This document shows, in pieces, positions 1 to 64,000 of a stretch of DNA of 64,000 bases (positions within the stretch are counted from its first letter, which is position 1; every line of letters begins with the position of its first letter). A program made the translations under genes and the position numbers. Origin of the DNA: Tribonema minus (lineage: Eukaryota; Sar; Xanthophyceae; Tribonematales; Tribonemataceae); NCBI GenBank assembly GCA_017506865.1, contig JAFCMP010000517.1, positions 372,001-436,000 on the forward strand, in the 5' to 3' direction. The notes beneath the pieces are model-generated. The model searched no databases and was not told where the DNA came from. It saw nothing but the letters and a program-made list of their open reading frames with translations.

Positions 1-3000
1 TTTTCTCAATCAAAAGTAGTACTTTCGAGCGCAATCAATAAAATGTTTAAACTCAGCTATTGAGTATTACTGTAACAAAAACTGTTGCTGCAGCAGTAGC
101 TTTAAGACTCAGTCACTCTGACAGTAACTGTTACTGTGAGCAAGCGAAAACGTGGCCCTGGACACTATCATATGGACACAAAGCAGGCGTGCCAACGGCC
201 GGGTGCATAGCGAGCTTGTACGGCAGAGCAACATTCAGAAACAGAGACCAGAATGTATGGTGTACAGCACTCACATTTAACAGGCCAGAGTTGGGGGCTT
301 CAAGTTGGTGCAGGAGGTTGCCTTGGGGGCAAGGGATGCTACTCCGGCGGCTGGGCTTGCCGCCTTGTCAACTTGAACTGTTGCAGTAGCTCCGCTATGT
401 AGGTGTGTGAGCCTAATTCAATGTTACAGTTACTGTAGAGGCTCTCCGAGATGACGCTCCACTAAAAGGAGAGTTCCAGCAATGTTCTGCTGTCGCTTCA
501 GGAACCGCCTTGTTAATAATATGCAGCTCCCATCTCAACTGTTACAGTACTATTGTACAGTTACTGTATACTTACTGACTTGCTAAATTTAATGCCCGGC
601 GGGTAGCCAGTATCATACTTCTTGAAGTAATGATTACAACTCGACTCATTGAGTATGACATGTTCTATAATTACAGCATTAGGCATATTATAGTATGTGT
701 CATCAAGTTTAAAATTTTACAATATAAATGAGATATATGGCAATTATATTAATGGTCATCATATGTTTTCCAGTTATTATTATATTGTACAAAATGCACT
801 ACGTATAAATTATCATTCATAAACACTGCGATAAAAACTGAGAGTCTCACAAACTTCAAGGATGTGGTCATAGATAATCACTGAATCAGATTCTGAATCA
901 ATGTGCCAAAAGTCAAACTTCTGACTCGGATTCACATGATGGTGTCTTGGAGCCTCAGGTCATCATAATCATTTAAATTAAGGCAGCCGCTACTCCAAGT
1001 GCCTTAAGTGCTGGGTTCACAGTAAGCATCATGATTGGTAAGGCACTGTTACAGTAGTGCCACGGTCCTCCAAGAGTCTGACCTAAGGCTTCAACTTGAA
1101 GTTGTGCCAAAGCTTACAATAGCCTATAACTGTTACACTCAGTGACACTGGCATTGCCAGTGACAGTCTGCAAGTCTTAGATTGCGAATGCTGCAGTCAT
1201 GACCATTGGCATGATGCATGCCTGCAGGTAAATAGAATTGCAGTTTGGTGAGTCACAACTGTTACAGACTCTGACTCGGAGTAGACGCGTTGCGCAGCAT
1301 ATATCAATTGTCAGCTTCTGAATCACCAAATTGAATTATTGCTTCAAGGTAGCAGCCGGACCGGGTCCTACTAGTACATGAACCATGGAAATTCAATTAT
1401 TATGTTACTGTAACACTACTACAGTAACTGCAACTGTGACAGTTAACTAGTGACAGACTGTGACAGTGCCGCAGTCACTGTGTCATAGTAGACGGTATCA
1501 TAATAGTTTCATCAAGTACTTGATAATTCTGAATCAGCAAGTCACCGAATAGTATCATGATACAGTAACTCAGTAATCATATGATTCTGAGTCACTGACA
1601 GTCCGCAGTAACGTATTACCTGGTCCAGTTGAAAATAGAGTTTTAAGACAATGCAAGTTGGTCACTGACAGGCTGTGACAGCCTGAGTGAGCTCAACTTT
1701 GAAACAAACTGGCCGCCGTGCGCCGCAGCTCAGGCTGCAGACTGACAGTGTCTCACTGACAGTGACAGTCACCGTGTGATAGCCTGAGTGTGACAGTGAC
1801 TGTGACTGTCACACTGTGCCACGTGCGCGACAGTATACTCACTGACAGACAAAATGATTGAATATATTATGTGCAGTGACAGTATACTCACTGACAGACA
1901 ATATGTGCAGTGACAGTACTACTCACTGACAGACATGTTGTAGTACTCATTCTCGTTTCAGCTGTTGCAGTCGTTACAGTAGTACAGTAACAGCCTGACT
2001 GAGTTACTGTAGTACCAGCGATCATCGACGATTTGTTTTTTTTTTCTTAACTTCTATGATAATCATAATGATTCACGAAACATCGTGCCTGTAGTACGAT
2101 TACACTTCTGAAAGGCTCGGCCTTAGAGTCAACTTGAATCAACTCGCAGGTGTTGGCGCTGCCAGTGGCGTGCAGCATCGATCAACCTGGGGCGTCTCTC
2201 GCACAAGCCTTCAACTTGAAGTTGGCGCAGAGGGCAGACCATGCATAAGATCAGACTGAGTGAATTTTGTGCTGCGCCTGCTGCTGCAGCTCGGCATGGC
2301 CGGCGGCATATGAGCGCGCCGCCTGCACCTGTCCGTAATTCAGAATCAGATATTATTGAATCAGATTACATAGTATGATAAGTATATACCTGACTCACTG
2401 ACAGTGACTGTCACTCTGTCTGCTGTTAAGAAGTTCATGGCGCCTTCAAGTCAACCGAGGCGGCCTGGCGCACGGACTTCGAGTCCACTGTGTGGCACCG
2501 AATTGAATGGCATCATGTACAGCCGCTGCGGCAATGCCGGCGCTGATGGCGGAGTTTCACGCGGACTCCGAGGTACAGCGCAGCACAATCTCATGGGAAG
2601 ACACCGTGATTTTTGATCATCTCTGCCGAACGCGATGAGGGGCAGCGGATTGCAGTGCTCAGCTTGGTCTGGCTTCCAAATCAGGAGCCGCTGCCATTAT
2701 GGCCGCGGCGGGGTACAGAGTAACTCCACTTACATGCCAGCAGCCCACAGCAAATTTCAAAGTGGGCCGTACGTACGTGGCAGCTAGCAATTTGAAATTA
2801 AATGCTCAGACTCCTCATGCATGCAAGGCAGGGCCTGGTGCACTTTTAAATTGGTGCCCTCATGCAAGACCTTACGTTGTTGGTCTTACTAAATAAACTG
2901 GGCCAATCACTGAGTGGCAGCTTCACATTTCGAAGCTGATTGGTAACGGATCAGCTTCAGGCTGTCTGTGAGCTTATAGCTATCAAAGTGAACTACTAGA

Positions 3001-3296
3001 CAACACACACACACAGGAACTTCAATTGAATGCCCAAATTATTTTTTCTGTTGATGGCTGCTTGAGCTGCAGATCTGTTCAGAACCTGTTCTGTTGTTTT
3101 GCACATGAGGGATCGTCACGCATGCCAGTATCGTTGATGCCGTTGTGTGTCAGATGAGCATGATGCTCGTGTTGCATGTGCAACAAGGCGTGTGCGTGTT
3201 GTTTGCACCATCATGATGATCATGATGCGGCAGCAAGAGCATAATATTATGCATATGTGTGACAGTTTGTGTTCATGGCATGATGCTTTCTAGTAG
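1..3296. other. Gene-free, satellite-like left end
   Basis: I see no convincing exon here. The sequence is AT-richer than the genes to the right. It is saturated with short related words: forms of ACTGTTACAGT and GTTACTGTAAC, CACTGACAGT, and the near-palindrome ACTTGAAGT (1094-1102 and 2214-2222). A short tandem repeat lies at 1829-1935. The reading frames present are short, lack splice-site support and mostly translate these repeated words, so I did not call them genes. Confidence 0.5.
1829..1935. repeat. Short tandem repeat, three copies
   Basis: The unit GACAGTATACTCACTGACAG followed by AC occurs at 1829-1850 and 1878-1899, and with one base inserted at 1912-1934. The copies are separated by spacers containing ATGTGCAGT. 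The sequence just upstream (1740-1820) is made of the same CACTGACAGTGACAGT words, so the array looks like the clearest part of a larger degenerate satellite. Confidence 0.75.
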
Positions 3297-3448
3297 GTCT
3301 GCGTCTTGCAACCCACGCAGACGGTCGCTGCGCGCAGCTGGGGCGCGCCCACCTTGCGGGACGCGCAGACGATCCTGCGCTGGATCGACGAATGCGACCA
3401 GCTGCTGCAGTCGGCGCTCGGACAAAGGGGCATTGCTACGCCTCGAAG
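3297..3448 (+). CDS. Isolated exon of an unidentified gene
   Basis: This is a 152-nt open stretch between a good acceptor (pyrimidines then TAGTAG) and a consensus donor (AAG|gtaagc). It starts in phase 0 and ends in phase 2. It reads as a helical, leucine-rich peptide containing LRDAQTILRWIDECDQLL. Base composition is markedly GC-richer than the flanks, as for the other exons in this window. I found no neighbouring + strand exon whose phase fits, so the rest of the gene is unresolved. No family is recognised. Confidence 0.45.
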
Positions 3449-4062
3449 GTAAGCATAATCAGCAAGGTGAGTGTGTGGAAGATAGTTGTCAATGAGCATA
3501 CTTTTGGTCAGGGCCTCGTGAGCGGGGTAAGCGGGGTGGCTGCTGCCGACCAGCAGCCTGATACCAAAAGCAAGTGCAGGGGGTTTGATGTGTGAATCAT
3601 CGATGACAATGTCATGTATTTCACTCAATGTCTTGAAACTTTGTGTCATGCTTGTATGCCAGCTGAGTCGATCAACTTGAAGAACTTGAGTTGTTGCCTG
3701 CAACAATGCTGGAGTCACTTGGTCGGTTGGCTTGAGATCGTGAACAATTATGTGAAACTCAATGTGACATTGGAAATTTTGCCCTGCATCCTCGACAGTG
3801 TCACTGTGAAGGCCACAAGGCGGAAACAGACCTCTCACCTTGCAATTGTCGGCCATGTTGATGCGCAACATGTATGTCGATGGTGCATCACATTTGCATG
3901 CGCTTCAAAAGAAGCCAGCAATACTAGCAGTGCACAGACAACTTTATCGCGATGCATGGAGCAACAGACAAACAAACCCCTGAAGACTTTCTGAGTTCAA
4001 TGGTGTGAACTTGACAGTGTCACTGCCGATCTGAAGACTGCCTGAGTTTATTAGCCAAGTTG

Positions 4063-7000
4063 TCACGGCCGATCATCATCGGGTCCCTTGATCTGCAGTG
4101 CGGCCGCAAGCAAAGGGTGCCCGGACAACTGGACGCTCTTGACCAGTTGTCGGCCCTCCAACACTTGCAGCGCGGCACCTTGTGCATCAATTGCAACACG
4201 GATGACGCACTTCTGGCAGTCTCTGTCTTCGAAGGGTCTTCCAGTGGACCACAGCGGAGCCTGGACTTGTTCACTTGCAGGCCTGCAAAGCTTGATACGA
4301 GAGCGCAGCAAGCAGCAGAAACGCGCAACTCGAAGTGAGCGGACACTGTGGCTTATGCAAAGTCGGTAGCACTGTGAGCCCGCCTGAGTGATCACCTCAT
4401 TCAGCGTGATGAAATGAGCGCTGTTTTGTTAGCAACAGTCAGGTTGCACTTGAAGCTACGTAATTGACATTGCAGTTTGTTTGAGATCTGTTTCAGATCA
4501 GTTATGTGTAGATCTTTTGCATGGCTGACTCAGCAACCCCGGGCTGAGCTGGAATGCCCAGGCTTGCTGTGGCTTTGTAATATCACGTCCTTTCCAGCAC
4601 ACAAGCACGCGTGCGTGACTTGTTGCTGCCATGGCACAAGGCTTAGCTCAGATTCCTCTGAAATACCCTGCAATAGCCGAAACCCCGGGGCCCCAGCTGC
4701 CCAAAATTTGGGACCTGAGAGTGTGTGAGAGTGTGCCGCATGTCATCTGGTGCAAGGTTTTGCAGTGTCTCAAGTGTTTGGTAAACGGCCCGTGGGATGA
4801 CTCAATCGCATGTAAGCAGATGCAATATTGATGTGCGGATGGGACGGACATCAGAAGCAGATGTTCTACTCAAATCAGACCCAGCGTCGCAGCAGCTGCT
4901 CTGGATCTTGCAATATGCCCTCGTCAGATTTGCCCATGTACTTGTCGTCTCGTTTGCAGCCAGACAAACTTGATGAGATGTTGCATAGCATTCAGTTCGG
5001 GGGAGGCTGCGCCTGACTGTCAGGCAAGAATGATCGTGCAATTCAGTTTGAAGTAAAGTGGAAGTGCCAAGCTCCAGCAGAACGCCACAGCAAAGTTTGC
5101 AGGCCAAGGTGGCGAATGTGTAGCTTTCTTGCTCCAACCAAGCAGGACACAATGACTGCTTCTTCGAGCATTCAGTGTATTTCGAAGCACCAGACAGGCC
5201 AAAGTGCCTGTTTGCCTTGTTGACCATCGTATGTGTGGCTGCCTCCTACATTTAGCTGTGTCCAGTCGCGCTGGCACCATGCAAATGCGCGCTGCAATAC
5301 TTCTAACTGTTAACATTCGAAGGTTTAACATAGAAGTATTTGACCTTGACCTGCGCAGTGAACTGACTCACAGCCTTGAAGCAGGTCTGCCTAATAGTAG
5401 AAGTATGACCTCTGCAAGCTCACGACAGCACCAGCTCGAGCCTTTTTCTTCATGTATTTTGTCACAATGTGCCGCCCGTCTTGTCTGATGAAGCGTCCAA
5501 GATGTATGATGCACTTGTTCAACATCAACATCAACACCGAGCGTCACCTGGTGCCTTGGGCCAGCACCACGCTGCCGTCGCGTTGCATGTGCAGGTGATG
5601 AGTCCTGAAGCAGTTGAAATTAAATAATGTAATTGACAGTGGTAAAAGTCAGTAGGTTAAAACACGTCAATGAACAGGGAACGCAGGTGCAAATCACTGG
5701 CATGAGTTTCAGTGCACCGCATCAACTTGAAGCTATAATATTGTACATGACCTGCATGCTGGCAGCACAGTCAAGCAGTGTTGAGTAGTGCCGCAGACAG
5801 ATGTAGTGGGCAATAAGGCAAATGTGACAGCTGCATTGGCACTGCTACTCAGAAACACTTGGCGTTGCTCATTCTGTAAAACCATATGAGGCAGCCTGAG
5901 GGAAAATGCAATGTTAACAAAGCTGAAGCATGGGGTGCGGTATATTGCTGCTTTTGAGCGTGCTCAACCAGATGATCTAAGGCACTTACATTGTGGTGCC
6001 CTGTGCAAGGCCTCCATAGTGCCTACTGGATTGAAATAATTCAGACTTGGGAATCAGCCAATTAAAACAATGAAATAAGCGAGGCGCCCAAATTCGGCAG
6101 AGAGCCTGTAAGCAGCGCAGCTGCGAGCACGGAGCGAGGTCTGGCCTTGCGTGTTGTAGAATAGCCACTACCGTCATTAAATTGTGGCAAAGGTGACATA
6201 ACAGGCCCTAATGTGGAGTGAGGTCAGAGGCAACATCATGGTATGACTTGAAGCAGCAGCAGCATTCACATAAATGCGGAGTTTGCTGGCATGAATCTTC
6301 ACATGTCAGGTTGTGGCATCAAGAGGGGGACCAAGCCAAACACAATTTGATTACGCATTGGTATGCTGTTGACCATAGAGCCACGCTGATTCAACGCTTA
6401 GCCCAGACCCAAGGCCTGGTCATTGACAAGCTGTGATCCTTCGTTGCAGCGGTGACCATCTGTGAACGATGAGGCGCGGCATACACGTATACAAATACTG
6501 CACATCTCATGTTGATTAGCGGAATTCTGAGTAGAACTTTAAATTGTACTTCTAGTGCTTTGATGCATCTTGCACACCCGTGCACCTTGCATGTGTGTGC
6601 AACCTTCAGGCTATCAACTGCAGTACAAAAAGGTCTCAAGTTTCAGCTCCTCGGTTTTGCAAAACTGATGGACGTACGCATGCCTGAGCTGCCATGCATC
6701 ATGCCCGCACTCCTGCTGCCGCGCATCAATTCAATGGCTTTGTGGAGTGGACGAAACACGCAACAAGACATCATGTGCTGTTCATGTGTCCTGTTCAGTA
6801 CAAGCGCAGGCCAGGTACTGTTCACGTGTACCTTCACGCGTACTTCACGTGTTCAGTTTCACGCTATCGCGTGCCGTGCGGGCCGCCGCCATCTCGTACA
6901 GCACAGCACAGTTGCGCATACGCCGTCTTGAGTGCATGCAAATACATGCCCATACATATCTATATTTTGAAGTTTATGTGTATATATATACTTCGAAGTA

Positions 7001-7252
7001 TATATATATATGCGGAGCGAGGATGGGCAGGCGCGCCTCGCCGATTCGCGCCCCCGCCTGATTGGCGTGGCCCAATATATTACAGGAACATGCATGTACA
7101 CACGCACACGCGCTAAATCACAACTTGAATGATAAGCATGGTGAAAACTTAGCCCCAGCGCAGCATATGCACCGCACGCTGCGGGGCTTACCTGCTGCTG
7201 ATCCACCTGCTGTTGCCGACCACCATGCCGGACCGCATGACTATCGGGTCCC
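4063..7252 (-). CDS. Unidentified minus-strand gene, last two visible exons
   Basis: The terminal exon is 4222-4063, encoding DCQKCVIRVAIDAQG and ending GPDDDRP-stop. An AATAAA polyadenylation signal follows shortly after the stop on the minus strand, supporting a real 3' end. A second short exon at 7252-7192 (acceptor TTCTCAG, donor CAG|gtaagc) encodes DPIVMRSGMVVGNSRWISS and ends in phase 2, which fits the phase-1 start of the terminal exon. Joining them across a ~3-kb intron is an inference, and other exons may lie between. The family is not recognised. The 4063-4222 region is also open on the + strand, but without matching splice phases. Confidence 0.4.
4400..7190. other. Intron or intergenic sequence
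   Basis: No supported exon was found. If the two exons of the minus-strand gene belong together, this is its intron. At 6955-7015 there is a TA-rich stretch with a palindromic ATACTTCGAAGTAT core inside alternating TATATA runs. Confidence 0.35.
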
Positions 7253-8340
7253 CTGAGAATGGCACTGCCACCAGCAGGTACCTTGTCAGGGCCAGCGCTG
7301 CCGCCACCGCGCAGGCAGAGCACACCTGACATTCGACAAGTGACAGAGGAGACAGCGTCAGCAGATGTCAGAGTCCACTTGTTGTGTCCACCTAATGCTG
7401 CGGCGACGCCAGCTCCTTCAAGCCTGCAGCGCAGCAACTTCATGCGCATACATGAACCGCGTCCAAATGCTACTGACGCTGCTGCACAAGCCGTACACAC
7501 CTGATATGGACACGTGGACGTCATGATATAGCATTGCTCAACGCCCAGGATTACTGCGTCAGGCTTGCCATAGAAAGCGCTGGCGAGCAATTCGCTTCTT
7601 TGGTCCGACTTGAGGTGCGTAATGACCTCTGGGCATTCGTGCACATGCGTTGCTGAGGGCATGCAGAGGTGCGCAGCCTGATGATACAGCATATGGTTAG
7701 TGTTTCCTTCTACGTCATCCAGCGTGTGGTTGACAGACGCAGCCGATTTCATAGCACGTATCAGGCGCGTTTTCAAAGCGTTTTTTCAAAGTTCATAGGA
7801 CATGCATTAAAGCTCATAGGGCATACATGCATTACACAACGGTCACTTCCACTGCTTGATAATCATAGCATACTGTACAGTAACTCTGTGTGTTTGCTCC
7901 TATTCACTTCATCGGGTTTGAATACGGCACCCGCAGTGTGGCAACGCCTCTCAGTCTCCTCTGCTGGCTTTGTTGGCGTGCGACACCGCATATGCGACGG
8001 GCTGCAGCTGGCCCTGACAACCATAAAAAAGCCTGCTGATCATGAACTTAAAACATGCACGCGCAATCTCCTGCTCATGACTGACAAAGGAGGTTTGCAG
8101 AGGGCCCTGATTGTTTGATCGTCAAGTGTCAGTTCAAGTGGGGGTTTCGGCCCAGCTTGAGATGGCAAGGCTCCACCAAGACCTTGGCACGGGGTGAGGG
8201 CCAGTATCATCAGATACTGCTACAGTGGTGTGCACTGGTGGGCACAAACCATAATAGTATCCAGGGTGTTTGATGCGACGCACTTGGTTCATTTCAAAGG
8301 AACAGCATGTCACCACTTGAGGTTAAAATTACAGGCTAGT

Positions 8341-11300
8341 TCACACCTGAACAATGCTGCACCATACAACAACTTTTACACCATCTGAACTGCACGCAAC
8401 TCGACACAATTCCTCGCAGTCGCAGGTGCCCCTGCCGACTACGGTAAATCGCAACAGGTGACGCGCCCTCACCATGGGCCAAACGCGCAGGAGCCCTCTG
8501 CTACGAACACCCTCCCTCGCCACCCCCCCCGCACCTCCCTTGGCGCTAGCAAGGGGGCTACTCTGCTGAGCAATGCCGTTCGCCGCTGCCGTTGCCGCCC
8601 CACAAGCTGCAGCATCCGGCGCCAGCGAACTGGCGGTTATGTGCGGCCCCGAGTAGGCCATCTTGAGCAGCACCTCCCCTGTCGGCGCGGGCGACAGCTT
8701 GTGGCTGAGCGCTACCCACGTGCCCTGTGCGTCCTCCGTGTCTTGCAGCACCACCAGGGCCTCGCCCAGCAGCTCGCTGCCGATGACCTGCGCTCAGCGC
8801 ACGCGCAATGCGGCGCACGTCAGCAACGACACCACTTGTGCGGAGTGAAGGCGCCTTGTGTGCTGTGTACGCGTGTGTCGTAGTGGGTGGTGAAGTTGGT
8901 CGCACTGGCTCAGCCCTAACCTAACCCTAGCCCTATGTAGGCGAACTCTGACCCCAGCATGAGACCCCAGCATGAGAGGTGCAAGAGTGAGGTGGCACAA
9001 TGGTATACGGGGATGAGTGCAAACACGCACTTTGCAGGCATCATACTTCATTGTACTATACGTGTATGCGAAGTGTACTGCAAGAACAGCCCAAGATGCG
9101 TAGAGCTACACGCTAACAGTACATCACCTGTGCGACTGTGGCGAGAGTTCGTTGCAAAGTTGAGCACAGTAGCACGTAGAGCCCACAGCACGCCAGTGCA
9201 AACATTCGGTCACTGGTGCTTGTATGGCACATGTCGTATTTAGCAGTGTGATTTGCCAAGGGCTTGCTCAGGCACTGCCACACACGTGAATCACACATGT
9301 GAATGCACGAATCACAGAAGTGGTCATCAGTGCTCGCATTACACATGCACCGACACACACGTATGCAGAAATGACGTGGACTGTGCAAGCATATGCATTG
9401 GCAATGCTGAAGGGGTAGGCATCAAGACAAGGACTGGCCTTTTTTTGGCTGAAAGAAGCGCGACACGGCACTAGCAAGCCGCAGCACAGCCTTCGGAGAT
9501 CTGCTCACTTTAAAACCATGTGACCAGAACGCTAGCACCACAACATGTCTACACGTACACTACAGTACAGAGCGCACTGCAGGCATCCTCCTGCTGCACG
9601 GCCTGCCCGCAAAATTGGTGCTGACAGAACAAATGCTTGTTTTTATGGGCAATCTGACGGTGGATGCGATTGAATGTTAGCAGTCATGAGTTCTGAGCAC
9701 TGATGAGTGTATGTGCACCCATTTGGAAGCGCGCCAGTGTCATGTGCCAACAGAACCGTGGAACCGCTGACACCAGCCAGCTCTCCCGAGGCAGCATGGG
9801 GAGCATTCTATTCCTGATGCGTCGCTGCGTAGGGATCGTCGTAACCCTAACGCAATGGAAAGTCGTGGTGCATATGCAGGATGTTGTGCTCGTTTGGCCA
9901 CAGTCACCAACTCATGAAAACAGGTACGGTACCTACCTACCCATGCGACAATGATACATCTTCACCATTTAACACTGCGCACCGTTGTGCCACATGCACT
10001 GGCCATGAGTCAATGCAAAACCCGCTGTCACCTTGCCCTCTTCGTAGAGCCGCAGCCTAATGGCGTTGCCCAGCTGCCCCTGCACTTCAAACAGGAAGGA
10101 CGTCCCCCAGAGGGGGGCGGTCGTGTCGCGCGCGCACGGCGTCTGGCGTGTGACGCTCCCCATGCTTGCTGTTACGTATGAGTTGAGGACGGGCCGCAGG
10201 TGTTTGCGCACGTTGCGCAGGCTCTGCAGCACACACGCGTCCGCGCTCATGTGGTGTATATATGTATGTATGTATATATATACATGGAAACGAGTCAAAG
10301 ATCGTAGAGCTGTAGGTGACAAGGTGTGGTTAGCCGCCCGCCTTCCCGTATGTACTTGAGAATGTGTAATGCGTGCGGCGCACGCTGAGCTGAAGTCGAT
10401 GGCCTGTTGAGCCGGTGCGCTCGCTGTAAGTGGTGAGATTGTGACATGAAGTTTCGTACTTGAAGCATTTCGTTGTATTTTAAACTGTCATTTGTAGTAC
10501 AACTGTACTTCACAAGTACTTGCTACAAGAAGTGGTAGAAGTACCTGCAATAGGATATGTACTAGTTGTGGGGATGCTTCCGTACACGGCGCCAACTGCG
10601 CAGATGCACACTGTCGGTGCATGACAAGACATCAATGTATGTCGACAGCTACGCAAGAGTTAAGCACAGTCTGGAGCAATTCTTATTTTGTGTAGTGGCA
10701 AGCTTTACGTGGGAGCCACAACACTATAGTCTCTCCAAGTTCGCGCTCTGATCCGTTGTGCAGTGCCGCATGGAAGCACTCTTACATTCTCACATCAAAG
10801 ACTAAAGTATATGTACCCCTCCCCTACCCTACCCTACGCCCCACACGCTCTGTGTGCTGCTCGAGTGTCTGCATCGCTGATATGTCATCCTGCACAGCGT
10901 AATATAAGCCGTTGAAAGCAACTTAGTACATAATTGTAGTTCTAGTTAGTAGTAACTTAGCACATAACTGTAGTGCACTTGAATCATGCACGAATAAGTG
11001 CTGCTTGCGTTGTGCACTAGAGTGTACGTTGCATGAAGAAGCTTGCGACGGCAAGAGGAAACAGCTCAAGCAGCTGCTCCTCAGGCCCCCAAACCCAAGA
11101 AGCAATCTGTTAGCAGTACAATGACTGGCTCACAGGTGTGCTTAGCTCTCACAAGTATCATGCCCGCCATTTGTATACTGCCGATGGCAAGGCTGTCAGG
11201 CCAAACTGGCTTTGGCAAAAGCAAGTCAGCTTTCGCCCGGTGGCGCATTCTCACTGGGCCATGGCGCAACGTCCCTTCCAAGCCAAAACAAAGAAAGCAC

Positions 11301-13370
11301 ATGTGCGCGTACTGTCAGAGTGTATGCATGTATGAATTGTAACATAAGTACTTCGAACTGACCACAAGTATACAGGCACTTGAACTTGAAGTCGCGTTAC
11401 CCAAAGTGCAAACAGCACACTCACCCTGGCTCTCAAGACTGTTACAGTGAATATGGGTGCAACACCGGCCAGCAGCGCCTGGTCTGCCTCCTCCTGCTCC
11501 CTGAGGCGCTGCGCAACTATGCGCTCTTGCAGCGGCCGCAGTGCCTATGCAACGTACAACAAGACATACGCAGCGCACATGCATTGACGTGGATGAGGTC
11601 ATGTCGATTGTGGCTTGTGCAGGGACCCTCTTTCATGGCCGGTATCACATGTTTTTGGGTGCGGTGACAAAGGCAGGTGCGTCAAGCTCGAGTCCGACAC
11701 GTGAGGTTCACAAAAGCTACTCACAATCATCATAGGTTGTCCACACCCTAAGTACAGTATCAATTAACCCACGCCTCGAATGCTTAAAGTTCAAGCTTTA
11801 CCTTGCACACAGAAGTCTTTTTGACTACTGTGGATATGGTGGTACTGTTTGACTCGTGGCCAATTGCTGCAGCAGCGGCGACCACGTTTATTGGTGGAAA
11901 GCACTTTGCGGCTCACCATCCCTTGTCACCTAGAGCTCTACGATCTTTTGATTCGTTTCCATTAATCTGTAAGGGCCCCCAGCAAATATGAAGTGTTTGT
12001 TGCAACACAGCACAGGTACAGGAGTTTGCTTCTTATCTAGCTAGCTAGCTAGCTAGTCTGGTACAAATCTGTTGTGAGCAGCGAGCATCACCACATTCGA
12101 TGCAAGAATTACAGCACCAACACAGGCTGCAAGAAGGAAAAGCGCCACTGTCGTGTGCGTGTCCTTCTCTGCAGGTCTCGTTTGGATATCTTCACAAGAC
12201 GTGACGCGCGGAGTTGAGGCAAGGATCTGGTCTATTCCCGAGCAGCGTCAGCCACACGTGCAGCCTTGACAGCGCGCGAGAGAGAGAGAGAGTAGATTCA
12301 CGAGGTGCCAGGGCGGGGCAGTGCAGTGCCAGGTGATGCTGCTCATCAACGCTCCGCTCGAGGAAGAATCTTCCAGGAACGGTCGCATGAGTGTATGGTG
12401 AGCGGTTGGCTGGCTGGCGCTGTTTCCGCTGCCGCCCAGTTCAATAGCTTGCTGACTCAGGCAAGCCGAGACAAATAGGCAAGAGATCTCAAAGTGATCT
12501 CGACCTTCCCTCAACAAAACTGTCATGTGCACAACTTCAACCTGACTGCTATAATAAAACAGTGCTCATCTCAACGACGACATGAACGGCGGCCTGCTAG
12601 TGGTGTGCATGCCTGCTGTTCTCTGAAACAATGTCGGTTCTCTGTATCAACGACCCTCGGGGCCGTGCCAACATTGAGGTCGTAGTCTATGCTGCTGGCT
12701 ATAATTTCAAAATGGCCGCAAAGTGCGGAAAAGCTACTCTGCAATGTCCACCAAGCTCGTCTGATACAGCTTCGGCGCGTGCTCACCCAAAGTACACTGT
12801 CCTGAGTGTATGGTCTGACACAACTTATGTCAGCTGCACCAGGAGTGATGAAGAGCCGTATCGAGATCCAGGTGTACTATTGGTGTTTTGTAGATGCAGC
12901 AATGTGTGCGATTTGATGCATGATCCTGCCACCATGACCAGCTGGATGCGACACTTGCCGCTGTATGCCATCAGGCACAGTAGCTGACGGTGACGTCTTT
13001 GAGGCTGTTGCCATTGAGTAACGGCGAATCAGGCTTCATCATTGAATGAAGCAGTTGACACCTACACCTTGTTCGACACTCAGTTGCATGAAAATTGTGC
13101 ATGTCACTGATGTAGACTCACCTCCGCACATCTCACGCAGACTCGCTGCGGAGCTGCGGGATCAAAACCAGGCCCCTCCTGCGGCGCTTGGACCACATCC
13201 TCTGCAGGCACACTGAGGCATTCGTAGCAGCACGCTCTGCAGTAGACGCCTCCGCAGTATCGGCAGTGAGTCTTATTGGATGCCGCGGGTTTGTTGGTGC
13301 CGAACTCGCGTAAGCAAACAGCGCACTCCCTCAGATTGGTGTCCAGCACCCACTTGCTGCTATTGCTCAT
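8341..13370 (-). CDS. FYVE zinc finger plus C2 domain protein
   Basis: Four phase-0 exons join cleanly: 13370-13122, 11544-11425, 10223-10032 and 8787-8341 (or ending at an ATG|gtgagg donor at 8473). Exon 1 holds a FYVE finger: WVLD, CAVC, the basic-type core THCRYCGG, CRAC, and RVCVRC near the end. Exon 2 is a charged helix (LQERIVAQRLREQEEADQAL) running into the first C2 strand, FTVTVLRAR. Exons 3 and 4 continue the C2 fold with SYVTASMG, RDTTAPLWGTSFLFEV, IRLRLYEEGK and GEVLLKMAYSG. FYVE domains bind phosphatidylinositol 3-phosphate on endosomes and C2 domains bind membranes, so a membrane-traffic role is inferred. The FYVE core lacks the usual double His. The start is the first ATG of the FYVE exon; upstream exons are possible. 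The Ala/Ser-rich C-terminal tail is uncertain. Confidence 0.7.
8914..8935. repeat. Interstitial telomere-like repeat
   Basis: Three imperfect CCCTAA units lie in the last intron of the FYVE-C2 gene, about 130 bp upstream of its final acceptor. A related CCCTACCCTA run is at 10815-10838. Confidence 0.6.
12032..12056. repeat. CTAG microsatellite
   Basis: Five to six perfect CTAG units, a self-complementary tetranucleotide, in the large first intron of the FYVE-C2 gene. A short AG run follows at about 12277-12292. Confidence 0.8.
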
Positions 13371-13399
13371 CAGGGGCAAACCGTGAGCGCTAGTTCCTA

Positions 13400-14767
13400 T
13401 GCAAAAAAGATCGAGGAACGGTTTTACTCAGAGTCGGAACCTCTTTCCAAACACTTTGAGTCAACTGAGACTCAGTCATTCAGTCACAGCGCTCCCCACC
13501 TTCAGAGGGCAGCATTCACCACGATGCCCAGCGACGGTGGAAGTCATTGCATTCAGCCATTTGACTTCACCGATGAAAACCAAACCTCATCAATGTACAC
13601 ATCTGGCTTGAGTTGCGCTCGTGGAGGTTAACCCCAAGCGACATGCCGCTCCTTGACACAGACTCTAGCCCTAATTCTAACAAATGCGTTGACCTGGACC
13701 AAATTGCTGACGTTGTTGACTTATTTGAGACATTGACTCTCTGAAACACTTGGAGCCACTGGGCTCGCCGGAGCTGTGGTTGCAAGGGACAGAGATGCTG
13801 GTGCTGGGATGCATCGTCCTGGTTTGCTGATGTGATGGGTTGACTCAACTTGAACCTAGGATAGTATGCAGCAACGGGAAGTGTGAACCTCTCATTGAAT
13901 CAAAAGTTTCGCCGCACTTTGATTTTGAACATGGCCGCTGTCCGACCGGCGGATGCAATCACCATGCAGGCACACACACAGGCCAAGGCAACTAAGGTCT
14001 TGTGCACTGTCAAAGACGACTGTCGTGCAGCATGCTCACAGAGCCATCTTGTAATGCACATGCACTCAGCGCCACTTTGAGACACACATCAGCCCAAGGA
14101 TCAGTGCAACATATTTAGTTATTGCTTGCGCATTGCGCTGTATAGCGTACACATTGCTCAGCAGCACGCGGTGCTCACTGGCGTGGCTCCATGCCAGTGG
14201 ATCCAAGGATGCGCGTGGAAAGTATACCACCACATGTGCACCGCAGCACCCATGTGTGGTGCATGCAATTGTTCCGAATCGCGTGATGCATGCAATGACA
14301 GGGTGTCCGGCCCTCAAGCAACGCCCTGGACTCATCGGGCCAGTGGCTGTACATAAACTTCTTAGAAATGAGTTGACACATACGCCTATGGACAACATGT
14401 GTGGGAACCATTTGGCGGCACGTTCGGAGCTTGTGGCCTGTAACACATCAAATGAAGCAAAGCAACTCAGGAGCATATGACTCATAAGACCACTGTCATT
14501 CATATGTGTGAGCTTGCGACGACACTCAATCCCGCTTGGTCGCAGTGGAGCAACAAGCCAGCACGGCTGACGTTGCACGATTCCAAAAGTGGTTGGCAGA
14601 AGCCAACTTTGATTGCTGCGTAGCACTGGGATTAGCGCTGGGACTAGCGCCGGGACTAGTGCCGGGACTTACAACTCCGTCATGACTGCAAGCGTAGGCA
14701 GACATGCAACGATGCCGGAATCAATGACTGCTGCAGTACACCGACCCGCTGGTGACGTGTTACATAC
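13400..14767. other. No supported gene; 12-bp minisatellite at its right end
   Basis: Frames here are short and lack splice-phase support. At about 14624-14671 there is a 12-bp minisatellite with unit GGGACTAGCGCC, four diverged copies. It lies next to a possible minus-strand donor. Confidence 0.4.
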
Positions 14768-14875
14768 CGTGACAACCGATTTCGCCTCCACCAGTATAGT
14801 GGCCTCGTTGGAGAAGATGATGCCATCAAATTCTCCAGCCTCATACAGGGTACGCTGGTTGCGGTTGCCGTTGAG
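14768..14875 (-). CDS. Exon with PD-(D/E)XK nuclease-like core
   Basis: This is a 108-nt, phase-0 exon between an acceptor ending GATAG and a donor ACG|gtatgt. It reads LNGNRNQRTLYEAGEFDG, then a hydrophobic strand, then ILVEAKSVVT. The order Asp (EFDG), beta strand, Glu-x-Lys (VEAK) is the active-site pattern of the PD-(D/E)XK nuclease fold. The frame upstream is open back to an ATG near 14990 and encodes a plausible peptide (PYNRPLFGAFRVQATVDPD). It is separated from this exon by an in-frame TAG, which is also the proposed acceptor. So either there is a short intron, or the gene is broken at that point. Flanking exons were not found. Confidence 0.45.
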
Positions 14876-14879
14876 CTAT

Positions 14880-16730
14880 CGCTGATATGCAGATTGGAGC
14901 ATGGGAAGCACGGGTGCGTATCTCCTGACGATGTCTGGGTCCACCGTCGCCTGTACGCGGAACGCACCAAACAGTGGTCGGTTGTATGGCATTGTGTAGA
15001 TAGTCGGATGTGAAGAGTGTGCCACAGTCGTCTTAAAGACCGGATGTATCAAATCATGTTGCAAAAAACAATCACATGTTCGCGCACCTGATGCACAAAG
15101 AATCATGCAGACACTTGAAGCAAAAGCACGTCCGCTTGATGACGATTTTTTGATAAGCGTGGCAGCAGCATGAGCTGTGCACTGCGCCACACAGCCGCAC
15201 AACCACACAGTGTACAAGCACACGTGTACAAAGGGGTCTGGGGAAGTGATGGAGCCAAAGGTCGTACTCTGGAAGTGCGGGTTGAATGGCAGATATGGCG
15301 GGTGACTGGTACCCCAATACCAATCGCAACGAATTGTGCTTTGAACAAAGAAAAGCACCTGTATAGTAAGTATTTTTCCTTGTTTTGTGGTGCTACCACA
15401 TCAGATGCTGAGGTGGTGGGACCAAAGCGTTTGTGCGCCCAGTGCCTGATTGTTTGCTGAGGTGCCAGCAACAACCTGCATGATGAGCTTTGGCCACTGT
15501 TTGGTTGTGGGGTGTTGGTGGTAGTGTGAAGAGGGGGAAGCCTGTTTGCGTTTGAGTTTCTCTTCGGAGAAGGCATGTTGCATAGAGTGCACATCCAAAT
15601 AGAGGGCTTTTCGCGCCCCTTGCGAAGCGAAATTAATAAAAGACTTAGTGCAACCTTTTCTTTCACAATCTTCAAATTTGAAGTAGGGGAGCGGCCAAGA
15701 TGAAAGGAAACATAAAACGGGCGTAACGGTTAGTACAATTCAAAAACCAGGCGTTTCATGTTACAATACATGATTCGCAGATGCAGGGGAGCACAAATCA
15801 GTGCCCTGCATAACAAACTATACACCACAGAGACACTATTGTACGTGTTTATAAACCAACACTGATATAAACAAGAGGCAACCTTTAAATTTTGACTGAA
15901 GCGGAAAGCCAACGGCGAGGAGGGAGCAGCTTTGCACTCGCTGGAGGAAGCCACTTCTGTGCTGGCTAAGCAGAAAAGTGAAGGAAGGTCTTGACCCCCC
16001 CCCCCCCCCCCCGCCACCGCCTGCACCACTGCTGCTCATAGGTGAGGAACGGAACGCTGCTGGTACGCGTGCTGACTGCCATACGGGACGCTTTTGCCTA
16101 GTGAGCGCAGCGGTCCCCAACATAATGATTCTCTTTCAAGCTACACACGCGCGTTCAATGCGCTATCATGTGACTGGCGGACCTTGCTGTTGGGCGGGAC
16201 AGGGCCAGTTGGATAGGCGGGACCTGCAGTGCCATGGCCGGCTAAAACAAGTGAGAGCTTTCCATTTCTTGTCAAACTTTGCACCGTGTGACCTGCGTTA
16301 GCTGTGGAAGGCAAGCGCTCACTGAGCCTGATCCAACTTAAAGCCAACCTTGCAACATACAACCCAGAGCGTTGCAAATCTTTGAATTTGTCCTCATAAT
16401 GAAGTACTACTAGTATAATAGTCGGGCTGATGTAATTAATAGTATGCGCTTAAAATCGCAAAAAAAGCGCTTGGGCTCAGCCACAAAAGAGATTCACAAT
16501 TACCGCCCTTCCGCTGCGCCACCTGCAGTTCCGCCAACCGCCCCCCAGCTGCAGTGCTCCCTCGGCATCTTTGGCTGTGCGTCACCGTCAGCTGAGCTGA
16601 TGTTGTTATCAGCACATTGCTAACCCTTCTGTCTACCGCTGTTGCTGCAGTCACAACAGTCAGATCTCTACTCCATGACTGTGCAAGCCTTGTTCCAGTC
16701 GCCAACATCACAGTGGCGGCACCCTATCAG
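14880..16730. other. No supported gene; poly-C tract
   Basis: The short frames here are not backed by splice sites. A run of about 18-20 C lies near 15994-16012. Its flanks translate as proline repeats, which should not be read as protein evidence. Confidence 0.4.
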
Positions 16731-17343
16731 GATGTCAAAGGTCCGACTGTGTGTATGTAGTCTGCCGTGTTGTCGACGGTCAGTGTGCCGCTGCTACACC
16801 ATTCGTCTTGCTAGAACTTGTGAGGCACCACCAGCATACTATACTTCTTGCGCGAGCAGCCTTAGGCCACCGTGAGCATAGAGGCCCTACTGGAACAACA
16901 AGGCACCTAGAAAGGGTGGGCAAACAAAAATCAAAAGCCACATCCGCTTTCTGACTTGTGGTGCGATTCAGGAATCTTCACAGTCACTGTGGTTGATCTT
17001 ACGTGTGCATTGCTTCAGCTTTGCCATACGCTGATGCTGAATGGACGTATCACGCACGGTGGAATGTGCCGCTGCTTCAGCGCGCTGGTATCATTGTGAC
17101 TTACCCTGTTCTGTTATTCATGTGGTGACGCCGCTCCCCCATGCATTTGCGCTGTGCTGTGCCGCTGCTCTGCTGCTTTGTGAGTTCACACTTGCTGCCA
17201 CTCACTGACAGGAACAGTCATTCATACACATAGTTCGTATTCCTAACATCTAACGTGAGCGCGTCTCACCATGTGCATCCTGTGCATCGTAGGTCAACAA
17301 GGCTGTCCAGCTTGAGTTCAAGAAACGCTCGAAGGACATTTAA
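16731..17343 (+). CDS. Unidentified gene, two 3' exons
   Basis: Two + strand exons fit in phase. Exon 16731-16819 (acceptor CCTATCAG, donor CTT|gtgagg) reads CQRSDCVYVVCRVVDGQCAA then TPFVLLEL. Exon 17293-17343 (acceptor ATCGTAG) reads VNKAVQLEFKKRSKDI-stop. The basic C-terminal peptide ends at TAA 17341-17343. Intermediate and upstream exons may exist. The alternating hydrophobic strand pattern would suit a small beta-rich fold, but I do not recognise the family. The terminal exon lies inside the left arm of a long inverted repeat. Confidence 0.4.
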
Positions 17344-17768
17344 GTGACTAGATGTTCAGCGCGGGTGAAGGTTCTTCAAGTTGTTGACCTGGTAAGGTTT
17401 TTGTGTTCAATCTCCGCAATTCCTCATTGAATGGTGCTTCCCTAGTGTAGCACGCAAACAGCCATATGTGGGCCTGTTGTGTGACCTGTGAGGGTGGCTG
17501 ATAGAGGTCAAATCAATATAAGCCTGGGGATATAAAGGCTTGATTCAATTTGCTTGTCCGACGTATACAAATGCCTGTTTCAATTAGGTGACCGGCCGGC
17601 TTGAAGAGCGAATGACGGTACATTCTGCTACACTTTGGAAGCACCATTCACTGACGAATTGGGAGATTCACACAAAAAACTTACCAGTCAAGAACCATCA
17701 CCCGCGCTGAAAATTTAGTCACTTGAAAGTCCTTCGAGCATTTCTTGAGCTCAAAGCTGGACAGAAAA
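17305..17768. repeat. Long inverted repeat with ~155-bp arms
   Basis: The left arm (about 17305-17460) and the reverse complement of the right arm (about 17615-17768) align over most of their length. They share CTGTCCAGCTT, AAGAAAYGCTCGAAGGAC, AAGTGACTA, TTCAGCGCGGGTGA, TGGTAAG and TGAATGGTGCTTCC. The left arm contains the last coding exon and 3' flank of the + strand gene ending at 17343. The spacer contains an ATTAGGTG...CCGGCCGGCTT block (about 17584-17622) that recurs at 18064-18105. A transcript across this region could fold into a long imperfect hairpin. Confidence 0.8.
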
Positions 17769-18193
17769 CGGCGTTTTAGTTCAAGCTGTTGTTGAGTTTT
17801 TCATGTTTTTTGCGGCTGCAGTGCTACAAAGCTGAAACAGGCTCAGAAGTGGGCTGCAGACGTTGGAGCGCAGCGTTGCATCCCAGATATCTTCAAGAGG
17901 CCACCCTGAGCCTCTCGTGCAGGCAGCAACAGCAACTTCAATTCAGCGTGCAAGCCACCACGCACCAACTTGTGCAGCTCACCGACTGGGGGGTCGGCTT
18001 ATACTGAATCCAGCTGATATATTACCCAGCCTCAAATAGCTGTGAGGCCAAATATCACTCTGATTAGGTGTCCGGCCGGCTTAAATAGCGACATGACGGT
18101 ATGTGGCGCAGGCAAAAAAACGCCTACAACCCACCTCATCTTCAATGCCAATGACCCGGCGGTGTTTGAGCGGCCCTGACATGTCTGTTTTAC

Positions 18194-18431
18194 CATAGGT
18201 TCTGCCTGGTCTCTGCTTGATAAGTAGCGCCATCTTCGATTTCGCTCCAGTCCATAATTGCGGCATCAGCGAGTGCCCCATCCTCCTGTAGGCGTGTCAG
18301 CCCGAGGACATTGCCCTTGTCCGTGATGCGCGCGAATCCCGCCTCTTCGACATCCTGGTAGCGCGTGATGCTCTGGAGGTCCTCTGAGTCGTCCCATATG
18401 ATGGTAAAAGACTTCGCGACCGGGGGCAGCA
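18194..18431 (-). CDS. Acidic exon of an unidentified gene
   Basis: This is a 238-nt exon between an acceptor ending GTCACAG and a donor CTATG|gtaaaa, with phase 1 at its start and phase 2 at its end. The peptide is acidic and well formed: VAKSFTIIWDDSEDLQSIT, then RYQDVEEAGFARITDKGNVL, then a second Asp/Glu-rich part. It reads without stops and differs in composition from the repeats around it. I do not recognise the family and could not place neighbouring exons. A hAT-like element sits 180 bp away on the upstream side. Confidence 0.45.
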
Positions 18432-18611
18432 CTGTGACAGAGCACCAGCAGAGCACGTGCGTTACCAAATTATTCGGACTTGAAGTGGGTCGGGAGTCGC
18501 CGAGCGAGGTAGCTGAATGTGGCCTATCTCTGGACTGCAATGAATCGAGCGACAGGGCGTACAATTACTTCTGAACCAGCAGTTCTGATGGTAGGGGCAA
18601 TGGGGGTTGAC

Positions 18612-19341
18612 TAGGGTTGGCACGTGCGTAGATAGTATATATACGGTATATTGGTACATACGCGTATATATACGCGTAGACGCCGAAACGGGGCGTATAT
18701 TCGCGTATACGCTTTTGCACCGCTGTGGTGCTCACGAGCGCTGCCCGTGGCCCAGCGCATGCCAAGGGTAAGGTGGCTAGGGCTATCTGGGGGCCAGAAG
18801 CGGAAAGGCAGGGCTGAGCGGTGGTCTCAAGCCACAGAAGGCGCCTGCACAGCCTGAACTTGGCAATTCAGTGGCTCAGGCAGCTTCGCACCTGGCCAGC
18901 AGAGCCTGCATGAGCCTTCACGGCTTGTTCTGTCGGTGATGTGGAAGAGGACGATGGGAAGGGAGTCGCTGCACATGCTGACAGACACGCTGCCCTCTGA
19001 CGAGGCGCAGCTTTTCAGCGGCACCATGCGGTCGGCGCACTCAGGCCGTAACCAAGCTTCTTTTGGCATTTCGGCCAACTTCAAGAAAATCCCACACTTC
19101 AAGTGTTGCTCTGATGACACTTTATGAAGGCAATTATTTCTAGTGTCTGCATGTCTGTAATCAGCACCCTGAGCCCGTTCGAATGCACCTGGTTTCAGAG
19201 AAATCTAAAGACGACAAGTCGTCGTAGCGAGATTTGGCTTTGTCAGATACGCTAATATACGCAGTATATACGTATTGTACGCCAAAAATACGTATATATG
19301 CGGGTATGCAAAATCCAAATATACGCAATGTGCCAACCCTA
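18612..19341. mobile_element. hAT-like non-autonomous DNA transposon
   Basis: The element starts TAGGGTTGGCACGTGCGTA and ends with the inverse of TAGGGTTGGCACATTGCGTA. It is bounded on both sides by the same 8-bp direct repeat, GGGTTGAC, at 18604-18611 and 19342-19349. An 8-bp target duplication and short TIRs beginning TAGGG are hallmarks of the hAT superfamily. Both ends carry many copies of CGTATA/TATACG, like the subterminal motif clusters used as transposase binding sites in hAT elements. At 730 bp it has no room for a transposase and must rely on one elsewhere. The interior (about 18830-19100) is GC-richer and open on the minus strand (GSVSVSMCSDSLPIVLFHIT), possibly captured host sequence. 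The perfect target duplication suggests a fairly recent insertion. Confidence 0.85.
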
Positions 19342-21383
19342 GGGTTGACTGACCCAGGAAGTCTTCGTTGCGGTTGCGCAGGATGGGGCAGCACAAGTCA
19401 TGTTGCCTGCAAAAGGGCAGCCGATTGAATCAATCTTATGCTAGCAGCGGTGGACTGAGTGACCAGACCCTTAATGTCAACAATGTGAAATGAAGAGGCG
19501 TCTAACATGAGCTGCATGCAAGAGATGGCCAACACATGAGCGTTTCTGAATGCAGCCAGGGGTTAGCTTTGGCTCTGGCGGCGCTTGCCAAGTCCTTATC
19601 TGCGCTGATTGCCACGTTGCAGATGGCTTTGTCGTCAGAGTCAGGGCACACTTGCAGCGCAGGCAAAGTGGTGCGGCAGTGGGGGTGACGTGGGGATCAC
19701 AACTCTTAAGAGAGCTCCAAAACATGGGATAATGCAAGGTGTCAAGGGTGTAAGAGGAAGCAACAGCAGCAGAAAAGGGAGGCTAGCTGATGCAGACCAA
19801 GTGAGATGAGAGCATCAGACGTGTGACATGCAGTGTGTGCGTGTGTGCACCTGGCTGTCCACAACCGCCAGCTGCTATCCTGCAGTGCTCAAGACAGCCA
19901 GCTTATGGCATTATTCTTGACAAAATAACGCTAATTGAACAGGTGACGAAGGGGGGTGGCAACAACCACAACCCGCCGGAGCTGAGGAATCACTGTGATG
20001 TCGACAACTTTCCACACGAGAGCACGCACCCAAACCTGTAACACGAGCGGAGTTGCTAGCACTGGAGGCCACACAGACAATGGCATTGGGTGACCTCTTT
20101 GCTGCACTTGACACAAAGCACACACAGGCTTTCATTCCTTAGCGCATATGGGTGAGAGCTCGCGTTGCATCGGGGTCGATCGAAGCGATCCGGATAAAAG
20201 CACCAACAGAATTACGTATCGTGGTGCAGCAACACACAGTTGGGCCTCTGAGTTGGCACGTCTTGCCCAGTGAGAAGTGATTTGATTAATTCAAATTTGA
20301 AGTACCCATGGCTGAGATGCTATTGATCTTTATCAACATCTTATTTATAAAATGTGCAGCCGTGATAATTTGTGTGCCCAGAGGTTCGTCAGTGGTAGCT
20401 TTGAGCTGAGCTGCCGGCAAACAAGTCGGCGTTCAATCGCTCTATTGATTGAAGTGCGTCAGGGGCAGACACTGAGTGTTGATGACAATCATGGGGTGGT
20501 TTTTTTGCAGGCTGTGGCAAGCATACCTCACCTGACTGGGGGCGGGGGAACCACCCGCGCACTGCAGTGCGCAGTAGATCCGTCGCTGCAACACAAGCAG
20601 AGCAGAAAAGAGGTGTTGTGTTACCAAAGGCAGAACACTTGAGGCAGCTGAGGCAAGCTGCTTTGGTGACCATAGCGTGGATGGGTGCTCACCACTAGGA
20701 GGCTCCGTCCCCGCTCCTCCCATGTTCAGCGAATTGTGCTTTCTGTGGCTTGTGCTCGGTAAAACTGGGCCGAATGCAAGTACTTCAGTAGCCACCAGCA
20801 GCAGGCCGAGCTTGCGCCTCATCTTGAAGTCCAGCTTTCCTGCTGCTGCTGCCTGCTGCTTGTGTGCACGTGTGCGTCCCGCACAAGTTCAATTGTGAAC
20901 CATATTTATTCTGCGGGCAGAGAGGCTGTATGAAGGAGCAGGTCTCGCGAGAAGCTGACTTCGCGCTTGCTTGTGGCTTGACAGCGGCGTACGCCTGCAC
21001 AACACGGGGCGGGAGCGCTGTGCCTTCGGAAGCGGGCGGGCGGCCAGAGGTGCAGGAAGCCGGCATACAGGCGCACACCGGCCTGACATCATCAGGGCTG
21101 GACCCGGACCTCGTTGTGGCTCGACAGGTGTTTTAAAGCAGGTTCTCTCGGATGCCATCCGTGCCCGCAGTTTTTTTGAAGTCGGTTCTCATCAGCCGGT
21201 GCCGCAGTGCTTAATCTCGTCTGACAGTCATGTCATTACAGTTCGCAAGTCGCGTACTGTGCACACCTTTACTAGAGGCACCAGAGGCCATTGGAAAGCA
21301 TCGTCAGTCAGATCGTTTAGCAGGCTGGTGTTGAAGATTGGTCCACCAGCAATATATACACCACAAAAAAAAGTAGATGAAGG

Positions 21384-21460
21384 GTGGCCAGTGTCTGTTA
21401 CCACAAAGGGTGGCCAGTGTCTGCGCCTTCCCACGGTGGCCAGTGTCTGCAACTTCAAAC
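21384..21460. repeat. Minisatellite, 25-26-bp unit, three copies
   Basis: GGTGGCCAGTGTCTG occurs three times with spacers of about 10 bp (TTACCACAAA, CGCCTTCCCA, CAACTTCAAA). It is a clean short array with no associated gene. Confidence 0.8.
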
Positions 21461-22611
21461 GTCAGGCAAAACGGTGATGAAAGTGACCTCCTAGAGCATT
21501 GTCCATGCATCTGCAGGTGGCAACATGCGTATAGGCTGCCTACGGCGTGGGTTGCTCGAAAATGTCCGTGCGAGGGTGCACTTTAGGGGACCCTGCACCA
21601 GCACAGTCATGCCCAGCACTGTGCGGTAGTGGCAATCTGTTAACGACGATGCTAGCTATGAGTGTTGTCTGGAGTATAGTGATCACCAGTGTTGACTTTG
21701 CAATCCAACTCTTGCGCAAGATGCGTGCGATGTGCTTGGACCGCACGATGCTTCATGCACTTTGCACTGCTGTCAACCCCTTATAGTTGCATGTGGACAA
21801 CGATAGGGACAAGTATGCCATGCCAGTTGTTCCGCTCACGATGTCTGTCTGTAACACTTAAGTCTTTGCTTGTGCAAGTGCTCACTGGTGCCTTTGTATC
21901 CTTCAGCTTCTCTGCATGCACGCACCGAGGACCGTGCCACACTGCTACTTGCCTCGAGATGTATGCTGCAAGCTGCCGCGAGTTGGAGGTGCTTAGGCAC
22001 ACAGCGGCCAGGTGAGCGTCGTCCGTGTTCATGTATACACAGCTCTGGAGAAGCGGCCAGCCTGCCCATGACGCTGCGAGAGGTCTCTCTCTCCCCCCCG
22101 CCCCCCCCTTTTTTCCTTTTATTATGAAGAGTATGTTGTCTCTCTATATGTATTAGACACCTTGACTATCAGTCTGCATCCTTTGCTGTAGCCCATTCTC
22201 GACGTGCACCTTTGACGTTGCTGCTCTGGACGACACCTGCATATTGTGAAAACAGTTGATGCAGTTTCCTTGCTGGGTCGAGCCTTTAAATTTGGCTTTT
22301 TGTGCTGATGTCATCTGCATTGCTTCTACCTCGTTTGCTTTTAGATGATGCTTCCCTTATGATAATCTTGAGCTCATGGAGGGGGGGGTGGTCTGTGTCC
22401 ATTGCTCACTCTTTATTTGCCTACGTGTTCTCAATTTACTGTTTAATGTACGCACTGAGGTTCCAACTGACCATATCATTTCGTGCATCTGTGCGTGCAC
22501 AGGACGTTCATCACCCGCATTGGATCAACCCAGCAGTGCCTCCACTGCCTTGGGCTTCTAGGAGACGCTGCATCATCGTCAAGTTGACAAGTTCCCTTCG
22601 GTGAACGGCGC

Positions 22612-22850
22612 ACACGGCGCTGCTTGCCCGCTCCTTCCAACAGCGCGCAAGGTGCTTTCTCAGCGAGCGGAGCTGGATGCCCTTTCCGACCAACAGGGCG
22701 CAAGGCGCTACTGTATCTCAACGAGTGGCGCTGCGGCGCTGCTTGCCCCCTCCTTTCGACAAGCCGCAAGGTGCTATCTCAGCGAGCGGCGCTGCTTGCC
22801 CTCTCTTCTGCCGGCGCGCCCTGTGCCGTTTCAACGCGCGGCGCGGTCAA
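22612..22850. repeat. Degenerate ~60-bp tandem repeat
   Basis: Four diverged units share CGCAAGGTGCT, TCTCAGCGAGCGG and GCTGCTTGCCC plus CTCCTTTCGACA. Several frames stay open through the array because the unit length is close to a multiple of three. The resulting Arg/Ser/Ala-rich peptides are repeat translations and I see no splice or start evidence for a gene. Confidence 0.7.
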
Positions 22851-24194
22851 GCTATCCGTCCTCTTGAAATTTCAACTGGCACGCCACCTTCAAGTTGGGT
22901 TGTGGAGTCTCAAATGGCTGTGACCGGCTGAGGGCTGGTTCGCGCCATCAGCTGTGACGCCGAGCTTTGCTGCGACACCCGGGCTCCATGTTGTCACGGC
23001 ACTATTGACGCTGATATAGTTGATAATGGGGCGCAAGACCTCCAATAGTGATAGCTGGCGAACCAAGACTTCAAGCCAGTTTCCTGTCTCGCTTTCGCTG
23101 TCCCCTCTGGCTTGCTGAGCCAGACAGCATCGCAGCCCCTTGCGTCAGCCTGCCATAATGCTTTTGAGGTCAGCTGGTGCGACCTCTGAACTTCCTCCTC
23201 TCCCTCTACTCCTCAGGCCAGAAAGTCACCGGCAGTCAACTCTCTCGCTTGTTGCTGTTCATGATTCCTGATCAGAGCTTCCTGTCATGAGCACACGAGT
23301 ACATGTCTGGTCATGAAGGTCACAGAGTTTGAGTCAGCACCTCCAAGTAAGCACAGTGAGAGTGGTGCCTGACACGGTGGACGTCATTGATGCAAAGCCG
23401 TGCGACTTTATCGTTGCACAGATCTGGCTTGAGCTACGTTTTGTTGAGGCACTGAACCCAATGAGACATGAGCCACTGAACTGAGCCACTCAAGGATCCT
23501 TTGGCGCGGACAGAGACGACCCTAGCCTGACCCTACTAGCCTAATAATACGGATGTGTGAACCTTACATACATTGAAACTACAGTTTCATGCATGAGTCA
23601 CACACCCAGGCCATGGCTATAGTCTTGCGCGAACGCAGAGGGGGCAGCACGCATAAGCCCAAAACATCAGCACTGCTCCACATGGATTGTACAGCAAAAG
23701 ACTTAAGATAATGCACCAGCTCATGACACAACGCGCTGAGAAGGGCTGCAGATGCAAGCGGGAAAGACAACCAACAATCAAGCATGCCATGTGCCTAAAA
23801 GTTGCCATTTATACAGCGCGGGGATGCCTCGAGCTGCTGAAGAGTATGTACGCGCGTGATGCGCCAACCGCATAAAATTGAAATAAACTGTCTGTGCTTG
23901 GTGATGCAACAAACTGACGTTTGACGCCGGTGCCCGTATGGGGGTCTGCTGCGCATTTGCAGCACTCAATCAACCCCCCAACCGTCGTGGAACTGCGTCT
24001 GCCGAGTCCCTTTATTGTTGTGCAACGCGTGTCTAGAGTATGCGCCCTTGCGAAGCGAACGCGCGATGCCCCGAGCAGCCAATGCAGCCCCACCAGACCG
24101 TGGGCCACAACTCTCACGTGATTGAACCGCGTGTCACAGACATCGAACCAGAGTACTCAACGCTGGCGGCCACAGAGCGTGTGTGCTATGCTCC

Positions 24195-24290
24195 AGTTTG
24201 CATCTGAGCAAGGCTGCAGTGCGCCTGAGCAATACTGCGCTGTGTCTGAGCAATAGCTGCGCTGTGTCTGAGCAAAGCTGCGGTGGGCAC
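24195..24290. repeat. Minisatellite of TCTGAGCAA units
   Basis: Four units of about 24 bp carry CTGAGCAA followed by TACTGCGCTGTG or variants. The word is related to CTGAGCAATGCTG at 40470-40520 and, more loosely, to GCTCAGCACTG in the 27-kb array. Similar seeds have therefore expanded in different places. Confidence 0.7.
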
Positions 24291-24567
24291 AAGCAGTGCC
24301 GCGCTGCACCTGGGATGTTGCAGCGCATCTACTCGGCACCGCAGCGCGATGCTGCATGAAGTGCAGTTAAGCACCGCCTCAGATGAGCGCTGCCGCAACC
24401 AGCTGAGCAAAGCTGAAATTCACCGTGGAGTGTCACTGTTGCAGCTGAAAGATGCTGGCCAGGTTCTGTAGTGCAGGCACCAGCGGTAGCTGCTGCCGGC
24501 TTGCGCTGCAAGGGGCACGGTACGAAAAGGCATTAGCACATCAATGAAAAACTGCCAAAATTGTACT

Positions 24568-24730
24568 TTTTATAAACTCTCGCTCCGGGGGCGAAAAAAG
24601 CCCAGATGAATGGTATCTAAACTTGAAACTTGCTGGACGGAATCTACATGTTGTGTGACAGTCTGAAAGTGTCTCAATGACAACCACTCAAACGACGCCG
24701 CCGCCAAATGGCATCTCGAGACCCCCCCCT
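24568..24730 (+). repeat. Dispersed repeat family, copy A
   Basis: Landmarks in order: CTCGCTCCGGGGGCGAAAAAA, CCCAGATG, AATCTACATGTTGT, TGAAAGTGTCTCAA, CCACTCAAACGACGCCGCC, AAATGGCATCTC and a terminal C tract. The same landmarks in the same order occur at 40203-40356, with partial copies at 46643-46690 and 58935-58995. No coding potential is visible. Confidence 0.75.
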
Positions 24731-25385
24731 ACGTGCTCCTCCATGTGCCCCCCGCCCCCCTGGATTCTGCTTTGTGTGTCATGACACGGCCAGAGTTCGC
24801 CATGTGGAGCGCTGCCGACAGTGCCGAGCGTAAGCGCGCCTTTTGTGCTTCACTGGCGCTTTCGAAAATCACGTCAAGTGCTACACATCCAGTAAGAGCA
24901 CGGGAGTTGTGGCACACGAATGTGGGTGCTGCACAGGGCGCATGCACAGTCAGATCTTCATCTGTGAACTTAAACTTAAAACCATTCAAGTTGCTTCCTC
25001 GTGGTGCCTGTCGGAGGGTGTTTAGGGTATAGCAGAGCCTGATTGATGCCGCCTTCCTCATGCTACACAAAGCACATGTCTACGTACAGCAGCAGGCGTC
25101 AACAGCATTGTGCTTACCAGGCTTGGCTGGCGATGCAGGTTGCCCTGAAGCTGGGCGCTGTTTGCTCAGTGCAGGCATCCTTTCATCTGAGCGGTAACTT
25201 GTGAATACGCATGTTCACATGAGGCGCAGTGCAGACTAGGTGGCTGCATAGGATTGAACCTTCTTGGACACACGGGACACCCCGCCTCCTTTGGGGCATT
25301 TATGGATAAACACAAGTCCTTGAGTACCTGCACAAACTCAATGTAACGTGCTGTAGTGCAGTAACACGTGCAGTTATCATGCGAC

Positions 25386-28300
25386 TCACATGCTGGCGTG
25401 CGCCGCCTCTATGTCAGCTTCCAGATCGCTCCATTTGCTGTGAGGGATACATCAGTACAGCAGCAAGCAGACAGACATGGCCATGGCAGCTGTCAGCGCA
25501 CTGGCTGTACAAGTAAACACTGTAAGATTGAGTCAGCAGTGTAGTCAGTAATTCCAAATGTATGAGTAGCCTATCACAACAAGTATCTCGAAGCAAATAC
25601 TGCACAAGAGGCGAGACTGGCAGGCGCTCCTGCCCTTGCACAAACCTTGGCATACAGGATCGTTGCGAAACACACGCATGTAAGATGCATGGAGGATCAA
25701 GTTCAAAGTGCTTGTATGCACGTCTTGCTTCGAGTGCTGTAGTCTAGACCTCCCAAATTCAACTGAGCATGGCTGCACCTGCCGAGGCGCAAGAAATTCC
25801 ATGAGCCCACAGCTCTAGAAAAAGCTGCAACAAAGTTGCCCTGTATGCCACGCCTGCTGCAGACGCGCAGCTCCATATACATCCTGCTTTTAACATGCAT
25901 TTGACGACAGACACCCGCCCGCGCTGACGCCTGACCTACTCAGTCCTACTGTAGCAACTACTGTAGCGCTGTGATATATTGTAACCCGGAAATACCTGGA
26001 TGTGCGCGGGGCGCCAGAATATTCCAGCTCCTCCACTGCCTTTGCGATAACCTGTCATCATCACAGCGAAGCATGGTGCAGACAGCCATCGCCCGAGAGT
26101 CAGCAACTTGAGCACGAATGTGCGCGTGTAGAGGGATAGTGCGCTAGTCGAGATGGGAAGTGGCACTGCGGTCGAACGATGAAACTGCAGCAAAGCTGTA
26201 GACACTCGCATCCGCTGCACCCGCTAGCACACAGTATGCCGCGTGCACAACGTTTTGCTGAACTCTACGCAGTTCACTAAAGTTCAATCCGCCCCTGCGC
26301 TCTGATGGAAATGCATCTTGCACCTATCTGTCAACTTCTTGACGGTGTCAAGAAGTGCGCAGTGCAAGAAAGCCTTCTTCAGATGAAGTACGAGAAATTA
26401 CATCACATCATGACGTCACAGGAAGTCATCATCAAAGCTGTTCAGTCAGCCAAATTGCACCTCAATCAATGCAACGTGTTGCGAAGTTGAACAACAGGAG
26501 CTACTTGTGATCGATGCGTACCGATCAACACATCGTCTGAGGTAACTCACCCTTTCCACTGCATATCTGTTCAACAGCCCTGCCTCGTAGGCCTGCAGAG
26601 AAGGCAAGCAAAACGCACAGGCCACATCAGCGAATGCTGGAAACAAGGCTGGGTGCTGCGCTTCATTCATTTGAAGCTAGCAGGTGAGTAGGATATCAAA
26701 GCATGACATTGCATGCTTTGAGGGTTGCCAAAGTTCAGCTCATCAGAGCTGCACCACAATCAGCGCTGCAACACGTAGCTTTGAAGACAGCAACTTCAAC
26801 AACAGCACGTAAGGTCGCACTCATGCAGGGAGCAATTCCAGCGTTTCCGGCACCTGCAAGGGTTGCTGCAGATGGTGATGTGTTCAACAACTCGTGGGGG
26901 TGGCGCACGCTGCTGGTGTAAGTACCAGAGACGAGGGCAAGTGCAGCACTTGCTATTTATGTGCGTGCAATGCGTCCACGACGGCAGCAGTCTCGTACTT
27001 CAAGTACTCACTTCAAGCGGAGCTGAGGGCACACACACGCAGGATACGCGGCAGACCAGCGACGAGAAACAACTTGGCATTGCGCTGCACAATGTGAAGC
27101 AGCGCACAGCACGGCGATCTGTAACAGCGCTCAGCCCAGCACTGTACGACAGCACTCAGCAATGCGCAGCAGCGTTCAGCACTGCGCAGCAGAGCTCAGC
27201 ACTGCGCAACAGCGCTCAGCACTCTGCGACAGAGCTCAGCACTGTACGACAGCGCTCAGCACTGCTCAGCACTGTCCGACAGCGCGCAGCACTGTACGAC
27301 AGCGCTCAACACTGTACGACCGCGTTCAGCACTACATAACAGCGCTCAGCGCAAAAAAGCACAACAGCGCTCGGCGCAGCACTGCATAGCAGCGCTCAGC
27401 ACAGCGCCGCGCGACCGCGCGCCCGCTGGCGCGAATGTGCTGTGCCGCGTCTCACCTTCCTCGCCGCGCCGACGTACGTCTTGAAGAACAGCACCGGCAC
27501 GCCGTTCACCGCGTAGTCCTCAGGCACCTTGCACACATCGTCCACGCAGTAGACCATGTGCAGGAAGAGGGCGCGCAGCTCGCGGGGAAAGTTCCTGGCG
27601 ATCGACACGCACACAACCGCGTGCAACATTCGAGTTCAACTCCGGTGATGCCAAGGTTGTGGGCGTCAAGCGATGGAAACTGTTGTAGTTGGGGGTTTGC
27701 AGTTTGCCATGTGTGAGCGGTGACTGTCACCGTTGTGTTGAACAGCCCTTGTGGCTTGCACAGAGTTGGCGCAATGGCATGCGTGGACGGGCGCTGCCTC
27801 AGCTATGTATGTACACTCCATAATGCATATATGCGTATGGGCGTGTGCGCCATGAACAGGCGTAACAGAACAGTACAGCTGTCGCCGGCAGAGATGTATG
27901 TAGACTTCACTGACAGCAGCTTGCAAATGTAACTGTGAAAAACTGTCCCCCGACCAGGCAAATTCATTCATCTTGCCGTCAAGTGTACTAACAGAAGGAC
28001 TGCCCAGCAAGTGTTCCTGGGGTGGTGCGTATGTCCGATTGTGTAAAGTGCTTGTGCCAGCATAAAACAGCAATGCTCAGCCGATGACTGACAGCAGCGC
28101 TCAACAGCAGCGCATATCGCCACCATGCTCATTGCTGCTGAAGCTCCACAGCTAGTCTCACAACACTGTCAGCAGTCTGGGTGTGAAAGCCGGCCTTGAT
28201 AGTACTGCAGAGCTCAGAACTGCAATGGGCTGTTGGTCACACTTTGCAGCGTAATGCTGCACAGTACTACACAAACGGTCCTGTAGAGGAAACGCAGCAA

Positions 28301-30792
28301 TTCCCCAAGCTGCTTCTGCGACCTGACCATTGAGAGATATCAAGCATCTACTTTCAAAAAGGAGGGTTCCTGATCCCGCTAGCGTCGGATGCGCTCAATA
28401 GGACGTTGTGATGCTCACATATCACTCAGACTTTGACTCACTCGCACATCTTGATGCCCGCCTTAAAGTCCCCCTCCCCCGTGTCTCCAATGAACACATA
28501 TTCGGTCATGTACCCCCGAGCGATTGCGTTTCTGCCATCCAGCTCCATCAGCCGCCGAAAGTTCTTTACTTTTCTCCGGGATTTCCGCGTCTGCGCGCGC
28601 AGACAAGAGTGCAGGCATGACGTAATGTCTTCATGACATGACCATTTAAGCATCATGACTAAACAGGTCTGTGACAAGTTTGAAGTGCAGAGCTGATGAT
28701 ATGTCCACTTCCTGCACGCTGCCTTGGTGTGTGGTGTGCTGTGATGATGCAGTTTGCCCTTGCCTGCCAGTATGCAGGTACTTCAACTTGAAGTACCTCA
28801 TCACAGTCAAGGTGCGCCCATAGGTGCATCGTTTGGCCATTCTCTGTGCATACACGATCCTTACATGGAGCGTTTCCACACCGCAGCGCAGGACTAGGCT
28901 GAACGCCAGGAATGAGGGTGAAGAACCAGGGTAGAAAAGTGGCCGCTCCTACTGCCACCAACCAAGACACAGCTGCGTGACTGAAGGTGGCGGAACAACG
29001 CTTGCAACAGCGCCACAGGCCTCTGTCCACGTCGTGTGCAACTCTCATGTGTAACCGTGCAGCGCGAAACCCGCAATGACAACATTCGCGCGCAGCGGCC
29101 GCAGCGCCATCCCTCGCTTCGCTGCGACATGGCGGGTACGCATTGCTCAGCGCGCAGCAGCGGCCGCTTACCCAGCATATCCACTCCTTCACGCTGCCAT
29201 AGAGGATTGGCCCCAGTCCCCAGCCTTCCATGCCATTCTCGGCGCCACATTGTCTGCGGGGAGCGTGAGGCCGAAACATTGGTTGAGCACTGGTGTAATG
29301 TGCAGCATGTTGCAGTGAATTAGAGCCTGTGAGATGCTGAGTGACAGTGTGGCACATGCAGAAAATGCAGCATTGACGTTGATCGGTGACGCATCTGCAC
29401 ATGTCACTGTGGAGTGGTGCGTGCGAGGCTGAACCTGGTGTGACCAGTATCAGAGACGCAGCTCGTTGAGCAATGCAGGCGTCAGCGCTGATGCCAGCTC
29501 GTATCAGCCCCAAACAAACAGGCGTAGCGCATGGCTTGTGTTCTACTTGTCATGCTGACACAACTCTGCGTGCAGGGAGGGAGCGCGCTGCTGTTCAACT
29601 GTCTACAAACTGTGCCATGCCACTGATGCTTCAGTGTCGGTGCATGGGGTCGACATGACGCTCGCCCAGTGTCATCCGTCACAGTCGCAATGACTGCATG
29701 CTGTTGGTGCACTGACATGGTTATTTCCAATCATCTCGACAGGCCCTGTGCACAAGTTGTCACAAGGCCTGGATGAAACGTTCGTCTTTCTAAATGGCTG
29801 TGGGCAAAATGTGGTGTACTTGTGATCGTGTTTATGAAGGGATCAGCCACTATGCACATCAAGGCACAGGAAAAGACACAATGGGCGTCACCTACTTTGA
29901 TGTAGTGTGGGTTTGTGGCACAAAAAGAACCAGCATCAATAGGTCGTTCAGCACCGCTGAAAGCAAGCAGCCAGCTCGACACGCTACAGCTAGCGAGCAA
30001 CGTCTCGGTGCTGTGCATTGCACAGAGCACACAGGTGTGTTTGTGACACCACCATCTTGCTCCATAATTGCACTCTTTGATAACACGTGCAACACCATCA
30101 CCACAGCAAATGTTATGTCAAAGATGCTGCTGCCAGGCCACTATGCAACGCCGAGTATAGCTTGCTTTAAGTGCACCACATCGAGCGACAACGCGTGCTG
30201 TCAGTTTTGAGCATTGCAGAAGGATTAGTTGGCGATATGTTGATGTTGGTGTCAACAGAGATACACACCTGTACGCGACGCTAACCGGGTGCTCCATGTC
30301 TAGCTCCAAGGCAAACAGCAGCTCCTTTGCCCTTGCCGTCAGCACAGCAATAGGCAGGGGCATCAGACCCCTGGGCACTCCGTGAGCAGCCAGCTCCAGG
30401 CCGAATTGGAAGACGCCAGGGTAGAACTGCCCCCTCTCATACTGAGCATCAATCCCTCCTAAAGGTATGACACCTGCTAACCTCAGGTTGCCGCTGCTCT
30501 TCACTGTGTCATCGATGTCCGTGACAACGCGAAGAAGACGTGTTGACGGCTTCAGCACCTGCTGATGGGTAGTGCCCGTCACGGCAGGCCACAATGCATG
30601 CAGAGCCGTTGTCGCTGGCCGCCTCGAAGGTTTAAAATTGAGACGGAGAGCAGTGACTCTCAAGGAGTCAAGCGAGCCAGCTTTGCCGAGGTGAACATGA
30701 TGACGAGCGACCGCTGGCTGCAGCCAAGCGTCCACTGGCGCGATGATGAGAGCGAGTACCAATGGTAATCTTCTACATAGCGCCGGCAGCAT
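25386..30792 (-). CDS. App1/DUF2183-type phosphatase-like protein with presequence
   Basis: Seven exons join in phase: 30792-30269, 29253-29172, 28590-28442, 27594-27456, 26592-26551, 26051-25996 and 25437-25386. The total is 347 aa if the TGA at 25388-25386 is used. A GT donor overlaps that codon, so further exons are possible. The catalytic region has TDIDDTVKSS, the DxDxT-type HAD aspartates. It continues with GQFYPGVFQFGLEL, LPIAVLTARAKE, GWGLGPILYGSV, RKVKNFRRL, EYVFIGDTGEGD and GVPVLFFKTYVGAA. This matches the App1 domain, whose yeast member is a phosphatidate phosphatase. The N terminus is a hydrophobic signal peptide ending PVDAWLQPA; Trp after the cleavage site can replace Phe in complex-plastid preproteins, so plastid targeting is possible. 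The substrate is inferred only from the family. Confidence 0.8.
27108..27412. repeat. 20-bp minisatellite in the App1-like gene
   Basis: About a dozen imperfect copies of AGCGCTCAGCACTGTACGAC, some extended to 25-28 bp, lie just downstream of the donor of exon 27594-27456 on the minus strand. One + strand frame stays open through the array (Ala/Gln/His/Cys/Thr repeats) only because stops are absent from the unit. I treat it as an intronic repeat. Confidence 0.8.
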
Positions 30793-31085
30793 GCCGCAAT
30801 GCTAATCGATGTGCGTCACGCCAGTAGCACGTACGCGTCGCTCGCCTTCCAGCAAAGTGAGGCCTCCGCCGCTGTCCTGAGCGTCCCCTGCTCGCTGCGA
30901 TCAGTTCAGCGGCGTACTTTCAGCTGCCGGCCCCGCCTAGCTCTGCTGCCCTACAGCAAGCTGCGCAGCTTTGCCTTGTCAGCTGCCAGCAGGCGTTGCG
31001 GTTTTTTTTTCAAACCAATTACTTTTTTTTTTTTTTGGTTTCTAAAAAATGCCCCGACTACATCTCATGCATTTCAAAAGCAGAT

Positions 31086-31180
31086 TAATGCCCATTGTGA
31101 GCATGGAACACACTGGATGTAACAGCATTTCACAATCAGACTGTTGCCCATTGTGAGCATGGAATACACTGGATGTAACA
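31086..31180. repeat. 57-bp direct duplication 3' of SDHC
   Basis: TGCCCATTGTGAGCATGGAA followed by YACACTGGATGTAACAG occurs twice, starting near 31088 and 31145, with one difference. Two poly-T runs (about 31000-31035) precede it. It lies between the SDHC stop and the App1-like gene. Confidence 0.8.
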
Positions 31181-31421
31181 GTAATGTGGCAAGGCATACA
31201 CAGGCAGTCGGCCCAAGAAACAAGGTTGCCAGCACGAAGGAGAGCTGGTAACTTGCCTGTACATTCTTCCATGGAACATCAAAACCGCAACACGTGTCAC
31301 TATACTGTACCCCGCTGCTGAGCTCTGCTGCACATCAACCTGGCGCACATGGTGCTGCCGTGGCCCGCTCGCCGCTCCCCTGCCCCCCCCTTCACTCCCC
31401 GACATGTGACTACTGTATCGC

Positions 31422-33122
31422 TCAGACGACAGCGGTGAGCAGCGTGAGGCCGCCAGCAGCACCAAACAGTATGTAGCTCGACTGCGCGACCGAGGCGTTG
31501 TTCACGGTCTCCGGCTTGAAGTCCCAGATGGTGTGCCGCGCTGCGCCGAGGTAGTGGTAGATGAGGGGGAACGTCACGACCATCTTTGCGAGCGGCGCGA
31601 CCGCCGTCTCTCCGAGCATGGCCATGAGGCCCTGCACATCCACTCCGACCAACGCCAGCGCGCCGATTCCGTACAGCCCTGCAGCCAGGAGTGTGACACA
31701 TTCTCAGGGGGTGAGTGCAAGAAAGTCAGGCATGAACCGATAAAACGGAAACTGTTCATCCTCCTCGAGTCAAGTACCAGACGATGTGGATTGCAGCACC
31801 ACAAGGAGCACCCCATACATCTGAAGCATGCCTGTTTGCTATACTGTCACACATATGACATGACCGACATGATTAGTTAGAATTGGAGACTAACCCAACA
31901 TCTATGTGGCTAGAGACATCGATAGAAACCATCAGTAGTAGCCTGATGCGGCGTGTTGCAACGATGTGCAACAATAATCGTGTCAGCAGCCTCCCCTTTG
32001 TGCTGCTACACCTGCCTTGTGCACTGCTGCTGCTGCTGCTGCTGCTAGTGCCTCTGCTGTCAGGTGATGTGACATTTTCCTATTGGCAATTGACTCTCGA
32101 TTTGGACTGACACTCGTGTAGTAAAATCAGACAGATTATTGCTGTTTAACTGTGATAACCATGCCGTACATGTCATGTGCAGCAGCTGCAACAGTCACAT
32201 CTGCTGCTGCTGCACCTGCTGCCACCGCTGCGGCAGCGTGACTGTAACCCAGTTTTCCTCACTGCACATTGCAGCGCTGCAGACTACCGGCCTTAACTAG
32301 CCAACAGCCAGCTAGCCAGCAAAGCCAGTCAGCCTCTCTCAAACCTGCCCAGCCAGTCAGCCACACCAGTCGGTCATCTCGTTGCTTGAACCGGTTTACA
32401 ACCCTAACAAGACCACGGCTTCTGATACAATTGATAGCAGTTTGGTTTTCAGCTTGGTGCCTGCAGATGCCAAGTCGCTCCATCACTGACTGAATAGTGA
32501 TGGTCAAATCAACATATTAAGTGAAAGGTCTGCACGGATCTCTGTTGCAAGATCTTCAATGGCGACGCCAATACGATGCACAGCTACAGAGGCCTTGGCA
32601 ACAAATAAGTTGCGGCACCTGAGGCCAAACCAGCTAGACAATCAAATACACGAGTTCGGAGACACCCAAGCCATCGCGTGACCGATAATGGGAGAGGTAA
32701 TGCCGATGATTGCAACCGTAGCGTGTGCGATGTGGTTCGCGTGCAGGGAGCAGGCAACATTGAGGATGGCACGGCGCACCAGTGTCCAGAAGATCTTACG
32801 GGGCCCTCTCATCACCCAAATACGACACAAAGCTGTGACGCTGAACAAAGTGGAGAACGGAGGTAAAGCAGGGTGAAGTTGAATTGAAGCACGTCTCACC
32901 GCCAACGAGGCCCACGCCGGTGACGCGGTTGGTGATAGATGAGATGGCTACCACTGGGAACCGGTACGCGGTAACGTGCGGAGAAACAGGCCTGCCTGTC
33001 TTGTTCTGGCGCTCAATGTAGTCTGACAGGATCCTTGTGCTTCCAGCGGTTGCTCCCGCCTGTTTGCGGAGCGCGGCGCCTGCGAGGGCCGTGCCCCTCT
33101 GCCTCATGTTGCTCAGCATCAT
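31422..33122 (-). CDS. SDHC: Succinate dehydrogenase cytochrome b subunit
   Basis: Two exons, 33122-32900 and 31678-31422, join as G|GG and give 159 aa. The N terminus is basic and Ala/Arg-rich (ALRKQAGATAGSTR), as expected for mitochondrial import. Then come RPVSPHVTAYRFPVVAISS and ITNRVTGVGL, the SDHC start of the first membrane helix with the conserved Ser and Arg at the quinone site. Exon 2 holds helix 2 (GALALVGVDVQGL), FPLIYHYLGAARHTIWDF with the haem-ligand His region, and helix 3 ending LTLLTAVV. The product anchors complex II in the inner membrane and binds haem b and ubiquinone. The 1.2-kb intron holds another open minus-strand frame that I do not count as coding. Confidence 0.93.
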
Positions 33123-33426
33123 TCTGCTCCTCTATCGCTTAAAGCCTGCCCGCCTCGCCACACTCCTCTCTGGATACGCCTGTTGTGCATTCGTCAAACG
33201 CCGAGAGTCTAATAGGGTGGATGTAGAAGGCCGGCAGACAGAAGTGGCTTGTTAGGCTTGTTAGGCTTGCAAGCGAACTACTGTAGCTCCATCAGGCTGG
33301 GACGATCAAGGACAGCTAGCTACCTGGCGATAAACTGCACACGGTCAATTTCGGAGTGTCGTCCACAAGCACTGCTGTGGATATCACCGCAGACTTGAGC
33401 GCAGCAATCACAAAAAGAGGAGCACT

Positions 33427-34104
33427 ATGTCTGGATATGGCGGGCGCGGCGGGCCGCCAGTGGGGGGGCAGAGGATGAAGAAGGTCATGACCCAGCCGAT
33501 CAGTCTCATCTTCAGGTTCTTGCAAAATGTGAGTGCGGAGGTCACGACGGTGGTGCTGGTGCATTTGCTTTTTTTGCTTCAGCTGTGAGCCGAAGTTGGT
33601 TCACACTTGGCGTACTCTGGTGTGATGCGTTGGAGCACATGTTGTTCTTTGCCCTATCCATGGTACGTGTGCGCCATTGGGTCGCACACTTTGAACTGTG
33701 CTGCCGGCTATTTTGCTTTTTGCACTGCAAGATAAATATCACAAGCGTGTCGTATTACTTTGTTCAGCATTGGGCGCTTCCTGTCGAGCTTCAATGATCA
33801 TTGAATATGATCATGTACCACATTCACCACGTTGTACATTGCAGCCTGCATTCGGGTTCTCATTTGAACTTGTGGTGCTGTGTCTATGCTGTGTGCTGAA
33901 CCACAGCGAACACGGGTACAGATCTGGCTATACGAGAACACGACGATGAGGATTGAGGGGAGGATTAGCGGCTTCGATGAGTACATGAACCTGGTGCTGG
34001 ATGAGGCGGAGGAGGTAGACTTGAAGAAGAATGTGCGGACGCAGGTGGGGCGCATCCTGCTTAAGGGGGACACCATCACTTTGATGCAGGGAGTGGATGC
34101 CTAG
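33427..34104 (+). CDS. SNRPE: Small nuclear ribonucleoprotein E (SmE)
   Basis: Exons 33427-33528 and 33907-34104 join in phase 0 and give 99 aa, close to the usual 90-95. A short Gly-rich N terminus precedes [18 protein letters not shown], then [18 protein letters not shown] with the Sm1 motif, [16 protein letters not shown], and the Sm2 motif [14 protein letters not shown]. These are diagnostic of SmE rather than other Sm or LSm proteins. It is one of the seven core proteins binding spliceosomal U snRNAs, consistent with an intron-rich genome. The start codon is 305 bp from that of the divergent SDHC gene. Confidence 0.96.
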
Positions 34105-34225
34105 GCTTGCGCACGGCGGAAAATGCAGCCGCGCACATCAATATATTATTTTGCACAACTCTTGTTTTATCTGAGGTTAGCGCTGGCTCTTTTCTGCACT
34201 CCCCGTTCCAGTGCAGCTGCAGTGC

Positions 34226-34262
34226 ATGAACTTGCTGTTGTCGTTGTCGTCGTTGTCGTTGG
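34226..34262. repeat. GTT/GTC trinucleotide run
   Basis: Imperfect TTGTCG/GTCGTT repeats in the 3' flank of the SmE gene, non-coding. Confidence 0.7.
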
Positions 34263-34888
34263 AAGTGCTTTGCTGAGCGTCAGCAGATCATGTGGTGTGC
34301 AGATCAACGATGCATGTCATTTGGGCAGTAGTTAGTGCCTGGCATCAGTGCACAGAAAGGCTCTCTTTGTGTGTCTGAATCGGCTTGTGCAGTGCTGCCA
34401 GTTTTTGGTCCCTATCACAGCGTGCAGTTTCATACTGCAGATTACTGCCACGTAGCGTCATCAATCATGACTGCAATACGGGAACACTGAGAGCGTTTCC
34501 CTGTGAGAGAAGTATGCAGAGTGTGTTTCCCTGTGAGAAGAGTATTGCCAGCGAAGCATTGGGGGAGATCTGTACGCAACTGCTTTCTGCTGCCTCAGCA
34601 GAGGGGCGTCCCAAGCATGTTATTGTGGCCCAATAGTGGCCTCCCCTCTCGGCAGCGCACTTGTTGTATCACATCATGGGTGGTTGAGAGGCACCTAGAG
34701 CTGCCAAAACGCGCCACAGATGGTGAGCGTTGTACGAAGTGGCGTTGTACAAAGTGCGCAATGGTACATACAGAATGCTCAGAGCCTCGGAGACGCTGCT
34801 TTGTGTCATGTTGCACGCAAGCCAGGCAATGTAACTCATCAGCGGGACGTGAAGTGTGTCATTCCTGCGAGCACAGCTACATAGCTGG

Positions 34889-36262
34889 CTAGGTTTTGTC
34901 CACATTAGTGCGAGCCTCGGCTGGCCCTGTTGCACCAACTTCGTGCAGCATAGCCAGTCGCCACGTGTGCGCAGGATCATTGAAAAAAATTTCAAGGACC
35001 CCCATTGTGATGCTCTCCACAACTTTGTTTCCCCCTGGAGGCGGCTGTACCTCTCTGCCTCTGCGGTCCACTGCTAATATCTCCCTGCAGTGGCAACAAG
35101 AGCAGGAAGCACTGCTGATGACGTTTGAGAGTTGTTAGCAGGGGCAACAAGGCTGACAAGGCTGACTCTTGTGCAAAACACTGCTAGCCACAACCCATTA
35201 ACTGATGTGCAGCGTTGTTGAGTTCGCTGATGGATCAAACAGCGTTTTTCTACAGTTGGTTTGAACACAAGGACAACGCAATGGCTAATAGAATGTCACA
35301 GCATACAGAAGCTGGCAGCAGTGCTCATCAAACACCGCATGAGCCCACTGCTAGTGAAATGCGCTACAAACGGACCGTTGCAAATGCTGATATATAGCAT
35401 CAAGGCTTGCCAATGCTGCTACATAGCATCAAGGCTTGTCTGCTTTTTAATATTCAGAGTTGGCCTGCCCGTGTCGCGCCACAAGCATGCAGATGGACCA
35501 TGTTCATGCAGCGTCAGCTTGCACACTGCTTGGCTCATAGCTAATGGGCCAGTAGGAATAGGCGATTAAGTTTGTCTTGTCAAACCTGATGGGCTCTGGT
35601 GTTCGCCTCGCTGCCACATGCTCAACATGCACAACAAGGAATGTATGGTGCCAGCGTTGCCCGAAGTGCTCTACAGTGCACACAACTCACCTGCTTGTTA
35701 CATATTGAACAGTCATCTGCCCCCAGCCGCGTTTGCCGCCGCTTCCCTTCTCCATCGCCGCCCTGACCTGCAGCACATACGTGGGCTCCATCATGCGCAA
35801 CAGTTTGAACGCTGCGCGGGGCTTTGGCTCAGAACCCGGCTTCCGTCCCATGCGGGTCACATCAGCCTTCACGTTGTCGTGAAGACCCTCAGTGGCCAGG
35901 TTGCACAAGGAAGGCAGATCTCCCTTCCTGTGCGCGTCAATGAAGGACTGGAAAACTTGGTCAGCGATGGGAGGAAAGGTCTTGGGGGAGAATCCTGGTA
36001 CGTGCTTCTTGATTATGGCGATCGCAGCGCTGGACTTCATGTGCCCCTTGTACACGGTGAACCGGTGCTTCAGCCCTGCTAGCGTGTACACCGGTGGGCG
36101 CTTGGCCATGTCCTCGAAGGAAAAGGGGTCGAATATCTGTCCAGAAGAATATAAGCCTGGTCCTGCTCCGTAGGCTCGACATGCGGAGGCAGTAGCTGTG
36201 GTGAGAGCAGGGTTCTGACAGAACAAGCGTTGCTGCCTCAACAGCGGAGCTAGTCTGGCCAT
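34889..36262 (-). CDS. MRPL45: Mitochondrial ribosomal protein mL45 / Tim44-like protein
   Basis: Exons 36262-35691 and 35084-34889 join as AG|G and give 255 aa. The N terminus (MARLAPLLRQQRLF, then Ala/Thr/Arg-rich) looks like a mitochondrial presequence. A Tim44-like fold follows: HVPGFSPKTFPPIADQVFQS, FIDAHRKGDLPSLCNLATEG, then GQMTVQYVTSREILAVDRRG and ESITMGVLEIFFNDPAHTWR. The predicted size, the long strand before the last helix and the absence of a Tim44 N-terminal region favour the large-subunit ribosomal protein mL45 over Tim44 itself. The start was chosen as the first ATG whose product has a presequence; the frame is open further upstream. It is divergent from FIGNL1, with 330 bp between start codons. 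Confidence 0.85.
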
Positions 36263-36592
36263 CGTAGATCTGCGGGCGCCTAGCTGCACTAACGGTGATG
36301 GGCACAGCTCCAGAGCGGACTGCTGGATACGAACCTGAACAGAGTGGCGAGTCTTCACCTTGAACTTATAGTTGATTTTTTCAGCCTGCTTTTGCAGCGA
36401 CATCTGAGAGGCGTGTATGCCGCCCACTAGTTTGCTTACAGGTCGCGTGTCGCTCTGCATCGTTCGATGAAAGGTGGGAGACTGAACTCCAGGGGTTGTG
36501 TGCCTTCGGTGTCTTTTGCCGCCAGATTTTGAACACCGAACCTCGGGCTCGCTCAAGCTTAGTCGCGCAGTGCCAGTGCCAGCGGCGCACGC
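36263..36592. promoter_or_regulatory. Shared divergent promoter region mL45/FIGNL1
   Basis: This 330-bp interval separates two head-to-head start codons. No TATA box or other core element is obvious. Similar spacing is seen at 33123-33426 (SDHC/SmE) and 53589-53867 (RING protein/signal-peptide protein). Confidence 0.5.
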
Positions 36593-39500
36593 ATGAGCTT
36601 GCAGCAGCACCAGCACCAGCACCGCGATGAGCGACAGATACTGCAGGCTCGCTATGAGCAGCTGCTGTCGGGTGCGTCTCAGTCATCTGCCCCACACAGC
36701 AAGGATCAGCGAGCGCTCACGGACCTGTGCGCCTGGGGACTCATGCTGGCTGAGCTGGAGGCGATCTCGGCAGGAGAACAAGTAGAGCCTAAGTACGCTA
36801 TGTGCTTGCAGTTTCTCGTGCGGAAACATGAACGCGCTTTTCAGCAGGCGCGCTCTGTGCGCCGGCCGGCGTTGCAGCTGCATCAAGAGGGAGACGAGGA
36901 CATGACAAGCAGTGCGTGGTTGTCAGCGGACCAGCTGCTGCAGAGGCTGCCTACGCTGGCACGTAAGGCAGGGGCGGCGGCTGTCGCAGCGCCGCCTGCT
37001 CAATGCCGCCCCGGTGCTGCCGAAAGTGCCACCGCTGCTGCTGCTTCACCACAGCGGGGTCAACTGAACGGCCACAGCAGCAGCATCACGGGCAAGATGC
37101 AAGGGTCATATCCCAGGTCGGATGGGGCTGAGCATGAAGAAGTTCATGAGAGAGGTGCGTGGCAAAATGGCTGCCCCAACCCTCAGATGCCAAACGCCTG
37201 GAACTCGGCACCAGCTAGCAAGGCGCCAGCCTTGCACGCACAGCAGCGGCCGCAACCCCCATTGCACCAGTTTCAGGAGCATCAACATGATGAGCAGCCG
37301 CATGCTGCGCAGCGCCACTCCACGGAGCTGCAGCCGCCGCAGCAGCACTACTCACACCCGCAGCATTCGCAACAGCACCAGCAGTACCAGCAGCAGCACC
37401 GCGAGCAGCGCCACCAGCAGCAGCACCGCGAGCTGCACCACCACCAGCAGCAGCAACATCAGCAGCACCATCAGCAGCACAACGGAGGGTGGCAGCAGCG
37501 CCAGTCGCCCCCCCGGCAGCAGGCAAGCACCAGCTCCTTCTACGGGAGCAGCGTCGATGCTAGATCGCGCGCCGACCCCTGCAGCAGCAGCAGCAGCAAT
37601 GGCGGCTCGAGCTGGGGGCAGTTACGCGGCCACCGCGGCAGTGCTCAGGACATACCCAGCCACAGTGCTCCACGTTACGGCGACGCAAGCGGGGGCAGGG
37701 GGCACGCGCCGCAGCAGCAGGGCTACGGCCCGTTCAAGCGCGCATCGGAATACGGGGACCTGGCGGACGATGATGGCGGCGGCGGCGGCAGCGGCGGCTG
37801 GAGCGCAGGCGGCGGCAAGGGCGTGGGGGACTACACCGTGGGCGCAAACGGCCACGGTCGCATGCCAGGCGCAGCAGGGCTCCGCAAGCGCAAGTTTGAA
37901 CCGCCACGGCGCGAGGACAGCGGTGGCGGTGGCGGCGGCGGCGGCGGCAGTAGGAATGGCGGCGGCAGCGGCGGCAACGGCGGCGGCGGTGGCGGCGGTG
38001 GAGGGGGGCAGGCGCCACGCCCCGGGGGCGGAGGGGGGAGGGGAGGGGACGGGCGAGGGGGGGGAGGAGAGGGGGCGAATTCGGAGCAGCAGGACGCTCT
38101 TCCGCCAGAGCTGCAGCACTGTGACGCGGAGATGATCGAGAGGATCACGAAGGAGATCATGCAGGTAGGACGGAGCCGCGGTCTTGGTACATGTGCGATC
38201 AAACAAGCGCGATGGCAGGCGCAAAGGCTCTGGGATCGCCTGTCGCTGCTAGAAATTCTGCCCTGTGAAGAGAAGATGCGCACCCCATCGGCAGTTGGCA
38301 ACGGGTATGCCAACGAGCTCTGTGGGGTGCCATCTTCCTACCTACCCCTGGTGCACGTGCACGCACCTTGCACCTACGCTGTCGTGATTTCCCTCGGTGT
38401 TTTTGCACGCAGATTGGGGATCCCGTTACGTTTGAAGACATAGCGGGGTTGGAGGGTGCCAAGCGCCTGGTTGTGGAGCTGGTCTGCTGGCCGATGCAAC
38501 GGCCTGAGATCTTCACGGGACTGCGCAGTCTGCCTAAGGGGTTGGTGAGTCACCCCTGAGCAGTGAAGTTGAAGTTTGTGACGGGTGCATTGCGCCATTG
38601 AGATGAGTGCAGTTCAGTGCAGTTCAGTCTGTGCACTCAAATTTTGTTATAGCAGCAATTGCTTGATGAGGTCTTAACGCGACAGCGTATACTTTGAGGG
38701 GCTGGTGAGGCACCTATGAGCAAGCATACTTGAAGTGTGTGACAGATGCTAGATGAGACCTTATTTGCAACTGCGCAATGTGCAAGATGATACTAGATGA
38801 GACCTTTTTTGTAACTGCGCAGTCCAGAGGGTGGTGAGTCACCCCGCAAGCAAGTGCACTTGAAGTGCGTGACAGGCGCAACAATTTTATTATTTTATTA
38901 GATCACCACGTGACTGCGCAGTTGAAGTGCGCGACAACAGAGGTACGTTCGTGGGCTAGTTTCAGCGCAAGCCACACAGCGTGCAGTGCAGCTGGCAGAG
39001 AGGCGTCAGCACTTCTTGACATACTTGCACTTGACATGGTGCCCTTGTATCTCTCCACCATGACTTGAGTGGAGTTCAGCAGCCATCACTTCTCATACAG
39101 TCTGATTCACTTTGAACACATGGTCCCAATTCTTTCGCCAGCACTGATATGTACTAAAGGCAAATCGACTAAAACACGACAGGTTAATCTTGCGTGAGGC
39201 TCAGGGGACAACATTCAAAGCTCTGCAGCCTGGCTTTACCACTCCTGTACCCAAGTCTGGCATCACCGCCTCACTCAACTGGTGTCGTCCTATCAACCTG
39301 CTGCTGCATCCTTTGCTGGTGTCAGTTGCTCTTTGGTCCACCGGGCACAGGCAAGACGCTCATCGGCAAAGCTATCGCCCACGAGAGTGGCGCCACCTTT
39401 TTCAGGTACTACAAGAACCTTAATAGTCATTTCTGCTTGATGATAAGTCAGCATCGGCTGTACGTGTGTAAATCGCCAGCCATTCTGCCAATACAAGTGC

Positions 39501-42500
39501 ATATTCCTTGCTTTGGGAATAGCAGAGCCTGCGGAAGGTGGTGTCGTTTTCTAGGGCGCACTGCAGCCTCGCCGCTGGGCCATGATGTGATGAAACAGGC
39601 CTGTACAAGCACATGCGCTTTGAATCTCTTCACCTAGAAGTACAAATGCACATGCATGAGAACAGGGGGCGCATTGCGAGCCGCTGCTGACTCTCGAGAC
39701 ATGTTCAGGCACATCCACGGCCATGAGGGTCCGGTTCGTACTGTCCCGCCCAGCAGTACATGTAGGATTGAACGCATCATGTCAGTGCTCGTAATGCATG
39801 CTCATGGCCTCTGTGAAGAGAGGGCTGCCTGTGGGCACTGCTCGTGTGCGAACCAGTCTGCTTGCGCAGCATTGCCTTTGAAGCGTGCCAGGCTCTGAAA
39901 GTACGCGTGTATGGTCATGCTGTCATCCGTGCATGTCACCGCACTCACTTACCTGCGGGCATATCGCCATATGCTACGGTGACAACATGTTGAGCGCTGC
40001 CGGCTGATGCATGTTGAACATGTTTGCATTGTGCCTTGCATCGTGCCCGTAGCATAAGCGCGTCAAGCCTCATGAGCAAGTGGATCGGAGAAGGAGAGAA
40101 GCTGGTGCGCGCCCTCTTTGCTGTTGCTGCCTACCGCCAGCCATCTGTCATTTTCATCGACGAGGTAATGCACTTGAAGTATGTACTTGAAGTATGGAAA
40201 GTACATACTAATAATTCTCGCTCAGGGCGCAAAAAAATCAAGATGGTGCATGTCCATGAATTTGCATCAAAAATCTACGTTTGTCTTGGTGATCACTTTG
40301 AAACTGTCTCAAGCACTACCGCACACTTCTAAACGACATCGCCATATGGCATCTCCCCCCAATTCATGTACTTCGAAGTATGTAGCTCTGTGCATACACG
40401 CATCCAAGTGGAAAGCAGCAGGCTGTATGCGATGTGCTGGCTGTTGCACGCAAGCAAGCATCGCTGCTGAGTGCTGAGCAATGCTGCTGAGCAATGCTGC
40501 TGAGCAATGCTGCCTGTGCATGCGGACAGCATGCTGTGCCAGCCCGGCACATAACGTGATATTCCTCATGCAGAAAGAATAGAAGAATGCTCAGCTGAGC
40601 AATGCTGCACGTGCAGGTGGACAGCATGCTGTGTCAGCGCTCAAGCGACGAGAACGAGGCCTCGCGCCGCCTCAAGACGGAGTTTCTGGTGCAGCTCGAT
40701 GGCGCGGGCACCAAATCCACAGACAGGTCAGCGCTCAATCTACGTCTGCTGCTTCTCCTGCAAGTTGAACTTCTCAAAATGCGGACATGTGTCATGCCGC
40801 ATGAGCATTTGACAGGAGTATGTGATGTTCAGCCTGTGGAGGTTCGCAGTGAGTGAGATGCCATGCTATGCCATTATACCTGCAACGGTCACAGACATGC
40901 ATTTATTCTGCAAGGTGTTCGTCCAGTGATGGATCATGCTTCACTTGCAGCCAAATCCTTGGCATGCATGCGTATGTTCTGGCTGTTTTCTGCTACCTGA
41001 GCATGGTACCGGCTGCTCTTCAAACACAAGCACATAGTCTAGTGATAGTTGCATCGATCGTTGAACTTCAACCTCAACTGATATGTGTTTGAAGTGCTGA
41101 AATGTGTGCGTCTGCGCATGTCACAGTCCGCTTTTGCAGAATATGGCAGTGCTCACATTGTGGCTGCACGCCGCATAGCTTGCTGTCACCTGTGAAGCCG
41201 CGACTGTAGTCTCTGGCAGACTTCCTGACCTTGAACTTCAACTCCTGAGTGCTTAGACGCCTTGGACGGGTGCCTCGCCTGATATCTTAGTACATGCGTG
41301 CCAAAATCAGCTCACATGCCGCGCTTGCCGCGCCATCATTCACAGTCCATCCCTGTTCTCGCAACTTCAGTCAGCAAGGCGCACATGCATTGTCTTTAAC
41401 CTCATCATCGAACCCCTCTGCTGTGTGGCCATACTGCGCTGCAGGGTGCTGGTGGTGGGTGCTACAAACAGGCCGCAGGAGCTGGACGAAGCCGCTAGGC
41501 GGCGATTCGTCAAACGCGTGCACATTCCGCTGCCCGACAGGTGCGCTGCGGCGCAGTCTCTGCTTGAAGTGCACTTGTAATGCAGTCGGCGGTCGCGTGC
41601 ATGCGTGCGTTTTCAATCAGACGCAGGCCCCACCCAAGCCGAATCGTGGGGGCCTTCTTGTTGGAAGTATTGTACGTCGTAGTCTATGCATTTGATATGG
41701 ACACTTGCAGAAGTGTGGCGGCGCTGTCAAGGGAAGATACTGACAGACCCGTCCCAGCAAGAGCCACACTGAGCTGTGAGTGCCCTTGTAACTCCTATGC
41801 TCTGGTTGGTCGTCCATGAATGTCAGGAATGAAGTGAGCGATGAGCATGTTAGCGCTAATGTGAATAAGCCTCGGCGGTTGCCGCCGTCACTGGTGTCCA
41901 GTGAGCACTGATCATGTACTTGGTTGGCAAATGCTCCCTTCTCAGCAGCTTTTTGCCATCATTATCCTAGGTCGACCGCCTTTTTGAAATAAGTGCTGTT
42001 CACGCGTACAGGAGTGGTGCAAAAGCCAGTTGAATGACAGCGTACTCATATGAACAATGTACTTTGATTATTTCGTAAACTGCAATGCAGGTGGTCCGTG
42101 CACAAACAGCATTGACAGATTCATCAGCACTGACAGCAAGTGCATCTTTACTGAAATCAAGACCAATACACCACTCTTCTCTGTGGGCAATCATGCACGG
42201 TTACCCCCCGTTCAGTGTGATGAGGCGGCATGTGCGTATCGCCATGGCTTGCTCTTGTGTGCAGCGTCGCACTTCTTGACCGCCTGAATACACCATGACA
42301 GCACACCCTTGCCATATGCTGAACCTACCCCCCCCCCCCCCCCCCATGATACCTACCCATGCATGCATGATGTTTATTCTGATGCCATTGCTGAACCTAC
42401 CCGTGCCCCCCCCCCCCCCCCCCCATGATACCTACACATGCATGATGTTTAATCTGATGTCATTGCTGCAGCGCTGGACGCGAGCAGCTGCTGCGGCGGC

Positions 42501-44083
42501 TGCTGCAGAAGAACGCCCACTCCATCGCAGATGCCGACATTGCCAATATTGTGGACAAGACGAAAGGTGTGCATGCATGTATACACTACTAGTCGAAGTG
42601 CATTGATTAAGGTGCCTCACTGCTGCTGCCTGCAGCGGGTTCTGGCGTGCGCACTGCATTCACGATGGACAGTGTGCCAGCAGACAAAGCAGACGTAAAA
42701 CGAAATGATGCGCACAGCGCGACTTACAATGAGCACATGCCGCATTGCTTACTTCAACATGATCAGGGACTGCAGAGATGGCACTCTCGCAGGCACATAA
42801 AACCGCTTCCTTCTCTAAGCTCGAGGACTGCAAAATCCTGATTGTTGCATATGCTGTAAACTTGAGGCGGCTGGCGCCGTGATGCTACTTGCACCGAGCT
42901 TGGCCAGAGCCACATGCTGCAGGGTGTTTGGGAGGCAGCATGCGCCAAATCGTTGTCATCGCAATCAGGTGTAAGCATGGGTACTGATCTGGTGTTGCCC
43001 AACCCGCTGCTGTCATCTGAGCACCCACAGCACACTGACCGCTCTTGCTTCCAGAATTTTCTGGGTGCTGCACATGGCCACGGCTCCCCCCTCCGCAGAG
43101 CTTGAGCGCTGCAGCCGAACTCAACTTGTGGTGCATGTCCGGCTCGCTGACATACATCAACTTCTTGCATCAGCCTTGACAGCATGCGAACACCAAATAA
43201 CGGGACGTTAACACAGCCACGCGACCTACCGCCTGAGCGCTGAGCGCCGCCAAACCCTAGCCCTCGTTGCTAACTCACGGCTCCCTAGCCCTAATGCCCC
43301 CCCCCCGGCTAAACCCCGCCCCCAGGGTTCTCTGGCGCGGACATCCACACGCTGTGCGGCGAGGCGGCCATGGGCCCCCTGCGCGAGCTGCACGCGGACA
43401 TTCGGCGCATCCGCATCAACGACGTGCCGCCCATCACCGCAAAGCACTTTGCGGCGGCGCTCGCCAGCATGCGGCCGTCCGTGAGCGACGCCGAGATGCT
43501 GCACTACCGCAAGTGAGTGGGTGTGCTGCCGTGACTTGAAGTTGAAGTTGGTGGGCCGCGCTGCGCGAACGCGCATCAAGTCCAAGTGGATCGTAAAGAC
43601 TGCTGCAAAGTGCACGGACGGCATGGTTCTGAGCCATGCCGCCGTTCATGTTGAGGGCAGTGCTTTGAGGCGATACCAAGCGTGGGGCCTTTGTTGAGCA
43701 GTGTTGAATGCATGCAGCAGGTGTATGGGTGTTGCAACTTTTCCAACATGTTGCGTTGTATCCATTTATTGTGAGTGCACGCCTCACAACTTCAAGATAG
43801 CAACCTACTCTCCACCACCTGCAAATCAGCATGGCGGACACAAAAGGATGCTACACTTTGACCAGCAGTTTGGCTGGCGTGCACGTTTCACTTCAGCTCC
43901 ATCGTATGCGCTATGAGCGTGGCACCAGGTTCGAATCGCACATTTTCACAAGTTGAAGTATCAACCGCCCGCACTACCTCCCTCTGAACCTGTGCTGAGA
44001 GCTCACCGCTTGTCGTTCTTGCCATTGTGTCTTTGTTGTTCATCAGGTGGAACGAGGAGTTTGGATCATTTCTGCAAAAATGA
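36593..44083 (+). CDS. FIGNL1: Fidgetin-like 1 AAA ATPase
   Basis: Nine exons close perfectly in phase to 806 aa: 36593-38164, 38413-38544, 39326-39405, 40053-40164, 40617-40726, 41445-41540, 42472-42566, 43326-43512 and 44047-44083. Exon 1 encodes a helical N terminus ([10 protein letters not shown]), then a ~400-residue disordered part with Gln/His and Gly runs, ending [12 protein letters not shown]. The AAA module follows: [18 protein letters not shown], Walker A GPPGTGKT, pore loop KWIGEGEK, Walker B VIFIDE, sensor 1 GATNRP, arginine fingers [27 protein letters not shown] and the C-terminal [10 protein letters not shown]. These are the meiotic-clade signatures; VSPxDxxxYxxWNxxFG-type tails identify fidgetin/FIGNL1. 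FIGNL1 acts in homologous recombination by remodelling RAD51 filaments. The low-complexity region and the junction duplications in its introns are unusual. Confidence 0.95.
37340..38080 (+). repeat. Low-complexity coding repeats (Gln/His, Ser, Gly) in FIGNL1
   Basis: CAG/CAC runs (about 37340-37500) encode Gln/His, and GGC/GGT runs (about 37775-38070) encode Gly. Alternative frames and the opposite strand remain open through these runs and look like long Ala, Arg or Pro proteins; those are shadows. Confidence 0.85.
38520..38945 (+). repeat. Tandem copies of the exon 2 donor region of FIGNL1
   Basis: Copy 1 (38520-38588) spans the last 25 nt of exon 2 and the start of intron 2: ACTGCGCAGT, then TTG|gtgagtcaccc, GAAGTTTGTGACGGGTGC. 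Copy 2 (about 38680-38750) has CTG|gtgaggcacc and ACTTGAAGTGTGTGACAG. Copy 3 (about 38813-38881) has ACTGCGCAGT, GTG|gtgagtcaccc and ACTTGAAGTGCGTGACAG. A fourth fragment (about 38910-38945) keeps only ACTGCGCAGTTGAAGTGCG. Units are joined by GATGAGRCCTT segments. Confidence 0.85.
40203..40356 (+). repeat. Dispersed repeat family, copy B
   Basis: It lies in FIGNL1 intron 4, 38 bp after the donor. It has TTCTCGCTCAGGGCGC then AAAAAA, AAGATG, AATCTACGTTTGT, TGAAACTGTCTCAA, AAACGACATCGCC, ATATGGCATCTC and a C run, in the same order as copy A at 24568-24730. Confidence 0.8.
40498..40638 (+). repeat. Duplicated acceptor and start of FIGNL1 exon 5
   Basis: TGAGCAATGCTGC...GTGCA...GGACAGCATGCTGTG, then Y and CAGC, occurs at about 40498-40543 and again at 40594-40638. 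The second copy is the true acceptor (GTGCAG|GTGGACAGC). In the first the junction reads GTGCATGCGGACAG, so the AG is missing. TGCTGAGCAA minisatellite units (about 40466-40510) precede it. Confidence 0.85.
42312..42475 (+). repeat. Tandem duplication upstream of FIGNL1 exon 7
   Basis: Two ~75-80-bp units each contain CTGAACCTACCC, a 16-20-base C tract, CATGATACCTAC, CATGCATGATGTTTA, then CTGATG and CATTGCTG. The downstream unit ends in the real acceptor CATTGCTGCAG. The upstream unit ends CATTGCTGAAC and cannot serve as one. Confidence 0.85.
43252..43300. repeat. Telomere-like CCCTAR words in FIGNL1 intron 7
   Basis: AAACCCTAGCCCT, CTCCCTAGCCCTAATG and similar words lie within 75 bp upstream of the exon 8 acceptor, followed by a C tract. 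They may double as the polypyrimidine region. Confidence 0.5.
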
Positions 44084-44862
44084 AAGCCTCGCAACCTCCA
44101 GCAGTACGGGTTGTCTCGGTCGGTGTCCATCTGGTTTTGCATAGTGAGGCAACACTTGCCGGCCCTACTTCCATGCAACTCCCTCCGGCCTTGTGTCGTT
44201 CAGACGCTTGGGTGTTGTTGACAACTTGAATGCTGGTGCCCCGGACACAAGTTACATGCCAGCGACTTTTGCACTGACGTTCACGCAAAGAAAACCCGCG
44301 TTTCTCGCCGTCCTCGCCGCTTCAACCGTCGCGAGCAACGGCGCTCGCTCTGGTTGGTTCGACACGAAGGGCCACCTGGGTGGTCGTTGACTGCGACTTA
44401 GCGCTTGCGTCACTGTCATGGGAGCAAGCTCACACAAGAACGGTTACAGAATTAACTGATGATATTGTATTTCTTTATACTGCTGACACATGCGAGCGTG
44501 CCGGTCACATAGCAGCAATCAGTCTCAGGCTGAGCTTACCTGTTGCCGCCAACAAAGTGGGCACCACCCACCTCTGCTCAACAACAATTTTCTTTTTTTG
44601 CGAAACGGCTGTAACTGCCGAACGAGTTGTCAGCAGTTAAAAAAGCGCATGAACTGCATGAACTGAACGAGTGTGCTGCGCGGCGGACTGTGAGGTGGGG
44701 GGTGCTCTTTCGCCGTGCTTGATCGCGCGCCAGGCTGGGCCTCTGGCGCCAGGCAGCAGCAGCATCATCAGCAATGACTCGTCAGTGACTGCACAGCACC
44801 ACCTTCACCAACATCAGCAACCACGGAGGTATGGCAGCACCTTCATTTGCAGGGAGCGACAA
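44084..44862. other. Intergenic region FIGNL1-Kelch gene
   Basis: No exon is supported. The Kelch frame is open upstream of its first ATG from about 44671, so 5' coding sequence or a short leader exon may lie here. Confidence 0.4.
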
Positions 44863-47800
44863 ATGAACATTTCTGACAGCAGCAGCAGCAGTAAGACTAA
44901 CGACAGCGGCACCGGCGCTGACACGACTCTGGAAACATTCGAGTTGTTTGACGGCGGTGATTATGCATCCGACAGCGAAGGGTCGTCATGCGGCAGCAAT
45001 GCGTGGGGTGCAGACGAGGTATATAGCAATGGAAGGGCTCAGCATGGCCCACAGCAGCAGCGGCCAGTTCGCCACAAGAAAAGGTCCGATGTGGCGGCCC
45101 AAGTGCAAGAGTTCCTAGCTGCACTAGCTCAGCGCGCCGACGACGAGGCGGCGGCTGCAAGCCTCACGACCACGCAGTTCTACCGCTGTGCAGTGTGCAC
45201 GCTGCCCCATGGGACCTGCTTGCATACTTCAGCCTGGCTTGCCAGCCACAGCAGCCGCGATACTGGAAGCACTGCCGATGCCCTAACCACCTCCCTTCCA
45301 AAGGACGACATCCAGGTAGCACTCGACGACATCGTGGACATCTGCGCGGAGGGCACACAGTACAACCGCGACATCTCAGTCATCCGTGGCAGCTCAGACA
45401 TATTCCAAAGCGCTGCCTGCAGCAGCGTGCAATGGGTACAGCCTGGCACTGGCCATGTGTCCCCCCCCCCCCGCGGCGGTCACACCCTGGTCCTCCTCGA
45501 GGGGGACACCGCTGCGCTCTTGTACGACTCACGCATGCTCGTCATGTTTGGCGGCATGAGCAAGCAGGGCTCCAGCCATACATTTACGCCTTCAGATCCC
45601 CCGAGCAGGCCCACGAATCCGCCGGCAGCGGCGGCGGCGGCAGCTGCCACAGCGGCAGCAGCAGCAGCAGCTGTCTATCACGGCGACACACACATCATGC
45701 GTATGGCCACAGGCAAGTGGGAGAGGGTGGAGGCAGCTGGCGAGGTGCCTTCTGCGCGCTACGGTCACGTGGCAGTTGCCATTACCCCGACAACAATGTG
45801 GCTGCACGGGGGACGTACCAGCAGCAGCGCACAGCAGGCGAGCGACACGTTCCTGCTGCACATCGGCGGCAGCAGCAGCGGCAGCAGTGGCAGCGGCACG
45901 AGCTGCAGCGATGCCAACAGCGGCAGCACCAGCCGCCGCGGCAGCAGCAGCAGCAACAGCAGCAGTAGCAGCGGCAGCAGCAGCAGCGGGCACACCACCT
46001 GCAGCAGCGGCGGCAGCGCCAGCGGCAGCCACGGCGCCGGCGGCAGCAGCAACTGCAGCACGGGCCCGCGCTGGGAGCGCGCCGTGCCGGCGAGCCCGGA
46101 CATCGCGTGCGACGCGCCGTCGCCGCGCGCGTGGGCGTCCGCCGCCTTTGCCCCCGCGCAGGGGCGCGTCTTCTTGTTCGGTGGCTGCGACCTCGCCACG
46201 GGCGCGTGCCTGAGCGACCTCTGGGCGTGGGACGTGCGCACGCGCGCGTGGAGCGAGCAGCTGGTCAGCGGCGCGCCGCCGGCGCCGCGGCATGGCCACC
46301 AGATGGTGGCGTGCGGCGACGGGCGCCTGCTGGTGCTGGGGGGGTGCTGCGTGAGCGCCGCGCAGGAGGGGGACAGGCTGGAGGCGTGGGAGCGGCGGCA
46401 GCGCGGGGTGCGCGCGGCGGCGGATGCAGTGCTCAGGTGCGTGTACATTTAAATGTTTGCCAGAATCGGTTCAGAAGTTCTCAAGTCATGGATGATGGAG
46501 GAGTGTGTGAACCGCATAGTCGTGGTCTGTGTTGGGGGGGGGACGAAATGCTGTGTTGCATGTACATACATGCGGCGGGCAGCGGGAGGCTCGTGTGCTT
46601 GTCTGTCGGGCAGGGACCATGGTCTTGTGTTGCATGTACTTTTTATTAATTCTCGCTCAGGGCGCGAAAAAGCCCAGATGTTGCATGTACATGCGACGGG
46701 GCAGCGGGCTCGGTGCAGTATTGCCCAGGGGTGAGGTACGAAGCCGATCGAAAACATGCGTCAAGAATACACGGATCCTTTGTGTGTTGCACCTTGCATG
46801 CAGGAGCAGCGGGCAGCCGCAGCTCAGGGCTGCCGTTGCAGCAGCGCTCAAACGTGATAGATGGTTTAAATCAGCATTGGGGTGTGGGCGGAGGCGGCAT
46901 GTGGCGTGGGTATGATCGCAGCAGCAGATGCGCTCGCGCCCGCAGACCACAGCGCGCGTTCGCAGCTGCCACCTCACCACGATCCCTCCCCCTAACCCCT
47001 GCCCCCGCTGAACACACGCGCGACGCTCCGTCGCCCGACGCAGGGCTTACACCACTGAAGACGAGGGCATCGAATCGTCCGCGCGAGCCCTACTTCAACA
47101 GTCGCGGTCGGTGCCTACGGCAACTGATAAGCAGTCACGGCTCAGCGAGTGGCGGCGCTCGGCGCGTGCGCAGGCGCAGCTTGCTGCGAGAACGGCGGCG
47201 GACGAGGCCGCGACCGACGCGCAGGAGGCGCGCCTTCAGGTGAGGCGTTGGGGGCGGTGACTGGCGCTGGGGTGTGGCGAGCGATGAGGAGCGCGGCATG
47301 TTTTACCTGTGATTGAGAACGATGTGTATGCATGACGGTGATTGGTGCTCGAGATCTGTGCTACTGGTGCTCTCATTTGGCAGCTTGAGGCTCAGGACGG
47401 TACTTGAGCTCTCTGCGTCTGTCTGCAGCAGTCACTCGTGAGTTGACATCAGCCGTCTCATGCCTCCGCACGCACAGAGCCTCACTTCTTTCTTGCGACC
47501 TCATCGTCCATCAGCGCTGTACGCTTCCACAATGGCACCAACGGTGGCCCTGACACTGCCGCGCCTCTGCTGCACCGACCGTCCGACTGTCGCACCGCAG
47601 GCCCTCATGACGCAGCAGGCGGCGGCAGCGCTCTGGTGCAAGCGCCAGTCCGTGCACCCCTACGCCACCGTGGACCTGCACTGGCTAGACCCAGACGCTC
47701 TTATCTGGACCCCCGCCACCCCCCCCCCTCCCCCCCATTCCTTCCCCCCCTCCAAGCACCACAGGGGGGCCCCCCACAACCCCCACAACCCCCAGAGCAC

Positions 47801-50792
47801 CACTGCCACCGCAGCAGCAGCAGCAGCAGCAGCGCTCGGCACCGCCCCCCCCGCGCGCATGCTCTTCTCCGCGGTGCCCGTGGGGGGCAGCAAGGTGGTG
47901 GTGTGGGGGGGGTGCGCGCCGTCCCCCCTCGCCCCCCAGACGCTGAGCGGTGACACCTTTGTCCTGGACCTTGCGGACAGGCACGGCCCGCGGTGGTACT
48001 CGCCGCGTGCCGCAGACACGGAGGAGGCCCTGCAGGAGCAGGTCGCGGCGGCGGGGGCGCAGCTGCGGCGCGCGCAGCGGGGGCTGCTGGGGCGGCGCGC
48101 GGGCGCGCGGCGGCGGCGGGCGTCGCGCGCGGCCGCACGCTCGAAGTCGCGCAGGTACATATAGCAGCGGTGTGTTGCGGTGTGCTGTCTCGCGTTTGGA
48201 GCATGTGTTGATCATCTTGCAGTCGCCACGGACGGGCGGGTCTGCGCATGTAGCTTGGTCGTTGCCGACGGCGCCGCTTGCAGGCGTGGCGGTGGCTGCA
48301 TGATGGCAGACCATGACGATGGCACACAATCACTGCTGTATGAATCTCTTTGCACATTTGGTCTACAACCTGCTTTGTCTGCAAAGGAGATTGCGAGCGC
48401 GCGCCTGCGGCACACCCCCAGCCTGATTACTGATCCACTCACCGCGTGACAGCAATGCTCAGAAGCCACAGCGTACGCTTTGCATCTGCGCCGCGCACGT
48501 TTTCCGGTGCCTTGTTTTTCAAGCATCCCTGCGTTACCCCCACTCTCACCTTGCCCGCCCATTGCCTCACCGATAGCCCGTAGGGTTAGGGTTGGGGTCA
48601 GGGTTAGGGTTAGGGCTGGTCAGCGTGTGACTACGGCACATGGCCAACTTCCTCACGCAGCCCTGTCGACAACACACCACGCCACGACCACCGCCCCACC
48701 CGCACTCGAACAGTAACAATTTCTCACGCAACACCGCTGATCATCATCACCACCCGTCCCGCACGGCGCGCAGGCGGAGGCCATCGTACGCGTGCGCCTG
48801 TGGCGCGTGGCCGCCCTCCTCGCGCAGTCCCGCGCCGCCGCCGCCGTGCCCTCCCACGCCGCCGCCGCCGCCGCCGCCGCCGTGGGCCTGCGCGTCCACC
48901 TCTTTGGCGGCTGGCGCGGCGGCGCATCCTCCGCTGCGACGCTCGTTCTCGACCTGGAGCAGCCGGCTGACAGGGCGCGGCGGGAGGACGCGGAGCTGCA
49001 TGCGCGGCTCGAGTGGGAGCGGCGGCGGCGCGAGGCGCGCGCGGCGGAGCGCGGCGAGCGCGCGCGCGTGGCGGCGGCGGCGGCGGCGCGCGACGCGGGG
49101 CGCGCGCGCGCGGCGGAGGCCGCGGTCATGGAGGCGGAGGACGAGAGGAGCAGGTGGGGGTGTTAGGTGTCGCAGTTTGTGTGTGCTGATGACAAGTTGA
49201 AGGAGTTGGAGACTTGTAGGGCGTAGGGGGCGTGGCGTATCAAGTCCTCCTGGAGGCCCAGTTGTAGCTGGCGTGGCTCAGCATAGGTGGCACTTGCGTG
49301 CAGCTGAGCTGCAGATTCGCTGTGCGACGAGTTGCATACCATCTTGCACGCTTGACAGGGTGTCCGCCCCTCAAGCGGAAGTAAACAAAGTACTTGAAGA
49401 ATGAAAAACGAATCAAAAAGATCGTTGAGAATGTTATTTGAAGTGCTTGGGTGCAGGGTTGTGTGGGGACTGTGTCCTGCACGCTGGCGCTCCTTGGTCG
49501 TCTCCGTGGCAGTGCACTAGGGCGGCAGCGCATTAATTACTGTCTGAGGTTGGCGGAAGGGGCGCATACAACAAGGGCAGGGGGCATGTTGCGTAGTCTA
49601 CTTCAAGCAGTATATTCAATTGTGACGCGCGCAACCTCCAACAGCGCAACCGGTGTGCACATACATGACATCCAGTGAACTACCCTCACACAATGCGCCA
49701 ACGGAAGTGCCATCAGCCGCTGAGAGATTTGCTGCTCATTAACTCTGAGCCATGCTGCGCACGCTGCCGCAGCCGCTGGCCGCTCGCAACGGCGCCAGCG
49801 CTCCGCTCGCTGCGGCGTCACCACGCATCGCTGAGCGCCGCAGTGCACTAACTCTGCGCCGCCGTGTGCTGCGCTGCGCGCGTCGCCGCAGGCACTGGCC
49901 GCTGACGACGGCGCCCGCGCTGCGCTGCGGCGGCGCCATGGACACGGTCCTGTGGCTCGACTGGGACGCGCCGCTCAGACTCACAACGGGGAAGCCCGTG
50001 CCCACGGGCGCGTGCGTGACCTACAGGGTCTACATGCGCGGCGGGTGGCGCAACTGGTGCAAGGGGGACGCCGTCAGGGTGCTCAAGAGGGAGGGGGTGC
50101 ACGGGGGGGTGCGCGCGCCGCTGCTGCAGCGCGGCGTCTCTCAGGGCTCCGTCCTCTCGGGCGACGACTCTGCGGACGAAAACGCATTCGTGGCCGACGA
50201 TGACAGCCTCGGCGGCGGCGGCAGCACTATTGCCGGCAGCGGCGGCGGCGGCGGCAGCACCGTGTGCGGCAGCGGCACGAGCGCCGTCACGGCGGCAGGC
50301 ATGGCGGCGCGCGACGGCGGCAGCGCGGAGGCGGCGCGCATCCTGCGCGTGCGCAAGGGCGGGCGCTACGACGTGCACTACGACGCGGGCGGCACGGAGG
50401 CAGCGGTGGCGCGGCGGCGCCTGCTGTGCGCCGCCGCCGAGCCGTGGAGCGTCATCTACGTCGGCGAGCAGCGCGCGTACTGCGTGGAGTGCATCGTGCC
50501 GCAGGCCGTGCTGGAGCGCTACGCGAAGGCGGCGCGGCGCAGGGGCGGCAGCAGCGGCGGCAGCGGAGAGTTGCGCGTGGCGGCAGAGTTTGCGCTGCAG
50601 GTGCGCGGCTGCGAGCTGCCGCAGGAGCGGTGGAGCCTGCACGGCGCCGCCGTCACATTTATCACGGGCGGCTGCGGCGGCAGCGCTCAGAGGCAGCAGC
50701 TGAGCAAGGTGCGGCAGCGGCTCAGCGAGGCGCAGGAAATCGATGAGGCATTTGCCAAGTGCGCGCCGCGGCTCGGCGCACTGGGGTTTTAG
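44863..50792 (+). CDS. Kelch-repeat protein with coiled coil and novel C-terminal part
   Basis: Five exons are visible: 44863-46436, 47044-47239, 47601-48154, 48774-49153 and 49892-50792 (TAG), about 1,200 aa. Exon 1 holds an acidic/Ser-rich N terminus, a short Cys cluster (CAVCTLPHGTC), and Kelch blades with LVMFGG, GHVAVAI, LHGGR, VFLFGGCD, DLWAWDVRTRAW and PAPRHGHQMVA, interrupted by Ala and Ser/Gly runs. Exon 2 is a helical linker. Exon 3 adds another blade (VVVWGGC, TFVLDL) and a charged helix. Exon 4 has VHLFGGW and an Arg/Glu/Ala coiled coil. Exon 5 has CVTYRVYMRGGWRNWCKGDA and GRYDVHYDAGG, resembling a small beta-rich reader-like fold, but I cannot name it. Exons 1-2-3 and 4-5 fit in phase. 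Exon 3 (phase 2) does not fit exon 4 (phase 0), so a small exon or different splice site is missing. Kelch propellers usually bind proteins; the partner is unknown. Confidence 0.8.
46550..46720 (+). repeat. Repeat cluster with dispersed repeat copy D
   Basis: In Kelch intron 1, TGTTGCATGTACAT followed by ATGCGGCGGGCAGCGGG and TGTTGCATGTACATGCGACG then GGGCAGCGGG form direct repeats about 125 bp apart. Between them, 46643-46680 carries ATTCTCGCTCAGGGCGCG, AAAAAGCCCAGATG, the 5' end of the dispersed family seen in full at 24568 and 40203. Confidence 0.7.
48581..48616 (+). repeat. Interstitial telomere-like repeat
   Basis: TAGGGTTAGGGTTGGGG, TCAGGGTTAGGGTTAGGG: about six GGGTTA-type units in Kelch intron 3, about 160 bp upstream of the exon 4 acceptor. 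Confidence 0.8.
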
Positions 50793-51093
50793 GACGAGGC
50801 AGGTTTTCGGAAGGAGGCGGCGCGGCACATCACGACGGCGGTGTGTGGGGGCAGCAGGGCCAGACTCAGCAGCAGGTGCCAGAAACAGGGGGTAACAGAA
50901 CGGGGAGCGCACAAGTGCGTTTTCCTGCTGGTGATGCTGGCTGTGCCAGTACGGTTGCATTTCTTCGTCTGTACACCCGAGGGTGAGCGTGCCAACGACT
51001 GGCACGCGTGCCATAGTAGAACCAACCACGGATTAGCGACAATGTGCAGGCCTAGGGCCTTAACGAACTGCATATTGACACGGCAGGCACGCG

Positions 51094-52260
51094 CTATCTG
51101 ACGTCCTGACTGCGCTGCCTGTGCTTTTGCCCGCCTGAGCGCGCATTGCGACCACTCTTGGCGTCGCCAGTGGGCTCTATGGCGTTATGAATGCTGTAGT
51201 AAATGATGCTTGGCCCATCGCAAAACGCCACCTTCACCTGCAGCGGCAGGTCAGCTTCATCTGCAGTGCGAGAGCCGTCCAGCCACGCCCGCGTCTGCTC
51301 TGCAGCGCTGGCCATCAGCTCAGGCACTACGTCGATGCCAGCGTTGACGCATAAAATGGCAGTCAGGGCAGCGATTTCTGGGGATTCATCGCCTTCGGGT
51401 GTTCGTGCCCCGCTCGCCGCCCTTGCCGCTGCTGCAGTAAATGCTGAGCGCTTGTGTGCTCTCGCCACCCAGCACCAATCACCGTCTGCAAGGGCAAAGC
51501 ACGCTCCATGCGCATTTACGAACATGTCTCCATTGCATATGTCCATGTAAACGGCATAGGACAGTTCAGGATCACACCAGTGCTGCAAGGGCTTCCTCTC
51601 CTCCTCGCCCTGCCAGAGCAATGGTGGGTGACCCGCTGATCCCGCTGTTGCTGCCGCTGCTGCTGACGCCGCAAAGTGTACCCAGCTCTGCATGTTCAGG
51701 CCCTGGCAACTGCGAAATTCGTGTTGCCGCAGCTGTCAGCTTCGAGCCTTGTCCTTCCGTGGTTAGTGATTCGCCCGCTGAAGCATCCCTCGACTCGTAC
51801 TGGGCTTTGCGCTGCTCAACACAGGGCCCAACAGTGAAGCTCGGTGCTTACCAGCATCAAATTGAGTACACTACACACCTGCTGCCGCGGATGTTCAACT
51901 CTGCCTCTTCCAGTGACTCGCCCCACTTGGACAGGTGAAGTAATCTGGGAAAACAAGGCATCAGGTCATGAATCCACACATCTATGACATGAATGCCACA
52001 CATGATGAACAAATGGTCTCTCACAATGCTAGTGTGCGCCTGCACACTCATACATGGTGCTGACAACGTGTCACACGGCATTTGTGTCCCCTGAGCATGT
52101 CCCCTGAGCACGAGAATATCAGGCCATCGAGGCTTTCCCATGACACATGCACATGCCAGCTGGAAGCGAAGTTTTAACACCTGCAAGATCTCTTTAACAC
52201 CTGCAAGATCTCAAACCTCCAGGGTTCACTGCCCATGAAGCGGCGCCTTCTCGCTTTTGA
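51094..52260 (-). CDS. Unidentified gene, three 3' exons
   Basis: The terminal exon is 51709-51094, with TGA right after QRSQDVR. It encodes QSWVHFAAS, an Ala-rich stretch, then ELSYAVYMDICNGDMFVNAH, FALADGDWCWVARAH, a helical segment with IAALTAILCVNAGIDVVPEL and LQVKVAFCDGPSIIYYSIHN. Exon 51925-51879 encodes WGESLEEAELNIRGS and joins as AG|T. A probable exon ending at 52213 or 52193 (donor TTGCAG|gtgtta, PWRFEILQ) fits in phase 0. The alternating strands and helices look like a folded domain, but I do not recognise the family. The 5' part of the gene is not resolved. The donor of the third exon is duplicated. Confidence 0.55.
52173..52212 (-). repeat. 20-bp tandem duplication of a splice donor
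   Basis: TTTAACACCTGCAAGATCTC occurs twice back to back. On the minus strand each copy reads GAGATCTTGCAG|gtgttaaa, giving two identical potential donors 20 nt apart for the exon encoding PWRFEILQ. Confidence 0.8.
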
Positions 52261-52399
52261 GCGATTGCAGGTCAGGTGATGCCTCTCCCGCAGACTCCAC
52301 TGACTTGCCACTCCCGTTGACTTTCTATACATGTTCAAGGCCCAGCAAAGCCTGACTGGCCATGCAAGTGCTGCCATATAATTGCCTCAGCAGTGCTGA

Positions 52400-53084
52400 T
52401 GTGAAGGCACGCATCAGGCTACAGCATACACATGAAAAGACTGCGTAGTATGCTGGCGCGGATTCCGCTCGTTTCCAGTGCACCGCCATTTATGTGTCCG
52501 CAAAGTTGTGCACAACAAGATGCTTGCGCAAGAAAGCCAGGCGTCAAAAGCACAGTGTCGCAATGTGGCATACATGTAGCAAAAGCATCGCTTTGGTTTC
52601 TTCAAAAGAGTGCTCTGGTGCTGGTGTATATATATTGCAGTCTAAGTGGTGCGCTGCAGGCTACACCTTGTGGCTGTACAAAATGTGGGACAACACGACT
52701 GTGATAGCACCTGTGGAGTGCAGCACTTGGCGAGCCGGGCAATAGACCACAACCGCCACTGCTTACTGCCTCGTGCTGCTCGTGGCGGCATGCAAGGCTA
52801 TGCCTGCCAGCGACCGTGTACGACACAAAGGTCGTTTTGCTCTCACCACTGTGTGGGTTTGCAGGCGCTGGGGCTTAGTAGCATCGCTCAGTGCAGTGGC
52901 TCGCCATGCTGCACTCGCAGCCGAGTGTTGCTGTTGCGCGAATGCGCCGTACGCTCCTCGCCAGTGGCACTCCCACCGCAGTGTACTGCAGGCATAGGTC
53001 GCTGCGTTTCCTCCTGCTTCGCACAGCTGTACTGGCCGACGCCGCATTGGACGTAGCAACGACCGGTGTTCCGCCCCCGAGCTA
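52400..53084. other. No supported gene
   Basis: Open frames on both strands are short and lack splice or start evidence. The region separates the unidentified 51-52-kb gene from the RING gene; 5' exons of the former may lie here. Confidence 0.3.
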
Positions 53085-53588
53085 TTACGAGTACACTTGC
53101 ACCTGCTGCCGTATTTTGGTTCTGCAAGTGGGGCAGTCACGCAGGTTGACGGCGCATTCCCGGCACAGCACCATGTGCGCGCACGGCATCAGCAGCACGT
53201 CCCTCGGGTTGTCCATGCACACTACGCATGTGTTGTTGTCGTTCGGCTCCCCCGCTGCTGCGGAGGCTGCCGCTGCCGCCGCCAGTGTCGTAGTCGGTGC
53301 CCCTGTTGCATCTGCAGGGGGTGCTGTTGCTGGCGGCCTCGAGCTGTCCGAATGCTCTGCTGCTGCGCCACTTGCCGGCGCACCGCCCGTTGCTGTTGTT
53401 GCTGTAGCTTGTCTCGGAGCAGGCCTTGTCGGAGGCGTCGGCCTGATGAACTCGATGTGATCGTCCCTGCGCTTTTTGAGGACCAGCAGCAGGCTCAGGA
53501 GCCCCGCCAGCAGCGCCAGGAATATGTCGAAGTCCTCCACGCCCGCCCAATGCAATGTGCGCCGCACCAGTCCTGGATGCTGCTGCAT
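53085..53588 (-). CDS. Membrane-anchored RING-HC E3 ligase-like protein
   Basis: A single exon of 167 aa. Residues about 18-35 are one hydrophobic segment (FDIFLALLAGLLSLLLVL) followed by KKRRDD, a likely stop-transfer. A Pro/Thr/Ala-rich linker leads to a C-terminal RING: CVVCMDNPRDVLLMPCAHMV, then LCRECAVNLRDCPTCR. The Cys/His spacing is the C3HC4 RING-HC type seen in small membrane E3 ligases such as the MUL1/SP1 group, although the large intermembrane domain of those proteins is absent. Ubiquitin transfer is inferred from the family; substrate and membrane are unknown. The ATG at 53588 was chosen because the product begins just before the membrane segment. The frame is open further upstream without support. 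Confidence 0.8.
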   Translation of the reverse strand: MQQHPGLVRRTLHWAGVEDFDIFLALLAGLLSLLLVLKKRRDDHIEFIRPTPPTRPAPRQATATTATGGAPASGAAAEHSDSSRPPATAPPADATGAPTTTLAAAAAASAAAGEPNDNNTCVVCMDNPRDVLLMPCAHMVLCRECAVNLRDCPTCRTKIRQQVQVYS

Positions 53589-53867
53589 CGCTCTAGGTCT
53601 GTGATGTTCGGAGTCGACGACCTCGTGCCTGGTTGCAGATTGATGTAGCGCTTCTTGACGCGACTGCTCTTCGGTGCCGGGCAGTGAGCAAAGGTACCAG
53701 TGAGATCCGGAAAGTGTGTGTGTGCACGTGGTATGCGTCGTGTATTTCTGGGAGCACAGAACGTCTCTCCTAGATGCAACACGTGTAACTTCAACAGTTG
53801 CGTGAAGTTCGTGATTGATCGCTGTGTTGCGAGGAGCTGCGTGGTCCCTGGGTTGAGCAGATCGTGC

Positions 53868-55834
53868 ATGGCACTGCTGCGCTGCAGCTTTCAAGCTGTG
53901 CTGCTGCTGTGCAGTGGAGTCCTTATGCCAGCTTATGCTGCAAAACGAGGAGGTCAGGGCGAGGCCGTGGGCTTTGGAGGCTACAAACATGTCCCTGAGG
54001 GGGAGCTGGCCCAGGTTTGTTGCTTCTCCCGTGCCTACGGGTGCCGCTGCTGTTGCAGAGATCTTGCGTAATCCGTTTTCACAATGCCGATGACAGCGAC
54101 ATCGCTGGCAGGCTACATAGCTCAGCGAGTGAAGGCAGCATGGCTGTCCCGTAGCTGGTGTAGGTGCTGCTACAGGAATATGTTTATATGTTTATCGATA
54201 ATGAATATTCGAATCCCCTTGCCTGTGTATGCACGTAGCAAAAGAAACAGTGTAGCACCTGACTCGACACGGTCAGCGGGTGACGATGCTCTCACGATGG
54301 GGCGGGCGCAATCAGCTGCGCGTAACCATTAAAATTACGCCGGCGCAGCTGCGCACCTTATGCCTGCACAATTATATGTTCACAGCTGCTCCATTGACTG
54401 ATGAGCATCAACAGAACACAGGCATTCTGCAACGCATTTGCTGTCATCTTCACGCAACCCCCTTACAGGAGCCCAAGGAAGGTGACGTGCCATTGCTGGA
54501 GATGTCAACTGACAGCACTGATCAACCTCATGTGCCCAGCTTGAAGGTCGGCGAAACGATGCGCCTGGATCATCTAGGGCCTATCATCATCAATTCGGAT
54601 GGCACAACACGTCGGATCACCAATTGGGACACGATGACCGAACGTGAGCGCCAAGTTGCGCTGCGCAGGATAGCAAAGCGAAACAAGGAGAGGATCGAAA
54701 CTCTTCAGGGGGGGCAGCCACCTGTGACCAGGCAGGAGGAGGCAGGGGTTGATGCTGTCGGTGAGCTATGAGCACGCGGCGAGCCGGGAGATAAATTCTT
54801 CATGTTGTTTCAGGACGCGGCCGCGACAGCATAACTGTTTGTTGTACGGGCTGTATAGCAACGGTGGCGGCATGGGGGCTAGCGTTCATGGCCATGGCTG
54901 ACATCATGATTGCAGCAGCAGCAGAAATTGCATTACCCGAAGGGGCCGCCGGCAAGCGCAGGGGGGCGCCCCCCCATTACGAAGTCGATGAGATGCATCT
55001 TGAAGTAGTGCATGTGGTGGTGCGCACTTGTGGTACACCGGAGGCTGAGGCGCTATGTGGGCTTGTGCGTAAGGTATGGCATGATTCCAGGCCGCGCATA
55101 ATGCGCTTTGTCCCTGTAAATAACAGAAGCAGCAACCTATGTTGGATGACACCTCGTCAGCGGTGTGCTCCACTCAATTGGATTTATGCTTGCACGTCTG
55201 AATGTTTGGGCGTTGTGCATTGCAACGGAGCGACTGAAGCGCAACATTGCAATGGACTGACTGAATGGAGAAGCTGGTGTGCTGGCAGATGCTGAGTGTT
55301 GCCTGTTCAGTCACTATTAGAAACATCATGGCTTGGCTTCACACCTGAAATCGTACTTCAAAAGCTGCCTTCTCTTCAGCAATCTTATCAGATGTCAACT
55401 TATAAATGTAAGCATATGGGTTGCCTACGCCAGAAGTATACTCTGCAGGCAGTCAAGTATACCCTGCAGGCAGTCTTGCGCCAGAAGTATGTACATCCTG
55501 CCATCACACCTGCGCTTCTAGCATGCAATGCCGATGTTGTCAGCATTGCTGTGCTGAGAAAAGTGTCTATGTTTGTTAGTAGACAACGATTTGCAGGGAC
55601 TTACATGTAACCTTTTGTCGCTGTCCATGCATGCTGTGATTTTGCAGACAAGGTCGCTAGGTTGCATGATGATGGTGCTAAGTTATGCCTGCATTTCAAA
55701 AAGTCCTTCAAAAGCGGCTCCACATTCTACTTCAACATCAATCGCTTCATACCGTTCACCAGTGCTCCAATGTGGAGTCAGTGCTCCAAGGTGGAGTCCG
55801 TTATTTGGCGCCTGGAAAAAGTGATGTCCTTTGG
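53868..55834 (+). CDS. Signal-peptide protein with conserved GPxxxNxDG block
   Basis: Exons 53868-54014, 54469-54760, 54814-55073, 55380-55407 and 55648-55834 are compatible in phase. The last three are less certain, since a TGA at 54769-54771 would end the protein if the third exon is not used. Exon 1 is a clear signal peptide (FQAVLLLCSGVLMPAYA). Exon 2 carries LKVGETMRLDHLGPIIINSD, GTTRRITNWDTMTERERQVA and LRRIAKRNKERIE. This pattern (GPxxxNxDGTxxRIxNWxxMTxxER...KRNxER) is one I associate with a conserved domain of unknown function in algal and fungal proteins. Exon 3 adds a hydrophobic stretch (AWGLAFMAMADIMIAAAAEI). The last exon ends MSFGG-type at a gtaagt donor, so more exons should follow. 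The start lies 279 bp from the divergent RING gene. Confidence 0.6.
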
Positions 55835-55839
55835 GTAAG

Positions 55840-57445
55840 TTTTACTGGCGCCTTTGCTTTCAGAGTGACAAGCTATCAGGGCATTGCAGATAACAAATCT
55901 CGGCACTATGACGTCATCAAATACTGATGCGCAACGGTATTATGGCCTCTGCTTTTGTTGAATCATGTTGAATTGGTATTGGCATTATCCTTCCTGAGAT
56001 CAGCTTTCGGCAAAGCTCAGAGAAGCCTCCGCAGAAGGCAGCTGAAGCGTGCATGTAGCCTGTGCGCACAACAGCATGCATACCGGCCATGATTGGCCTA
56101 TCTCGTTAGCATGCACTCCGTCTCACTACGAGCAGTTGCCCCTCAGGCAGTGCATGCCTCAATATTGTAACTGCAGCACATGGAAGTATATCTAGCTTAC
56201 GTGCATGCAAACCTCACCTCGACAATTGCAGCATATCTCAAGCAGTAGAGCTAGGTACAAAGTGGGGATGGGAGGGCAAGCCATTCAGTGGATCATCAAC
56301 CAGCCCTAGACACACTGTGACAAGCTGTAGACGCAAAAGCTAGCAACCTTGACGTTGGTCTGGGCTCTATCGCGCCCTCAGCACAGTCCTGAACTGTGAC
56401 CTGATTCCGCTGGTCACGCAGTGAATGCCAATGTTGCAGTTGACGTGCCACATAGAACGTTCAATGCATGCACATTGCAGCGCCACGTCTGAACAAGCTG
56501 ATGGTGCTCTCATCAAAATCATCTACACGTGCGCCACAGGGCCTACATCTGGCGTGCAGCAACGCTGTAGCAGCAGCGACTATAAGACTGCGCATCACAT
56601 CAACAAAGCCGTATGCACCAATGGCAATGGTCCATGATACGCTTGTGAACAGTTACAGCGTGAAACTGCATCAGCATCAGCGGCGTCGTGGCTGTGTTTT
56701 CACATCCACAGTACAGAGTGCAGCAACACAAAGCTGACACAAATGCTGTCAAGCTGACATCATGGCTCATCAACACACAGCATACTCGAGTGCCAAACAA
56801 GCGCGTGCAACATGCTAGCAGCAGCACAGTGTGCGCAAAGCCAAGGCCATGTAGATTTGCGCATAAAGCATCTAATTTCTTCTGGCAGCTCTAAGTGGTG
56901 ACCAGCTCCCCCCCGGTGTCAAGAAAGGTGGCTGCCCACCCATCACCTGGCAGAGCAGGGGGAGTTGAAGTAACTACTGTGCTGCATTCAGGATGACGCA
57001 CTGCACTGGCGAGGCAGGTGATCTTGATTACCTCTCTATGCGGCACACCCGGGCCCTCGTCTCTGCGGTATTCCTCTCTATGTCAAAAATGAGCTGCTCA
57101 GCAGCTGTCCCATGTGTATCCGCGAATCCCCTCTTCCGGAAAGACGCTAAAACAACACTACTGCGTGCCCAAATAAAACCGCCCCATGATCTTGTTTCTA
57201 TACATGCATCTTTTTGATCTTGAGCTCATGCAGGTGCATCGCCGTGCCGTCTCCGCACGCGCCGACGCACAGTCTTCTCTTCTCTTGTGTGTCCCAACTG
57301 TAAGCGTTGCGATTGATGGGGGCTGCAGCCGCCCCCCGCCCCCCCCCCCCCCCCCCCCCCCCGCCCCCCCACTGCCCCCCCCCCCAAAAAAACGGGAGAG
57401 CAGCAGGAGGGCGGACGCGGAACGCGACAGAAGCCCTCACCGTGT
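55840..57445. other. Mostly unassigned; possible further exons
   Basis: An exon-like stretch after TTGCAG near 56477 (SEQADGALIKIIYT) might continue the upstream gene, but no donor confirms it. Near 57342-57385 there is a very long C tract (interrupted runs totalling more than 35 C). Confidence 0.3.
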
Positions 57446-58351
57446 TTAAGTGCGACGAAGCGCGTGTGCCAGATGAACGCCGAGGACGGGGCTCCGGCCG
57501 AGGGCCGCGAGGGGCTGCCGGATCACGCGCCGGCCCGCCTGTGTCACCTTGCGGCGCACCAGGACGTTGACGGCGCGCAGAGCCTCCTCCTTCTCCTCCC
57601 GCTGCCGCCGCGCCTGGGTGTCCGCCATCCCCGCCAGCCTGTCGAACATTTTGTTTGTGCAGCAGGATTTCTCTAAGATCCGCCTGCACACAGCGTCGCG
57701 TATCGCGTCCTCGCTCGCCTCGGGGCCGCACTCCCTCCGCACCTGCCCCTCGTACTTCGCCCAGAGCTCATCCCAGGTCTGACCCGAGGAGTTCCAGGTG
57801 CCGTACTTGCGGAAATGGCGAAAGCCATCGTACAGGACAGCCGTGAGACGACCCGGCAGGGCGCACCTCTCTCGGGCGTATAGCCGCGCTGCGTGGCGAG
57901 CCATGCTGGCGCGGCGCGCCCGCTCCTCCAGCGTCAGCGAGCACAGGTCGTCCGCCTCGAACTGCAGGCTCACGGGCAGCAGCTCGTGATAAAACGCCCG
58001 CGTCTGCTTATTGCTGAGATCTCCCCAAAACTTGTTGCGCCTGGGCCCGTACACCTTGCGCAGGCTTTGGAGGTCGGCGACGGGGTAGGGATCAGGAAGG
58101 ACGGCTGCTGAGAGGTGACTGCCGCCACGACAACTGCGCTGCTGCCGTCGCAGGGCTCCGCTGTAGTGGCTTTGAAGCATGGATAGCCCTGATGGTGGAC
58201 ACATCCGAGGGGAGGCATTGCCGCCAGAGACGATCACGCTCGTCCCGAAGAAGCCATCGCCGCCATTGAGTTGAACGCCAGTCGCCACTAGGGCGCTGAC
58301 GAAGTAGCAGAGCACGCCAAGAAAGAGGAGGAGTTTCAAGGCCAGAAACAT
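57446..58351 (-). CDS. Signal-peptide protein resembling plant/algal plastid proteins
   Basis: An intronless frame of 301 aa from the ATG at 58351. The first ~25 residues (MFLALKLLLFLGVLCYFVSA) form a signal peptide or anchor. The conserved-looking core is LRKVYGPRRNKFWGDLSNKQ, TRAFYHELLPVSL, ARLYARERCALPGRLTAVLY, DGFRHFRKYGTWNSSG, TWDELWAKYE and RRILEKSCCTNKMFDRLAGM. The blocks LYARERxxLPGRL and KYGxxxxxGxTWxxxWxKYE recall uncharacterised chloroplast proteins of plants and algae, from memory of the family only. A plastid location is therefore a guess, supported by the presequence. No catalytic motif is visible. The C terminus ends at a TAA just before a donor-like sequence, so an alternative 3' exon is possible. 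Confidence 0.65.
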   Translation of the reverse strand: MFLALKLLLFLGVLCYFVSALVATGVQLNGGDGFFGTSVIVSGGNASPRMCPPSGLSMLQSHYSGALRRQQRSCRGGSHLSAAVLPDPYPVADLQSLRKVYGPRRNKFWGDLSNKQTRAFYHELLPVSLQFEADDLCSLTLEERARRASMARHAARLYARERCALPGRLTAVLYDGFRHFRKYGTWNSSGQTWDELWAKYEGQVRRECGPEASEDAIRDAVCRRILEKSCCTNKMFDRLAGMADTQARRQREEKEEALRAVNVLVRRKVTQAGRRVIRQPLAALGRSPVLGVHLAHALRRT

Positions 58352-58544
58352 TGAAGGGGGCAACGATGACGCGGAGTGGCTGGGCAACAAAGGGCCTGGC
58401 GCCGGTGTGAAGAAGAGGAGACCGGTGCGTCCCTGGCGCTGGATGCCCTCGCAGAGGGTCTGCCGCTGCCGCCGCCCTGCCCCCCCGTCCTGCCTCGCTA
58501 AACTTTGAGATGCTTCTGCTGCTTTATCAGCGATCGAGAGGGGG

Positions 58545-58610
58545 CGACGCAGATCGGGGGAAGGGTAAATCGGGGGGGCGGGTAAAATTCGGGGGGGTTC
58601 AGGTCAGAGG
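58545..58610. repeat. G-rich tandem motif upstream of the 57.4-58.4-kb gene
   Basis: GATCGGGGGAAGGGTAAA, then ATCGGGGGGGCGGGTAAA, then ATTCGGGGGGGTTCAGG: three related units of about 17 bp, roughly 200 bp upstream of the start codon on the minus strand. Runs of G could form quadruplex structures. Confidence 0.6.
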
Positions 58611-58619
58611 AAATCTTGA

Positions 58620-60734
58620 CAAAAACACACTGAGTAGTACACCGTGCGGCCGTTGGACCTAACATGTTAACATGCAATATATGAAGGAGACACGTAATCC
58701 AACACCTAAATGCTAACGCTTCCGAGCGTTGACTTCTGGTCAAGCTCTGCCGTGTGCCGCAGGACGACCTGTGCAGCATAATGAATTCAAAGAACGTTTG
58801 AATGGTCTCCCTGATCGTGCCGAACATTCACCACTGTGCATTTGCTGTCATTTGAATTTTGAAGCTAATAGGGCACACATCAGTCCAGACAATGTCACGC
58901 TGATTACTACTGCAGACGCCACATGCACCTATTTCTATGACAAAATGTGTCTCAAAACACAGTGGCGCTCACTCTGACATAGCCAAATGGCATCTGCCAC
59001 AACCCCTGCTACATCACCGTCCATCTGTCTGCATCCGCCATATGTATCATCGCCCACAAAGAGTACGCCATGTAAGGGCTGCCGAGAGAGCGGAATGTTG
59101 CCAGTGTTGCTTCAGATGACAGGTTTACATCAGTCCGTTCTTCAGCTGTCTCGAGCCATCGCTGCTGCAGTTGCTTGATGTTGCATGAGTGCCACCACTT
59201 TGTGTGATCACTTAGACCTGCTTCACCATGAGAGCATCCAATCCACTTGTGGTGCTGCCTTTCAACATCAGCTTGCAACAGCTGCGCGCTCTCTGAAGAG
59301 GTGAATGGCATACTGTCACAGACAATGACTTTTAATGCAGCGCTCAGTTGAGCCGTCCTCTAGTTTGAATGAAAACACACACATACACACACACAAGCCA
59401 ACTTCATGCAACTGGCACAACAACTCCCGCACCACCAGACGACAAGACGCCATGAAAGAGAAAAACCGCGCGTGGTGTGCCCTCCAAGAAACAAGACTTG
59501 CATTCCAGACATGTCATTAGTGCTGCAAGCGCGTACCGAGATGGACGCAGATGTGTTTGTGATGAACGCACATATGCAGCCCGCCGGCGCCGTGAGCGCT
59601 CGTGCCGGTATGTAGGTATCTCCGACACTGAGCAGCGCCACGGCCCCAGCAAGCTGGCCATCTTGGGTAGGTGTACTTGTAGTGTAGAGGACAAAAACTT
59701 TATCATGTGACCCAACGAATTGTTTTGATGCCCCTCATCTGCTGTAAAACCACATCATAGATGTCGTGGCTGTGCTCGCGGGATGCTCGGGCACACGTTT
59801 ACTTCCTGTAGGCGAAGGAGGGGAGCGGCAGGCAACAGCCGGAGCGAGCTGTCAGATACTGAGTCAAAAGATAGGGATGGGCCAGGATGGGCCTGCAGTT
59901 TGAACTCAGTGGGATTCATTGCCGACTACAGGGCTGCAGATAAAGCCGCCTTGCAAATTAGATTTCCACAACTGGGCACATTTGGCGCAGCAGCAGCAAC
60001 TTCAAAACAGCTCTTTGGAAAGAGCCACATTTGATGTGTGGTATGTCCAACTATGACTCAAAACAGGTTGTTCTCATGGAGCATCTGTAGCACACACCTT
60101 ACACCTGATCGACTTCGAAGTGGTGCTCAGTTAGCACACAGAACAAACATTCTAACCAAATGAGAGGATATGCAATTGATGCCTGTGTGCTTGCACCGGA
60201 GTGTGGGCGTGCTGTGCTTTGCGCCAGTACTATTGCCTGGGCATCGGCAATGTGGCAACTGCACGCGTACTGGAGGTAATGGAGCACCGAAACGTGCCTG
60301 AGCAATGCCGACAATGAACTACACGCCGCTGCTGTCCAGCAGATCAATGCCAGCACACCACATAAGGATGCTGCTCAAAAGCGGCCAGCGGTGGCGCCTC
60401 AAACACTGACTGTCACCGACTGTCGCGCACAACTTCAGAATGGCATGGAAGGCACAACGTAGACTCCAGTACCTATGTGGCATATGCTTTACGCAGACGC
60501 ATAAGTATCTCGCGATGCACCATTATCTATCCATTAATATACACCAACGCCGTGCAAAGCAGATGCTGTACTCGACAGACGGCCATGTTGATCCTAGAGC
60601 TTGCGAATTCCTTCACAAAATGCCACAAGAAATGGCACCTGCCAATACACGGCGCTTCGTAAATGGTACGCATCGAAATGATGAAGGCAGCATGACTGAT
60701 GTGCAGCTACGGTACTGCATTCGCAAGCAACTAC
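58620..60734. other. Mostly non-coding; one exon-like stretch
   Basis: 58935-58995 carries the 3' end of the dispersed repeat (TGTGTCTCAAAACAC, ATAGCCAAATGGCATCTG). A possible + strand exon at 59521-59607 (acceptor CATTAG, donor GCCG|gtatgt) reads LQARTEMDADVFVMNAHMQ in a phase-consistent frame, but no partner exon was found. Nothing else is supported. Confidence 0.35.
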
Positions 60735-62029
60735 TCACCACCAGGGAGCCTCGCCAGTACGGAAGTCCGTCTCCGTCCAGGGTTTGAAGACCACATTGCC
60801 GGTGTCGGTCTCAATGTGCGAGAGCGCCAGGGACAGCGGCGCGGGGCCGCGCACCACCTTGCCGTCCATGTTGTACTGGGAGCCGTGGCAAGGGCAGATG
60901 AACTTGTTCTCGGCTTGCACCCAAGGCACGACGCACCCCAGGTGGGTGCACACCGCCACGATACCGAAGTCCTGGATCGTCTTGTCCTGCTTCACCGTCA
61001 GGTAGGTAGCATCGCCCTTGATGCCCTCCACCAGCTCCCTAGACCCCGGCAGGTGGGTCGCCACCCACCCCTCAACGGTCACGTCCTGGCCCACGGCGTC
61101 GCGGGCGATGACGCCACCGCCCGCTCCCCCTGCGGACTTGGGCACGAAGAAAGAGATGTAGGGAATGGCGAGCCCGAGGACAACCACGCCGGCGGATCCC
61201 GCGAGGATGGCGTTCATGGCGACACTGCAGCAGCAGAGCACAGGAGGGATGGTGAGCGGCGTTGCAAAAGCGCGGTACACACGGTGCGTAAGGGACGTGC
61301 ATGTGGCAGCGACGGTGCGAAGCTGCAATAACACTGCCGGTCAGTACAACTGCTGGCTGTCTGTCAAGACACAGCAGGACTAGAGGTTTCATCAAACATG
61401 TCCGTTATAAGGGGTGAAGACGGTAACAGAGGCGATGAAGGCGGACTCACCGGCGGTTCATGTCGGGCACGAATGCGTCCTCAGCAGCGGACATCTTAAT
61501 GGCAGAAGAAGCCTGCGCCACGGGCTGCAGGAACAAAGCATGGAGCACACAGAAACACTCATGTCAGCCACAATGCCAACACCTGGCACTCAAGCGACCA
61601 CCATGCATAGCTCCCCGGGCCCAGCGCAGCTTGCTCATATCCATTCCGACACGTCTCCGCCGCGCTAGCGCCCGCCCCGCCCCATAGTCCCTGGCAAGCT
61701 CCCAAGCTAGATTTCGAGACCAGCGAGACCCCCTCAGCGAACCTCCTTAAATGTCCACACTGCGGTTCAGCTGGCAGGCAACAGGGCGTAGCGGAGCGCT
61801 AGATCCACGCCACTGCGAGCCACGGCACAGCCCTCTCCATGCCGGTCCTAGCTTCTCTGCAGCGGGTGCGCATGAACGGACTGTGTCCCCTCCGCAGACC
61901 AAGACTGTGTGTGGCGCTTGCTCTCACCTTGGACAACACCCTCGCGCCAGTGAAGGCGGAGGGTGCCACGAACCCGTGGGACAGACATGTCACAGCAGCG
62001 ACACACACGGCGAGCAGGGCACGAGCCAT
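60735..62029 (-). CDS. petC: Cytochrome b6f Rieske iron-sulfur protein, plastid-targeted
   Basis: Three exons, 62029-61928, 61524-61451 and 61224-60735, close in phase to 221 aa. Exon 1 encodes a signal peptide ([16 protein letters not shown]) directly followed by FVAPSAF, then a short transit-like stretch. Exon 2 gives [14 protein letters not shown], the stromal N terminus. Exon 3 has the membrane helix ([20 protein letters not shown]), a Gly-rich hinge and the cluster-binding motifs [10 protein letters not shown] and CPCHGSQYN, then [14 protein letters not shown] and the C-terminal [14 protein letters not shown]. The product carries electrons from plastoquinol to cytochrome f in the thylakoid lumen. 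The two-part presequence shows import through a secondary plastid's outer membranes. Confidence 0.97.
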
Positions 62030-62039
62030 GTTCGAACGA

Positions 62040-63320
62040 TGTGAGCTGTGCTGTGGTCCCCGATCAACAGCCTAGAGAGAGCGGGGGGTTGAGACTTCTC
62101 GAAACCCCCGGACTGTACGATGGTGAGAGACCCAGTTTTCAATGTTTTGCCATTTTCCTTGAAGCCATTGTGTGCCATTCAAGTACATGGTGGCCGCGCC
62201 GCCATGCTACAACTGTCATTACCATGTACAGCAAAGCAGCATGCATATGAGCACTGATGGCATCCACAATCAGCAAGCACCAGTCTAACGCACGACCGCT
62301 GTGATGACGAAGGTCAAGCACCACCTCGTGCAGAAGTGGTACCGGCAGTCAATCAGGCAGACTAGGAAGCATGTGACAGAGCAGACTAGCATCGTGTGAC
62401 AGAGCTGGCGTCATGGCATAGAAGCACGCAGAGCAATCGTGGCATATGTACATGGAGTCTGCGTGGAGCTGGGTGCCCTAAGACAGGTCTGTCTGTGGGG
62501 GGGGGGGTCTTGTAGCTTTGATTAGTATCCCTGCTAGTATGTGGGGGACAGTCGCTTGCGGGTGCTTTGCTGGGGGTGATGTGGGGGGCGGGGTGTGGCG
62601 TGCAAGCTTTGCATGCTACATCCAAGAGTGAAAACATGGCGACATACCTACAACATGGCATTTCCACAGCCGCAAGTGGAATATAATAAAAGTATATGCA
62701 CGCAGGGTGGGCAACATCGTTGAGGTGTGTGCACGGTAACCGACCTGCGCAGCTCAAGAATCTGGTTTCATGTATGCGCCTAGCAGCTGGGCCGTTTTCA
62801 AGTACAGCAAGTCCATCAATGCCCATGCACTGCAGTACCTGTATACCTACTGAAGATACTGCATGCTGCACGCAGTCAGCGAAGCTCGTGACACCATGCC
62901 AATCACTCCGTAAACACGTTTTCACTCAATTGATAAACCCAAAGCACATGTTGCGCACAGCTGGCATGGATTAGCGTAGGGTATGTGCACCTTTGGCGCG
63001 CGCGCTCAATGCCCTGCAAAATTGGTTCTTGCAGTGCGCACCCACCATCACTACCAGGGCTGGGGGACGCCTGCAATGCTGCATAGTTCTATACGGAACC
63101 TCACTGAATAGCCTGGCCTGTTCTGAATGCACGCAGCAGCTGGTGCTGCTGCTGCTGCTGCTGCTGCTGGCGCTGCTGCTGCTGCTCCTGCCGCTGCTGC
63201 CGCCGCCGATGCTGCTACTGCCGCTGCTGCTGCTGCTGATGCTGTTCCTGCCACCGCTGCCGCCGCCGCCGCCGCCGCCGCCACCGCTGCTCCCTGCCCG
63301 CCGCCGCTTCCGCAGCCGCC
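62040..63320. other. Intergenic region with CTG and G runs
   Basis: No exon is supported. There is a G run at about 62500-62511 and an imperfect CTG/CCG trinucleotide run at about 63140-63300, the latter overlapping the 3' flank of the kinase gene. Confidence 0.4.
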
Positions 63321-63321
63321 G

Positions 63322-64000
63322 CTACGATGCCACGCGCCAGAAACTCGACATGCGCCGCGACACCTTGACCGCCGGCTCCGCCTGCAGCTCCTGCATGAGC
63401 TCCGCCTCGAGCTGGTTGCCAAGCTCCGCGAAGGAGGGGCGCTCGGAGGGCTTCGGCGCTGAGCACTGCGCGGCGAGGTCCTGCGCGATCCACGCTACGG
63501 CGGGGCCGCCGCGGCGCGCGAGGTCCGCCATGAGCAGGCCGAAGGCGCGCACCTCCACGGCTTCGAAGTGGTAGCCGGGCTCCGGGGTGTAGAGGAAGGC
63601 GCTGCCGAAGTCGCACAGCACGGCGTTGCCGTGCGCGTCTGCAGGAGCGCGGCGGGTGGGGGGGGGGGGGGGGGGGGGGGGTGAGGGGTGTTGTCGATGT
63701 CAGTGATCAGGATGGTGTGGCGAGGCGCGGTGACACTGCGACCAGAGCTTCGAGTTGTCCACCTTCCGCTCAACTGCTCAAGGAGCGGCATGCGCTATCG
63801 CATGGGAAGCCGCTGGCAGTTTACTATTGCAAAGCGCGCGACCGGATGATCACAGACCTCCAGATGGAATTCACCAAGTGTCAGTCATCCGTTCGTGCCC
63901 TGCTCGCGCACGCCACACCAAACATATACCTCTGAGCATAGACGCTACCACTGCCCACACGCGCAAAGGCAACAGAGAGACCCACCTGCGAGCACGTTAT
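63322..64000 (-). CDS. Protein kinase, C-terminal part, runs off the window
   Basis: The last exon is 63638-63322 and the preceding exon ends at 63986, continuing past the window edge. They join as G|AC in phase. The edge exon reads NVLA and the last exon continues DAHGNAVLCDFGSAF, matching kinase subdomains VIb-VII (catalytic-loop Asn, then DFG with the magnesium-binding Asp). EVRAFGLLMADLARR follows as subdomain IX, then CSAPKPSERPSFAELGNQLE with the conserved Arg of subdomain XI. The short segment between DFG and subdomain IX means the activation loop is reduced, with no clear APE motif. Activity may be low, or the protein may be a pseudokinase. Class cannot be assigned without the N-terminal lobe. 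The 347-bp intron between them contains a G run of about 20. Confidence 0.75.

Follow-up and report, generated by a model that had tools for sequence, protein, structure and literature searches.

Recurrent short tandem duplications at exon borders in Tribonema minus and their probable part in lengthening a FIGNL1 intron

Why does an intron hold several copies of its own splice donor together with the end of the preceding exon? This question is raised by intron 2 of the FIGNL1 gene of the xanthophyte Tribonema minus (assembly GCA_017506865.1), located in a 64,000-nt stretch of contig JAFCMP010000517.1 (positions 372,001 to 436,000, forward strand). This stretch is called the window, and coordinates refer to it unless another locus is named. 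A preliminary description of the DNA had proposed that the border between exon 2 and intron 2 was copied three times, leaving decoy donors or a route to intron growth.

The exons from 38413 on, joined by GT-AG borders and reading frame, encode an AAA ATPase. Its three best matches among solved structures are all Fidgetin-like protein 1 chains (3d8b with E 8.3e-112, 8r64 and 4l15), and the alignment to 3d8b is ungapped across the exon 2/3 junction, in agreement with the earlier assignment to FIGNL1. Exon 2 (38413..38544, plus strand) is delimited by its open frame, GT-AG borders and the protein match, and exon 3, which carries the Walker segment (39326..39405, plus strand), by the gene model and the protein match. 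Between them lies the phase 0 intron 2 with a length of 781 nt (38545..39325, plus strand) and the real donor GTGAGT at 38545. Exon 1 (36563-38164) consists of one long open frame with many Gln/His and Gly tracts, for which Pfam gave no match at 0.01. Besides FIGNL1, the window holds a Kelch-repeat gene further downstream (44662-46449, plus strand) and a RING-finger frame on the opposite strand (53088-54191, minus strand), while an Rfam scan of the window returned zero matches at the gathering score.

To describe the array, the region 38000-39600 was inspected and aligned against itself. The source unit (38505..38589, plus strand) consists of the last ~40 nt of exon 2 (38505-38544), the donor and ~45 nt of intron; the preliminary description had put the exon part at ~25 nt. 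Only two full copies of this border exist and not three, both on the plus strand and both retaining the donor sequence, as had been claimed. Copy 2 (38667..38749) has a donor-like CTG/GTGAGG at 38705 and is 73% identical to the source over 85 columns (72.9% with E 5e-9 for 38505-38588 against 38667-38749 in a search against the window). Copy 3 (38814..38880) has a donor-like GTG/GTGAGT at 38834 and is 75% identical over 72 columns (38520-38589 against 38814-38880 in the self-comparison). The copies also resemble each other, with 76% identity over 50 columns between 38697-38745 and 38826-38875. In addition, we found two plus-strand pieces whose exon likeness was judged by eye: one resembles the exon start of the unit only (38750..38777) and the other runs into copy 3 (38794..38821). 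In the self-comparison, the stretches 38745-38777 and 38789-38821 are 91% alike. A tail fragment without donor follows at 38900..38937 (plus strand), in which 23 nt are 87% identical to the exon and 27 nt are 63% identical to copy 2. This piece is partial, and its local score of 31 equals the best shuffle and is not significant by itself. In total, the array covers about half of the 781-nt intron, an anatomy that supports the proposed intron growth. A comparison of the exon 2 end with the 3' end of intron 2 gave no match at E 0.01.

The two full copies are real and not a product of chance, because alignment of the border segment to them gives scores of 52 and 55, well above the maximum of 31 in 2,000 dinucleotide shuffles of the remaining intron and the maximum of 32 in 2,916 random stretches of the same length from the surrounding 264 kb. 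As the copies are direct, lie beside the border and are in register with it, a tandem duplication across the exon-intron border, as first suggested, is a well-supported reading of the sequence.

A dispersed repeat or introner-like element that brought its own splice site and inserted several times could also place similar donors in an intron. A hint in this direction is that a 17-mer of the intron half occurs at 9 places in the assembly with at most 1 mismatch (two of them in the array itself), compared to 2 for a reversed control. However, when 411 nt and 261 nt of the array served as queries against the 158-Mb assembly, the DNA searches returned the array's own place only, and not the genome-wide scatter that the preliminary description had named as the contrary outcome. 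These searches, run for the FIGNL1 array, skip very common words, and therefore the confinement to one locus is not absolute. Moreover, part of the unit is FIGNL1 coding sequence that is conserved, and at other borders the repeats likewise include the exons of their own gene. With the array found at FIGNL1 alone, a dispersed element is disfavoured and in our view very improbable.

While the preliminary description dealt with a single case, the feature recurs at donors and acceptors of several genes, starting with FIGNL1 itself. A second border duplication comprises the acceptor and the start of exon 5, which begins at 40617 (40493..40638, plus strand; copy 40493-40543, source 40586-40638; 87% over 53 columns). 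In the third, the 3' end of intron 6 is duplicated in tandem (42310..42468, plus strand; 84% over 91 columns) with units at 42310-42393 and 42383-42468, and the duplication ends 4 nt before exon 7 (42472). Both of its units contain long poly-C tracts (42327-42425). Together with the exon 2 array, these are the only direct repeats listed between 38080 and 44200 at E 0.01.

In other genes, the arrays can be longer. In a TCP1-family gene on contig C51 (L032, 1-860), five tandem units spaced 180-200 nt apart, the real acceptor included, each consist of an intron 3' end and an exon start, and the likeness is greatest from the CTGCAG acceptor into the exon. Besides the real site, seven copies are found at one donor of L039 and five at one acceptor of L041. 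The clearest young case, L046, has an 85-nt tandem unit of 47 nt exon and 38 nt intron, and TTGA stands at the start and near the end of this unit (one case, read by eye), which would suit a mechanism based on microhomology. A pair of light-harvesting paralogues that are ~90% alike differs in this respect: in the paralogue on C1 (L043), a 92-nt copy of the exon start with 92% identity lies 176 nt upstream of it, and the fetched stretch of the paralogue on C79 (L042) has no such copy. As a side observation on this gene family, the assembly contains 92 light-harvesting exon matches, as expected of a photosynthetic organism, and the best-matching solved chains of the one light-harvesting protein tested are named LHCI-n, ACPI/ACPII and CAC, names that would suit an alga of the red lineage or similar better than a green alga.

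The degree of divergence also bears on an assembly or sequencing artefact. A near-identical contig pair does exist in this assembly (C70 and C489, loci L044 and L045; 99.85% over 1,364 nt), although there is no direct evidence for an artefact. A misassembly would give near-identical copies, whereas those in FIGNL1 share 73-76% identity, with several insertions and deletions between them, and the L032 tandem repeats are 69-82% alike. Consequently, we consider this explanation hardly credible. C489, a contig of 11.8 kb, may be an uncollapsed second copy.

Altogether, a same-strand search yielded 43 copies at 23 borders including those of FIGNL1, of which 13 are donors and 10 acceptors, with one to seven copies per border and the nearest copy at a median distance of 142 nt. 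Inverted pairs were looked for separately in 34 introns, and the single pair obtained was not at an exon edge. The dinucleotide of the splice site is mostly retained, with GT in 21 of 26 donor copies and AG in 15 of 17 acceptor copies. For a view of the decay along the unit we used ungapped profiles, because the anchored gapped identity of the intron halves had a chance level of 0.71. In 39 copies (FIGNL1 excluded), 30 exon positions have an ungapped identity of 0.77 and intron positions 1-6 one of 0.81, and the value falls to 0.48 at intron positions 7-30. This step at the splice site fits what would be expected if one lineage, that of the source, were constrained. Mismatches in the exon part of 30 copies are distributed over codon positions 1, 2 and 3 as 29, 19 and 59 out of 415, 416 and 415 sites, which fits the pattern that a freely changing copy combined with synonymous change in the source would leave. 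We also considered selection on the coding content of the copies and rejected it: the third-position excess (P 5e-6) is explicable without it, since synonymous change in the source can yield such an excess.

Do the copied donors have a function of their own? Three matches to U1 were found in the assembly (E 4.4e-14, 65 bits, just under the Rfam cut-off of 69.5), and pairing was computed from the 5' end of one of these U1 genes (65 bits). The predicted pairing is -9.2 kcal/mol for the real FIGNL1 donor compared to -8.6 kcal/mol at 38705 and -9.2 kcal/mol at 38834. Thus, both inner sites have donor-grade predicted complementarity to U1, about equal to the real donor. The value of the real FIGNL1 donor is reached by 0.8% of 1,522 interior intron GTs. 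A switch of the donor to 38705 or 38834 would lengthen the product by 160 or 289 nt, neither of which is a multiple of 3, and in both cases a stop would be met directly after 38556. Therefore, only the outer donor at 38545 gives intact FIGNL1, and the bounds of 38545-39325 are the sole donor/acceptor pair that does so; an in-frame product, as looked for in an alternative donor, is not obtained from either inner site.

These properties are compatible with the idea that the copies are selected as decoy or alternative donors, and that the capture of U1 by an inner site serves to regulate splicing or triggers decay of the FIGNL1 mRNA. Against this idea, duplication affects acceptors with about the same frequency as donors (10 borders compared to 13), and the mean predicted pairing drops from -8.4 kcal/mol in 43 real donors to -6.6 kcal/mol in the 26 donor copies, which together with the loss of GT in some of them is the picture of decay. 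In addition, RNA folding predicts that the second inner donor (38834) is largely paired, with 38902-38909. Because acceptors are hit about equally and the copied donors are weaker on average, selection for decoys seems unlikely to us, and the term decoy donors of the preliminary description holds in the sense of predicted U1 pairing only. For the array as a whole we make no claim of structure, because its folding has a z of -1.43 and 9 of 100 shuffles are equally stable.

Recurrence of border duplication is a plain observation. A different matter is whether borders are hit more often than the rest of the gene, and here we used 35 introns, which were delimited by reading frame and model position in seven TCP1 genes and one HSP70 gene. 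From the proposed introns 27 were kept, and those beside missing exons or with a poor fit of frame or length were dropped; for L039 and L041, the bounds of one intron per gene were placed manually so as to span the array. Repeat families had to be local, on the same strand and with an E-value of at most 1e-3, and the expectation was obtained by sliding each of the 26 families found along the intron that holds it and the adjoining 120 nt of both exons. A splice site is reached within 5 nt by 20 of the 26 families, with 8.4 expected, and 17 of the 35 introns contain such a family. In a stricter test, which demands that the border is crossed by at least 10 nt on both sides, 12 of 26 families qualify against 6.1 expected (P 0.004), whereas at 90% identity the same test is not significant (2 of 8, 1.2 expected). 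L039 and L041 were already known to hold a copy when they were fetched; after removal of the two ascertained families, 18 of 24 reach a splice site with 7.1 expected. Among the genes chosen without sight of repeats, 7 of 10 families do so (3.2 expected, P 0.013). Besides, a further HSP70 gene showed no local repeat in 5 introns, and L037 and L040 had no repeat family in the one definable intron each. Ab initio gene prediction over 264 kb, intended to provide a larger set of introns, was dropped after the self-trained model drifted and missed exon 2 of FIGNL1.

The excess at splice sites could also stem from the way old duplications are recognised. If duplications fell at random over introns and exon edges, those at borders would stay recognisable for longer through the constrained exon half of their source. 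A twofold advantage in the detection of exon-side pairs is sufficient to remove significance in the genes picked blind (P 0.12), a fourfold advantage brings the excess of all families to the edge (P 0.042), and donor motifs are not enriched in local repeats over 264 kb (GGTRAG 0.90 vs 0.78 per kb). On the other hand, such a bias accounts less well for the 14 families in which some pair is at least 85% identical, 12 of which extend to a splice site (3.7 expected; P 0.0002 at a twofold and 0.009 at a fourfold advantage), though most of them are in L039 and L041 and were not picked blind. In consequence, we regard this explanation as quite possible, if short of an even chance. A border hotspot for duplication is suggested but not proven, and the far-reaching reading that exon-intron borders here are hotspots of recurrent tandem duplication, that introns grow from both ends and that exon definition must choose the sites is a tentative one, to which we give limited credence. 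Exon definition is needed in that reading because duplicated sites, some of them equally strong, sit on the intron side of both exon ends.

For the FIGNL1 array, the explanation that we favour, and consider probable, is recurrent short tandem duplication across exon edges that is tolerated via exon-proximal splicing and lengthens introns. A segment straddling the border of exon 2 and intron 2 would have been duplicated repeatedly at short range, giving rise to an old and decaying tandem array. The same process would recur in several genes as direct duplications that cross or reach exon edges, with a spacing of mostly 70-200 nt, at donors as well as acceptors. As the molecular event, we infer replication slippage or microhomology-mediated template switching. 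The copies would be tolerated because the spliceosome joins the exon-proximal site, that is the first donor copy and the last acceptor copy, and this choice may be made by exon definition. Under exon definition, the first donor and the last acceptor would be expected to prevail at such arrays. The surplus stretch of exon and its splice site would then remain in the intron and decay, presumably neutrally, leaving the intron longer by one unit per event.

Tandem duplication with splice signals as a route of intron gain is reportedly described by Gao and Lynch (2009) and Hellsten (2011). In three further sources, single tandem duplications involving splice signals likewise appear as a known route of intron gain (PMC3443670, PMC4974935, PMC2891723). 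In the route reviewed in PMC3443670, the duplicated segment is exonic, and the new intron forms between the two AGGT motifs. The FIGNL1 case resembles this route in that a short tandem duplication carries a splice motif and the surplus is spliced out, but here the unit straddles an intron border, the acceptor of the intron has its origin outside the unit, and the outcome is a longer intron with several copies. The intron gain in the potato RdRp gene is presented in PMC4974935 as a direct tandem duplication that took in an intron-exon structure together with the 3' splice site, and an 83-bp tandem duplication within the first intron is mentioned there as well. Direct tandem duplication including a splice site is common to both systems; however, the potato case is one recent event with a new intron and added exon sequence, in contrast to repeated events at many borders with no new exon here. 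For Drosophila, PMC2891723 reports novel intron positions by exon duplication, and the likeness lies in a partial exon duplication with splice motifs that alters gene structure. Introner elements are reported in PMC9860276 as a genome-scale source of introns, mainly in fast-evolving lineages such as green algae. The duplications described here would be comparable in being a source of intron sequence on the scale of a genome, whereas introners are dispersed and alike between genes and the FIGNL1 array occurs at its own gene only. Similar intron sequence across many genes, the mark of introners, was not found for the FIGNL1 array in the assembly searches, in which very common words are skipped. 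Within open-licence literature, seen in part, we found no report of recurrent border duplication inside introns, which is weak evidence of absence. The type of mutation is known and its recurrence is unusual; here many borders are affected, the units are repeated and no new intron is evident.

If border duplication proves to be genome-wide, it would be a route for lengthening existing introns that is distinct from the origin of new introns. It also offers a natural experiment on the choice of splice sites, with many tandem donors and acceptors beside the real one, some of them equally strong. Finally, annotation has to be aware that such copies give false exon matches, because in our TCP1-family search the same model positions were matched repeatedly within three genes.

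Two further observations concern motifs in these loci. Interstitial repeats of the TTAGGG type are present in the window (48581-48619), in L038 (5612) and in L006 (1876), one of them inside a TCP1 gene locus. In the 34 introns of FIGNL1 and L035-L041, the motif TTGAAGT is enriched near intron starts, where 9 of its 25 occurrences lie within the first 60 nt (2.2 expected). The reverse complement ACTTCAA is likewise enriched near intron ends, as 5 of its 21 occurrences fall into the final 60 nt (1.9 expected); the two motifs could pair in RNA.
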